From Parelaphostrongylus tenuis (taxonomy: Eukaryota; Nematoda; Chromadorea; Rhabditida; Metastrongylidae), in NCBI GenBank assembly GCA_019055375.1, contig JAHQIW010007131.1:186001-250000 (forward strand): a DNA stretch of 64,000 nucleotides, in the 5' to 3' direction. A program made the position numbers and the translations under genes. Of the stretch, positions 1 through 64,000 are shown one piece after another (positions within the stretch are counted from its first letter, which is position 1; every line of letters begins with the position of its first letter). Below the pieces are notes generated by a model. The model worked only from the letters and a program-made list of their open reading frames with translations, had not been told where the DNA came from and searched no databases.

Positions 1-235
1 TCGGCCATAAGCATCCATTCGACATCATCAAGTACCATTAGAAGGTGTATGCATATCTAGCTTATATGGGCTTGAAGTAGGCTTCCGAAGTATAAATCAG
101 TGCTGCTTTCCTCCCACACAACTATGGTTGTAGTTTACTGATTCCTATGAGATGTATGACTTGATGAGCGCACGACGCTGGATCAAACCAATGGTCAGGT
201 TTTGTTAGCATAGTACCCTAAACCTCTGAGCTACG
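1..235 (-). repeat. SINE family 1, degenerate copy
   Basis: Read on the minus strand, this resembles the common tRNA-derived repeat of the window. A B-box-like stretch lies near 170-178, followed by the conserved body with the 'cagcactgattt'-type segment near 90-110. The window edge cuts the 3' end. It is strongly diverged and recognised only by comparison with the better copies at 14745, 18280 and 48446. Confidence 0.5.
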
Positions 236-2089
236 CGAGCCCCATAATGCATGTGCATAATAGATCATGAAATACGTCATCAAATATTGGTAAGGGATTG
301 CCTTTTTTCGCGCTTCTCGCCCTACACATAATGCTGTGAATCGAATTTTACTTCCAAAAAATTCAATATGCTGAAGTGGACACGACAACTCTGCTATTCA
401 TAAATTCATTAAAATCATTTCGAAAAAACTGACATGCGAACCAAAGTAGAATGAAATGCTCTGGCTCATTTCTCGAAATTGAAGAAAACCTGTTTCTAAT
501 GCATTAACGGAATATAAAATTTCTTAGAGAGAGTCTAGCAAACCGTTATCTTTATGCCTACGAGAGAATTATTGTGTTCTATTCCAATAAGTGAGACTGA
601 TCACGTCCATGTCCTTCTAGATTACAGAAAAAAACATTATGATGTGGGCGTTTTATTCCCATGAAAATGTTATTTTTGCCATCTCACTATTTTGACAAAA
701 TTTTTAACATGAAGAAGCAGAAAATTTATCCTAGCAATGTAATTCCTAAATCTCTGTCGCCATCACACAATGGGAGGCTGTGGCGCAGTGTTCAAGCATT
801 TCTCTACAACATGTACCGTTTTCGTTACACGATTAATTAAAGGTCTTTTAGCTGGACACAGAATCTTCGCTAAACCTTTAGTAGTCGTTCAACATCTTGA
901 GATAAGGCGATTTCAACACTATGCCTGGTTTGTGAAAAGCCCCTCTTATTGCGCTATAGCAGCCAAGAGAAAATTACGTTTCAGCCAAAGCGCCCATTGT
1001 TTGCATGGCTGACGTCTGTGCTTGGCTTTTCACCAAACTTATAATACTCTTCGAAAGCTTGGAAAAGATGGTTTTGAACTAGGTTTGTATTTCAAAAGGC
1101 CATTACAATGCGCTGTAATAAAAAATGACTAATACATCTCACCCTCAGAGTTTTTTATACAAATAAGAGCTACAAGCACCACTAGCCTATAAACACGTAG
1201 ACAACATTGTGAAGTATCAGAATACTATGAATAACTCAAAAATTCTTCCGTAACGAAAAAAAATTCTACTTCAATTTTTTCCTATTCTCTTTCTATTCTA
1301 CTGAATAACGGAGGTGGCACCCTTTTGGAACGGCAGTTGAATCGCTACATGCACCGCAATGCGCATTATCGTTGAACTGACATCGCATGCAGAGTATCAT
1401 TTTTAGCGAACTCTTCACTCTTATGTTTCTGCAAACAGTGAATTGGATTTTAGATATTGTATAGAATAAAAAAGTCTCAAAAAAGAATAATCGGTAATGT
1501 TCGTTGCACAGCTTTTTCGGTTCTAAATGTCATGAATACTACGATTGCATAGTAAACGAGCACTTTTTCTTCTCCTATAAAAGTTTTATATGCATGAAAA
1601 TATGGGAAGGTATGCAGAAAAACCACTGGCCATCTGTCAAAATGAAGGAAGAAAACCCCTAATTACGTAACGAAAATTGTGTGCCGCTTGTGATTCGCGC
1701 TGTGCACATCGATCAACTGGTGCACCGAAAGGAATATAGGTGGCCTGTAACATACAAGTTGTAATCTACTTGTTTCTTTGTTCTCACTGGGTCTCCTATA
1801 CCTCCAAGATTACTAGATTGATACAAAGCTTAATATATGTTAACTTGGAGGCTTGCCTTCAGTAACTGTTGCGGTATTGGTATCAGTTGTTGTTGACTCT
1901 CGATGGCTGATGTTTCGACGACTTCGCCTATTTTAAAATTTGAATATGTGTGGTTTCAAACAACTCTATTCTTATAAGTCGGTGGATTAGTTGCAGTGAT
2001 AATAAAATATCTACTGTGATAATAAAGCCCTTTTAACGGAGGAAGTCACTCAACGTTTTGTAAGGTGTGAGACTGCCCATGTTTTTTGC
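236..2089. other. No gene seen; degenerate dispersed repeats
   Basis: I see no convincing exon. The stretches at about 840-1120 and 1540-1680 share short phrases (for example 'ttgcgctatagcagcc') with the fold-back repeat family found at 25.5, 30.7, 38.8, 56.2 and 62.9 kb, so they are probably decayed members. Later exons of the minus-strand K+ channel could lie here, but no S2-S6 or pore sequence was recognised. Confidence 0.4.
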
Positions 2090-2480
2090 ATGAGATGACA
2101 TTTGATCCCGAATGGAAAAACCAGGTCACGCATGATAAGACGCATTTGTAATTCTAACTCTATTTCCATTGTTGCTTTTTATCCGAAACACTTCAAGGGT
2201 TTTGTGCGCTGATGTTATTGACTCTTGCGCCGAGATCGTGCATTAACTACAAAACCATAACCGTTGTGGCTTTGAGCCCTATGCGTACCATGAGGAGTTC
2301 TTTGTGAGCTTTAAACCTACCACTAAGATGTTCTTCTATTCGGACACAAAGCGCTCTACCACTTTCGCCAACATATTCATCTCCACTTGTCTCACAAGTT
2401 ATCAGATATATTGTGCCCAAAATCGAACAGTCCTCCTCTTTTCCGTTAAAGCAAAATATACAATTTTCTGAGTTGCACAA
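2090..2480 (-). mobile_element. Penelope-like retroelement fragment, GIY-YIG endonuclease (pseudogene)
   Basis: The minus-strand reading frame at 2247-2480 has a cysteine-rich stretch (CNSENCIFC) followed by TIYLITC and, about ten residues on, EYVGESGR. This is the GIY-YIG nuclease core as found at the C-terminus of Penelope-like elements. The usual arginine/histidine pair follows (VRIEEHLSG). After a frameshift near 2247 the homology continues to about 2090, with an in-frame stop (NARSRRKSQ* and a tail like PLE C-termini). No reverse transcriptase was seen upstream, so only the 3' end of a dead copy remains. Confidence 0.75.
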
Positions 2481-2960
2481 TCAATCACAGTGACGGTTGG
2501 GACTGGTTTAAGCTCAGCGTGTTAGCTAGGAGTTCGAGAATTGTTACAGAACCTCCGAGACCACATTTTTTAGGCTCTCATGCACCTCATATTAGCGCTA
2601 CCTACTTCGTTTCATTTCAAGGGCACCTTGAAAGGGATCATAGCATAGTTTGAATATTTGTCCAGGGGCATACCTTTTGATTCAATCAGAATGGCGAATT
2701 TTCAAAGATATTGAAAATGGATGTCCTTTTCTGCGCAATGCTTAGCAATTGTTTCCTTTTATTTTCGTCTTTGCACTAACTTAATAAATCTTACACTTTA
2801 CACAACCTTGAGTGGATGCCTTTAAGAAAGTGGCGTTTATCAATAGAATAGATTTCCATCTTCAGTATAAATAATCCACTGACTTATATGAATAGCGCTA
2901 GATGGAATTGGTCCAAGCTCCAAAGGAGGTGAAGTTGTCCAGGCGTCATCCATTGATTAA

Positions 2961-3008
2961 CGGCGACGACAACACCACCAACAACGACAACGACAACAGC
3001 AATACGAA
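2961..3008. repeat. Simple repeat, (AAC/GAC)n
   Basis: Low-complexity tract of alternating aac, gac and acc triplets. It lies next to a partial SINE and probably belongs to a repeat tail. Confidence 0.7.
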
Positions 3009-3104
3009 CTTGCGTCAACTAAAGAAGGGCAGTCTTCAAAGTTTACATATGCTAATTGTTACTGCCAAGGTTTGAAAGTGGGTCTTTTGAATTGATAGCA
3101 AGCC

Positions 3105-3190
3105 TGTCCGGGAGGGTGCCAACACTGATTTGGTACATCGATAGGCCAACGTGAGTAATTGCTCAAACCAAATATGCATTAATCAACTTA
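3105..3190 (+). repeat. SINE family 1, 3' fragment
   Basis: A short piece of the SINE body, with the segment 'aacactgatttggtacatcg' and the following 'atatgcattaatcaa', aligns with the middle of the complete copies. Confidence 0.55.
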
Positions 3191-3318
3191 TTACGATATT
3201 TTATGGAATCGAATCCTTGGCGCTTCTTTTAATAAGCAGTCAACACCCGAATACTTAAACCATTCACTCAGACTGTTTCTTTTGCTATTTCCAAGTGCTA
3301 ATGAAAATTAATCGGCAC

Positions 3319-3492
3319 CTGAAAATCGGGAATGGTGCCGAAGCTAAGACCCATCACGGAGATGGCGACAAAAAGTGTGGAGGACAGTTCAAACGCCTTC
3401 GCTTGCATTGAAGAACCCGGCCGCTCGAGAAATGTCCACATTCGTCGTCGAATCTTGCCAAACATTAACTTGTTAAACGTTGTATCGTCCAC
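3319..3492 (-). CDS. Voltage-gated K+ channel, exon with S1 segment
   Basis: 58 codons, phase 0 at both ends. The acceptor is ctttag (3493-3498) and the likely donor gtgccg (3313-3318). The peptide has the basic/aromatic RRRMWTFLERPGSS motif that precedes S1 in Kv channels, then a hydrophobic helix (LSSTLFVAISVMGLSFGTIP) ending in PDFQ, like the S1 end of Kv2 (Shab). The exon follows the T1 exon at 3534-3662 after a 41-nt intron. The next exon (S1-S2 loop, S2) must lie left of here, inside or outside the window; I did not find it. Without a donor the frame would stop six codons further on. Confidence 0.85.
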
Positions 3493-3533
3493 CTAAAGTG
3501 AAGCATTATCTCTTTGAAAGATCCACTGAGCAC

Positions 3534-3662
3534 AAACTGCCACCTTTTCTTCTTCTTTTCCTCTTCTCTCTTTTGTGGGACGATGTCAGCGCAACAGGAG
3601 CCGACGTGTTGATAAGAGATAAGCCAAAAGTCGAGTTCACTGAGAAACGCTGCCGGACATAC
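3534..3662 (-). CDS. Voltage-gated K+ channel, exon with end of T1 domain
   Basis: 43 codons, phase 0. The acceptor is tatag (3663-3667). The donor is gtgctc (3528-3533), chosen over gtggca because it keeps the frame into the S1 exon. The peptide starts VCPAAFLSELDFW and reaches GSCC. With the histidine at the end of the previous exon this gives H-x5-C-x20-CC exactly, the zinc-binding signature at the T1 interface of non-Shaker (Kv2, Kv3, Kv4) channels. A charged linker (KREEEKKKKR) then leads to S1, as in Kv2. Confidence 0.9.
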
Positions 3663-4675
3663 CTATATTTTATGGTCTAGTAAAAATATGTCGGTCGTCA
3701 GCTGATTATCAATTGACCACGGAAGTGTTTCATTGATGATTGGCTCAAAAAAACAAATGGCGCCATTGAGCTTCGCGGTCAACTTTAGGATTGAAAATCA
3801 AAAACTTCGTGGTCAGTTTTGGGATAAAAAGTGAGACACACAGTTTTATATGAAACATCTAAAATGTACTGAGTATAGAAAGATATTTGAGCACATTACC
3901 ATTATACTAATTCTCTATACATTTGATGCAAAATATACATGAATCAGCATGAGTGACTAATAGCATGAAAATCGCAGTGGATAGATTCGGCTGAAAAATA
4001 TGAAAAATAATTCAGCCGTTAGTAAGAATAACCAGAGGAGTGCTGAGATAGATGTAAAACGTGGAACATGCGTGGCTTCAAACCAGCGATTACCCTTTGA
4101 AGGGGCTCTCTAAGTTTTCTGCCACACTATCGAAGGCCTCGATTTGTCCTTCTCTCGGCCTTGTAGCCGGTTTGAAAGTGACTTCAGGTTCCGAGTTTGC
4201 CCGTATCCCAGCACTCTTGTGATTATAAGTTATACCGCACCCTGTTATTGAAATAAAAATTACTCTGTTTTTTCAATGTTGATAAGTACTAATAGATAAT
4301 TTTATGATGAGATGAAAGTGCTGCGAACTGCTTTATCGAAATATTCATTGGTTTTTTCTTTTAAAAAGAAAGACATTGCGTGTGATTTTGCAACCTCAGT
4401 GGAATTCAATCTATGCTATACTATCTCTACTTCCAGTGAATAATTGTTGTTGTTGCAATGTTTGAACATTTGACTCAACATTTGATGGCGAAAAGATACA
4501 AATATCACCGTTGCTAGCCATGGTGTAGCTATGTGACCAAGTCATATAATAGGTATTTTGTCTCCTCAGCAATACCAAACCTATGGCTTATTATTATGTC
4601 CAGTATTGCAGAAGTTCATAGTCTAAGAATAGAGCTCATGATATGAAAAAAATTTGCAATTGCTAGTTTTCACAC

Positions 4676-4789
4676 CTCTGACGGACGATGAATAACACCT
4701 GTTGCATAGTATTGAAATATCGCATCAAACGCTAACGGTGATCGTTGAAAAAAATAAGAGCCTTCTGCTGGTAAATAAGCGTCCGCAAC
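4676..4789 (-). CDS. Voltage-gated K+ channel, middle T1 exon
   Basis: 38 codons, phase 0. The acceptor is 'ccaataacag' and the donor gtgtga. The peptide VADAYLPAEGSYFFQRSP, then FDAIFQYYATGVIHRP, is the core of a Kv T1 tetramerisation domain: the ADxYL...YFF.R strand, then the FxxIFxYYxTGxxHRP helix. The final histidine is the first ligand of the zinc motif completed in the next exon. It is separated from the upstream T1 exon by a 40-nt intron and from the downstream one by about 1 kb. Confidence 0.92.
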
Positions 4790-4829
4790 CTGTTATTGGA
4801 GACGATTACAAGAGATTTACGCTAATTAC

Positions 4830-5015
4830 AAAATTTAACAAATGTCTTCTGGCCTTCAATCGGGCTGTATGTGTAAGCTGCACGAATTTCGCTAGAAATC
4901 CAGAAGGTTCAGCTCGAAGAAGTGCGTCCACGAGAAGCATGTACTGCTGTCCGCCGATATTCAACCGGAGAAACATCGGCTCCCCATCAGGACCAATTCC
5001 TCCAGGTGGAATTAT
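4830..5015 (-). CDS. Voltage-gated K+ channel, N-terminal T1 exon
   Basis: 62 codons, phase 0. The acceptor is ctcag (5016-5020) and the donor gtaatt (4824-4829). The peptide contains FLRLNIGGQQYMLLVD, the first T1 strand with the NxGG motif, then EPSGFLAKFVQLTH and ARLKA, which align with Kv T1. The last seven residues (RRHLLNF) before the 40-nt intron are unusual compared with Kv2 and may mark a different true donor, but no other in-phase GT is available. The preceding segment (PPGGIGPDGEP) is a flexible N-terminal linker. Confidence 0.85.
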
Positions 5016-5477
5016 CTGAGAAAAAAAACTAAGTCATTTGTTAGTATAATCATCTAATGAAGAAATCAATAATATTATAAAAAATAGCCTCCTTTGTCCA
5101 CTACATTGTATATTGAGCAATAAGACTTATCTAAGCAGAAACTGAAGGTGAGAACTTATTGACTAATAGCTCATATAGTCAATAATGTGTACACATCATC
5201 TACATTAGAATAATTTATAATATCATCATTTCACTTGCTAAAGCGCTTCCAGCCTTCCAGCGTTTTCTATTCTATGAAAGAGCTTCTCTGGGCACATCCG
5301 TTGGTTTGCGTGCCATTCACTCAGTGCATTTGCCAGTCCAGTTTTCTGACTCTATTAGGCAAATTTTTTCTCGGAAGCAGTTGTCGGAATGTCGGAGTAA
5401 ACTTCTCCGCTCGCGGCATAAACATCATAGACAAGGTTCCAATGCGATCTTTTCAGATTCGTATTTTGATTGTATAC

Positions 5478-5605
5478 CTGGAAACATTCACTTCCTCCAG
5501 ATCGCCACACTTCATCTAATATCTCAAAATTTCGCCGTTCTGCGTGGCTCATTGAGTTCGTTCTTCGTAGTGGAGCATGGCGTTTTTTTATGTTGCTGGC
5601 TAGCG
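5478..5605 (-). CDS. Voltage-gated K+ channel, probable N-terminal exon
   Basis: Acceptor acttttcag (from 5606) and donor gtatac (5472-5477). After two leading bases the frame is open and joins the T1 exon at 5015 in phase 0. The peptide includes RRTNSMSHAERRNFEILDE and ends SECFQ, with no family signature. An ATG at 5552-5550 (MSHAERR) is a plausible start, so 5605 could be a trans-splice site, as is common in nematodes. Alternatively a further upstream exon ending in phase 1 exists. Assignment to the channel rests on strand, spacing and phase only. Confidence 0.6.
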
Positions 5606-8600
5606 CTGAAAAGTACGTGGATTTAACGGACCGTTAACTTTCCTTCAATGGATTTCTTTCATCGTGCAATCATGCATATGTTCTATATTGAATAATAAAA
5701 TAGTGCAATTACATGCAAGCGCTTCCGAAAATCATCTCATTCCAAGAATTCAACTAACACGGATCTAAAATAAGATCTTAATAGATGGTACGGTCATGCA
5801 GTAAGAAGAAAATCATGCCAAATAGAAGAGAAAAGCAGCGGACGAATCTGAAGGTCTGAGAACAGGCGACGACCATCTACATGAAAGGCAAAAATCTTTG
5901 CTCACATCGATCTGCTATATCCAGAGCTGTAAAAGGTCGAGCAAAGATTTCTGTAGATGTCATCAGTGAACGAAATTGGTACTGAATGTGCTGGTACTAT
6001 CCAAGTTTCTGAGCATGCAAAAACGTTCCATAATAAATAACCTACTATCAAAGTCTAGAAACGTCTTCAATCAAACAAACCGCACAACAGTGGTTATGAG
6101 GACGGTTAAGTGACATTGACATGCATAAGTCATAGGAGTACTCACAAATAGAAATTGCGAAATCTTGACTCACCCGGTGATCATGTTGCCGGTAACCCTA
6201 TAATTCTTGAATTTAAATGCTATATCAGTACCAGCCACTCCGAACTGGATAGATGCGCGGTGTTGTAGGACCGCTTGAGAAATAGCGATTGTCATTTTAG
6301 ATATTAGTATAATAAGTGTAGGCTTCTGTCTCAAATGGCAACAGAGTTCTTGGCGAGAATGATAGCCATTAGTTTCCAAATGGTGGACGAGATAAGGAGG
6401 CTATTCGGTTCTAGATTGAAGGCGGTCCTACCGATCTCGGCGAAGCCCGCCCTAACTCTAGGTGTTCCTGGGTCATGTGAGATATTACTCATGTCACTTT
6501 TATTGTGTTTAACTTTGTTAAATGAAACTTATAATCTCTTGTTGATCCAAGGGTTTTTAGAAGGCTTCCTTCCGAAAGAAAGTCTTTCTTACAGCAAGAA
6601 TTAAGAACAATCTTAAGAAACACTTACTGTCCATTGTATGCTAAAGCTGAGTAGCTTATACTGGCGCAAGCCATAATTATGCTTTAATGAAAATCGAGCG
6701 GCTGCTGACGAGTCATCGGTCCTCTGAGAATGATTCTTGCATTATTATGGGAGGGAATACTATATGATATCGTTGATTTTGAGGAAGGGGATAGGATGTC
6801 GCTTAGGAGATGGCAGCTCTTATGCTAACTAATCTGTTTAGATTGGATATGACTAGCTGAAATAGGCATGAGGTTAAGACCACACCCATTTTACGGAATC
6901 AATTTAGCAACGCATGGTGTGATCCAAATTTTACCAATGGCTTTAGGAGAAGACCGTGGTTGCGTTTTCACCATTCAACAAAACAAATAATTTGCTTTGT
7001 TTCATCTTTATGAAGTCACTTAAATGCCTATTATCTGAATTTTCAATACTTGGGAATAAGCCAAAACTCACCAAAGCGCCTGAATTATATCATGACCTTA
7101 ATAGTTACAAACTTCCAATGAACTAAATCAAGCATTCCAAGTCAAGTATATTTTATGACACGGATCACAATCTCCCGTTGGTGACTAAGAACGCTCAAAA
7201 ATGAGCAATTAGCCGAACGCGTCCAAGCTACAGATATGAGAGCCAACTAGTATTTTCTTATTGAGTCCTGCTTCGACACTGGAACATATTGAGAGAATTT
7301 GCACCGTTTTTTTTGTCTCAAGGAATTTTTCGTCTACTATCGACATAGATCTCAGAAAATCAATTTTGGTTCTGCATGAAAGACACTATTAAGTGTCAGT
7401 TTTCATTCGAGAGATGCTTCACTACAGTGGATTCGATCCTTTACTACAACGAAGATCCACGTTGCCACAACGACCGACTCTGGATCATTGCCTCGGATCA
7501 AGAAGCTCTAAAGAAGACGAAGGCGATGAAACGTTAATTGAATAAAGCTTCCTATAGCAACCTCGCATTAACTTAATTAGCGAAGATATTATTGATCAAA
7601 TGTGTCAAGATTGAAGGAATGTAGACTCCTAGAATATGTCATCAAAATGCTTTTGATGTCCTGCTGAACGTACACGTTTTTGCTTGCATATATTTCCCAC
7701 AAAAGAAAGGATCTTGTTCCAATTCTTGAAATATGAACGGCATGAAGGCCGATAAAATAACATTTGGTAACCGTTGGTAACCATTCGTAATCAGATTAAT
7801 GACTATGCACCATACAAAATAGCGAATGGAACGTGTCGAATTGGAAAACCTTTGGAAGCACCGGAAGCAAAATGCTCAAATATGCCCAAACCAACGGAAA
7901 GCTCTACATAGTGTTCTAATTATATATTGTTTTTTTGCATCTTACACCGAGGAGCTATTGAAGATGAGGTGGTAGCGTCAAGTGGATAGATATTATGTAG
8001 ACACAGATCGACAACAGATTTGAGAGAAGAACAAGAGAGTGCCAACTGGAGGAGAGAAGAGTCCGAAAGGCAAGCTGAAGAAAAATAAACGGTCTTGATT
8101 CGACTTGGGATATCTAGCAAGCAAGCCACCATTTATTTTCACCAAGCATGACATAACTTTGCCATGAGGAACGCGTTTGTCTTTCATTTTTCGGTTTCCT
8201 TTGCTGAAAGGTTATTGACTAGCTTTTGCAACTAGAAGAGATTTTGAGTAGTGTTTTGTTAGAAGAAGCGCTTAGGATTTGTTTCCTTCGAGGTGTCATC
8301 TCAATTGAATGAATCCGAGTCATACGGTTGGATATTCTGAGCACGTAATTTCTGCTACCAAGTCGTTTACAAAGTTATGATGCACATTCATTGGGTAGAC
8401 GATTGTGTGACTCCTTCAAAAAAATCATTTTAATGGGGAATTGACAGGGGAATTGCCACAAAAGTTCAATTTTTTAATGAACTTGAACTTTATCAATATG
8501 GTGCACTAGCAGTACTTTTTGAACTATTCTGCGCTTGATAATAACTTATTTTATTCCTCAAATAAGAAATTTCGAACAAGAGAAGAAAAAGGAGAATTCT

Positions 8601-9229
8601 TATATAACTTCGAATTCATTGAAGGCCAATAGAATGTGAAATTATTTCACATTACAGGCCAATCAATGACTATTTGACTTGGGAGGAAGTCATTCAGTCA
8701 ATAGTCAGCTTCAGCTTAAGACCATCCAGTCCACATTCATCGTAGTTTAATAACATCTCGAATCGAATAAGAAACAGATTCTTTTTTCTATGTCTAGTCT
8801 TTTTTACAGTTGTGCATTTTGCTATATGTTACTTCTGATCCATTTATTTCACCCAGATCTTAATTACCTTTCTTAACTTTTCATATGAACTTTTTGGGTG
8901 TCGAAATGTGACCCAAACTAGTAGTTCCTATAGTCGATAAAGTCACAAAAATTGAGAAAGATTTAGTACAAATGTTTGTCGCCGTTGGTGTTGAACTACG
9001 ATCCCAGAAATACGAGCAATACGTACGTAAATCTTACTTAGTCTCTCAAGCTGTGAAAACTCGAGTATTACCTCCACCATACATAAAATCAACAAAAAAT
9101 ATTGATAAAAGAAATAGTACCAATGCTGGGAAATGCCTACTGTGGTTCGTGGCAAACCTAATAAGATTTGTATTGGCAACTTTCTTTTGATTAAGAATTT
9201 TACCGTGCTCTCAAGAACCACTCGACACG
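5606..9229. other. Intergenic or upstream intron; no gene seen
   Basis: Several short open frames occur on both strands, but none has a recognisable domain or paired splice sites. One imperfect hairpin lies at about 5872-5965 (arms containing 'catctac' and 'aatctttgctc'). The rest is AT-rich single-copy-looking sequence. Confidence 0.4.
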
Positions 9230-9350
9230 AAAAGTATGATGTATTTGACGATGTCAGCCAAGAGCAATCGAGTGTGCAACACTGGCCGTTCGGTGATTTT
9301 GTCACTTATCAATGCGCGTAAAAAATTTCGTCGTCGACTCCTCTATGTAA
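9230..9350 (-). repeat. Dispersed repeat, copy also at 25370-25470
   Basis: Read on the minus strand, 'tagaggagtcgacgacgaa' is followed by 'taagtgacaaaatcaccgaa' and 'ggccagtgttgcacactcgattgctcttggctg'. The same order occurs on the plus strand at 25370-25470 with about 80% identity by eye. It is probably the end of an unclassified element. Confidence 0.65.
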
Positions 9351-12149
9351 GGGGGTTCAACCCCGAGAGGGATTAGCTCAGATGAAGAGCATCGTGCAAT
9401 CGACGAAGATGGGAGGCCGAAAACACGTGTATTACACTGTGTAAGTGCCCATAACAGACCACATCCATAGCTCAAAAATAACTATCAGACTTAGAAACTC
9501 TTTTGCATGATGTTCTTCGGTGCGCAAGAAAAAACTCCTATAATACTCGCATATAGCCACTCGAATAAAAGTTTTGTCGCAGCTTACATCACTCAGGTTT
9601 ATCCAGAACTCTATTAGTACTTCCGATCAATTATTTTAGAACAGGTAAATTGCTATAGGCGAAGTTCACGATTAATGTGTTGTAATGTCACCCGATTATA
9701 AGAATGGCGAAATGTTGATTTAATCGCAAAGCGAATGACTTTACTTTTAAGATGGTACGGAAGCTGGTAATATTGCCTTCTAAAACCATAGTTTTTCAGC
9801 CTCTTGAGCCCTACATACGCGGTTTTTTAAGCAGATCAGCAGAATGATTATCTTAAGAAATGAAGTAAATATTCACGTCGAATTGAATATTAATTGCCAA
9901 GTTAATGCTGATTTCAATGCTAAGACTAGCTATGCTGAATGGTTGTTCGTCAAGAGATTAATGCAGACCGGCTCTTGAGTTATTGCCACGTCATTTGGCA
10001 GCTACGAAATACCGGCTGGTGCAGGAAGCATTGTTTGCCAGGAATATGGGCCACGTTAGAGAAGATCAACATCAATTCTGTATAAAATGGCACTGTCTGT
10101 TGTGAAAACAACGCCTGAACGTTGGTCTCTCTTCTGGATTCAACTCGTTAGGACAACGGCACACACATGCAGCACAACACCGACCAGTTGTGGATCATCC
10201 ACTCGGATCAACGCGGTTCTGAGGAAGGCGGAAGCGCCCAAATAGCCGTAAAGATATAGCTCTTCTGTCTACACCATATTTGCTCAATTATTCAAAAAGG
10301 TACTTATAAAACTATGTTTGTTCTTTTCATCTTGTAGAAATTGAAGTCTGTTTAACATAGAAATTGCTCATAAAGCAAGTAGATAATATATTCTAAAATA
10401 AGCTTGATCAGTCCAGAAGAAACTTAGGGTTTTATCGGAACTAATCATAAGCTTTGCTAAATTAGATGAAGTTATACAAATTTCCCATTTCATATCTGCT
10501 AGAATATAAGAAATTAGATGCATATCTCTCTTTCGAGTAATATTTTTACACTTCAATTCATTTTATGAGCAGCTGTCAGGAATGTCATAACACGCTTGAC
10601 TATGTCGAATATGATCCATCACTAATGGTTAATGGTTGTTGATGTCCTGCTTCAAATCCATATGTAAAACCATGAAAAGACGTGTAATGATGGAAATTAG
10701 TGGACTGAGTACAGAGAGAAGTTTATGATGAAGAAGAGTACAAGAAGGAGAACAAGAAAAAGAAGAAGAAAGGAAAAGGAAAAGACAGCAAGTGAGAGGA
10801 GAAGAAGGAAAGTAAGAAGAACAAGTAGAAAAAGACGAGTGAGAACAAGATAAATTGTACGAAAAAGAAGAATGTTATCAACTGAGTGAGAAAAAAAAAA
10901 CATCGATAAAGCTGCAGAGCCAGCAATATATTTGATGACGAACATTGTGAAAGCTATCAGTGAGTGTGGGTTTATCAGCAAACACTGGAAGATGTTACTT
11001 TTCATTTACAACGAGAGATGATGGTAAACGCTGTTAACCCCTCCCCCATTTGTCAGTGAGATAAATCATAATTTCGAACGAGTCAAAGTTAATCAATATG
11101 GTGAAAAGATTGATCATGCCGGGATTTCGTCAAAAATCAAATCGTAACCAATGAAAAGCTCACATCGGCCAAGAACGAGGTATAGGCTACTTATTCAAGT
11201 GTTTTTATAGTCTTATAGAAGTACAGCAGGTAATCATGAGACAATTGACATGTCCACGCTAAGCACTTTCCAAGGAGGCTATGTATTGAGCAGAAAAAAC
11301 TGCTATAATAAAACATGAAGCTCTTCAGCCGCAGCGATCTATTACGACATTATCAAAATCAATTTATCAGGCCAGTACCTCGTTTGCATGGCTTTTGAAA
11401 GAGTCGAAAATAAACAAAAATTAAACTTTGTTCGGCAATGAGCAGCTATCAGACTCGAAGGTAAGAGTACACTAATTGAGTTTCGAAGATTGTTATAGAA
11501 TAAAAAATCACTTTTAGCTGTGGAGATTACGCAATTTATGTGTGCGGACACTTCATAAATAATATCAAGATGTTATACCAGCAGTGAAAATTATTTCTAT
11601 TAGTTCGAGCACTTCCTTCAATACATGTTTTTTATATGAAAATTTTGCTGGGAAAAAAGTTGAATGAGGTTTTTGAACAATGAGTAGACTTCTACAAGAA
11701 CTAGCTGAATTGTAAAAAAGGACTGAACTAGACTTAACTGCACCTAAGAAATTCAGAATATCGGTGGGGTTGTGAATGGGATCACTAGATTGTGATACAT
11801 CAGTTCCTTTATGTTCCAAAATTTGTGAAAGTGACCCACATGATGTTCAGGTAGTCCCATACGTATTGCGCTACAAGAAAGTAACTGTCCAGCACTCCAG
11901 TTTTTTAAGCCCCCACCGTTTAGAGATGCATAACTGCCTTGTTGCTCGAGGAATTTCATAATTTAGTAATCTACAAACAATTATTATATACGGACGTTAA
12001 CATAATGAGCAGGTACCGCTATGCTCATCTCTATAACCTTATCACTTTATTTGGTCTGTGTCTTATTTTTTTACTGTGCGACTGAATCTCAATACTTCTA
12101 TCATGCAGTTCGTTGTTTTCCATCTTCTTTATAAGCGTCCTAAATTACT
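9351..12149. other. No gene seen; contains purine-rich tract
   Basis: No supportable exon. Notable content is the strand-asymmetric purine tract at 10725-10875, annotated separately. Other open frames here are short and lack family features. Confidence 0.4.
10725..10875 (+). repeat. Polypurine (AAG/AGG-rich) tract
   Basis: About 150 nt of nearly pure A/G on the plus strand, with repeated aagaag, gaaaag and gagaag units. The reverse strand encodes only F/L/S-rich low-complexity peptide, so the open frames there are not evidence for a gene. Confidence 0.8.
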
Positions 12150-12295
12150 GATTAAGATCATCTTGCAATCTCGAGGATAGCCAGGCTGGGGAGTTCCGTA
12201 GGACGTTTGCTATTGATTGCCGTGCAGTGTCGCAGGGTGCAGCTCACTTCGTATCCTGTGACCGTGCGTCACAACCACTCGGTCACAGTCCCCGT
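12150..12295 (-). repeat. SINE family 2, minus-strand copy
   Basis: Read on the minus strand it starts with an A-box-like 'gtgaccgagtggttgtgac' and ends in 'ggctatcctcgagattgcaagatg'. This matches the plus-strand copies at 18757 and 37553. The head resembles a tRNA with the GTGGCCGAGTGG D-arm. Confidence 0.65.
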
Positions 12296-13142
12296 CCCTC
12301 CCTCGCCCCTAAACCCCTACTATACAGATTTAGATCTATTGTGTTGGTGTTCGAGTTTCCGGTAGAACTACACAAGTTCCCAAATGGGCACTGATACTGC
12401 ATCTTATGCCCATCACTAATTTTGGTTCCATATGCTCTTGACGAGCAACCAGTCACGGTGTGGCTGGTTATGGCTTCAAAATCAGTACTCATTTAGTCAT
12501 CAGTAATCAGTAAAGACGCGGCAAACAAATTTCCGCAAGCCGTCACTACTCTTTGGCTCACATAACGAAAAGAAGGTTTAGAAGCGTTTCGTGTACTTAA
12601 AAATTAGTATTAAATGACCATAATTACTGTAATATACGCACACTAAAGGGTCCGCATGGTCTTCGAGGGGTTAGAGGAACAGCACGCTATGATACAGCAT
12701 TGTATGGCAGCAAACTTATCACGTTCACAGAGATTTGGCGAGCTCAAAATAAGTTTATATAGAATGGATTTGAGGAAACTATGAAAATGAGCACAAACCT
12801 GCTCATCACAGGGTTCGATGCTCGATGAAGACGAATGATTGTACTTTTAGTAACATCTCCATCATCACATTCACCACACCACACAACTGTTACTATTTTC
12901 GAATACTGAATGGAACAGATACTACTGATGGCGGTGGGGTTATGCAACTGCTTTTCAGTGATCATTTTCACAGTCAAAATCCTGCTTAAGTTCCAAAGCT
13001 TATCTCAGCAATCACGCCCATGGTCCTTCTACCTCTAGTTTTCCAAATGGAGACCATCGATAATTACCTTGACAGCAAGGGAAATCTACTTCGGAAAAAT
13101 TGTTTTCATGTACTCATCTACCATTCATATGTTTTGATACTA
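12296..13142. other. No feature recognised
   Basis: No exon, repeat or RNA structure that I can support. Confidence 0.3.
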
Positions 13143-13998
13143 TTCCTGATTTTCTTCTTTGAGCCAAACACGAGATTAACATTAATCTTTATTTGACAGC
13201 TGATGTTTCGGCAGTTCACCTTCTTCAAAGCCTGGAAAGGTCAAATTGTCTGCAATCCAATTAGTCAAACACCTCCATTACTCCTTTAGAAAAAATCACC
13301 AGACCTAAATTTCACTCTCATCAAGCACAAACTCAACCCTCAACATACTCAGCGCTTTTTCTGTGTGTTCCACTGAATGATTCAAGTGGAGATCACCGAA
13401 AGGACATCACATAGGCTCGTAATGCACCTCACCCATCAGAAACAGTCATATATACTGACTCAAATCACGTGTGATAACGAGGCATTCCTCCCTGCGGTTT
13501 ATAGTCGGATTGGTCGCATAGAGCACAGAAATACGACGGAGTTGATTTTGAGATCGAAGTCGCCATCCTTGCGTAGTAATAAAAAAAAGCGCGAAAAATT
13601 CTGGAGACACTTTAGATTAACACCACCATTTCGGCTATAAACCGCAGGGAGGAGTGCCTCGTTATCACTCGTGATATGACTCAGTATGTATGACTGTTGT
13701 TCTGATGGGTAGAGTGCATAAGGCGCCTATGAGATGTCCTTCCGGTGATCTCTACTTAAATCATTTGGTGGAACACATATAAAAAGCGGTGAGTATGCTG
13801 AAAGTTGGTTTTGTGCTTGATGCGATCAAAATCTATTTCTAGTGATCTTTTCTAAAGGAGTAATGAGGTGTTTGGCTGATTGGATTGCAGACAAATTGAC
13901 CTTTCCAGGCTCTGGAGAGGGCAAACTGGAGGAACGTCAGCTGTCAAATGAAGATTAATGTGACACCTCGTGTTTGGCTTAAAGAAGAAAATCAGGAA
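13143..13998. mobile_element. 856-bp near-palindromic element (long inverted repeat)
   Basis: The left arm begins 'ttcctgattttcttcttt' and the right arm ends with its complement 'aaagaagaaaatcaggaa'. Matching continues inward for more than 300 nt with scattered mismatches and small gaps, to a centre near 13570. Matched pairs include 'gagccaaacacgag' with 'ctcgtgtttggctta', 'ctgcggtttatag' with 'ctataaaccgcag', and 'aaagcgctgagtatg'-like segments. The open frame at 13377-13640 lies within the arm and is not a gene. It is best read as a fold-back DNA element or non-autonomous transposon. Confidence 0.85.
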
Positions 13999-14744
13999 TT
14001 ATATTGAAGCATGCCGAGGTCAATAGACAGTCGGTCTTGGGAATTTGTTGTGACATGTTTATCCATAAATCTCTTCTTTCTCTTTCTCTAATTTCTCAGG
14101 TTTTTTTTTTTTTTGGAAGCAGCATTATATCACGACACCTGGGAATCGCTTGTGAGGAGTGGCTTAGCAATTCGGTATCAGACGCTTATGATTCATAGAA
14201 GAAATAATTCTGCTGCCATAAGAAACGATATACATCCTTCATGGTCACTACTCCACCGCTTTTCTTTTTCTTTTCCTCTTTCTCCTGGAAATATGTTTCC
14301 TACCGTGAGCGTCAAAAGTAGAAATAAATAAATCTACCAGTACCGTTGATTTTTTCGAGTGAAAGGAAATCGCTTTGAAATATAAAGTTATAAATTAGGA
14401 GCAGTCTATTGCTTTCAGGAAATTTTCAGTGAATGAAAGGCTAATTCAATTTTCAATGGATTGCGCAATCTCTACCTGTAGAGCAGCTTTTCTAACAATA
14501 TTTAATTAAACTTTAAAGCCCATACATCGAAGTTGAAGACTGCCGTGCATGTGAGTGTTTGTATATATAAAAAAATTTTAACAAAATCAAATTTTTCGAT
14601 AGTTCATACAGCTTTCTCGTAGTTTAATTAACTTAGTATTTTTGCTATCAATCCAATGAATACATCATATAATCAAATATTAACCAATTTCTAATTACAT
14701 GTTAGGTATGAAATTGAATAAGATATGACACATATATTATTTAA
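13999..14744. other. No feature recognised
   Basis: AT-rich sequence with a 13-nt T run near 14100. No exon or repeat is supported. Confidence 0.3.
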
Positions 14745-15050
14745 GAGTGCATGTGGCGCAGTGGTTAGAGGTGGTGCTCTGCGTCGCAAAGGAGGTCAAT
14801 GGTTTGACCTCACTCTCATGGATCACCAAGCCACCCATCCCTCCGGGGTCGGTAGATTGGGACCAGGCTGGTATCAGATTTGTCAGGGAGGATGAGCAGC
14901 ACTGACTCAGTTCAGCGGCAGACCACTGCGAGTCATTGTAGAGGACCAATATGCAATCAATCACCTCAAACAAAGTTAGGAATTGAAGTCGAATGCATGG
15001 CGCATCCCTGGGATTGATCAGCGCCGAGAGCTTTATCTTTTATCCTTTTA
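14745..15050 (+). repeat. SINE family 1, full-length copy
   Basis: tRNA-derived head: the A box is in 'atgtggcgcagtggttaga' and the B box is 'ggtttgacctc', about 45 nt apart. The conserved body is 'gggaccaggctggtatcag ... agcactgactcag ... gcatggcgcatccctgggattgatcagcgccgagagcttta'. The tail is T/C-rich (tcttttatccttttat). Such elements are made by RNA polymerase III and moved by LINE machinery; the RTE-type LINE in this window is a possible partner. Confidence 0.85.
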
Positions 15051-18000
15051 TAGCTCATTTATGATTATTATACGAAATAGATGAATAAATGTAGACTAGG
15101 CTTTGTGAATAGTGTAGGATAAGTGTAAATAATATCATTAATCATGCTTCACAACCTATAGTGAGTACGCAAAATAGCTAGTGCAAAATGTAGATTATCT
15201 TAAACATGGATAGCAATACAAATAAAGAGAAATAAGAGCACAAGATTCTCCATCTTTCGTAATCACATCTTGCTACTTTAATAGTTCAGCGAGGCCTTGA
15301 TTGACGATGACCTTTAGGTTGATTAATGACAATTTTCGATAAATGTTGAACTCTATATGTTCTTATTGAGTGCTAAATTTTGTGACACAACTTTTTCAAT
15401 CCAACAGCTGACGTCGACATCTCTAGCAGCGCTTTTGAAAAGTTAAAAACTTCACAAGTTTTTTCTAAAAAGGTTGTTATCTGTGATCTTAAGCTTACGT
15501 GCAATTTTTATACAATAATTTTCTCAAATTTATAACTTCTCAATTAAAAATTTTGTGTCCTAAACACAAATATCTGTTATTTTTAGTAGTTTCATCATTA
15601 ATAAAGTTCGTCGAAGTGTTTCAGCAGAAATTCCTTATGACGTACTCCAGAATTGTCCAGTAGTGTTAAGAATAATCTGAGTTCCAAGTATGTCGTTTGA
15701 TTTTTCACACCAAAAGAGTAATCAAAATTTATCCATTATTATCCATTTAAATTATCTAAAAAGCAAGTTTTCAATATTTGCACATTAAGAAGCTATTTGT
15801 GCACTTAGAAAATGTCTTAGGCAATCTAAGCATCATTTTTAGTCCAACGAAAAATTCTGAAAGTTTCAAAATCAAAATATAGAGCGGATACGGTGTTGAT
15901 CAGCCCAAAAAGATGAGCCAAGCATTCGACTCTATTCATAGTATCGCAAAAATGACTGGGTCCACATCTACCCTTACACTCTGCACTGCCGTACCAAAGT
16001 ATCCGACCAGTGTTCCTTATCCTTTTGGGCAACTTTAACAGCAGTTTGCAAGCCCCGAAGGCATAGTGAGGCCTATGTATTTTAGCGAAGCTTAAGAGGC
16101 AAACCAGCAATTCCATGTGTAGTGCAAAACATTGTAACTAGTACACTCTACTCATATCTATATTACGGTGGTCATACGTAAAGCAGAATCGCGCTATCAA
16201 GTTTGCCCCAGGTTACCGATACTTTTCAAGCGCCTTCGTTAAGCGTGATATTTTTGTAGTTTTCTATCTGCTTCAGTAAGCTAGTTTATTTTTACAAACA
16301 TTGCCACTGATTGTTAGTCACGTGTGCGTCAAAACAGCTGTCATAGAAGAAGAATATTGTGGTTATACAGAACTTCTGATGTTAAACGTTTTCATATGAT
16401 TGATGGTGATTACCGAAAATTCAAGCCAAACCTCAAAGTCCGTCGTTTCTTTTTACCAGAATGAAAATACTTAAGATTCGTTGAGATGTTATGACGAATT
16501 ACATGTGTCAAAGGAAAGGTCGCCTTTTGCTGACATACTAGACAGCTGCCATGATGCTTGGCTGTAAGGATATCAATCTATATTGAAACCGCGAATCTTC
16601 AAAATTTTATACTACATAACAAGTAAAAAATAAATGGTGTTATCTATGCCGTCTTAGCAGTCCGTTGAAGATAATCATGCCTCTGCTTTGTCGAAATCAT
16701 TCAATTATTCCATATAAAAATCTTATCTGGCTCACTATGTTAGTCACTCCTCGAGCTGCTAAGCATTATTTGAGTCGATTTTCTTTCATACAGCCTAGGA
16801 CTACTCTATTTGTAAGTTGCGTGAGTTACAATTTCAGCTTATGATTTAAATACTGAAACATCGTTCATGTGCTTTGAGCGTTTCTATTCATTTTCGCGTT
16901 GATGCGCCAGTTGTTTTCGCCATGCATTGAAAAATCACGACGTCTACTAGTCTGTGCTACTATGCATTCTCTTGATAAAATAGATTTCAACAATTTAGTA
17001 CTCCTGTAACTTTCTTCGTTTCTTCACAAAAGTTTTCTACAGTTGAAAGGTTTTCACCAAATTCGCGAGATTGTAGTAAATTTGTCAAAAAATCAAAAAG
17101 CTCTATATTCAATAGAATCCATCGAGTAGTAATGAATTCTACAAATCTTAAATATTTACTATGACTTTTTTCGGTACAAATTTGGCAAAGAGAAATGAGC
17201 CCACCATTCATCACGACCCTTCAGTTGCGCTAAACAATGTCATTTGTCAATAGAACGGCTTAAGCATTCCTTCGATTGACGTTTCACCCATTTTCCAAGC
17301 CTTTTCATTTTTCTATTGGGCTCGGATTTTATTTAAAGGGTTCCACCTTACTCAGAATTACCTCATACGCCTTCTACCTACCCTTACGCATGACTTGATC
17401 TTCTAAAAACATCTGCATTGTGATCATTCTGATAACAGTGCTTCTGGTCACTCATGTTATCTACAAATTCTTTATTTCCAGTAACGAACTCTGTAACATG
17501 CGTTAAAGTGTACTTTTCTGAGCTGTTGATCTATATATCACCTTATCCATTTATACTTATATTCTTTGCATTTCATCTTTTTATGCAAATTTTCACAACT
17601 CTCTACTCTTATCCTTGAATAAACGAGTAAAATATAGGCTTCAGAACATTTGCGATTTGAAGTTCATGGAATTAAATTTTACTATAAAAAACCGCGAAAA
17701 TTTTAAAATCCAAAGCGTTATATTCCGATTTGAGTAGTACTTCAATTTCCATTGAGCATGCTTCGGGCCATTGTTATGCCAACTACTACTTTTGAATAAA
17801 GTATCTCTGTACTAATAAATAATACGAGGAAAAATCTCTAAACTGAGCCGTGATTGAATTGATTGAATTGACTGAGACAACATAATCCGAAAGTCCAGTG
17901 AACAGATAGATATTTCTAGAATTTTTTTGTAGTCAGCCACGCCTTCTTGCGATTTTCACAGTTACGATGCACTCTAGTGAAAACTTCATTCGTATTGTTG

Positions 18001-18279
18001 AATGCTATTGGGAATTGATATTTTTTGGAACTTCTGGTAATTTGAAGCAACACTTCTGACAAAGTTCAACACACGCTGCCGTATTCCTTCTGACATAATT
18101 TTCTATTGTTTCATAATCATAACATTTTAACCAAGAAGTGAATTTTCTAAACAATAACTCAGTGAGCATAAAATTATTGAGTTGATTAGATGTCTAGTTC
18201 AGTGCAAAGAGTAGCGTCCTGATGTGTAGTGGGAACGATATGCATTTTCTGAATGCATAAGTATGCATTGTTTGTAAAA
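15051..18279. other. No gene recognised; one decayed SINE
   Basis: A decayed minus-strand SINE family 1 tail lies at about 15870-16000 ('cgaatgcttggctcatctttttgggctgatcaac' read on minus). A 75-codon minus frame at 16987-17214 (containing LFDFLTNLLQSREFGENLST) looks protein-like, but it matches nothing I know and has no clear splice partners. Confidence 0.4.
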
Positions 18280-18582
18280 GAGCGCATGTGGCGCAGTGGT
18301 TAGAAGTGCTCTGCGTCGTTCACGAGGTCAGTGGTTCAATCTCGCGCTAATGGCTCACTAAGCTATCCATCCCTCTGGGGTCGGTAAATTGGTATCAGAC
18401 TGGTCTTAGACTTTTCTGGAAGGATAAGTAGCACTGACTCGGTTCTGCAGGAGGCCACCGCGAGCCATTGTAGTGGTCTGGTATGCAGCAAATCACCTCG
18501 AACAATGTTGAAAATTGAATACGAATGCATGGCGCATCTCTCAGGGGCTGATCAACGTTGAGAGCTTCATCCTTCATCCTTT
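18280..18582 (+). repeat. SINE family 1, full-length copy
   Basis: Nearly identical in layout to the copy at 14745: head 'gagcgcatgtggcgcagtggttagaa', B box 'gtggttcaatctc', conserved body, and 'gagcttcatccttcatccttt' tail. Confidence 0.85.
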
Positions 18583-18756
18583 AAGCTTGCATGTCTCAAT
18601 TGTATCTCTTGCTGTTACAGATTTTTACACGGAGTGGTCCAAAAAGCCTACTTCGTTCGTATAAGAGTTCATGAAGAGTAGTGACTGAGGCAAATTTCTG
18701 CGTCACCATGAGTTTTTGGTACGTAACAGCTTCTGCTCAATAGAATAACAAAGGAA

Positions 18757-19070
18757 ACGCCGTGGTCGAGTGGTTGTGAAGCTAGTCGCTGCGCGCGTGA
18801 AGCTAAGTTCCACCCCCACCCTTCCTTCAACCGCCTCCGGCAATCAACAACAACACCCTACGGAACGCCACAGATAGGCTATCCTCGAGATTGCAGGGAG
18901 ACTCACTCAAACAGTATTCTACGACGTTCAAGAAAAAGACAAAAAACGAATTCAATACTAGATGTACTGAGATCTGCATCAGTGAGAAAAACACTGTGAA
19001 GACGGATTAATGGAGTGTCTAAAATGTGTAAAAAGAACAACGAAAGGAATTTTTTTGATATGGAGAGGGC
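18757..19070 (+). repeat. SINE family 2 copy
   Basis: The head 'gccgtggtcgagtggttgtgaag' resembles a tRNA A box. The body has 'tacggaacgccacagataggctatcctcgagattgcagggag' and 'tacgacgttcaagaaaaagac'. The same sequence order is present at 37553-37800. Confidence 0.75.
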
Positions 19071-21254
19071 CAGGATGCCTTCACACTGGATAGCATTTCG
19101 AATTGTGTGCATTGTGTTAAATGCATTCTCCGCTCAGCGAAAAATGCTCTCCAAGTATACACCAATATCATCAAAATAGACCCCCTCCCAATTTTTACAT
19201 TCTTATATGGCGGATAGTATGATTTTAGGTAAATCGCTGCAGGAAATATATATTCTATTGACTAAATAATCACAATCACTCTTTCACTGAGAACAGCTTA
19301 GATTACTAATGACTATAATTTGTGAACCAAATACGTCCTTTTCTCCAGCGATTCTCATTGTGGCTAGGAAGTTTTTCTAGGTGTTAAACTGTTCTATGCA
19401 CTGTTGCTTAGCGGTGACAAGTGACAGCAGAGGGTCGTATCATAATAACCCCTGCGTAGAAGGTGACTAATCAGATACCAGAATTCCACCTAAAAGATTA
19501 CATCATGCTAACCCCTACGTAGTGGTCAGATAAAAATTGCGGAGATCGATACAATTTTTCGCAATTTTTGAAGAGGGTTACTCGAGTAATCAAATATTCG
19601 GGTGTCACCAGTTAATGAGGTACTTTGATTGAGTTTTCGTGCTTGATTTTTTAAGCTATCCTCTATCGTTAGGAACTCTTTTCTGTGTGCCCTAATCGTA
19701 TTTGCTACACGACTGGTCTAATTCAAAACTGTCAGACTGTATCAATCCAAGCGTTCTTCTCCAATGAAAGCGAACAGCACAAAGGGTATGAGCTTAGCTT
19801 GAGAAAGAAGTTATGCTTGGTGGAATATGATTCAAACCAAAAACAGCAGTATATAATCTCTATGGCATTGGGCTACCTGGACATTACACGACAGGAACTA
19901 AATTGTCAGCTACCACATTGTCAGAGATGCTCTTATCTTGTGGAGTTATCAAATATTCGATAATTACAGTATTCATTGGAGTTTTTTTCTAAACATTTCA
20001 CATGACCTGTAGTCACGTTCATTGTGAGAATCTCGCGCTGTGATTTCGTTTCCTCGAATTTTTTCTTTCACGAAGGTCTTTAGACGTTACGCATGTTTTG
20101 GCTGCTACTTGGGGGTCTCGTTTTCTTTATAAATACTGAAGAATAATGATCGAGTCGATTTTGCGTGCAACTCCAAGGACAGCCGAGCCAGGAGTTTCAC
20201 GTGATCGCAAGAAGGATTGGGAAGGGCCGGTTGAACTAGCACTTTGTTTTTAATAGACTACATTACTAACCACTTCGCCTATCCTATTTCCGAATTTGGA
20301 AGTCTAGTTTCTTCAAAAGTCTTGGTGATGTTTGACAATGTCATTTGGTATATATTATCCTATTATAACCATCGCTGACTGAAGAATGCTTGAATTGTCA
20401 ATCAAGTAATACGTTACTTATTAGAAAGTATTAGAACGTTCAAACAAGTTATAATTTGGAATGTGTCTACTAAGATGTCATGTAGTCTAACTCTCTCATT
20501 TTTTGAACTTTTCGTCTCGTCTTACAACCGTCATTCATTGCAGTGATAAAGTCCTCGTTAGGTTTGCTTGGGGTCGACGATTTGTTGTACTCGGTCGTCG
20601 TTATCATCAGTCATGCCTATGTGTTCTAAGCCTTTCATCACTTGTAGTCACTCAGTTTTCTTGATCAAGCAAAATTTTTCGCCCTGTGAATGAAAACTCT
20701 TCCTGCCTTTTTCTGTCAACTTTTGCAATTAGTGAAGCATTCAGTCATAACTGAAGCAGCATTGCAATAATTGAACATTTGGATGGCTGATCACTGCAAA
20801 AGCGGTACCAGTATATTTTTGGCATGTTGCTGACTTAGATATTGCCTAGAACCCTGCGCTAAATGTTCTTAGGTCGTTCTCAATTGCAGTATCGAATCGT
20901 TTTGGACGGGTGGTAGGTTTTCAACTCCGTTTGATTAGGTTGATCCCAGGAGGATAGCTTTGACCTGGACTTTAGCGTGAAAAGTTGGACTTTCTTCCAT
21001 CTTCACCTGTTGATTGGCGTAATCAGTAATGTGAATCACAGTTTAACACAGAGAAGCATCGATAGCCATGATGAAGTAATAAAGAAAAATTTGGAGATCC
21101 GAGATCATCAGAAGCAGGCAAATAATAAAAGAATGAGTAAACGAAAATCTATAGGTGCGAAGAGGGGAAATTTAGAGGCAGAAAATATCTTCAATTCGCT
21201 TGTTCTGTAAATACGTCCACTATGCATTTGATCTCTGGTATGCGTCAATAACTG
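19071..21254. other. No gene recognised
   Basis: A minus-strand scrap of SINE family 2 lies near 20165-20240. A 77-codon plus frame at 20977-21210 starts with a hydrophobic stretch (TFFHLHLLIGVISNV) and is then highly charged (NNKRMSKRKSIGAKRG). It has no known match and no splice support, so I do not call it a gene. Confidence 0.35.
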
Positions 21255-21845
21255 TATTAGGTTGCTCCGTAATTTTGAAATTAGAGTGATGAACACTAAA
21301 TTTGTTAACCAGAACTGTCTAAAATTGCACGGTTTCGGTATCGTTCAATTGCGCATTTTCTTGCGACTTACCTATACATTTTGTTCGACTTACCTATACT
21401 TTCTTCTATAAAATGGAGCTGTCTTGCAAACAAAATCGCTTGCTATTCATGCACGAATGGCCCGTAGGAGAAAATGCTAGTGAAGCGCGCGCCGCTCAAG
21501 ATCAATGGAGTGCGATGCTACAGTTGCAGAATGGCGGCTAGGAAGTGGTTCGTAAAGTTCGAGCTGGAGAGAACAATCTGGAGGATCATTCGCGCTCGGG
21601 CCGTCCATGGGAAGCTCCATTAAACTTGCGCTTTGCTTCATTAGCATTTTCCCCTACACGTCATTCATGCATGAGTACCAAGCAAATTTAACTCCAAAAC
21701 AGTTCCATTTTGAAGCAAGTATAGGCAATTTGTACGCCAAAATGTTTGCAAAAAATGCGCATGTGTACAATACAAAAATCATGCACCTTAAATCACTTCT
21801 TTCGTGTTTCTTGCTCTAGTGCGAAAACTTATGGAACAGCCTAAT
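21255..21845 (+). mobile_element. Deleted mariner-type transposon
   Basis: Flanked by TA and bounded by imperfect inverted ends: 'ttaggttgctccgtaatttt' at 21257 and 'gcgaaaacttatggaacagcctaa' at 21821-21844, whose complement starts 'ttaggctgttccataagttt'. Inside, the plus strand from 21414 translates to a mariner N-terminal region (MELSCKQNRLLFMHEW, then EVVRKVRAGENNLED and SRSGRPW) with an in-frame stop. The catalytic DDE part is missing, so this copy cannot move itself. Confidence 0.8.
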
Positions 21846-22671
21846 ATTATATAATACTATGATACTAAAATGATACTATGACAAACATGATGTAAACAAC
21901 ATACATTGTACATGTGTACATGCATGACAACAATAATGCTTTGATACTATAATAATACTGGATAAAGAAAGATTGTAAGACTCCAAGGTGAGCGTAACTG
22001 TTGTGATTGATTAGCGAGGACTGCAGGTTGTATATTACTATTGCCCTAAAGACTGATCAGATGCCCAATTAGGATATCAACCGGCGAATTGTATGTAATA
22101 AAGAGATGAGAAATGGAGGTAACATTTAAGTAAAAAACTGGATGATGACTGTTCATACCGATGGCAAAGCAAAGTTGATTTCCAAAAATGCTAAGGCATT
22201 TCGCGTTGATCAATCGCTTAGAAATGCGCAAAGCATTCGACTTCATCAAGCAGAAGACATTGAATGAATATCTGGACTTTAAAATGATTTTGATAGTTAT
22301 TTCGGTACATGAATTCGCTATATTTCAATTTTCTCAATAATTCCAGCACCAATTCGTGCACATTGTAAGAACGGAGAACTTGTTATGCATAATGTGTGCA
22401 AATGAAACAACGACCATGCTTATACTGTAGAGCTCTTCCAACTACTTCACAACGTGATCAAATTATTATCTAAAAATAGCGTATAGTATATAGGATACAA
22501 AAAAGAAGACACATCCAATCTTGAAAACTCTCAATATCTTAGTGTTACTGGTTACCAATAATATATTAATATATGGGCACAAAGAAAATGGGAATAGTCC
22601 GAATCTTGAAAACTTATAAATTTCAAGTTATCAATTTTCTCAAAGGAGTTGAGTGGTGGCAAAAAATTCCA
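21846..22671. other. No gene; AT-rich repeats and decayed SINE
   Basis: Short 'gatactatna'-type AT repeats follow the mariner end at 21845-21970. A decayed minus-strand SINE family 1 copy occupies about 22045-22265. Confidence 0.4.
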
Positions 22672-22735
22672 CCTCAGACGGGGGTTGAACCCGCGATTCA
22701 TCCATACCAAGGACGCATGCTACCAACGTGGTGAG
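22672..22735 (-). other. tRNA-like sequence, left half of an inverted pair
   Basis: The minus-strand reading has an anticodon-type hairpin (CGTCC, loop TTGGTAT, GGATG), a T-arm (cgggggttcaacccgcg region) and a 3' acceptor-like 'gtctgagg'. The 5' acceptor half is replaced by the junction with its mirror copy. It belongs to the same family as the cloverleaves at 30216 and 60433. Confidence 0.5.
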
Positions 22736-22744
22736 TGAGCGGTG

Positions 22745-22812
22745 GCCTCATTGGTAGTGGTAGCACGCGTTCCCGGTATAGATAAAACGCGGGGTCCATC
22801 CCCGTCTGAGAA
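22745..22812 (+). other. tRNA-like sequence, right half of an inverted pair
   Basis: 'gcctcattggtagtggtagcacgcg' resembles an acceptor and D-arm, and 'cggggtccatccccg' a T-arm, closing with 'tctgag'. The anticodon hairpin is weak. Together with 22672-22735 it makes a roughly 140-nt head-to-head inverted pair. The flank 'gagttgagtggtggca' at 22647 also resembles the flank of the 60433 copy. Confidence 0.5.
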
Positions 22813-25369
22813 CGGCTTTTCGCATACCAAGCAATTTTCTTAGGAATATTTGAAACTCATAGCGCTGCGAAAAAAAAGTAAAAACATGAGAATTCGTAGG
22901 TTACCAGTATTACTAGTAATATCTCTCGTTGTAAACCTACTTTTTGAAACGATTACAAAGGTGTTGACAACAAGCAAAGGTCTTCAAGGTTATCAAACTG
23001 CGGTGTCCAATTAAATATTATTTACGAGGATGCTGAATATAGATGGGATTTCTAAACTAGAGTAAATGAATATGATCAGACTGGAAGCCTCTATTTTGGT
23101 CTTTCGATCATCTGCCATAAAAGACATAGTTATAGCCATTCCTCGATTCTGTAACGAACCTCAGAATGGACTTAGCAACATACTCTAAGTGTCAAGCAAA
23201 CAACGATGTAATTTGACAAAATCTACCAAAGAACCTTTGGAAGTTTTTTGCAAAGAAATAAAACTAGAGAAAAACCAACATCAGCGAAAGTCGCAAGCAA
23301 AAATGCCACATGCCCTCATTTTTTTTGCTTCTTCGTCTTGAGAAACAGCGTTTTGTCACTTTTTTAAAGATGTAACGGCGTTTAGCAACATCGACTCTGG
23401 TGTCACTCTTTCAATTCTTCACAAAAAAATATCTTGAAGTTAAGAAATTGCGGAAGTAGTCTTTGGACTATGTCCAGGATGAAACCGTAGCAGTTGAGGT
23501 CATCGCAGTTGGTTACAGTGGTAGTAGAGCTTATTTAGTGAAAAACTTTTCGCTAGGTCAAAGGAGACATTTCTCGATGTCTTTGTTGTTATAAGTTGAT
23601 TTTCTCAGATATTTGGAACTGTTACGGAGGAATTAACTAAGCATAAATCGAAAAAGTAAATTGCATATATTGACAGAAAGAATCGACATGCCTTTTGGAT
23701 TGGTTAATTTCAATTATGTACTTGATTATCGTGATCGTGAAGTACTCATGTTCAAAGAGAGAAGTACGACCAAATACTGTTCCACCTAACCGTCAAGCAT
23801 AAAATGGCTTAGATATATGTTTATTCACTCATGTATTTTTTGCCAAATATGACTAATCGCTAACGAAAATTTATTGAATATCTCTGACAAAGCCAATGAG
23901 GTTTTTAGGGCATGACATCATCAAATGCTATGAGGATCAGTCTAAAGTTAGCTGGTAATCTTATACAGGCTTTTTTTTTTGCTTCATACTTTTCCAAACT
24001 TCAAGTGGTTCAACAATTTTGATCAGTTATTAATGAAATGGATAGAATTAGACACCTCGATAGAAAATGTGGCAAAAAACCTTTGAGGTGAAAATGCAGA
24101 TGGCCAAAACATTTTGTGTTCGTGTGAAATTCTCAACATCTGGCAGAACGAAAGAGCGAATTTTATCTAATATAATTAAATTTCATTAAGATGTTACGTA
24201 AAAGTTGGTCGCATTCTAGTAGGTATACAGAAGATAACATTTAGATTCCACGGAACCACTTAAGTTCTAGAGAAATCTAAAATGACTATATAACATTCAA
24301 AAAACCAACATTTTATAAGTTTTCGGCAATAAGGGCAGGAACATTTTTACTAAATCGTTGAGCTAGCAAGAGGTTATCATAGAAGTTTTGTTTGGCTAAT
24401 ACTTCCGCATCTTCATCACGTTTGAAGTGGCCATGATTCTTGTTGACTGTCCTTAGGCGCTTGTTCTTGTGTGTATTTTCCTAGTCGCGTCAGGTCGAAA
24501 CCAGCGGAGTAAAATTGCAGTACCTTATCTTAGCTTAATAGCTTATGAAAATTATGGAAACAACTGCATCTGCTGCATAAATTGCAACGCAGAATTTGAG
24601 ACTACCCAGACTATATCTCACTAACTAGCTATTTACTGCTGTAGTATCAATTGCATATGAAGTATATCGAGCAGTGGGATTGTAGGTGCCCTGCAATACA
24701 TGCACTATTTTTAGTTTGACTCGATGCGACAGTGACACCAGATATTCCATTTCTCAGGGATGTTAAAATGGTAATATAATTACTTGGAAAGACAGCAGCA
24801 CTGATTTGATACATTGGTGAGCCACGACAAGTCAACACTGAGGCCAAATGTGCATTCTGTTACTTCGAACGATGCCTCATGAAGGCGAATACATGATCTA
24901 ATCGTCGCGTTTGATAACGCCACATGTCTTATTCTTTTGTAACGATTCGAATCATAGGTACCTTCTTGTATCATGCATGCACTTTCCAATGAATCGCTTA
25001 TGTTGAACAAAGACTTTCTTACAAACTATTGATAAAGTATCGAGAATTCAAGAAAAACTTATTTTATAGATAGGCTTTCTTCCAGCGCTATAGCACTAAA
25101 TTAATATTATGTTTTCCACGCCTTGAGCATTATCATGCCTGTATCTCGTGCGACAAAGCGCTCTTCTTGAACTATAACTAACTATTGAATAGCGTGATTC
25201 TTGCAGAAAACAGACATTTATATAGCTCTTGAAAATAGACAAAAATATATACGTATAGCATATTCTGAACCTTTCGTATAGTCTGTTATGCCACTTATAC
25301 CGTTTAAGGCATGTGATTCTGCATTGTAGCCTCGACAGTTGCACGGTGCCTATCGGTTCAGTCAGTTCC
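22813..25369. other. No gene recognised; SINE fragment
   Basis: A plus-strand SINE family 1 fragment lies at about 24780-24905 ('agcagcactgatttgatacattgg' onward). The remainder is AT-rich with no supportable exon. Confidence 0.4.
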
Positions 25370-25470
25370 GTAGAGGAGCCGACGCCGAACTATATTCACC
25401 CACCACTAAGTGATAAAATCACCCAAATGGCAGTGTTCTACACTTGATTGCTCGTGGCTGGTGAAGCGTG
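25370..25470 (+). repeat. Dispersed repeat, partner of 9230-9350
   Basis: 'tagaggagccgacgccgaac', 'taagtgataaaatcaccc', then 'cagtgttctacacttgattgctcgtggctgg' match the minus strand at 9230-9350. It sits immediately left of the fold-back array. Confidence 0.65.
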
Positions 25471-25523
25471 ATCGTCTTACGCTCTTTTTCCGTTAGATGG
25501 CACGGGATAATGAAACGATCCCT

Positions 25524-27860
25524 TTGCTCGACAAGAAATTTTCACGAGAGCGTTAGTAATCATTCGAGAGCTCGAATCTCTGACTACTGCGCTACGTGGC
25601 CGTAGTTGAAAAACCCCCTGGTACTTTCCCGCTATCCGCACCCTATTTTAACCCCTCAGAAAAAGCTAATTTTCAGTTTTTTCTAATGCTCGAGTAGCCA
25701 TTCGATAGCTTGTATCAAGAGAATTTGAATGGTGTACTTTAATTTCGAAAAGATTTATTATTGCTTTGAAACACCAAAAATGTGATTTTGTTCCTCATTC
25801 AAACATTTCTCGTTGACCAGAGCTTTCTCTTTAGACTTTTGGTAATCATTGACAAATCAAATCTCAAGGATTTCAATGATGTTTTGGTTTTTGAAACGGA
25901 CTTCTTGATACGCTGTAACAGGCAAATGACGAATAAGTTTCGCAAAAGTAGATCATTTCCGTCGTCTATACTCTATTTCGACCCTTCAGAAAAGGCTTAA
26001 CTTCTAGATGTGTCCAACTTGAGTAGTCAACCGATAGCATAAGCCAGAGAATTTTGGATGATTTCTTTTAAAATTGTTTCTTGCTGCACTGAAACCGCAG
26101 AAATGAAATTTCAATTCTCTTCCAAACCCTTCTCGCTGATCAAAGCCTTTTCTTCAGACTTTCAAAAACCAATCAATGGATTTGATATCGAGAATTCCAA
26201 TAATATAACTGGCTCTGAAAAGGATTTCTTGGTGCGCTGTAACAGCCAAAAGGAGATTGAGTTCCACACTCGGCACACAGGGTGTGTCTTCACTGACGTG
26301 GCTATGCCTGTAACATCGCCAAATAGTCTGTGGATCTAATGCAAGCTTCATTCGATAACCTTTCTTGCACAGACGTTCGGTTTGTAATACGCCATGTTTT
26401 TGTAGAAACATGACTGTGTTTTTTTTCTCAGTATTTGACAAACCATAAAGGCTCATAATTAGGGGAATTCGATGAAAACCTGAGAAAACAATTAAAAGGT
26501 AGTCGATTTTCAGCGAAGCAGTATCGCTTATTGCGAAATCTTAGTCAAACGGCGAAATCTTATCCACATATCACCAAGCGTGCGGGGCTAAAGTCGATGT
26601 CGCGCTACTCGGAACTCAAGATTTTTCTGGCTGCTACAGCGCAATGAAAAGTCCTTCTCAGAAGCTAAGAGCATCACTGGATCTTGAGATTTGATTATTT
26701 GATTTATCAATTAACTGTTCAAAGTCCGAAGAAAAAGCTCTGCTCAGCGCGAAATGTTTGAATAAGCAAAAAATATTGTTTTTGCTGTTTTAGCGCAGTA
26801 ATAAAGCCCTTTTGAAGATAAAATACGCCATTCAAATTTTTTTTACCTATTTAAGCTATCGTATGACCTTATTAAACACCAAAAACGATCGGAAAATCCT
26901 TTTTTTGGAAAATCTCTAATCACCGAAAGAAATCATTCCCTCAGTTGTTGCTGTTTAACTAAATAGAAACAAAGGGCCTTTGTACAGCGCTGTGACAAGA
27001 AATTTAATATTATGTTGCATACGCGTCAAAAATGAATCTTGAGTTTTTTGTATCGGAAATATAGAAAAAAATTTAGTTTATTGCTTTGTCAGCTCAGGGT
27101 TTCCACTTTATTTTTCAATGAAAAGCAAACTCGCTAATATACTTATGTCTAAAGGACCTAAGCCTATGCACGAGAAGCGTTTGAATGCATAGAGTAAATC
27201 TTGAAGTGTCAGAGTAACTTATTTAATCTGAAGTACTTGTCAAGGTTGAGGAGAGATTTAGATTTCAAAAAAAATCGCACTGCAGTGTGAATTGCTCCGG
27301 TGTGGTCTACCGAAAGGCGCTATCGATCCACACCACTCAGGCACCTAGCAAAGAGCAATGTGCGGTGTGTTTGGAACTCAGTTTGTAATTTTTCTGCTAC
27401 AGTACAGTAAAGCGGTTTTGCCGGGAACCAAACATAGTTCTAAAATCTTTGAATCTTTAAGCTATCGAGTGGTTACTGTGAGTCTGAGGAAAAGCTTTAT
27501 CGTGAGAGGAACATGAGTGTGTGAAACACGAATCCATTTTCTTTGCTTCCTTTGCTATAGCGCTACGAAGTGGTCTTTTTGAAAAACAAGTACACTTTTC
27601 AATTTCTCGAGTTTCACATTGTCTGATGGGTACCATTAATTTGAGCAAGAAACGTTATCTTACGAGTTATAAAGGCGGTACCGCGCGGTTCATGTAAGAC
27701 ATAGTTTTATTTCGAGTGCTCTAGCACTGTATGAAGGCCTTTCTAAAAAAAAGCGCTTTTTACGCCTTCCTAGATCTGAATTCAAATGATTATTTAAAGT
27801 CTGATGAAAGCTTTTTTTTCAGAGAAATAATTTCTCTCAAATGTGCCTGCGCAGTAATAT
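25524..27860. mobile_element. Compound fold-back repeat array
   Basis: The left end 'tcgacaagaaattttcacgagagcgttagtaatcattcgagagctc' is the terminal sequence of the fold-back family also seen at 56230 and 62941. A complementary end is found near 27450-27515 ('taagctatcgagtggttactg...cgtgagagg'). Between them, units of about 300 nt recur in direct order (25690-25990 and 26050-26260, sharing 'gacttcttgatacgctgtaacag'/'gatttcttggtgcgctgtaacag') and inverted (26620-26800). The open frames at 25782-26339 and 26154-26456 are repeat sequence. Confidence 0.65.
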
Positions 27861-29087
27861 AAAATACTCTTTTTATACTCTCTAATCAAGTATCTTGGTA
27901 AAGTACCTGAGAATCTGTTGGGTAGTAATATTTATTTATTCACATGATTCATCACAACATTCACTGTGCAGATCCTAACATTTCTTGCATTAAGTTTTCC
28001 CGCATATTTCTTATCCAAGGGCCTTTAAACATTTCCATGTTGATTCGGCTGCTGACTCAAGAGTTCATCTTCCTTATGAACTTGGCAGAATCTGGTCAGG
28101 TCGATTCATACTCGAATTGAGGAATAGCTTAACTAAGGAGTTTCCCACGTTTTTTCAAGAGAGCCGTCTGGAGAGGAAATCGAACCAGAACCTTGTTTGC
28201 TGATGAACCACATAACTAACCACTTCATTATACTCGACCACTAAGTTGATTGAATAATTCTGAGATACAATCAAGAAAAAGTTTGCAAAAAAGTTTCAAT
28301 TTAAAGTATATGTATGTAATATATTATAATGCATTAACTATTTTCATTTATAACAACGCTATGGCGCGTTGTGCTGTTTTTTTATTGTCTATCTACTTAT
28401 ATAATATAGCCTCATCGCAAACGGAATGGCAATCCTAACAGATAGGGAAGTTTGTTTTCAAGGATTAATCCGTTTATTGCGTCATATCGTGAGAGTTTTG
28501 GCATCAATACATTAGAGTGGTGCAAGTATTGATAGTGAATACTGATGTAGTCGATGAAAAGGATTTTCGCAATATTCTTGGACGTTGTTAATGGTGACTC
28601 AGACCCTAGATTACCTCTTAATTTTTGAACTTCTGTAGAGAAAACTGGAAGATTACATCGCCTTGTGTTGAGCTTCTAATGCTTGCACGAAACCTGGCAC
28701 CACAAATACATTGATATTTGGACATATTTATCGCAACCATATTCATTTATAATTATATTTCACTATTTTTACTCAGTTATTTTGAGACGCGTCTAGCTCA
28801 GTGGTTAATCGTACCATACGCTGCAGATACACTCAAAACTTTCAGCTTCTTCGCGGGCCAACCAAGCCCGCTATCTCCGGTTGTGGGCCAAATGTTACAA
28901 AGCTTTTTTGAAAGAATGTAAATACTACAAACACTGATAGATCGTCAACAAGCCACTACACAAAATAAATATATATTTACTCCCTTCTACATTGCTACAA
29001 ACAAAATCAATAACATCACAAATCCCCAGCTTGAATTCAAACTGGGGGTCTTATATTTATTATTACTACTTGCTCTTATTTACACTG
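27861..29087. other. No gene recognised
   Basis: No exon or repeat is firmly supported. 'gcgtctagctcagtggttaatcg' at 28786 resembles a tRNA A box but has no matching cloverleaf. Confidence 0.3.
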
Positions 29088-29215
29088 TATTTGGAACATC
29101 TAGATTAAATTGAAGCCATCTGTGTAGCCATTAATTAATACTCAGCAGTAGACCGATATGATTTTGCGATTTGGAACATTTAGATCTAGATTGAAGCCAT
29201 CTATGCAGTCGCAAA
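29088..29215 (+). repeat. Short tandem duplication
   Basis: 'tttggaacatctagattaaattgaagccatctgtg' at 29089 recurs at 29170 as 'tttggaacatttagatctagattgaagccatctatg'. Two units of about 80 nt. Confidence 0.7.
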
Positions 29216-29894
29216 GTAATCCTCATTGATAAAAAAAACAACAATGATAATCTCATAAGTAGCAAATTACTTCATCTTCATATCATATGATGAAAATACA
29301 AGTCAGGATATCAATGAGTATAGAAGCCTCTAGTAAAAAAGTCACCGATAACTGTTTTTTAGAGTTGTAGTAAGAAAAAATAAATTAGGAAGAATTCTCT
29401 TGGAAAGATCGCGATAAACTAACATCAAAAATAACTAGTAAAGCAATATCAAATCTGGAGAGTCACTAATAAGAATTTATTCGGTTTTCACTGCAGACAT
29501 ATTTGACACGTATCACTTTGCCGCATTACTCTTCGAGCGATATTATGTAAAAATTGATTTACGACTGACTTTATCGCTGCCTCCAGAAAACACTGCGCGC
29601 ATTTTACCAGCATTGTCTCAAAAATGCGCTAATTCATTTCCTATACAGCAAGCTCTCAGTCACCTAGATCTATCTTGACTCGAACCGTCCGTCGTTGAAC
29701 AGCAGATTCTAAATAATTTTAAAAAAAGTGCTCGGAATAAGTCATTGTTGGATGAAGAATAGATTCTTTCTAAAACAAATATCACCAGAGTATTCAAGAT
29801 ATGTGGGGCAGAAACTTCCAAGCGAGTGACAGTATGCATTCCAATATAAGATAAATATGTTAGATACTTTCAATCAATTTCACCTTATTAATTG

Positions 29895-30162
29895 AAAAGG
29901 AAAAAAGTTCTCGGCGTTGATCAATCCCTGAGGAATGCGCCATGCATTCGTCTTCAATTTTCAACTTCGTTTGAGGTAATTGAATGCATATCTGGCATTT
30001 ACAATAACTCGCGGTGGCCTCCCGCTGAATCGAGTCAATGCTGCTTATCCTCCCAGACAAGTCTGAGAACAGTCTGGTACTAGTTTACCAACATCGGAGG
30101 GATGGATAGCAGGGTGAGACATGAGCGCGAGATCGAACCATTGACCTCGTGTGCGACGCTTT
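29895..30162 (-). repeat. SINE family 1, minus strand, head truncated
   Basis: On the minus strand the B box 'ggttcgatctcgcgctcatg', the body and the 3' end ('gcgcattcctcagggattgatcaacgccgagaac') are clear. The A-box head is missing where the inverted-repeat element at 30178 begins. Confidence 0.8.
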
Positions 30163-30177
30163 TATTAACTACTTAAT

Positions 30178-30360
30178 GATATACCCAGTATTATAGAGTG
30201 ATGTGCAAAACGTACGCGTCAGGCGGGACTAGAACCCGCACTCACTCTATCCAGGAGCGCATGCTCATTCCGTTACACTGCTGTCGCCTATTTTGCACAT
30301 CGCTCTTTCTACGCTACGGCGCATCGCGTTTTGCACATCACTCTATAACACTGGTATATC
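30178..30360. mobile_element. 183-bp inverted-repeat element carrying a tRNA-like sequence
   Basis: The left arm 'gatatacccagtattatagagtgatgtgcaaaacg' (30178-30212) is the near-perfect complement of the right arm at 30327-30360; the inner 22 nt match exactly. The tRNA-like sequence at 30216-30287 fills most of the inside. This looks like a MITE that has picked up, or is built around, a tRNA-like unit. Confidence 0.8.
30216..30287 (-). tRNA. tRNA-like 72-nt cloverleaf, GGA anticodon loop
   Basis: The minus strand folds as: acceptor GCGACAG/CTGACGC (6 of 7 pairs), D-stem GTGT/GCAT (wobbles), anticodon stem CGCTC/GAGTG with loop CTGGATA (U33 present, anticodon GGA), a 3-nt variable loop, and T-stem GCGGG/CCCGC with loop TTCTAGT. 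GGA would read serine UCC, but serine tRNAs have a long variable arm and this does not. So a real serine tRNA is unlikely; it is a tRNA-like gene or pseudogene. Confidence 0.5.
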
Positions 30361-30689
30361 TATAAGATCAGACCACCGCAAAAAGCGGTGAAATAAAAAC
30401 AATTTCAATTGATCTCAAGTACTTAACGATATTTTTTAAAAAGGCTTATAATTTCCATTAAGTCTATACCTTACTGTGAAAAGTAATTCGTACTTTGAGG
30501 TGGATTCAGTAATAATAAACAATTCAAAACATGTTCGAAGAAATAAAATAGTAGTAATAAGTGATGTAAGAAAAACCAAATATAGAACAAATATGTACAG
30601 AATCTTTCAACCCCTAAAGATGACGTGTACAAAAGCGGAGGTAAACTATTGTTTGAAGGTTTCTCCCACTGGATAAAACGTGTTACTCA

Positions 30690-31085
30690 ATAATTATTCG
30701 AAAGTTTAACTCTCTGCAATCTCGACTGTATGGGTAATTTTCAAAAAAAGCCTTTTTACCACGTTGTAGCAACGAAAATAAAGTAATGTTCATAGTCAGT
30801 TTGTTTTATTTGCTTGACTGGAGCTTATATGTGGGTGTTCGCCAAAATCATACTAATCATTCGATAGTACAAATCTCAAAGATTTTGATACTGAAATTGA
30901 TTCCTGAAAGGTTATCATTAGACGCTGTAAGAGCGAAAAATATTACGTTTTGCACTCAAAGTTCATATCGCACAGAAAAGTTTTATATGCACTAAAAACA
31001 TATGACTATGTAGAGAAATCATGAAGTAACAGAGTATCACAAAGACCTATGGTTTTACTTTCCGAATGGAGGAAATGCCCCAACT
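30690..31085 (+). repeat. Fold-back family, decayed single copy
   Basis: It shares 'ttgtagcaacgaaaataa', 'taatcattcgatag' and 'aatcatgaagtaacagagtatcac' with the copy at 38755-39145 in the same order. The frame at 30786-30995 is inside it and not a gene. Confidence 0.6.
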
Positions 31086-34000
31086 GAATAACTAAATTCG
31101 CGCGGTACGATCAATCAATTGCTGTCCCTCAAGGGTCAATGCTTATTATTGGTCGTTTAATTGCTATCACAAATACAACCATAGCAATGCAGAGAGATGA
31201 CCAGAACTCGAACTCAGGCGGGCTCCGAGCCTAAGAAAATCTTTTCGTCACGTGCACTCCACCACACAAATATTATAATATAGTGATGCAATGCAGTATA
31301 ATCTGGTTTATAATATATATCATGAAGATCAGCTAACATTTCCACTACATATCTACTATTCATTTCTAAACATTATTACAAATTATTTAACTATACTAGA
31401 TACTCTCAAGACCTATATCTCGAATTATTTACCAAATATGAGATCCTGCAAAGCTTTCAACGTATCCTAAAATTCCAGAAATAAAAGCGGTTTGATTCCC
31501 GCAAAAAAAAAAACAGCGGACAAACACACGTGCTTTGCGTTAATGAATTATTTTAACAAGAAAAATTTACATAACTGAAGTGGAAAAAGCAAAAATTCAA
31601 AAGTAGAGAAAAAATAAGTATAAGGACTTCCGCAAAAAAGTGTACGCACATGCCTATTTTCCGCTCTTATCAACGGTGTTCTAGGGTAATCAGATACATC
31701 ATCGATACATCTACACTTGAGAAAGTTAAAATTAGTTTTAAAACACGAAACATCTATCCGCACGTCTTGTTAGCTTTTTGAATAGATTATTTCACCTTAG
31801 GCGATAAAGGCTTACCAGTATCAGAACACTACTGATGTTTCTAATAGCAGAGATTCTTAATCCGAAATTTTATTCGAAAACTAGCTGTGTTTTCGTTTTT
31901 TTTTTTTTTTTGATTGTTACATAGGAAGGCACTAGATCACCTTTTTTTTAGTTAGCTTGTTCGTTAGCTAGAACGATAAGCTGAACGAGTTTTGGATTTA
32001 CTTCAAAAAAATCTGTAAAAAGGGGTAGAAATGGAAAATAAAGATGCGCGACATCTCGTAATATACTGAACTGGAATGAAATTATATTCACCTCACTGGT
32101 TTCAAGTCAATTTACTAGTTCAATAGTGAGGTGTGTGCATACCACTTGAGCTCATTTGAAATCATATGGTGTGAATAATGGGATCCTTCAAGTCTAAACT
32201 AACATTTCACGACAGATAGTGAGCTTTACTGGTATATATGAAAACTATTCGGTTTTACAGAGCTACAGAACTTCATTGATTTTAATGAAAACAATCAGAA
32301 GTCGTGGGTACGGAGCTTTTCAGTTTGAAAAAACTTATTGATTCTACACAATCTCGACTACTAATGAGACATTGAGTGAAACAAAGCCATCATTGTCTGT
32401 AGTTCGTTGTCTAGAAGAAAAATACTTTCTTACTCATCAGCGCCTTTCAGTTCTGATTTTCCGGAGCCCACGAGGCGAAATTTTTTAACTCTTTTACATT
32501 CCAAGGCTAATAATTGGAACATGAAAGCTATTGAACACATGAGAATACGCCCAGCTTCGGCATGATAATGTTCCCCGATGCATCTTTCGTTTCTTTCAGA
32601 AGCTGTGTTTGCGTCCGAAAGTTCAAAAAGTTAGACATTGCTTTATTTTTGAAGAAATGATTGTCGGTTCAAAACATCAAGCATGAAAAAAGCAATATAA
32701 TATAGACATTATTTACACTCTTATGGTGATAGAGTCAATAGCATAGTCTAGATTAGAGATAAAATCCCTTCTATTCATCTGAAAATCCTCATCTTCTCCA
32801 ATACTCTATCAATAAAGAGATTATCGTCAGTTGGTGAAGAAGTCAGCGTAGTTGACTGTTTGTTGATATGGATTTTTTTTACAAAATTTACGAGACTTTT
32901 ACCAGCACTTGGTATTACCGTCATCTACTACATCTGTTTGAAATTCAGTTCCTTAAACATAAATCCGCATGGATTCTCTAACTTACGTTCGTTCAACTTA
33001 ATCGTAGTAAAGTCAAAAAAATAGAACTGAAGGAAAGAAGACCATCGTCAAAAAACAGGAAATGAAGTTGTTCGTGAATCACAACTACTACTTCCGACAA
33101 AATTGCGCCGTTTACTACTCAATGATGCAGCACGAGGGCGATGTTTGATGTTATTCATTATAAAAACGACAGTCTTCCGTTTAGCGGCCGACTCGCTTTT
33201 TATATTATTGTTTAAATCATTGCTATCGATTAATCCAAAGAAAAGAGATATTGACTGGAAGGTCTGTAACAAGTTTTCTTAAATTCTCTATCAAGAAGTT
33301 TTTGAAGCTGAACTGAGGCCTTGTTAGAATAGTAGTTGGGTCTGCTTTGCAAAATAGACTTAGTCCTTCACTCAGTCCCATGCATCGGTCAAACCAAGCA
33401 CCATACATCAGAGGTACACGAATTGATATCAAGCTTGTCTCAGTGGATTGAATTTCGAGCTGATAGGTGAGTAAGCTACGCAAGTCATCACATAGCTGAT
33501 ATGTCTATTGTGATATATTTCAAAGGTCAAATATATATTCGGCAACCTTTCGCTTTTATTACGTAACCATCAAAGAATCAAGTGAATCTTTTTTATTCTT
33601 TTTTTCGGAAATTGTAGAAAAAACTTACATAGTAGGCATTGTCGGTGTGTGTTAGATTTCGTTGAAATATGTGGATACTCTAGAATAAAATAATGTCAGG
33701 AAAAAAACACCTGGCGAACGAATTTTATTGGGTTTCGTTGAGGAAAATTCGAGTAAAAACGTGCACGTATGAGTAGAAAACTCTGATGGTGCACCATCAG
33801 CTTTTCCCCGTTGCCACGCCCCTTTAGTTCTTCACATAGGCGATTTGCTCAAGAGATGAAGACGGTGTATTTGTGAACTTGTAAAATGGAAACAATGAGC
33901 CACTTTAGGTGATAGTTGACAATTAACTTGTAAAAAGTCGGATAAAAACTAAATAAAGTTCATCAGGTAACTAACAACCCACAATTTAGAATATTGAAGT

Positions 34001-34593
34001 ATTTTCCAATTATGGTAAGGAGTAATAATAGATCTTTATCGGGAAAAATTCGGCAGATGACCTTCATTGCTTAGAAGTTTAGAAAATTCTAAACAAAATA
34101 GTTTTTTTGAATAGCTCATCCATCGATAAATTTGATCTTTTTGAGAGTCATCTTAATCAACTAATAGAAAATTGAAGACGAATTTGGAGAATAATATGAA
34201 AAATTATTGATGTGGGTAAATACATGGATAAATTTAGAAATGGAACATTTAAGCATAACTTATGTGACTAGAGCTGCTATGGGACCATCTGTCTTTTATT
34301 CTCGAATTGAGAAATTCATATGAAGTAATATGAAAGCAGTGCAATGAACTTTTAATTAGAAAAATGAACAAATCCAGCTCTTTTTTTGCCTTTTTTTGTC
34401 CATTATGTAATTACAATTTAGTTGTTTCCTTCACGTCATATGTTAACACTTATCAACAGACTACACTTTTCTGCTTCCTTAATTGAATCGCTTGAAATGA
34501 AAAACATGTCTTCTTTTTTGAAAGACACAATGAGATTCGTTAGTGATAGTAAAGAAAAACATAAATAAATATCCGCTAAAACTGCTTTTGCAG
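31086..34593. other. No recognised exon; possible unknown minus-strand ORF
   Basis: The minus frame at 33048-33272 follows an acceptor-like 'ttgttacag' (33263-33271). It encodes a basic, serine-rich tail (SAAKRKTVVFIMNNIKHRPR, then SLSSKRRNFVGSSSCDS) ending at a stop. It looks like a cytoplasmic C-terminus, but I cannot name a family or find the preceding exon. The minus frame at 31548-31763 is likewise unassigned. Confidence 0.35.
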
Positions 34594-34664
34594 GTCATTC
34601 AACATCTTCGGTGGAATTGAAAAAAGATTTTGCTCAAGTGATAACTGATACGGAGCGTTCAAAG
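34594..34664 (+). CDS. Ig/Fn3 giant protein, exon A (Ig part)
   Basis: First exon recognised of a large plus-strand gene. Acceptor 'ctgcttttgcag', donor gtcagt. The exon starts with two bases completing a codon from an unseen upstream exon and ends in phase 0. The peptide (HSTSSVELKKDFAQVITDTE) fits the middle strands of an I-set Ig domain whose second half is the next exon. The start of the domain with the first cysteine and tryptophan was not found upstream, so either more exons lie to the left or this is a partial domain. Confidence 0.65.
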
Positions 34665-34843
34665 GTCAGTTTGTTTTCTAAAGTTTTTTGAGCATAAATT
34701 GGTATAAGTGCAATAAAATGTTGCGCTTGTAGTCAACAAAAGCTATTTAATGGATGCACATGTTTTTTTACGGTGGCTATGGTCCATTCCAAAACGTTGT
34801 GACTTCATTTTTTTATCTCGCAAATATTACGAAAATATTACAG

Positions 34844-34966
34844 GTTGAAGAGATTTGCCATAATACAACTTTAACGATAAGATGTGCACATGTTAAAGAT
34901 AGTGGAAAGCTTATTTTGATAGCTGAAAATCGTTTCGAACAGGATTCACTTCCATATTCGATACAG
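34844..34966 (+). CDS. Ig/Fn3 giant protein, exon B (Ig C-terminal half)
   Basis: 41 codons, phase 0 at both ends. Acceptor 'aatattacag', donor gtaatg. The peptide has TTLTIRCAHVKDSGKLILIA followed by ENRFEQDS, the E-F-G strand pattern of I-set Ig domains (DSG.Y..xAEN). The usual YxC cysteine is replaced by LIL, as often in intracellular muscle Ig domains that need no disulfide. This is a strong sign of a coding exon. Confidence 0.85.
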
Positions 34967-35736
34967 GTAATGATTGCTGAGTTTTTTATTCGAGTTTTTT
35001 TCCTTTTGAGTTCAGTCTTAGAAATCAATGCAATACGTTATGTTAGTGCACAAACAAGTCAACTTTCTAATTTGATATATCATGTCCTCATGACGCCCGT
35101 CAGCCCTAATGCATCTTAAAAAACATTCTCAAAAAGCGGCTTAACCGCTGTAGATCTTTTGAGCAAACAGCAAACTTTCTTCTGTACACAATATAATAAA
35201 AACGTTATCTGGCAGTTGTAAATTGTCATTGAAACATTGGAACTCACGTCGTTTTTCCGCTTGTTCTCTGGAAGAAGTCGGGATATGTCAGCTGTTAGTT
35301 AAAGGGCTTTTTATATTTCTGTCGATCAAAAACGAAAACATTATGTGATTGATGCACAACAAGGACGATTTACCATTGGGATTACCATTGCACGTAATGA
35401 AGTCGGACGAATTTATGTTCTTGAAATGATACGAGAAACTTTCTGATCACACGACGTCGAGGTATCTACAAGTGAATGAACACCGGATAGAATAGGAGTG
35501 TTGGCTAGGAAACGAATACTCTGCTACTCAAAAGACATCTCTTGTATCCCGAGAGACCATCAATTCAATAACTTATTTTCGCTTTGATGACAATAACATT
35601 TCTCACTCGCATCCACCTTTTCTTTATATCCGAGTTGTTCTACTCATTACCGAATTCCCTCATGGCCAACTCATTAATTTATCATCAAATCCTTGTTTTT
35701 CTAATCCACTGTTTATGGGATTAGTGTACTAACTTG

Positions 35737-36025
35737 GACGCGTGTAGCGCAGTGCTTAGACAAATAGACATACTGTCCTTCGTTCGATCCCAGTTCCAGC
35801 TCCCTAAGCTTATCAAGCCTTCTATTCCACAGCAATTGATCAATTGATATCAGACTTGCCTGGAAGGATAGTAGCACTGACTTAATGCATTGGCAGTCCA
35901 CCATAAGTCAGTGCAGAGCACATATGCATTCATTCACCTCTAACATCTAGCTTGACAATATTCTAAATGCATGGCGCACTTCTCAGGGACTGATCAACAT
36001 CGCGTGCTTTATCCTCTATTTTCTT
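35737..36025 (+). repeat. SINE family 1 copy abutting exon C
   Basis: Head 'gacgcgtgtagcgcagtgcttaga', body and the tail 'gcgtgctttatcctctattttc'. The T-rich tail runs straight into the acceptor 'ttttttttttag' of exon C. Confidence 0.8.
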
Positions 36026-36035
36026 TTTTTTTTAG

Positions 36036-36081
36036 CCTGAAAAGATGAAGCTGAAAATTGAAACGGGCGATAACATGGAGG
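36036..36081 (+). CDS. Ig/Fn3 giant protein, exon C (linker)
   Basis: 15 codons plus one base (PEKMKLKIETGDNME). Acceptor ttttttttag, donor gtatgc. Phase 0 in, phase 1 out, matching exon B and exon D. It is short and rests on phase and splice sites; an alternative donor gtagaa lies further on in the same frame. Confidence 0.6.
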
Positions 36082-36720
36082 GTATGCAGTCGATATCCTC
36101 GCACCACAAAAACCCTTTTTTGTCTTGTCTTCATGATGTAGAAGATTCCTTAGAGCTTTACGATACTACGGCAACTCACCACAAATTTCACTTCCTTCTA
36201 GGCAAACTTCTATATGAATTACTTCATAACTATATAGAGTTTATAAAATCAACACCATAGAACTTTATAGAGATTGCCATATTTTGGAGCAGCTCTAAGT
36301 AGGATATAACTGACAATTTTCTAATATCTCTCAAATTTCTGTTAATTTTGGATTCTTTCAATCAATTTACAACACAAAAAATATTGCACGTCTAACTGGC
36401 GCACGGAACTCTGAATGTAAGTAGAATAATGTCATTATCCATTTGAAAATACTCATATGCACTCGGATATCCATGAATCACTTTTTTCCGCTAATTTTGC
36501 GTTGTTTTGTTTTTTCGAACAAAAGTGAACTGAAAATCGTATGTATCATTTTTAAGGATGTCGAGCAAATGCTTTTCTTTATAAGCAGAGTGTTACTGTG
36601 CAGCTGGCTCTTTTTTACGAAATCTCTTTATAACCGCTAGTTACTTTCAACGCAAATGCTGACCATAAGTGGATAAAACTGATGCCGTTTAGGTGGCTGA
36701 TATCCCCGTCTCTTCTACAG

Positions 36721-36839
36721 CTATCGTTGACCCGATCGGGTTGGATCAACATGTTGATGCTGTAAGGTTGTTGTGGTCAGCACCTACCAAGTCCGTTGAT
36801 GGATCTTTCATTTGCTACTTAAGGGCGGAAATATGCACG
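36721..36839 (+). CDS. Ig/Fn3 giant protein, exon D (Fn3-like, first half)
   Basis: Acceptor 'gtctcttctacag', donor gtgaga; two leading bases then 39 codons. The peptide reads VDAVRLLWSAPTKSVDGSFI followed by CYLRAE. This is the B-C strand pattern of fibronectin type III (V.L.W.PP...GG..I..Y.VE). The acceptor choice is forced by phase: the earlier 'gtttag' site would give a stop. Confidence 0.75.
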
Positions 36840-37552
36840 GTGAGAGATGTTCATATATGATATTATAAATTACTAGAAAAAAGTCTCGAACTAACTTCTG
36901 TTGGACTATGTTTTTAGCTTTGCGATATGAATCATCTGGTGAGATGAGTTACTGCGAAGCGTGATGCAAAAGATAGTTACTTTTTATGATTTCCCCCAAC
37001 TTTTCTGAGTTGAGCGACTAAAGTAAATTTTGGTTTTCCAATATTCGGGCTATGTATAGTTCTGTTCTAGCAGTTTCTTGTTATGGAATGTATGCAGAGC
37101 TTGTGCACACTTAAGATTGAACGAGATCACTTCCAAAAATTTCAAATGTAGATTAATTACCGAAGTCGTTCAACACACCTCATAGACAATACACGTAGCA
37201 TTAAGTGCTTTTATATTGATAATCATGAAAATGGTGAAGAGGGGAAAAGGGGAGATGCAGCCAATTTGTTATTGATGTGAGCCACCACGAAGCAGTGTTC
37301 TAGATTGGCCCCTTCTTTAGTACACTCGTGTAGTCAAGCGAAAACGCCTTAACTTGGCTATCCCTGGATTCCAGCACGATTTGACACGACCAGCGTTCTA
37401 TCACATTTGTGAATTAGACGAAATCCTCAAGCAGCTATCAAGACAGTATGCGAGATGTTCAATTTTCTCTGGAACGTCAAATGCGAGGAAACGAAATGTA
37501 TGTTGCCTATTTTTGTATCACCGTTTTTATTAAGCAATTCTGGATATGGCAG

Positions 37553-37800
37553 AAGGGGGCTGAGGCCGAGTGGGTAGATGCTCGCAGCGGCGCGGCGCCG
37601 AATCCTACTTCAACTCTCTTCCCCATTCAGCAACGAACGCCTATGGAACGCCACAGCCAGCCTATCCTCGATTTTGCAAAGAGACACGCACAACCAGTAA
37701 TTTACGACGTTCAAGAAGGAGACGAAAAAACGACTTGAATGCTAGAAGCACTGGAACCTGCACAGTGAAAAGACAGACTGTCATGATGGATCAATAAAAT
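37553..37800 (+). repeat. SINE family 2 copy in intron
   Basis: Head 'ggctgaggccgagtgggtaga', then 'atggaacgccacagccagcctatcctcgattttgcaaagaga' and 'tacgacgttcaagaaggagac', in the same order as at 18757. The frames at 37448-37797 are inside it. Confidence 0.75.
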
Positions 37801-38175
37801 GCCAAGAGTAGAAATTATAAATATTAACGTCCATTATCGCCAAAATAAGAGCGAAAACAACATTCTTGTAGACATAAAATAACGGATGATTTGAAAATTC
37901 ACCAGGATTTAGAGCAGTGGAAGACAACATGAATAAAAATGTTAAAAGATGTTGAAAATACAAGTACTTCAGTCAAAGTGACTTGTTTCATAGTAGGATA
38001 AAAAATGTTTTATTGCCGAAAAACGGCACAGAGAAGTGCTCAGTTCTCGAATTCGCTATCAACGCTGAGTATTTGCCGCTCAGATTTTCAGTCCTTTGAC
38101 CTATCTCTCCTCTAAAAAACGAAATAATGCGTAAAGTTTCTACACTTCTACAGTTTCTAACAGCACCTGTTCCAG

Positions 38176-38309
38176 ATTTCTGAAAGTTCAAAGATTTGGC
38201 GAAACGTTGACATTGCTAACCAACAGTGCATAGAATTCAGCCTCGTTCCGCAGAATTCCGACTCACCCAGCTTGGGAGCCGAGCGGATAGATGATGAAAC
38301 CTATGAAGA
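38176..38309 (+). CDS. Ig/Fn3 giant protein, exon E (Fn3-like, second half)
   Basis: Acceptor 'ctgttccag', donor gtaagc; phase 0 in, two bases out. SSKIWRNVDIANQQCIEFSL fits the Fn3 D-E-F strands (W..V......C.I..LVP). After LVP the usual YxFRVxAxN strand is absent and an acidic tail follows (ERIDDETYE), so the domain is incomplete or diverged. Confidence 0.7.
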
Positions 38310-38479
38310 GTAAGCAGAGATTTTGTTCTGTTATCAAAAACGTGAACTTTCTCAGAGAAATTGTTCTTTTCTTAGAAAAGCGTTAAACGTTATTCTTCGG
38401 TAGATGGAGGGTAGCACCTAGTTGTTATTCAAGTCACCGCTTATCAAGCATTTTGACAAAGGGATAACGAATGAGATAC

Positions 38480-38650
38480 TCGGCATCGATCAGTTTCTGA
38501 GTAATGAGACAACCTCAGCAAGCATCGATAGAAGTGAGTAAATGCATATCTGACCTATACAATACCTTGTAGTGGACTAAAGTTGAATCAAGTTGGTGCT
38601 GCTATGCTCTCAGATAAGTTTGGCATCAATTTGCTTAGCTCTAAACATTC
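38480..38650 (-). repeat. SINE family 1, decayed copy
   Basis: On the minus strand the 3' body ('ttgatgccaaacttatctgagagcatagcagcaccaact...') and the end near 38485 match the family. Confidence 0.5.
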
Positions 38651-38754
38651 TATCAAATCTATGAACATCTGTATATTACAGGGCAATTTAACCCGTTCGG
38701 GACGGCTGCCCTCTTACACAATCATGTAGAGACCCTTTTCACTGAGCAGGGTGT

Positions 38755-39145
38755 TCTTCTCAACTGTTTAACAATGATTCGAAAGCTCAAATTTTGGCAA
38801 TTCAAACAATGTGCATATTTTTTATAAGGGCCTTCTTATGGCACTGTGGCAACGAAAATAATTTTATGTTAAACAGATGGAGTGCTACGCTTGCACGAGT
38901 AGGTCTGCGGATGACTTTTCATAAAAACATTCATTGATTTATCAATATCTTTAAATTTGAGGCTAAGTTTAAATTTGTAAAGGTTTTCAAGGAGTGCTAT
39001 GAGAGCAAAAAGATCGTTACGTTTGCTCGGAGTTTTCTTCCCATATAGTGATTACATATGCACGAAAAGCATATCAGCGTGCGAAGATAATCATGAAGTA
39101 TCGGAGTAATACAGAAAACCTAGAGCTTTTCCCAAAATGGAGATA
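38755..39145 (+). repeat. Fold-back family, decayed single copy
   Basis: Shares 'tgtggcaacgaaaataattttatg', 'aacattcattgatttatcaatat' and 'aatcatgaagtatcggagtaatac' with 30690-31085. Confidence 0.6.
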
Positions 39146-39709
39146 AATTTTAATCAAATAATAAGGTTTGCACTCCCATCGCTAATGACGATGGGCGATC
39201 GATCGATTATTACCGCAAACGGGTTAACCATTGCACAACTTGTGCGTTTTTGAATAAAATACGCTCTTTGGTAAGAAAATCAATAAACTATATCTGAGAT
39301 GTAGAGAAGATTTGCGATGTTAACATGGTGCAGATTACTTCAAAGAATCAAGTCGGCCCCTGGGCATAGTTCTGTTGCAGTTGAAGCAGAATTTCTCATA
39401 TATTTCTAGTAATTCTCAGAGCAATTAGTTGTCTTACCATTTTCATAGATGTTAAAGCCATTTTAATTGTTCTACAATTCTTACTTTTTTCGTGAATCAA
39501 TACATAACGGTCTCTGTGTGCTTGCAAACAATATGGCTTAACAATACGTGTCTGGTCTCAAGGGTTCAACATATTGCTAAAAATAATATTTCTCAAGAGA
39601 CCTTCTCCACCATGTTTTTATGACTATAATAAATGCTGATGGACGGAAACCGTCACCGACTGGTTTTTTCGGAGTGAAGCGCAGCACAGAAAGACCACCG
39701 ACTCGATAG

Positions 39710-39826
39710 ACAATTTCTTTACGAAATGATTAGAAAGCGATCCGCTGGGCTACTCTTGCACGCCATGGAGAGATATGGAAGTATCACTGTTCCGTTTGAG
39801 TCACTCGCCGATCAGAGGGGCGATAG
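39710..39826 (+). CDS. Ig/Fn3 giant protein, exon F (linker)
   Basis: Acceptor ...cgactcgatag, donor gtgaca. One base completes the codon left by exon E, then 38 codons, then two bases out. The peptide (EMIRKRSAGLLLHAMERYGS, then PFESLADQRGD) is amphipathic and helix-like with no domain I recognise. Found by phase logic, but composition and open frame support coding. Confidence 0.65.
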
Positions 39827-39919
39827 GTGACACAGGTCATGTATGGTGGCAGGACTGTCTCAAGTACGGTTGCTAAAGATGCTCTGAATAATGCACATGT
39901 TTAAAGTTTGCTGTGAGCA

Positions 39920-40085
39920 CACCAAACCTTTCATCTCGCCCTTTCTGGTAATTGGGTGTGAGACTACGATTATGTGAGAGAAAAGCAGCACAGGACTCGA
40001 TACACTGGGTGGTGCTCGCAAAACATTATATTGGCCACATATGAAATAAATGAAATTGAATGCATAGCTCCATCTTTGGCGATTC
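39920..40085 (+). repeat. SINE family 1, decayed fragment
   Basis: 'agcagcacaggactcgatacactgggtgg' and 'aaattgaatgcatagctcc' match the SINE body in order. Confidence 0.45.
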
Positions 40086-40447
40086 AGCAGCACTAAGAAC
40101 TCTTACACTTATCCTTGGTTATTATGATCTGGGAAGTTGTCGAGTATCTTGGTAGCAGACGTGAAGCCCTTTATACGGATGTCCTTTAGTCTAGTGCAAA
40201 AATTAATCCGTTCCAGCGTAGTGAAATAGATTTTTTATTCTTGATAGTGAAATTTGGTTGGCTGTAGCTTGCAGCTCAAAGATTAAGGTAGTTTAATTTA
40301 TTTTATTCATCATTCTTTTAAAGACCTCTCTGTATTCTTACTGGCAATATATTCTGAACTGCAAGTGTTGCTTTTAAAAATTCTTGGATCGACACTTTTA
40401 TAGGAGAAAACTCATTCTGGCCGTGACCTGCTGCCTACTCCACATAG

Positions 40448-40557
40448 GGATTCCCTGCTGATGAGAGAGTGGCCTAACGAAATGCAGTCGACTGCTCGAT
40501 CAGTTGAGAAGACTACAATTCTTACGGGTGGTACCGTACAAGAGGACATAAGCATAG
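40448..40557 (+). CDS. Ig/Fn3 giant protein, exon G (linker)
   Basis: Acceptor 'ctactccacatag', donor gttaag. The first base completes the codon from exon F; 36 codons; one base out. The peptide runs DSLLMREWPNEMQSTARSVE, then KTTILTGGTVQEDISI. No domain match; probably part of a disordered linker between Fn3 and the Ig tandem. Confidence 0.7.
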
Positions 40558-40831
40558 GTTAAGATTTATTCTGATGATGATATGATTAAACAGTGTAAGG
40601 AGCACTCAGAACTTATGCGATACAATTTTTTCCATTTGTGCCAGTCATGGTTTTCATAAATCTATAGCTAATCCTGAATGGAGAACAAACCAAAAAGCAT
40701 AGGGTAGTTGCTAATGCATCAAAATACAGCTTAAAGACTAGCTATTTTTCCTTTTTTTCGAAGCCTTAGCTGTGGTAAACTGACTCATAGGAAAAAATAA
40801 CATTTGAACGACGGTAAAAACACGTTTTTAG

Positions 40832-40906
40832 ACGAACAATGCGCGCGCTCAGTGCGTAATCAGCCAGAGGACGTCAGCGTGGTCGATTTGTCTCGCCAAC
40901 TCCAAG
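40832..40906 (+). CDS. Ig/Fn3 giant protein, exon H (linker)
   Basis: Acceptor 'acacgtttttag', donor gtacaa. Two bases in, 24 codons, one base out, fitting exon G. Peptide EQCARSVRNQPEDVSVVDLS followed by RQLQ. The GC content is clearly higher than in the flanking intron. Confidence 0.7.
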
Positions 40907-41405
40907 GTACAAAATGTCATTTAGTGTTTTTTTGCAAACATTGTGTAGTATTTGTATATCTAAATATCTCTTTGGGTTATGGTTCAACAGCTCATTTTCT
41001 ACTCACCTCGTTTCCTCCTAAATAACGGCGAGTCATTGCCTATTTTGTTGATTATATAAAACGGAAGTCGTTCCTCATTACATTGATCGTTTTTAGAGGT
41101 AAATAAATTTGGTTGACATGAACCCTTGAAAAAAGTTACTAAGGCATGTTAGAAAAGCAAAATGTCATCTAATTAAGCCACGACTCAGCACATACCTTTT
41201 CCACTTCAATGTATTTCCAGTGCCGTGATATGTAGATGAAGTGTGAGTTAGCACCATGATCCAAGAATGTCTCGAAGAATCTCTTTTGGAACGTAAGCCA
41301 CATATTCAGCATGAAGTTCACTTTCGCATAGTCTTCTCAGTTCACAAGTTTTGGAACATATATGGTTCAGTGGTACTCTGCAATTCAAACGGTGTCGTTG
41401 GTCGG

Positions 41406-42190
41406 ATCCCGCTTTTTGAGTTCACCGAACCTTCCATGTCTCTGGACTTGACAAATTGCCACCAGACTTGTCTGAGAGGATGACAGCGCTGACTTGCAAC
41501 ATCGCTACAGCTGTGGAAGCCCTATGGAGACGCACAGCGTGCATTTTACCACCTTATCGAGGGCCTGGCAAAGTAACGCATGATGATTCAGGATTCACCA
41601 ATGTTGAATGTTTTTTCTTTTTCCTTTATCTTTCAAAATCCAGACAGCAAAACGGCTTCCACTACCAAGAAAAAATGCATCAAAGTTGGAAAGAAATAGG
41701 TCGGAGGGTGGATTCTCTGATAGTCGTAATCCTGTCGTAGTATACCATTTTTTGTGTCCAATTCAACCCCATATCATTTTCCATGTCTAGTGGTCGAACT
41801 GATTACACGTATGACGCCTAACAAGTCTTTGCGATTACAATTATTACGACGATATAGTTTATAACGGAAGAAATTCCGTTCCCCTGATTTACCTCACCGA
41901 ATAATGCAATAATGCTTGGTGGAACAACGCATAGTGCATCCCGCAGGGATTCAGCAGAGTTGAACGCACTATTCTTCATCCTTTATCTTTCGAGGTACAA
42001 GCAGAAAAACAGCTCTCATGTCTGGGGAAAAACCCAACCAAGCACAAATATAGACGGATCGAAGTGTAAATTTTTTGGTAACCATAACTCCGCCTATAAT
42101 ATTCTATTTCCTGTGAACATTTTGCCTCACCGTCTTCCTTGTTTGTAGAACAGACCAGTTATATGTATGGTGTGTAACAATTCATTAAGA
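41406..42190 (+). repeat. SINE fragment and tandem duplication
   Basis: A SINE family 1 piece (41406-41500, 'agacttgtctgagaggatgacagcgctgactt') is followed by two diverged copies of one segment. About 41570-41830 and 41930-42190 share 'ttcttcatcctttatctttc'-type sequence, 'agacagcaaaacggctt'/'aagcagaaaaacagctc', and a common downstream order. The open frames here are repeat-derived. Confidence 0.55.
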
Positions 42191-43617
42191 CTGCTATCGA
42201 TGTGATGGTATAGTTTGGTAATTAGATGACTTTTTTCTAGTTTGTTCCAGCAACTCTGCCGCCCGCCCGTCGCCCAAATGGCATAGCGTAATTCTTTCGA
42301 TCTTACAAATGTCATTTCTGCGTCAATTGAACGACTTGTACAGCTGCGATGTCAGATTTTTCCACGGACGTGATAAGGAGCTGCACAAGCTATATTTTCA
42401 TGAAGTAGTTACGATAGCAATCAAACAAAGTTTTCTACAGTATGGTGTTTCATCCTAAATACTACTTGACTGTCAATCGTGCAAGAGATAATTTGTCCGG
42501 ATTCTACATGCTCAAATTGAGCTTCGGTAAAGTATCTTAAAACTCAAAATGGGGAAATTTTGGTGAAAGGCTTGTAACACGTCTTAAAATACTCTCAAAA
42601 AGCATCTGACGTAGTCGCTGTGAAGTGTTCATATGAGAAGAATGACTGTATTCATACCTACATTGACATTCGTTGAAAATTGGAAGTTTGAAATGCTTGT
42701 GAAAATTGTATGTATTAAGTTCCGCAGTTCTTTGCTGGAATGGATTCGTCCATGATGTTTTTCGACACCACGCTTGTACTTTGATGGAAAGGAAGGACAC
42801 TGTGAGCTTTTCCGAGCTCTGTCATTGGAATTTGAAACAATTGATGTAAGAGATTTAGGATTGCAGTGAAAATATCACATTACCACTGTTGATTGCCGAA
42901 CGTTCATATTCGTATATATCTTATACATTTCTTTTACACTGATTCTTTCTCATGCTGTTGCGTACGGTTTTTTTTTCGTTTGTGTTGGTACAAGTCTTCT
43001 CCGGCATATTCAGTCGTTTCCATTTTTCACCTTTCCATATTGGTGTGCCGTATAGCTATTCTAGCTCAGACCTTTCCCTGTTTTACGGCAACTTATTGGT
43101 ATCAGCGAGACAACCAAATTCCATGATTTTGAAATCGAGGTCTATCCAGTACGGCCTTTGGATATGCGAAAGAGAAAGTTCTTTATCCAGGTCCTCTTTG
43201 TGTTGTTAACTACGTAGAAAAACTCTCTCGAGAAAATGTTCCACCCGTAAGCGTATACTTCCTTTCTTGGCCTATGAGAGAAATTGTTTACCTTCTTACG
43301 GTTGAATCCTCTCATTAATCAAGTTCATTACACGAAGCTGAAGCTAAATTGGTGTTCTATTTGCACAAACATTATCGATTCTCACATTAGACGCTCATAG
43401 ACAATTTTTCTTCTTTGGAATCGATATAAATCCTCGTCGAAAAAACGTGCTACTAGCTAAATTTCATAGATTTGATTCACATTTATCCCAAATTTATCGA
43501 TTACATATCGGCTTTAATAAGCCTTCTTCTGATGTCGGCATCTTCAGCAACAAATTCAAGGAAGTTCTTTTCATGCAAATGACTTTCCTCATCATATTAT
43601 GCTATTGGATTATGTAA
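42191..43617. other. Intron sequence, no feature recognised
   Basis: Lies between exon H and exon I. A plus frame at 42952-43209 begins with a signal-peptide-like stretch (MLLRTVFFSFVLVQVFSG) but has no family match, so I treat it as chance. Confidence 0.35.
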
Positions 43618-43924
43618 GAGCGCATGTGTTGAAGAGGTTAGTGATGCTCTGTGGCACAAATAGTCGATTAGTCGATGGTCGGTTGTTCGATCCGTACTCA
43701 AAATTCATCAAGCCTTCCATTTCTTCGTGATGTTAAACTGGTAACAGACTTGTGTAGGAGTTTAGCTGCACTAACTTGATACATCGGTTGGCTATCGCGA
43801 GTTATTGTGAAGGCCAAATAAGCGTTCATTTATCTCAAATGATGCTAGATAAAGATGATTGCATGGTGCATTCCTGAAGAACTGATCAACGCCAGAAGCT
43901 TTGTCCTCCATTTTATCCTTTTAT
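43618..43924 (+). repeat. SINE family 1, full-length copy
   Basis: Head 'gagcgcatgtgttgaagaggttagtg', B box 'ggttgttcgatccgt', body, end 'actgatcaacgccagaagctttgtcctccattttatccttttat'. Confidence 0.8.
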
Positions 43925-45753
43925 TGGATCACATTAAATATTCAGCTCGGTCTCATCAGGTTCACAGTCTGGTTAGTAGCAAGTGATGGCAATCATTCTG
44001 TTGCAACAGATTACTTCAAGCAGGCAATTAGCCAAGCGATGCGACAAGATCTCTCATGAACTGACGAGATAAACGCCAGACAATGTACGAATGAAACTTA
44101 CGCTACCATAATTTCATGACATATCCTGCTCGATTTTGCAGCCTTCGTAGGATTATTGTTTGGAGAGTGATGTGGCTTTATGAGTCAAAGAAGAAATCAA
44201 AGATTGATGTTTGAGGAATTTTCCTCACTATTGAATAAACAGAGGGAGGAAAATTCATAGTCATCTTTCTTATATGATTCTCATCCGGTTCCCAGCTGTT
44301 TCCCGCCACGTCGCGGACAATCAAGTGCGCGTGATATCGAGATTAATGTACTACTAATTTCGTCATTCGATCTCTTTCTGATGTTTCGTACATCTGAGTA
44401 TAGTGCTATGAGACACGGAGCATGCCAAAAAATCGCCCAACTTGATCAAATCATCTAATTAATACTATTGTAAAGCAATACGAATAACACGATGGCGAGT
44501 AGAAAACGTTGCTGACATTCTATTATTAATTTTTTTTACTTGTCAGTAAGAGTTAAATTGAAAAGCTGTTTTCTAAGTTTTTTTAGACGAATGTAAAGTC
44601 GTGAGAAAGAGCGCATATGAGCAACATGGAGTCTTATATTCTCCTCTGGCGGATTTCGTAGACACGCGTGGAAACTTGGAATGTGAATTTGAGGATCTTC
44701 ACAGTAAAGGAGGCAGATCTCTGAGGATTGACACCAGAACTGCCACATACTTACCGCCAACAGTTAGCCAGTAAGTCTAGTTTCGCAGAATAATTAAGGA
44801 AGACGAAATGTAGTGGTGGTGGGCAAGAACCGTGATGACATGATGATCTGAGATTCATTGAGTTATCTTACAGGAACGCTAAACAGACTGAGGTATAACC
44901 AGAGAGTTTCGCAAGTGGAAGTAAAGTTTTATCATTGAGTGATGCACACTCGCGTCTATCGAACCCATGACATAACATCTCGCTCACTGCATGAGAGACC
45001 ATTTTTATGAACCACAGACGGATATGAGTATCAATGAACGCAAATTCATGGCAATGAAAGGGCGTTTTCGCTCCCGACTATTAGCGGAAACCACGGAAGA
45101 TTAAAGTTTACTGCTAAACAAATGTTGTCTGCTACCGAATTAGTCATCGAGTGACTCAAAGAGCCATTAGAGGAACTTGCGCTTAGCTTACTCGCCGAAG
45201 AATATGAATGTCGTTACACTTTTGTGCTAGGCTCTTCATTTTTACTATTTCTGGCGCGAGAATGTTCATGGATATCTGTGAAACATTTTAAGGCTGCGGG
45301 TAGTCTGGGCGCAAGTTGCATATCTAAACACCCGTAAACATATACGCGAAAATGATTACGTTTGTGAGAAAGGTGTAAGTCAATTTGGTGTGTCCACAGA
45401 GAGACGAGCACCGCCGCATAAAGTGACCGGCGTCTCATGTGATGAAGTAGATAGTCGCCTTGGTCATGTCGCTTACATTCATATTCCATGCTTGAGTACG
45501 AATTAAGGCAGTGCAGTGCATTTTGGAATCAATTTTCTTATCATGGGGAAGTATGGAAGATATATCTATATTTCCAGCAGTTTTCAAAGTAATTAATTTG
45601 TTACTAGAAGAATTATCTGGAGCTCTGGCCGATGTGTCAATCTTGAGATTTGATTGCTCTATTTTCAATTATTTTGTCAAGAAAACTCTCAAAATTGCAG
45701 TCATAATCGCTGTATTCATAACCATATAATTATTTCTACAATTGTAAGATTTG
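43925..45753. other. Intron sequence, no feature recognised
   Basis: Only a short inverted pair ('gaattttcctc' at 44217 and 'gaggaaaattc' near 44250) and unremarkable AT-rich sequence. Confidence 0.35.
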
Positions 45754-46041
45754 AGTGCGCGTGCAGAGTAGTGTAGAGGTTAGAGGTGCTTTGCGTCGCA
45801 CACGTTTTTCGTGCTTCGATCTCTCGCTCATAGCTAATCGAGCCTTCCAACCCTCTGGGGTCGATAAATTGATATCAGGTGTGTCTGGAAGGATAGTAGC
45901 AGTGAACTAATACATCGGCAGACCACGCTTGAATCATTGTGAAGGCCTGATATGCATCAATCACTTTAAACGAAGCTAAAAAAAGACGAATGTGGCGCAT
46001 CCCTCAAGAAATTGACCAACATCGACGGCTTTATCTTTCTA
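45754..46041 (+). repeat. SINE family 1 copy
   Basis: 'gtgcgcgtgcagagtagtgtagaggttag' head, B box 'gtgcttcgatctc', body and 'ttgaccaacatcgacggctttatctttc' end. Confidence 0.8.
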
Positions 46042-46087
46042 ATGCACGATTCATTACAGACGTTTTCTATAAGCGTGGAAGGAAGTA

Positions 46088-46358
46088 AGGGCCTGTGGCC
46101 CAGTGGTTTGAAGTGTCATACACCACACGCGTGGTTACTGGTTTAATCCACTGTCTCAGGTCTGGCAAGCGTACCGCTTCTCAAGGTCATCAAATAAGCA
46201 CCAGCCTTGTTTGAGATGACATCAGCGCCGATCTGATTCATCGATGGGCCATCGCAAGTTACTTTCAAAGCGAATTATGCATTCATCAACGATGTTTGAT
46301 GAAGTCGAATCCATGCCTATCCCTCAGTGATTGATCAGCCTCAAAAGCCTTTGGTTTA
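46088..46358 (+). repeat. SINE family 1, variant copy
   Basis: The head 'ggcctgtggcccagtggtttgaag' differs from the consensus, but the body and 'tgattgatcagcctcaaaagcctttgg' end are the same family. It follows the previous copy within 50 nt. Confidence 0.75.
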
Positions 46359-46470
46359 GTTATTGGTAGTTCAGAAGAACGTCTCACAATATTCAGTGAA
46401 CATTTTTATAGCTATATGGATGGAAACGAAATCGACAAGTTCCAAAATGCTTGTTATGTCTACTTTGGAG

Positions 46471-46550
46471 TACCTCAAGTCCGGGAACCGAACAGCTTTG
46501 ATTTGAAGAGGGCACCAAGGTTCCACATGCCGCTGACCAGTCTAAGAGAA
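46471..46550 (+). CDS. Ig/Fn3 giant protein, exon I (lead-in to Ig)
   Basis: Donor gtaggc at 46551; ends in phase 0. The peptide ends APRFHMPLTSLRE, the A-strand that starts many muscle Ig domains (.PRF...L..). The 5' end is uncertain. Acceptor tttggag (46470) or ctcaag (46479) agrees with the phase of exon H. The better consensus site tttatag (46411) opens a longer frame but does not fit that phase unless an exon is missing between H and I. Confidence 0.7.
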
Positions 46551-46627
46551 GTAGGCCTTGATTAGTAATATGACTACAGATGTGGATTTTTCCATCATCT
46601 TTTTTGTAACAATTTTTCTTCGTTTAG

Positions 46628-46713
46628 ATACCGGAAGGAACTGAAATGCTCCTCACATGCGTGGTGATTGGTTTACCTGCCCCCAGCATTACATGGCTCA
46701 AAAATGGTGAAAG
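46628..46713 (+). CDS. Ig/Fn3 giant protein, exon J (Ig 2, first half)
   Basis: Acceptor 'cttcgtttag', donor gttagc. 28 codons and two bases. The peptide IPEGTEMLLTCVVIGLPAPS, then ITWLKNGE, is a textbook I-set Ig B-C region with the first cysteine (LTC), the PAPSITW tryptophan and the KNGE turn. Confidence 0.95.
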
Positions 46714-46826
46714 GTTAGCTAGAACAAATACTTTTAAGAAATAGAACAGCACATTCTTTTCGCGTTGTAAAACATAAATCAGGCAAGATGAAGAATGGAG
46801 AGGTATTTTGCCTGTGATAGCTAAGA

Positions 46827-46944
46827 GGTTGGTGAAAAAGTAATCGCAGTTTCGGACCTTCAGATTTTCTAAGATTTTGGACCAATTCCTATATTGAGCG
46901 GCAAATTTCAACAGTGCATAAACCGCATTACTTTTGCACCAACC
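46827..46944. mobile_element. 118-bp mariner-derived MITE
   Basis: Inverted ends 'ggttggtgaaaaagtaatcgcagtttcgg' and 'ataaaccgcattacttttgcaccaaccc'. The second is the complement of the classic mariner end (ggttggtgcaaaagtaatgcggttta). There is no coding capacity. It sits in the short intron between exons J and K. Confidence 0.9.
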
Positions 46945-47155
46945 CAACTCATGCGCGATAATCGAAGGCAATAGTTCAAAGGACCACAGTAGACGGAACT
47001 GAAGTATAACTAAGTGGTAAAAGATTGCAAATAATGCAGGAGCACGTATAGGTTCAATCCTGAAGTTAAAGGTATTGTGCTTGGGAAATTCACTGTGAAA
47101 TGTAGGAAATGACATGGTTTAGCAGAAATATTTTACTAGTAACTTTTATGTACAG

Positions 47156-47307
47156 GTTGACACCAGAACATACTAAGACACGATGCGAAAACGGTGTTTG
47201 TACGCTCATCATTGCCGCAACAACCGTCAACGATTCTGGTAGTTATACTTGTGTAGCAGTCAACGATCATGGCACAGCTACAACAACTACCACCGTCGTC
47301 ATTATAC
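47156..47307 (+). CDS. Ig/Fn3 giant protein, exon K (Ig 2, second half)
   Basis: Acceptor 'ttatgtacag', donor gttagt. One base in, 50 codons, one base out. CTLIIAATTVNDSGSYTCVA then VNDHGTATT is the E-F-G strand region with DSGxYxC. With exon J it completes a normal Ig domain with both cysteines. Confidence 0.95.
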
Positions 47308-47338
47308 GTTAGTGTTTTGTGACATATTTTTCTGATTC

Positions 47339-47612
47339 ACGTTTGGAGCAGTGGTTAAAGTTGTCCTTAGATAGACTCTGGATCGATCGCTTGTTCGATC
47401 CCTTACACCGGTCTCACTAAGTGTTTCGTCCCTTTCGCGGAATTGGTCATCAGACTTGTCTTAGAGGATAGTAACACTGACTTGAAAAAGTGGTGGGCTA
47501 ACACAGGTCATGAAATTTGCGTTCAACCGCCTTTAACAATGCTCGATAAAGCCAAACGCATGACATAACCATAAGGGATTGATCAACGTCGGAATCTTTA
47601 TACTTTCTATCT
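47339..47612 (+). repeat. SINE family 1 copy
   Basis: 'gtttggagcagtggttaaag' head, B box 'ttgttcgatccc', body and 'gattgatcaacgtcggaatctttatactttc' end. Confidence 0.75.
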
Positions 47613-48156
47613 TCAAGCGTATACAGAGCTTACGTTTGCTGCTATTTTCATAGTGCAAATTTGTTGCAGTAATTGGTTTTAAACTGTAAATTAATTGCTT
47701 TTCATCAATCGACTGGGCGAATGCGTCATGTATTCAACTACAATAATGTTTTTGGGACAACTAAATTTACATCTAGCCTAGACGGTACTTCTTATAGAAT
47801 GTTATACTTGAAAAGGACTAGCAGTGTGTCAGGACAGTTTTTATATTCTCGAATAACTATGGTATCAACTTCTCGAATTCAAATTATGAAAGACTCAATT
47901 AGTTAATAGTGTAACGTAGAGCCAACGAACTTGTGAACTGCGACCTCTGGACAGTGTGCTAGCCTCTCCGAGTTGAATTATCTAATGAATCGTAGAACGA
48001 AGTCCTCTTAATTATTGAAACATATCTATTCGTTTCAATCGAAAATTATCAACGTGTTGAAATAGACTACCTATTTGGTACAAAATTATTCGTACTTGTT
48101 TTGACTACCAGCAAGTTTGATTTGTGTTTGTGCTGAAGTATATCTTGTTATTTAAG

Positions 48157-48283
48157 CTCCCCATGGAAACAACTACACCGCCCCGAAATTCGTTGAACTT
48201 CTAGCGAATCAATGCGTTCTTGAGAATGACGAAATCACATTGGAATGTTACGTCATCGGCAAACCGATTCCATCAGTTATTTG
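48157..48283 (+). CDS. Ig/Fn3 giant protein, exon L (Ig 3, first half)
   Basis: Acceptor 'gttatttaag' (a less common AAG site), donor gtaagt. The peptide APKFVELLANQCVLENDEIT, then LECYVIGKPIPSVIW, carries the first cysteine and the tryptophan, split at its last base as is common in these genes. Confidence 0.95.
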
Positions 48284-48445
48284 GTAAGTCCATTGATGAA
48301 CAATACATTACTCTTAGTGATAAGGTGTCTGAATTAGCCGAGAACATTTTTGCCCACAGGAAGTTTACTTTGAAAAGATCTCCATGATTGCAACATGGGA
48401 TTTCAATATAACGTGCAAGCCTATATCTGACCAACTACCCCAATA

Positions 48446-48741
48446 TAGGGCGCAGTGCTTAGAGGTGCTCTGCGTCGCCCACAAGGCCGATAGTTCGATC
48501 TCGCGCTCATGCCTCATCAAGCCATCCATCTCTCCGCCATCGGTGAATTGGTACCAGACTGGTCTCAAACTTGCCTGTAAGAATAAGCAGCGCGACTCGA
48601 TGCAGCGGGAGGACACTGCGAGTAATTGTAAAGGCCAGCTATGCATTGAACCACCTCAAACGAAGCTGAAATTGAACATGAATTCATGGCGCATCCTCCA
48701 CGGATTGGCCAGTAGCTAAGAGCTTTCTCCTTCATCCCCTT
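48446..48741 (+). repeat. SINE family 1, full-length copy
   Basis: 'gggcgcagtgcttagaggtgctctgcgtcg' head, B box 'atagttcgatctc', body, and 'gagctttctccttcatcccc' tail. It lies in the intron that splits Ig 3. Confidence 0.85.
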
Positions 48742-48871
48742 GTTCTAATATTAGCTATCATCGCTGTGAGAAAATTCTACTCTCTTAGATAATTCCATCA
48801 GTTCACAAGCTCATTTGTTATAATGTTGACAAAATCACAATAATTCTTCCTGATCTAATGTGGATTTTTAG

Positions 48872-49047
48872 GTACAAAGACGGTTTAAAGTTGATGATAG
48901 AAGATCGAATGCTGCAATACATGGATAGAAAAGGATATACAAAATTAAATATCATGGAAGCTGTGCAAAGAGATTCTGGAGATTATACTTGCGCTGCATA
49001 TAATGTCACTGGAAAAGATTTCACTCACTGCCGTGTACAAGTAATAG
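48872..49047 (+). CDS. Ig/Fn3 giant protein, exon M (Ig 3, second half)
   Basis: Acceptor 'gatttttag', donor gtcagt. One base in, 58 codons, one base out. YKDGLKLMIEDRM, then QRDSGDYTCAAYNVTGKDFT: a complete C'-G strand set with the second cysteine. With exon L this is the best preserved Ig domain of the gene. Confidence 0.97.
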
Positions 49048-50368
49048 GTCAGTTCCTTGATTCGTTTCTGAAGCCCTAATACAAACTGCCTAAAAGTATC
49101 ATATTGTGTCTATATAACTCAAAGCGAGCTTAGTATGGAAAATCTCAAGAAATCACAAACTTATGACATTTTTTTTTAAAAAGTAATTTCCACTTTCCGC
49201 ATCGAGTTGACTCTTTGCATCTATGATCCACAAGGGTGTTCAGATTTACATGGGTTTGGCTTCTGTTTCAGGATCTTTTGACTTCATTCAGGATGTCGTC
49301 AAATGTTTGTGGTGTCGATTCTCACTAGATTTCTAAGATATTCGTGACAGGGCGATCCGTAACATTTAGCAAAAAGTTTTGCCACTTTTTTCAAATTGGA
49401 AGGAACGTATCGATCTTGGACAAGTATGGTCGTGAATTTGACTCCGAAAAGATGCGGGTGTGATTGGCCAGGCGGAGTATCGAGCCACGGCCTATCACCA
49501 TCACTGTGTTCACTGCTTTCTAGTGAACAAAGCGGTAGGTGATCAGAGAACTGGGAAGCATCTTCTACCAATGACATATAAATACCAGAATTTTTTTGTT
49601 GTCTACCGTTCCTCTTTCGGCCTCATCAGTAGGGGTGATACCGTAACACTTATCTATTTACGGTGTAAGGATAGGAACATAGCAGTGAAAGACGAGTGAA
49701 CGAACTGAAAACTTTTCTCATAAAGGAGCAAAACAATGCCACGATTGGACTTCCATTATGAAAGAAATGATGACCACAACTGGTACTCTTCATTGTAGTT
49801 ACGGTAAACTATAAATATGGCTCGCAATTCCGAAGAATATGCAAGGACGTCTGAAGAAGGCGTGTGTTCGTGCTGCAGTAGCTTGGCAAGCTGTCGTCAC
49901 CACATGTATCTCTTGTATGTTGGCTTGGATCAAAACTACACCCGATGCCCCACTGTTATGGGCAGAGGAGCAAGATATGATTGATTTCGGGGATCGTATT
50001 CAGTAGCTTCGTGCAATCTTTACCTCGCCTATGTTTTGAAGAATTTGTGTTAGAGTCTGAGCTTTTTCCCTTCCGCAGTAGTTACTATTTACGGCTCATA
50101 AACCTCTCTATGATGCTGTAAAAGTATTCTTAGCAGGTTTCCTGGCTATGCTTCAGCGTGTAAAGATCAAAGCCTTAAGAAGCTCTAAATATGAAGAGCA
50201 AAGGAATTCTGGATTCATTACAGTGCACTATAGTTCCATCTCAAATGTACGAAGTCGCTTTCATTTGGTTCTGATTGCAAAATCGTTTTACTTTCAAACT
50301 AATTAAGGTGAAATCAGTCACGCAGAATACTGCAGTAAGCAGCATTCTGAATTGTGCTCTTATTGTAG
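49048..50368. other. Intron with an unassigned minus-strand ORF
   Basis: The minus frame at 49299-49577 (92 codons; HLFGVKFTTILVQDRYVPSN, then KKVAKLFAKCYGSPCHEYLR) looks protein-like and may be transposon-derived, but I cannot assign it. A minus-strand 'ctactgatgaggccgaaagagg' near 49615-49636 superficially resembles a hammerhead core but lacks a complete fold. Confidence 0.4.
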
Positions 50369-50506
50369 GCATGAATTTCGGCAAATTATTGCTGTCGTCT
50401 TCATCCTCTCCTAGCCACAGCTGCAATTCGTTGCTGACTTTGAGTTTAAATCAACCTCGCGCTCCAGTCATCACACGTGCTCTCGTGAATACCGTTGTTA
50501 ACATTG
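50369..50506 (+). CDS. Ig/Fn3 giant protein, exon N (linker, start of Ig 4)
   Basis: Acceptor 'ttattgtag', donor gtaagg. Two bases in, 45 codons, one base out. A serine-rich linker (LLLSSSSSPSHSCNS) is followed by QPRAPVITRALVNTVVNI, the A strand of the next Ig. The phase matches exons M and O. Confidence 0.85.
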
Positions 50507-51220
50507 GTAAGGCTTCTTTTTCATGAATAAGAAATATTTTCAAGGCTCTTCAGGAACAGGTATGCATTAAAATAACGAAGATCCATTCGCAGACAGGACA
50601 GACTCTTGTTTCTGCGTTATGTTATGTGCTCACGCTGTCAAAACCACATTTTGGTGTGATGATGTGATTATGCGGTGACTTCTCATTTAGCCTAGGAAAC
50701 TGTTTACACAACAGTGTGCTCGGATAATAATCTATGATTATCAGCAACATCATTCAATCTTAGATATACACTCTGTAAAAGTAATAGAGTTGGTCCCACA
50801 ACAAAATCAGTGTCAGACAAGAGAAGCGGTGCTGAAGATTAATTCAAAAGACGGCTATGAAAATTGTCTCACAAAGAAGTCAACGGTTACGCAACGAACG
50901 ACCTTAAAGTAGTGCAGACTATGAGAGTCTTGAATGGCAAGAACTATCGAAATGCAATGTTGGTAGATCAAGATGGATGAGGAAGATTGAAAGAAGTTTG
51001 AAATGAAAGCATTGAACAAATTGAACCTTGAATTAAATATTAACTCGCGATTCTTACTGAAAAATGAAGTCATGTGGTTCGAATCAGCTCCTGGGCGCAA
51101 TTTTTATTTTCAGAACTCTAGTCCATCAAACAGCAGTGGTTCTTCAAACTGAGTTGATAAAACACCACATATTTAGAGCTTTTTCGGCTATTTTCTACTT
51201 ATCATTATAATCTACAACAG

Positions 51221-51399
51221 GAGGTCGTGAGCTTCTGGAACTAGAGGTGGATGGAGTACCTACACCCACAGTGGAGTGGTATCATGACGGAAAGCTTATT
51301 GCTGAAAGTCGAACTCTGCGAACCTATTTTGATGGGAGAGTGGCATTCTTGAAGATTTTCGAGGCACAACTCGATCATCAAGGGCATTACGTTTGCAAG
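51221..51399 (+). CDS. Ig/Fn3 giant protein, exon O (Ig 4 core)
   Basis: Acceptor 'tctacaacag', donor gtcagt. Two bases in, 59 codons, phase 0 out. ELEVDGVPTPTVEWYHDGKL and later DHQGHYVCK. The tryptophan and second cysteine are present, but the first cysteine position is glutamate (LELEV instead of LxCxV), so no disulfide can form. This fits a cytosolic Ig. Confidence 0.95.
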
Positions 51400-51576
51400 G
51401 TCAGTTTTTTAACTTTTCCTTGTGAGATTATGATGTATATTATTAGAATACAATTTATAATTTTTCTCTTAGGAGAAGCAAGAAGCTTGAGAAAATTTTC
51501 GAAATTTTTATTTTTTGACATCTTTGTGCCGTTTTTTATTCATTGTTTTGTATATATACCATCTAGTTCATTAATT

Positions 51577-51720
51577 TCAGCTCCAAAATGCCTTGAAGAT
51601 GAAGTTAAGGACTAGATAGCTATATATACAAATGGCAAATATATACACAAATGCCTAATTTCAGCTCCAAAATGCTTATTTAACTAGGTCATGAATTTCA
51701 GCTCCAAAATGTTAAAATGC
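51577..51720 (+). repeat. Three copies of an acceptor-like motif
   Basis: 'aatttcagctccaaaatg' occurs near 51576, 51658 and 51696, each with a perfect TTTCAG. It lies in the intron after exon O. The true next exon appears to be at 53174, so these would be decoy acceptors or a decayed alternative exon (SAPKCLEDEVKD then stop after the first). Confidence 0.7.
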
Positions 51721-51783
51721 TAAAATGCCTTACTGCACCATGTAAGTTTAACTCTTTCATCGACCTCTTACCATGTTTATTGT

Positions 51784-52620
51784 AAAAGGGGTTTGACAAG
51801 GTGATACGATATCGCCAAAACTGTTCACCGTCGCACCGCAGTGGATACTGAAGTCACTGGATTGCGACGAGGAGGGCATACGCACTAATGGAAAATTCCT
51901 GTCAAACCATCGTTTTGCGGATGACATCGTCACTCTCTCAAAATCACTAGCGAAGCAGAGACGATGCTGGAGGTACTCAACGAAGCGGGAAAGAAGATTG
52001 GAGCACGCATAAATCGCATGGACCCAATTCATGATACACCAATGGTGCAATGATGAACATATCAAACTAGATGGTTCTCTGATCGTGGAGACCTCCTCGT
52101 ACGTACACCTTTGTCGTTCACTGAATATGGAGAACAATATGAAGAAGGAACTTAACAGAAGAAGGAGAGCAGCGTGGTCAGCATCCGGTCCTCTCAAAGA
52201 AGCCACCGACCAAATAACGGATCCTAGATTACGCCCTAAGACTTTCGATTCAGCAGTCCTCCACACGTTCTGCTATGCAGGTGAGACGTGGGCCGACATT
52301 TCGACCACGTCAAGACTACTGCGAACGACTCACGCTTACACGATGTCTTCTAAAAATCAGTCGGCACTTGCAGCACCTAGCTGGTTTGCACAGCTCAGAT
52401 CTCCGAAAGCTATCACATCTCCGCGAAATTTGTATCCGCATCTGTATTACAGTAGCTGTATTCGCATCTGCCGGTATTCTATAGATCACGGTATGAAACT
52501 CGCGCCAGTCACCATGCTCAAATCCAACCACTACCATGGGCGACAATGGTGAGAAGAAGAGAAAAATGGAAAATGTGCTGAGGTCTGCACAATTCGTGGA
52601 GACGGGCCGTCCAAGTATCC
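51784..52620 (+). mobile_element. RTE-type LINE fragment (reverse transcriptase pseudogene)
   Basis: The plus strand gives QGDTISPKLFT (after an in-frame stop where GVRQGD is expected) and NHRFADDIVTLSKS, with the F-A-D-D catalytic box of the reverse transcriptase. After frameshifts come YVHLCRSLNMENNMKKELNR and CYAGETWADISTTSRLLRTT, typical of the thumb/C-terminal part of RTE elements. Stops and frameshifts make it dead. It is inserted in the gene's sense orientation within intron O-P. Confidence 0.85.
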
Positions 52621-52654
52621 AAGTAAGTAAATGCCTATTGAACAGTGTGGTTTG

Positions 52655-53140
52655 CGTATGTTGGTCCGCCATTACTGAAGAAGAGGTTTAACGATTTCTG
52701 GAGCCGTTGATGAGATTAATGAGGGTAAAGGTGCTGGTACAGCGATAAAATCGACTGTGGGCAGATGGTTTATGCGGTAAGGAAGCCAATTTTGATTTCG
52801 AAAACATGCCTCGTTCTGATTAGCCGTCTGTTCTGGATGAAAGCGACTTGCAAGCCGCTTTAAATGCTCAATCTTCATCAGGCACTCGTGATTTGGCTGA
52901 AGAGCTCAGTTTTTTGCAGTGGATAGTTGTCAACAGAATCAATTAATGAAGTTAAAGAAGCATGCCTTAAGTTTTTCGATTCGAATGGTGTTTGAGCAGA
53001 TCCAGATTCTTGCAAAACGATGGCAGAATGTCGTAGACAATAATGGTCTATACTTTGAAAAATAGTTGTCATTGTTCTTCTTATTGATTTGCCATAAAAC
53101 GAAATTTTAAAAAATTTCCCGAAACTTTTTGCTCAACCCT
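52655..53140 (+). mobile_element. Internally deleted mariner transposon
   Basis: The N-terminal part is present (INEGKGAGTAIKSTVGRWF, then SVLDESDLQAALNAQSSSGT), with frameshifts. It is joined to the extreme C-terminus (LAKRWQNVVDNNGLYFEK) with the whole DDD catalytic region missing. The right end 'aaaaatttcccgaaactttttgctcaaccc' is a mariner-like terminal repeat. It lies directly after the RTE fragment. Confidence 0.85.
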
Positions 53141-53173
53141 ATATGTTTGCAATTCAATATAAGCCACATATAG

Positions 53174-53296
53174 GCAGCCAATAGATTCGGCTCAGTACAA
53201 TCGAGTGCAATGCTGTTTGTCAATCAAGAAGCCGTCGAGCTGGTCTCCAGGATGCCAGTGTTTTTGGAAAAAATCAAAGATGTCACCATTTGTGAG
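53174..53296 (+). CDS. Ig/Fn3 giant protein, exon P (end of Ig 4, start of Ig 5)
   Basis: Acceptor 'cacatatag', donor gtaagg; 41 codons, phase 0. AANRFGSVQSSAMLFV directly completes exon O (YVCK-AANRFG), then RMPVFLEKIKDVTICE starts the next Ig. The join across a 1.77-kb transposon-filled intron is very convincing. Confidence 0.95.
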
Positions 53297-53337
53297 GTAA
53301 GGACGTCCTTACTAACATAGAATTTGAGACAATAATA

Positions 53338-53396
53338 TTATATATTATATTATACATATTTGATATATATATACATATATATAAATTGAATACTTA
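53338..53396. repeat. AT microsatellite
   Basis: Runs of 'tatat', 'attatat' and 'acatatat' directly after exon P. Confidence 0.8.
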
Positions 53397-54516
53397 TATG
53401 CGCATTGAAATGTAGGCTGAGAAGTGTTGGTTGGAAAATGGCGTGGAACAGATTCATGTCAGAAAGCTGCAGAAAATTGAACACAGATAACAGACCAATG
53501 ATGAAGGAACGGATAACAAAAAATTCACGATAAAAAACGGAAAATTGCTGAAGACGAGTTCTCACGATTTTCCCATGTATAGAGAAGTTATACTATGTTT
53601 TCAATGTCACTCAAGCTCTCTCAAGCGGTTCATACTTGAAAATCCAAATCGTAAGAAACTGTTTTAAAACATTTTTAGGAGGAGTCATTCGTACGTTAAC
53701 GATCGTTACTTGGTAACCACTGGAAACTTTAGCCTAAACTGTCTCGAAATCAAAATTTCTACTTTTTCAGAGTCGGTGAAATGGTAAATAACTCGAGTAA
53801 ATCGCTTGTCAATGAGCGTTCTAATCATAATCGTTGTACGGAGCAAATCTGTGCTCAGTCCTCATAAGGAAATTTTGAGCACATACTGATTATGATCCAA
53901 TTCAATTATTGCCATTATTCCAAACGTTCCTTTGCTCAAAAGAGAATTTCAAGAAGGATTTTGGGAATGGTGGAGGACTGTGCTAAACACGATAAGCGAT
54001 ATTTTCTTACAAGAGCCGAAGCCTATTGGCGAGAAGTCGTTTAGTTTCATCCGTTGTTGTGATAGAAAATACAAAACGTTTATGAAATGCAATACAAAAA
54101 TGTCAAAATTTTAAAAAAAAGAGATCACTTTGGCATGATTTTGTAGTCGCCGTAACATTATAATGGTCCTAAGTTTCGAGGCTGCGAGGTAAATATAAAG
54201 GATCGGCCAGAACGTTCCATCCACTCTCTAAGAGTCTTCTTCAAACATCATAAACACTCATGGCCTGGTGTTGTCACAAAAGATTTAAGCGATTGGCTAG
54301 TTTTAGTTGCGTAGCTTCTGTTGCTGCCTACAGATTTGTCGTATGTTCCCTCTGAATCATCAGTCCTCTTAATGGTCAGGCAGTAAACCAAAATACACAA
54401 CTCGCTAATCATTTACGAGAATTTTCTATACCTCTGCTATCCACCGCTCTTTTACAGACCCGCTCAAAACGAAATAATCTGATAAGGATATGACTTATTT
54501 TGAGCGGATAGGTCTT

Positions 54517-54564
54517 GTGCTAGATAGGCGCTTATCTCGTCCTATTGCGACTCATCAATAGCAC
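54517..54564 (-). ncRNA. Hammerhead ribozyme-like motif, decayed copy
   Basis: Minus strand: stem I GTGCTA/TAGCAC intact; core TTGATGA (C3 changed to T); stem II GTC/GAC around a CAATA-containing loop; then GAGA where GAAA is required; stem III ATA/TAT; C at the cleavage position. Two core changes should abolish cleavage. Confidence 0.5.
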
Positions 54565-54781
54565 CCACCCTCGGTTCCGTGGATCCCTTGGGGCTAAATA
54601 ATCCTCTAAAGTAATCGACGCCAAGTAAAAAATAATCACCTCAAATCGGATGATGGTATTAGCTGACGTTATGGTGACCGGCAGTAATACTATCATTCGA
54701 ATTGAGGTGATTATTTCCTACCCAGCGTCGATTCCTTCAGAGAGTTATCTAGCCTCAAGGGATCGACGGAAGCGAGGGAGG

Positions 54782-54828
54782 GTGCTACTGATGAGCCCAA
54801 TATGACGAAATAGGCGCCTATATAGCAC
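54782..54828 (+). ncRNA. Hammerhead ribozyme-like motif, intact core
   Basis: Layout: stem I GTGCTA (54782-54787) pairs with TAGCAC (54823-54828). The core is CTGATGA (54788-54794). Stem II is at 54795-54806 and has two mismatches. GAA follows at 54807-54809. Stem III ATAG/CTAT has loop GCGC (54810-54821), and A sits at the cleavage position 54822. All conserved core bases of a type I hammerhead are present. The mirror copy suggests stem II was once GTCC-CAATA-GGAC, fully paired. Activity of the present sequence is uncertain because stem II is weak. Confidence 0.6.
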
Positions 54829-55740
54829 TAGACCTATCGGCTCAAAACAAGTCATATCCTTATCAGAAATTTTATTTTATCGCTCCAAAGCGACATAGTA
54901 AAAAAATTCCTTTAGATTATATATGGCCAATAGCCGTTAGCTTAACAGGGTTCAAAGCCGATATGTGCTTACCAGAACAAACCCATGACGGTTGGTTACC
55001 GCCAGCTTCGCTAACTTATAACGCAGAAAGAGTGTTAGCAGAGAACCGCCTTGGTGGTGTAGTAGTAGTACGTGCCTCCGGCATGAATGAAACGCAGATC
55101 CAGCTTCCCAAGAAGTTCAGAGTTATACATATCAATCAAATCCTTGGATATGAAGATATAACGCACTATTAGTTGCACGACACAAAAAGTGCCAGCTAGT
55201 GGGTTTGACCCACCTTCTAAGGTCCACCTTCGAAGGTGATTAATAGAAGGAGATAAACCTGCTCTGTTGACAGTCAAGAGGTTACTGGCTCAACGAATTG
55301 TTAAACATTGCTTGATAATTCAGCAGTGATGCGAAGTAAACAGTTTTTCATTTACTTCTAGCGGATTCCAACACTTCTGCATTCAATTCATTTTGTCGCT
55401 TTCATTGTTTCAAAGGTCCCTGAACATTTTACGTGTCATTCTACTGCAGATTGGATATTTATTTTCTTTGGAAATGTCCTAGAATGCTAATCGGGTCGAA
55501 TTCTTTGCAGCTCGAATATATCCGAGCTAAGGCGTTGCATCACGGTTGCAAGAAAGCGCTGGAATAGGGGATCCAACATTGTCTTTCAACCTGATAACCT
55601 GCATCATTAGCCACTTTCGTGTCCCAATTTCCATAAAAATGCTCTTTTCTGTGCGGAAATAAATAATCAATGAAGAAATCTATTTGATTTTCAACTGGCG
55701 CGACTAAGAAAGACGAGTAGTTATGCTTCTGCAATTTCAG

Positions 55741-55989
55741 CTCGGTTTATCAGTCTCCTTCAATTGTACAGTTCATGGCGATCCTTCTCCTATGTTATGC
55801 TGGTTGCACAATGGCTCCGCCGTGCATAATAATCCATGCATTCGAAGTCGTGCGTATGAGGACGGTTCGGCAAATTTAGATATTGACGTCACAACCAATG
55901 AGCTGTGTGGCACCTATACCGCCGTCGCAACGAATCCTTTTGGATGGGCTCACTCATCAGCCCTACTCAAATTGGAGCTGAGTGAAAAG
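55741..55989 (+). CDS. Ig/Fn3 giant protein, exon Q (Ig 5)
   Basis: Acceptor 'ctgcaatttcag', donor gtattt; 83 codons, phase 0. LGLSVSFNCTVHGDPSPMLC, then WLHNGSAV and YTAVATNPFGWAHSSALLKL. The first cysteine and tryptophan are present; the second cysteine position is alanine (TYTAVA), so again no canonical disulfide. Confidence 0.95.
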
Positions 55990-56229
55990 GTATTTTTGAG
56001 CTGTACAATAACTTAGATTTCACACATGGAAGTAAGTAACCTTGAAATCTACGTTTCTACATAGCTCACAATATCATGAATGTTAATCAGCAGACAGTTT
56101 AATCATATATAGTCGAGCCTTATGAATAGTTAAGTCATTACTTTACTGAGGAAGCGCTGTATGAGCTTTAAAAAAAAACTCTGAGTACTTTTACGGTTAT
56201 AAGAGAACAAATGAATATTCGATGTCATT
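55990..56229. other. Intron sequence, no feature recognised
   Basis: Short AT-rich gap between exon Q and the fold-back element. Confidence 0.35.
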
Positions 56230-56953
56230 CGCTGTAAAAGGACTTTTCATAGGAGTGTTAGTAACCATTCGAAAGCTTGAATCTCTGGCTAGAGCTCTAC
56301 GTGGCCGGTTTTTCAAAAACCCTTTTATAGCGCTGTGAAATTCAAAATAAAATTATGTCGCACACGACCATGGCATTTTTTTCCTATCTTGCTTGTATCT
56401 CACTGGTCCGAACTCCTTCCTTAAAGTGCTAGTACTCTTTCGATAGGACAAGTCGTCGAAAACTCAAATATGTGTTTGCTTTTTGGAAAAGCTCTTTGGC
56501 AGTGCTGGTAGGAAGAAGAAAGCGTTTGTGTTCTAAACATCGCCGGATAGAGCTCTTTTTTTAAGACTTTACTAATCATCTGATAGCGTAAGCTTCATTG
56601 ATTCCAATGCTGCGCTTATTTTCTAGTAAGTTTGTTTCACTGCACTGTAGGAGGGAAAATAAGATTGAGTTTTACATATTCGGTGGTTTGCTTACCGGCT
56701 AACCTACGGGCGGAGCAATCAATCGATGACCTGACGAATGTGGGGTGCAACTTGTTCTTCAGGTGGGAATTTCTTCTCCGCTTTCAAAGATACTCCATAT
56801 AAAAAGGCGCGCGGCTGATGTGAAACATAAGTTCATTTTTGATTTTACATCGCAAAAAAAGGTTGTTTGGAAAACCGACTACGTAGGGCTGAAACCAGAA
56901 ATTTAAGCTTTCGCATGATTACTAACACTCTTAAGAAAAACTCTTGTGCAGCG
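56230..56953. mobile_element. Fold-back repeat, copy A (724 bp)
   Basis: The left end 'cgctgtaaaaggacttttcataggagtgttagtaaccattcgaaagcttgaatctctgg' is matched in reverse complement by the right end (56870-56953): '...ccagaaatttaagctttcgcatgattactaacactcttaagaaaaactcttgtgcagcg'. The arms are about 100 nt, the middle is unrelated, and there is no transposase. Confidence 0.85.
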
Positions 56954-57511
56954 ATTGAGGTCAAATATTAGCGCTGTCTAACATAAGAAAAGATGGTCAA
57001 CTCAGACAGAGAGAGGTGTTCATAAACGTTTCCCTTCATAAAAATCAGTGAACGCTTAAATATGAGCGAGGTAAGGAAACATCACAGGTATTACTGAAAT
57101 TGTTGTTTGTCATCGCATCGAGTGAATGGATTACGATATATGCGTTTGCATTGGCCGTGTGGGAACAGTTACGTTATCGTTCTACCTGTTCGAAGGACTC
57201 GAAAACGAAGGGGTCATATTTTAGAGCAATGAAATTTGGGCTTCCTGGTTTTTAGCTTTTTTAATGTAGTCTTGGCATCCTTTACATAAGTTCATAACCT
57301 CTTTTTGCCCACTGATTGCTGCTAGGATAATACTAGAGTACAGACCACGTAATATCAATACTTACTACACTTGAGAATATCTTAAATGTGTGATAGCCGA
57401 CGTTACTGCTTCGCCTTCCCTTTATCACTTGCGTGGTATGCCCGGAATAGCTTTCTCGACTACTGGTTCGACGTCGCTGAGTCACGTCTACTCTGCTTAA
57501 GTATCTTTCAG
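56954..57511. other. Intron sequence, no feature recognised
   Basis: No exon or repeat supported. Confidence 0.3.
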
Positions 57512-57535
57512 GTTATTATGGTTCAGACTAAAGCA
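57512..57535 (+). CDS. Ig/Fn3 giant protein, possible 24-nt microexon R
   Basis: 'tatctttcag' acceptor and gtaaga donor enclose eight codons (VIMVQTKA), phase 0, which fits exons Q and S. With so little sequence this could be chance; the frame also stays open if it is skipped. Confidence 0.35.
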
Positions 57536-58682
57536 GTAAGAATCGTGGAATCGAAATGACGGGTGCGAAGTCAGTTGGCTGGTTTTCTCGTAGTTCGCCA
57601 ACTTTTCCACTGTGTCCATTTTTCGACGTGGGGCTACACTTAGCTGCATCATTTGGAAAAGTTCGTCTCTATGAGCGTGAATAGGAAGATATCAAAGAAA
57701 ATCCATTTCTTTTCAAATTCTTCTCCTCAGAGTCAAGCAAAGGTGGAGCTTTTTGATAAGGAGCATGTCTAATTCCCTACGTGTCGAAAACGATTGGCAT
57801 GTTCTTCAGACACATATTAATTCTTAATATTTTAAGAACGAAGTTGTTATAGAGCGAAATTGATTCATCCGTCGGCGCCTACTCTCTTTTCCTATGCTAT
57901 ACCATGCAGTTTCTCGCTTGTTATGTAATCTTATAGGAAAAACTTTCGATAAATTGGCATATTCGAGGCTTCTCTTTACCTCAACAATATCATTTCAAAA
58001 TGATGAAATCTCTGGTTTAGACTTGGGGCAAAGTTCGCGGCGAACTACGTAATGTTAGTGAAGTCTTGATTGCGCAGAGATTCCTTCCCAATCTGTACTA
58101 AGTAGATCGAAGCAGTTTTTAGTTTATGGAATTCAGGTTTTCTCTTAAAACATTTCGGTAACTCACCTTGACGATGAATGGAATCATATGCGCTCAGTTC
58201 TCATCGAAACATGCTTATTGTCTGTCATCTGTCATTTTTTCATACATATGTTTGGATTTAAATCTTTGCTGTCCTGTTGCAGCACACCAGCGAGATAACA
58301 TGTCAGGTGTCATAAGAGAGAGCCTTTAAAACTTCCCAATGTTATCTTTTCAAAAGGCTCAACAGGTCTATAGATCTTAACCTAATCCAAAATGCACGAA
58401 AAATTTTGACTCAATAATCAACTATTCACTTCATCACATTCCGTTGTGCTATGTTATTTATATTAACGTATGTTGTAGCTACTCTCTACTCTTTGCACCT
58501 CTTTCTTATGGATTAAGCCCTCTATTTACTTGACAAAAACAAGAGGGCCACGGTAACTGAAGACATCTGTTAAGTCTCCTTTCTTCTTGATTTTTTGCCT
58601 TCCTTTAAAATAGAAAAAAATAGGTTTTTTTTCCCAAGGAAATTGATAATGTGTTAATTTTTGTGATGTCAGATTCGTACAG

Positions 58683-58859
58683 TTGGTAAAAGACAGAGGA
58701 ATTTTTGAAAAAAAAATTGATTTTGAAAAGATACAAGGACTTTCAGACTGTATCTACGCCGTACACTTCATTGGTGTCAAATATCGATTCCATGGAACTG
58801 GATCGCTCGCCTGGAAACAACTTACACATCACCTTGTAGGAATAATTAACTTTGATAGT
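58683..58859 (+). CDS. Ig/Fn3 giant protein, exon S (unclassified)
   Basis: Acceptor 'attcgtacag', donor gtgagt; 59 codons, phase 0. VKDRGIFEKKIDFEKI, then SDCIYAVHFIGVKYRFHGTG. The composition is clearly protein-like with beta-strand alternation, but I cannot assign it to Ig or Fn3 with confidence. It may be a diverged Fn3 ahead of a kinase domain. Confidence 0.65.
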
Positions 58860-59722
58860 GTGAGTGGCTGATTTCACTGTTTAACACTGCGTTTTAAACA
58901 CTTTCATCTCCTCTTTAGGCCATAAATTGCTGTTTTCGATTTCAAACCATTGAAGTGATTAGCTTACTAATGTTTTAGTTACTAGAATACTAAAACAACA
59001 CAGGAGACTATTTTTTGAATCCTGAAGTAGTCTTTTTTTTTCAACACAAAACGGATGATTTACAATTTATCCAGTCATGCGGGAAGTACAGTGGCTGGTT
59101 TAAGCACTGTAGGAACCACGTTCTATTGATGCTTTATTTTGGTTTAAAATAAACCTGAAACTCCTTGAACACGTTTGTTGACCGTAGACTGAGAGAAGAT
59201 TGATGTTCTTTCAATTACAGACGCTATCATGAATCATGGTCACCATGTGATGGATCACAGCAACGTTTAGTAATTAGTAGCATACATACTAATCATACCC
59301 ATAGAAAGGTAGAGCAGAATCTTTCCTACAATCTTTCATATTTACGACTCCTGAAATCCCTTAGTTTTCGAAAAATTAACGGAAAACCAGCGCGCCCCTA
59401 ACGGCTGCAAATTATACGTTTCAACCGGCAAAGCTGCTAAACGGCGCCCATCGCTATAGCGTGAACCTCGATCTGAATTGATGTTTTGATTTATTGATAA
59501 GCTGCTATGATGTTGTTAGAGATCCTTATTGTGGGTCTCATATCGACGGTGCCGTTTCCATCAAGACTGCGATGATTTGGGTCAAGATTCCCACTAGTCG
59601 TTTTCTGAGATGTGGGTCTTCGTAATCGCATCAAGTCGAATTCATGTAGCGAAACCTATTAACTGCTGTGAGCACTCAACTCGACTCATTGCAGCTCTGA
59701 ATACAGGACGTCGAAGTCATAG

Positions 59723-59842
59723 ACACATGAAAATATTCCATTAATCTCCTGTGGGCTTATTGATAAATTGAAATCTTCCCCTCCACTTTTGAAATCAACT
59801 GTGGCCCACACTATCAGTGTAGATGATCATCTAAGTGTTAAG
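59723..59842 (+). CDS. Ig/Fn3 giant protein, exon T (unclassified)
   Basis: Acceptor ...gaagtcatag, donor gtaagt; 40 codons, phase 0. IPLISCGLIDKLKSSPPLLK, then STVAHTISVDDHLSVK. The fit depends mainly on the strong donor and phase. Confidence 0.5.
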
Positions 59843-60174
59843 GTAAGTACACCAACTTTCACATAATTTATCATTCATTGATAGACGAATACTAGGCTGA
59901 TGAAAATTTTTATCCAGCTAATTTTTACTTGACTTTTCTTCAATCTTTCCGAAAATAAGGCAATCATCTTGATCATCGAAAGTAGTATTTCAGTTGCATT
60001 CAACCTTACCATCTCGTTCGACATCGTGACAGGGCACAACGACAGGACAAATTGTTATCATACTTACTGATCCAATATAAACTTCACTTTTATAATATCA
60101 GATGTTGCTGTTGAGAAATTTCAACTGCTCATATGTGATGTTGTGATCCGAACATAATTTGAGTATGTTTCCAG

Positions 60175-60216
60175 GCATTATTTGTTGCAAAAGTGGTAAA
60201 ACATTACCGCACCATG
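60175..60216 (+). CDS. Ig/Fn3 giant protein, possible exon U (kinase beta-3-like)
   Basis: Acceptor 'tgtttccag', donor gtaacg; 14 codons, phase 0. Joined to exon T it reads DDHLSVKALFVAKVV. This resembles the beta-2/beta-3 hairpin of protein kinases, where the VAK lysine binds ATP. No glycine-rich loop precedes it. If real, the gene carries a kinase or pseudokinase that continues further right. Confidence 0.3.
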
Positions 60217-60432
60217 GTAACGAGAGGTGCTTGAATTTGAACACACGAAGTTATGCGTAAAAAACGGTGTACCAAAACAATGTACTCATGAACTCTTATC
60301 CTACTTTTTTCTTTATGAACTGCAATGAGAGATTGCTCTATGAAGAAACAAAGGCAATATGAACCAATGAAAAAGTGCTTTAAAGCACAGAACTCATATA
60401 ACTAAGAGAATTGAGTGGTGAACAAAAACACG

Positions 60433-60504
60433 GCCTCAGGCGGGAATCGAACCCACGTTTCATCCTATCCGGGGACGCGTGCTCTACCACTACACCACTG
60501 AGGC
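60433..60504 (-). tRNA. tRNA-like 72-nt cloverleaf with Pol III terminator
   Basis: Minus strand: perfect 7-bp acceptor GCCTCAG/CTGAGGC; D-stem GTGT/GCAC; anticodon stem CGTCC/GGATG with loop CCGGATA; variable loop AAAC; T-stem GTGGG/CCCGC with loop TTCGATT. The A and B boxes are good, and TTTTT follows 4-5 nt after the 3' end. Position 33 is C instead of the invariant U, and the apparent anticodon GGA does not fit a short-variable-arm tRNA. The flanks 'gaattgagtggt' and 'accactcattctt' form an inverted pair, as in the 30178 element. Confidence 0.55.
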
Positions 60505-60779
60505 ACATTTGCCCGACCACTCATTCTTCTACATCCCAATGTTAGCTGTCAGCAGAACTCATTTTGACGTTTTTTGAAAATCAATTTAGTGGATCAAAAA
60601 TGTTATATATGCTCCTTTTTCTTTATAATAGTGATATTTGTCGCATGTATCAGCTACAGAATACACTACACCACTATAGGCGCTATTTTTTTTTCAAAAG
60701 CACTTTTGACATTTCCATGATTAGAAGTTTAGTAGAAATTTTCAAGCGTACACCGTAACATTAATCACTTCAGTGAGAT

Positions 60780-61345
60780 GATAAACAGCACTGGCGTGAC
60801 TGGTCTTTACCAAATTCAATACACCCCATTATTGTACTAGGTTTAGAAAAAAGTTCCTTAACGCCGCGTTTAGTGAAATTTGAAGATGTGTTGCATTTCG
60901 AACTTGTTCTGATGGTCACGCTATCAATGACGAATCCTACTGCGAGCACCTGAACCAAGTCTACGATGCGTTGGAGGATAAAGTACCCGGTATTGGATCG
61001 TCAAAGACGCGCGATGTTTCAGCAAAATGCTAAACCTCAAACCATAAAGAAGACTAAGCAAAAGTTTGATGAATTTGAGAGAACAGAGATCTTGCCGCAG
61101 CCAGCCTACAGCCCAGATGCTGCACTGTCCGATTAAGGTCCAGTTCCGCGTAATGAAACATTTGCTGTATAGACGCCGATTCGAGAAATTTGATCAAAGT
61201 GAAGAAGCCATATCAGGAGTCTTTTTATTCAAAGCCCAAAGAATGGCGATTTCGAGGACATCCGGAAGCTTACAGATCGCTGGCAAAAGATCGTGGATAA
61301 TGCTATTTTTGAGAATAATTATTGTCTCATAAGTATTAAGCCAAC
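60780..61345 (+). mobile_element. Mariner transposase pseudogene, C-terminal part
   Basis: The plus strand gives YCEHLNQVYDALEDK, then RRAMFQQNAKPQ where mariners have a catalytic DNARPH motif (the D is lost here). It continues LPQPAYSPDAALSD (third D region) and DIRKLTDRWQKIVDN near the end. Several frameshifts and stops; a dead copy. Confidence 0.85.
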
Positions 61346-61959
61346 ATGTCATGTGGTCTGTTAATGGGCTCCTGTACAGCCCGATACACGTGTTTCGACC
61401 TTACACTCTCGTCAGTCGGGCAGAACCCTTCGTCTTTTCACTCTTTTAGCAATCTTATCGAGAGCCCCTACTCTCCTTATAAAGAGGTAGCGTCGACGAA
61501 CGATTTGCACTTTAAGTCGAGTGAAATTGTCACCAAATTTACAGTATGGTTATACCGTTCCAACATAACTCATTTCAAGTATCACCTCCTTTTGACAACT
61601 ATGAAGCTTATAAATCCTGCGATGAAATTGTATTGACGACTAAATCGTCATAATCGCAAGACATGGGATAAAGAAATCGATGTCTTCCACGAGTTCTAGT
61701 TGTCGGGTAGAAGTCCATTAGTATTAGAGTTTATTGTGATAGACTGTGGTAGTCATTATATTGTAGATTGACTTTTGAATCAATGTTTTTTCGAGCTCTG
61801 AAACAAGTACGTATATTAACATACATTTTAGACGAAGATTCTGGGTTGTCCCATAATTTCATTCGCACTATTGTATCATTCAATTTTCTCCTAATCAAAA
61901 TTGGATTATTGCCAAAAGGGTGTAGTGTGTTGAGGAACATTTGAGCAGTTCACGAAGAC
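61346..61959. other. No feature recognised
   Basis: Lies between two mariner pseudogenes; possibly older element sequence. No exon supported. Confidence 0.3.
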
Positions 61960-62345
61960 ACTTGGATAAGACCGTTGCATCATCGGTTGCTATCCCAATG
62001 AAATGCGCTATCGCAAAGTAATGTCTTGATAGACATTTTATACGTTGACCGATCACTTTACACTGCAAAATTAACTCACCACAATTCGCAGGAATCTGGC
62101 TGGACCACCACATCACATCCGTCGTATAGCCCTGATATTAGTCCATCGGGCTATAATCTCCTGCGCATCTAGAACAGTAACATCAGCGGGAGAAAAACTC
62201 AAAGACTACAACCAGCTCAAAAGTGGCCTCACTACCTTCCTCGATCGCCGTCCTCATTCTTTCCGGGAAAAAGGCATCAAATCTTTGTCCACCAAATCAT
62301 TGCATATTGTATCATAATGATGATTGTATTGTTGACTAATTGATT
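61960..62345 (+). mobile_element. Second mariner-type transposase pseudogene
   Basis: SGWTTTSHPSYSPDISPSGY matches the mariner LPHPPYSPDLAPSDY segment (final D changed to G). After frameshift come SGEKLKDYNQLKSGLTTFLD and RRPHSFREKGIKSLSTK, the terminal helices. It differs from the 60780 copy and so belongs to another lineage. Confidence 0.8.
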
Positions 62346-62539
62346 TATTTGAATTTATAGAGCTTTATGACAGAAGTGTCGAAATGCAAAAGAATTATAC
62401 GGCAAACCAATTCTAAGTGTTCATCACGAACAGAGCACCTTCCATTAACATTGTACATTTGAACATGGCATAAAGAATATTTTTTGTTACACAGATTTCC
62501 ATCCATCATTTCACATAATACAATAACTCAAGCAGCATT

Positions 62540-62640
62540 CGATGGCGAGGTAGCGCAGTTGTTAGTGATGCAGTGTATCAACAGCGAGATGATAAGCAGT
62601 TGTGCGGGATTATTCCCTATTCCAACTTTCTGGCAATCAA
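62540..62640 (+). repeat. SINE-like head, diverged
   Basis: 'ggcgaggtagcgcagttgttagtgatgcag' resembles an A box of the SINE family. The rest does not clearly follow it. Confidence 0.35.
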
Positions 62641-62940
62641 TTACATGAACGCTTAGAAATGGCCTAGTTCGGCGACTTTTGAGGTTTCCGAAATAATCGT
62701 CTCGACAAGCATTCTAGGAGACGTTCAAAGATCTTTGTGGAGGATGAATGCGATGAAACGAATCGAATGGAAGAACTGCTGCGATTTGCACAGCAATTTG
62801 TGATAGTTGGGCGCTTAAAGTGTAGAAAATACAATGTTATCTATGTGCAACCTCTCCGTGTGTCAGACCTGTCTATGAGCCAGGGGTACTGATCACTCGG
62901 TGGAAGCTGCGTAGCGGAACAATTCAAAAACTGATCCCTT

Positions 62941-63616
62941 CCGCTAGACAAGAGCTTTTCAGGAAAATGTTAGTAACCATTCGAAAGCTTAAATCTCTAG
63001 CTAGCGCCGTACGTAGCCTGTTTTCAAAAAGACCTTACTTTAATGCTGTGAAATCCGAAATAAATAATATTTGACACAGGTTGCGCACTTTAACTATCAC
63101 TTGGAAGAAAGTAAAACACATGAATGTGCCAAGAACATCTTTTAAAATCACAGTCAGGCGTTTAATCTGCAGTTTCTTCCAAAGGGAGAAAAAATATATA
63201 ATCGAATAACAAAAATCGCACTTTTTTATATTACACGAAGACGCATATCGATCGATCGATGACGGGGTCGTCGCATCGGATATACAGAGACCACTCACGC
63301 TGACCATAGAATAGCCGGTAAACAAGCACGCCGAAGATTTTATCGATCCTATTTTCCCTGCTACAGTGCAGTGAAAGTCTTTGCAGAAAACAAGCACAGC
63401 AATAGAATTGCGGAAACTTACGGTATCGAAAGATTGCTTATAGTCTGAAGGAGCTCTGTACTTTGAAAAATATACGCGTGTGAAACACAAATTTTTTTCC
63501 TTTCGTTGAAGCGTTACAAAAAGACTTCTTCAAAAGGCCGACCATGTACAGCGCTAGCCAGAGATTTAAGCTTTTGAATGGTTACTAATTCTCTTATCAA
63601 AAGTTCTTGTCCAGTA
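62941..63616. mobile_element. Fold-back repeat, copy B (676 bp)
   Basis: The left end 'agacaagagcttttcaggaaaatgttagtaaccattcgaaagcttaaatctctagctagcgccgtacg' and the reverse complement of the right end (63505-63616) match for about 110 nt. It shares its ends with copy A at 56230. A 151-codon minus frame (63035-63490) spans the middle but has no known domain. Confidence 0.85.
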
Positions 63617-64000
63617 CCTTCATGAAAGACCGTATCGATGATCATCGTACTGACGGTATCTAGTCTTACTATTACGTATGCGCGAAGATATTACCTCGCT
63701 TCAGCTTCGAACAAACATATTCCAGCTTATTGAGAACATTATTGATTTCAAATAGAAGCCACCAGAATCTAGGCATCTTCATCACTACTATTCAAGTTTT
63801 AGTCAATGCATATTACTTCCCCGAAAGGTTTATACGAGTTTGTTACAAAATTTTATTCGACCGTTTGAAAGGACTTATTAAGTATTAATCTCAATTTCGC
63901 AACTCGACACCACAGCAACCAGGTTAACGACGCACTAGCTCGACTCGACTTCACAGCAATTTGGTCAACATCATGACAACAGCGCACTTTTGCAATTCCC
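63617..64000. other. No feature recognised
   Basis: No exon or repeat that I can support up to the window edge. Confidence 0.3.

Follow-up and report, generated by a model that had tools for sequence, protein, structure and literature searches.

Introduction

Metazoan non-LTR retrozymes consist of short non-coding units in tandem with a GC content below 50%, carry type I hammerhead ribozymes (HHRs) and are flanked by target duplications of more than 4 bp (PMC7229834). All of these features are shared by the element described here, which differs from them in its two opposed, head-to-head arrays and in ends fixed at two positions of the RNA, and which is known here from its DNA sequence. The main text of PMC7229834 contains neither the word "inverted" nor the word "nematode". 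According to the same text, the enzyme that spreads animal retrozymes has so far been inferred only; a role of Penelope-like elements (PLEs) was proposed earlier on general grounds (PMC7229834).

Rotifer PLEs form inverted repeats, one of which bears a tail, and have duplications of 8–10 bp; inverted Penelope insertions with a one-sided tail were ascribed to self-priming, and cross-mobilisation between PLE families was not seen (PMC3846280). The lizard PLE PAc was reported to cut and extend both target strands in vitro, starting at two adjacent sites within its RNA, the interval between which is the known tail; its start sites did not differ between the strands in vitro, and an active hammerhead was not required for insertion (PMC11167929). 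With PLEs the present element shares the inverted arrangement, the extra tail on one end, duplications of about 8–12 bp, two adjacent internal start sites and a hammerhead nearby (PMC3846280, PMC11167929). It differs from them in its unit of 283 nt, its lack of an ORF and its full type I motif, whereas the HHR-like motif of the PLE in the genome studied here is minimal and has one additional A.

The window (the whole stretch of DNA that was analysed, 64,000 nucleotides of Parelaphostrongylus tenuis) contains a palindrome that is most probably an animal-type retrozyme, a non-autonomous retroelement copied by PLE machinery from both cut target strands by way of two neighbouring hairpins. The element belongs to a known kind, the retrozymes; its outward-facing inverted arrays with PLE-like ends appear to be new. 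Among the titles and abstract openings searched, none reported retrozymes in nematodes or in inverted arrays, which is no proof of their absence. Since one genome holds young ribozyme arrays together with an intact PLE with like ends, both questions, that of the enzyme and that of the inverted form, can be put to the test with a single purified protein and a single RNA of 283 nt.

Results

The insertion in the window: The insertion (442 bp) is a decayed copy, the arms of which are inverted copies of one another (83% identical). Its features are listed in Table 1. The left end lies at about unit position 96 (site B) and the right end at about 44 (site A); comparison of the flanks gave no clear target duplication (best 6 bp). 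The bounds given by the sequence-only reading (54465–54885) had to be moved, the left one having been placed 39 bases short and the right one 18 bases long.

Table 1. Features of the palindromic insertion and of a PLE relic in the window.
Feature	Position	Strand	Basis or comment
Whole insertion, decayed palindromic retrozyme copy	54426–54867		Mapped locally against the 283-bp unit
Left arm, 0.92 unit, ends at site B	54426–54685	- (HHR sense)	88.5% identical to young unit
Right arm, 0.65 unit, ends at site A	54684–54867	+ (HHR sense)	88.1% identical to young unit
Predicted hairpin A, whole in left arm only; loop contains site A	54455–54516	-	Fold of young unit; placed by eye
Predicted hairpin B, 5' half up to B end; stem decayed here	54426–54448	-	By position
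Left hammerhead motif, two core changes	54517–54564	-	Rfam Hammerhead_1, 22.3 bits, below cut-off
Right hammerhead motif, intact core, broken stem II; predicted cut after 54822	54782–54828	+	Descriptor match
Palindromic PLE relic, A end left, B end right	13142–14045		83–87% identical to L051; ends at L051 positions 5597 and 5643

Hammerhead motifs: A type I motif facing outward in each arm, as the sequence-only reading had claimed, was borne out. The strict descriptor (intact core, 6-bp stem I and stem III) gave two sites in the window, namely the right motif and a third hammerhead on the minus strand (61379–61421); any site at all occurred in 6 of 1000 dinucleotide shuffles. The right motif keeps all core bases, as had been stated, and two of the four positions of its stem II are paired. 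The two core changes ascribed to the left motif are likewise present. When Rfam Hammerhead_1 (gathering score 34 bits) was used, the left motif was reported with an E value of 0.017 on 1.4 kb and of 0.79 on the whole window; the right motif was absent from the output of both searches, though its core is intact, and at the gathering score neither of the two palindrome hammerheads was found in the window. With core changes in one hammerhead, a broken stem II in the other and no clear duplication, the window copy is a fossil, and the claim of interest depends on its relatives.

The covariance model, which failed to reach its cut-off within the window, succeeded with these relatives: in the genome, at least 69 sites were obtained at E values up to 10 and at least 20 above the curated cut-off (best 74 of 119811 candidates scored). 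All 20 places inspected among the 69, 10 of them for an above-cut-off match, were relatives of the 283-bp unit. Some Rfam hammerhead match was found in 11 of 14 prokaryotic control genomes, in none of them above the cut-off.

An HHR profile gave 98 matches in 29 loci, 88 of which were well covered (at least 44 of 48 HHR columns). The perfect type I hammerhead GTGCTACTGATGAGTCCCAATAGGACGAAATAGGCGCCTATATAGCAC was matched in every column by 53 of these 88 motifs, which upholds the deduction from the two arms that stem II was paired throughout in their ancestor. Young units are near-identical and carry a perfect type I motif with stem II fully paired. The core is thus kept in the young copies, but little covariation signal is to be had from stem II, which is nearly invariant among the relatives. 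Among 41 distinct motifs, both bases of pair 2 in stem III vary (U-A in 19, C-G in 12), and the free core position N7 is other than U in nine; the constancy of the core is no test in this set, which was gathered by a pattern demanding most of the core.

The family in the genome: In the 481.5-Mb assembly, at least 180 matches to the window element were obtained (best 40 of 3216 candidates scored), repeated palindromes of about 400 bp among them. The relatives, about 88% like the window copy, consist of 283-bp units in tandem that run on one strand and then on the opposite strand (in many of the matches listed). From copy to copy, the arms comprise about 0.5 to 5.3 units and the central junction differs. 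The unit (GC content 43.8%) is non-coding, its longest open stretch being 62 codons in read-through, and encodes neither a reverse transcriptase (RT) nor a GIY-YIG nuclease. Three of the four features by which a metazoan non-LTR retrozyme is recognised were found, namely a type I hammerhead in each unit, tandem non-coding units of 150–450 bp with low GC content, and target duplications; the fourth is its expression as linear and circular RNA produced by self-cleavage. A search of phage records gave no match.

Four copies with differing flanks (L001, L010, L044 and L046) have a near-identical central junction (unit positions 120–121 and 140–143, in a numbering that is off by one from that of the end positions) beside a predicted hairpin. 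This common junction may be either a stop hotspot of the enzyme or the mark of a palindrome moving as such.

Ends, target duplications and empty sites: Copies were mapped with unit position 1 as the first base past the expected ribozyme cut. The 27 mapped copies were taken from the best genome matches, and the sample leans towards young and window-like copies. The A/B count left out L019 (right end unresolved) and L050 (contig edge), the near-identical L021 and L023 (to L020 and L022) and L048 (duplicate of L047), and places already counted that had been read again in opposite orientation or as longer stretches (L004–L009, L013–L015, L017, L018 and L024–L030). Two of the 27 copies are one-sided (L034 and L043). 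In all 25 two-sided copies, the RNA 3' ends point outward, which is the layout expected from priming by both target 3' ends.

The ends fall at two sites, A (positions 35–49) and B (82–109), when only bases before the duplication are counted; bases common to element and target carry individual ends no further than 57 (A) and 111 (B). Each of the 19 two-sided copies with duplications has one A and one B end, and so do four more two-sided copies, that of the window included, in which no duplication is clear. The Penelope-type inverted arrangement with a tail at one end is therefore present in 23 of the 25 two-sided copies; the rule is broken in L012 and L047.

With tight offsets, target duplications of score 9 or more were found in 18 of 27 copies, as compared with 5 of 174 mismatched flank pairs. 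A search with wider offsets recovered L036 and L042 as well and gave such duplications in 20 of 27 copies, 19 of them two-sided (figures that stand without a null), and no clear duplication in the other seven. The duplications range in length between 9 and 16 bp; that of L033 is a microsatellite. Paralogous empty sites were obtained for three copies, the joined flanks of which align through the site with target relatives that lack an interruption (74–77% alike). The empty site of L038 lies within the window, in uninterrupted copies of another palindromic repeat (56214–56969 and 62917–63614). L044 was excluded from this test on account of another retrozyme piece in its flank.

Hairpins A and B: The order within the retrozyme unit is hammerhead, hairpin A, hairpin B. 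In the predicted fold of the young unit, a strong hairpin (positions 7–67, -17.0 kcal/mol), the stability of which was reached by 1 of 300 shuffles, has site A in its loop region. Site B lies in the loop of the adjacent predicted hairpin (75–124); 70 of 300 shuffles were as stable, and by predicted energy this retrozyme hairpin is weak and unremarkable. The mean unpaired probability was 0.62 at the A ends and 0.66 at the B ends, versus 0.41 across the unit. The A-loop word TTATCA is retained in 13 of 20 more distant copies (counted by eye). Sixteen of 19 B ends lie at 82–93, on or just before the word AGAAGTA (87–93), and the other three lie beyond it, at 105–109. Covariation of the hairpins among recent copies was not used as proof, since these copies have diverged too little and some rows are misaligned at the junction.

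PLEs of the same genome: A genome search for GIY-YIG domains gave at least 150 matches, in open frames of up to 902 aa; the best 150 of 1723 candidates were scored, all of them above the cut-off. About 20 matches are paired within some 5 kb, the minus strand first and the 3' ends outward (by eye). An intact PLE ORF of 892 aa with RVT_1 (reverse transcriptase) and GIY-YIG was found in L051, which adjoins a 99.8% copy head to head with a 12-bp duplication. Its two ends are 46 nt apart, at +67 (A) and +113 (B) after the cut expected in its minimal HHR-like motif, which has an extra A and gave no match in an Rfam search. The best relative of the PLE protein is 73% identical; the best among those with a species name come from Necator, Ancylostoma, Haemonchus and further strongylid nematodes, which makes a host from this group very likely. 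No relative of known structure was found by sequence search.

A 12-bp duplication with one short and one long end was present in all three PLE palindromes considered (L051; C3825, examined at its two ends only; and L060, from a family 68% alike, with the long end about 60 nt further out). The B end of L051 lies just before AGAAGTA, in a hairpin with a CAGTCG/CGACTG stem, and those of C3825, L061 and the PLE relic of the window lie about 5–10 nt earlier. The flanks of the relic showed no clear target duplication. Rfam gave a below-cut-off MIR821 match at the relic, probably a mere reflection of its inverted repeat. The window also holds another PLE ORF remnant at 2185–2638 on the minus strand, which includes part of the nuclease region.

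The hairpin-B motif CAGTCG..AGAAGTA..CGACTG is common to the retrozyme and the PLE. This pattern, picked after both sequences had been seen, had 663 matches in the genome (331 + 332), as opposed to 1 (1 + 0) in a reversed control; all matches listed were retrozymes or PLE ORF starts, eight of them PLEs. Overall, the A–B regions of the two elements did not align above shuffles (617 and 517 of 2000 reached the score), and as far as these comparisons go the likeness is confined to the hairpin words. The retrozyme inserts as PLEs do but is itself no PLE.

Discussion

From the units, the ribozyme motif, the end rule, the duplications, the paralogous empty sites and the PLEs of matching layout, all of them visible in the assembly, we infer the RNA steps, the geometry of the cut and an action in trans. 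Multimeric transcripts would undergo cleavage by the hammerhead, perhaps followed by circularisation. The PLE protein, with its RT and GIY-YIG nuclease, would cut the target with a stagger, leaving 3' overhangs of about 12 nt, as the duplications suggest. Reverse transcription would then be primed at internal positions of the RNA by each target 3' end, with loop A serving one of them and loop B the other, and the two cDNAs would run inward across one or more units before joining, which would give a palindrome with outward-facing ribozymes. The use of one A and one B end per insertion goes beyond the in vitro data on PAc, where the strands did not differ. A point against this model is that the B ends of PLEs are found at distances of 0 to about 10 nt ahead of the loop word AGAAGTA and do not all lie in it.

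The sequence-only reading had taken the carrier to be DNA-transposon-like, and the palindromic form, the target duplications and the repeated palindromes of similar size in the genome would indeed suit a foldback or MITE-type transposon whose terminal inverted repeats had acquired a hammerhead. Such a carrier was not borne out and is now extremely unlikely: termini that are not identical but end at differing unit positions (A and B), arms and centres that vary from copy to copy and duplications of no fixed length are at odds with it, and PLEs with RT and GIY-YIG show the matching layout. Varying unit numbers, junctions and duplications, combined with ends at two fixed RNA positions, make the layout that of Penelope-type retrotransposition and not that of a terminal-inverted-repeat element. 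Mobilisation by another non-LTR retrotransposon (a LINE) might be considered, as animal retrozymes were assigned to LINEs or PLEs by inference only (PMC7229834), but is very improbable, given that the two-site ends, the inverted arrangement, the duplications of about 12 bp and the hairpin-B motif all recur in the PLEs of this genome, the group that the comparison covered.

Priming might also have occurred on a single strand, the second arm arising by fold-back of the cDNA, as was proposed for rotifer PLEs (PMC3846280). We regard this as unlikely, although the centre of L032 is nearly symmetric, with variants common to both arms beside the junction, and four copies share nearly one junction; fold-back gives no reason why the first end should lie at B and the second at 35–49, in loop A, in 19 of 19 copies. 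Copying from both target strands by PLE machinery is thus retained as the preferred reading. As to its template, the array of L032 is mixed, with unlike units and a private variant common to both arms beside the junction, and those of L034 and L039 are uniform for their variants. The pattern in L032 agrees better with self-priming or with a multimeric RNA than with a single monomer circle; the template may be either a circle or a linear multimer.

Short non-coding SINEs are known to borrow from a partner LINE the tail, that is, the RNA feature at which the partner's RT starts. Here, the common feature would instead consist of two hairpins that lie beside a ribozyme and serve two target strands. 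We tentatively suggest, as a possibility that falls somewhat short of an even chance, that retrozymes are parasites of PLEs that copy the double start module of their partner, that a single and probably circular ribozyme RNA serves both cut target strands simultaneously, each of them using its own loop, and that the same concerted priming accounts for two features of PLEs that have long been puzzling, their inversion and the tail on one side. If this is true, every two-sided insertion would be a palindrome made by concerted priming on two strands.

Other repeats in the window: The third hammerhead, which has an intact core, belongs to a second dispersed repeat family, more copies of which lie at 9289–9482 (plus strand) and 25270–25425 (minus strand). 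This family also occurs in many of the fetched loci, in a few of them as inverted pairs facing outward. At 60901–61330, inspection by eye pointed to a remnant resembling the ORF of a mariner-type transposase.
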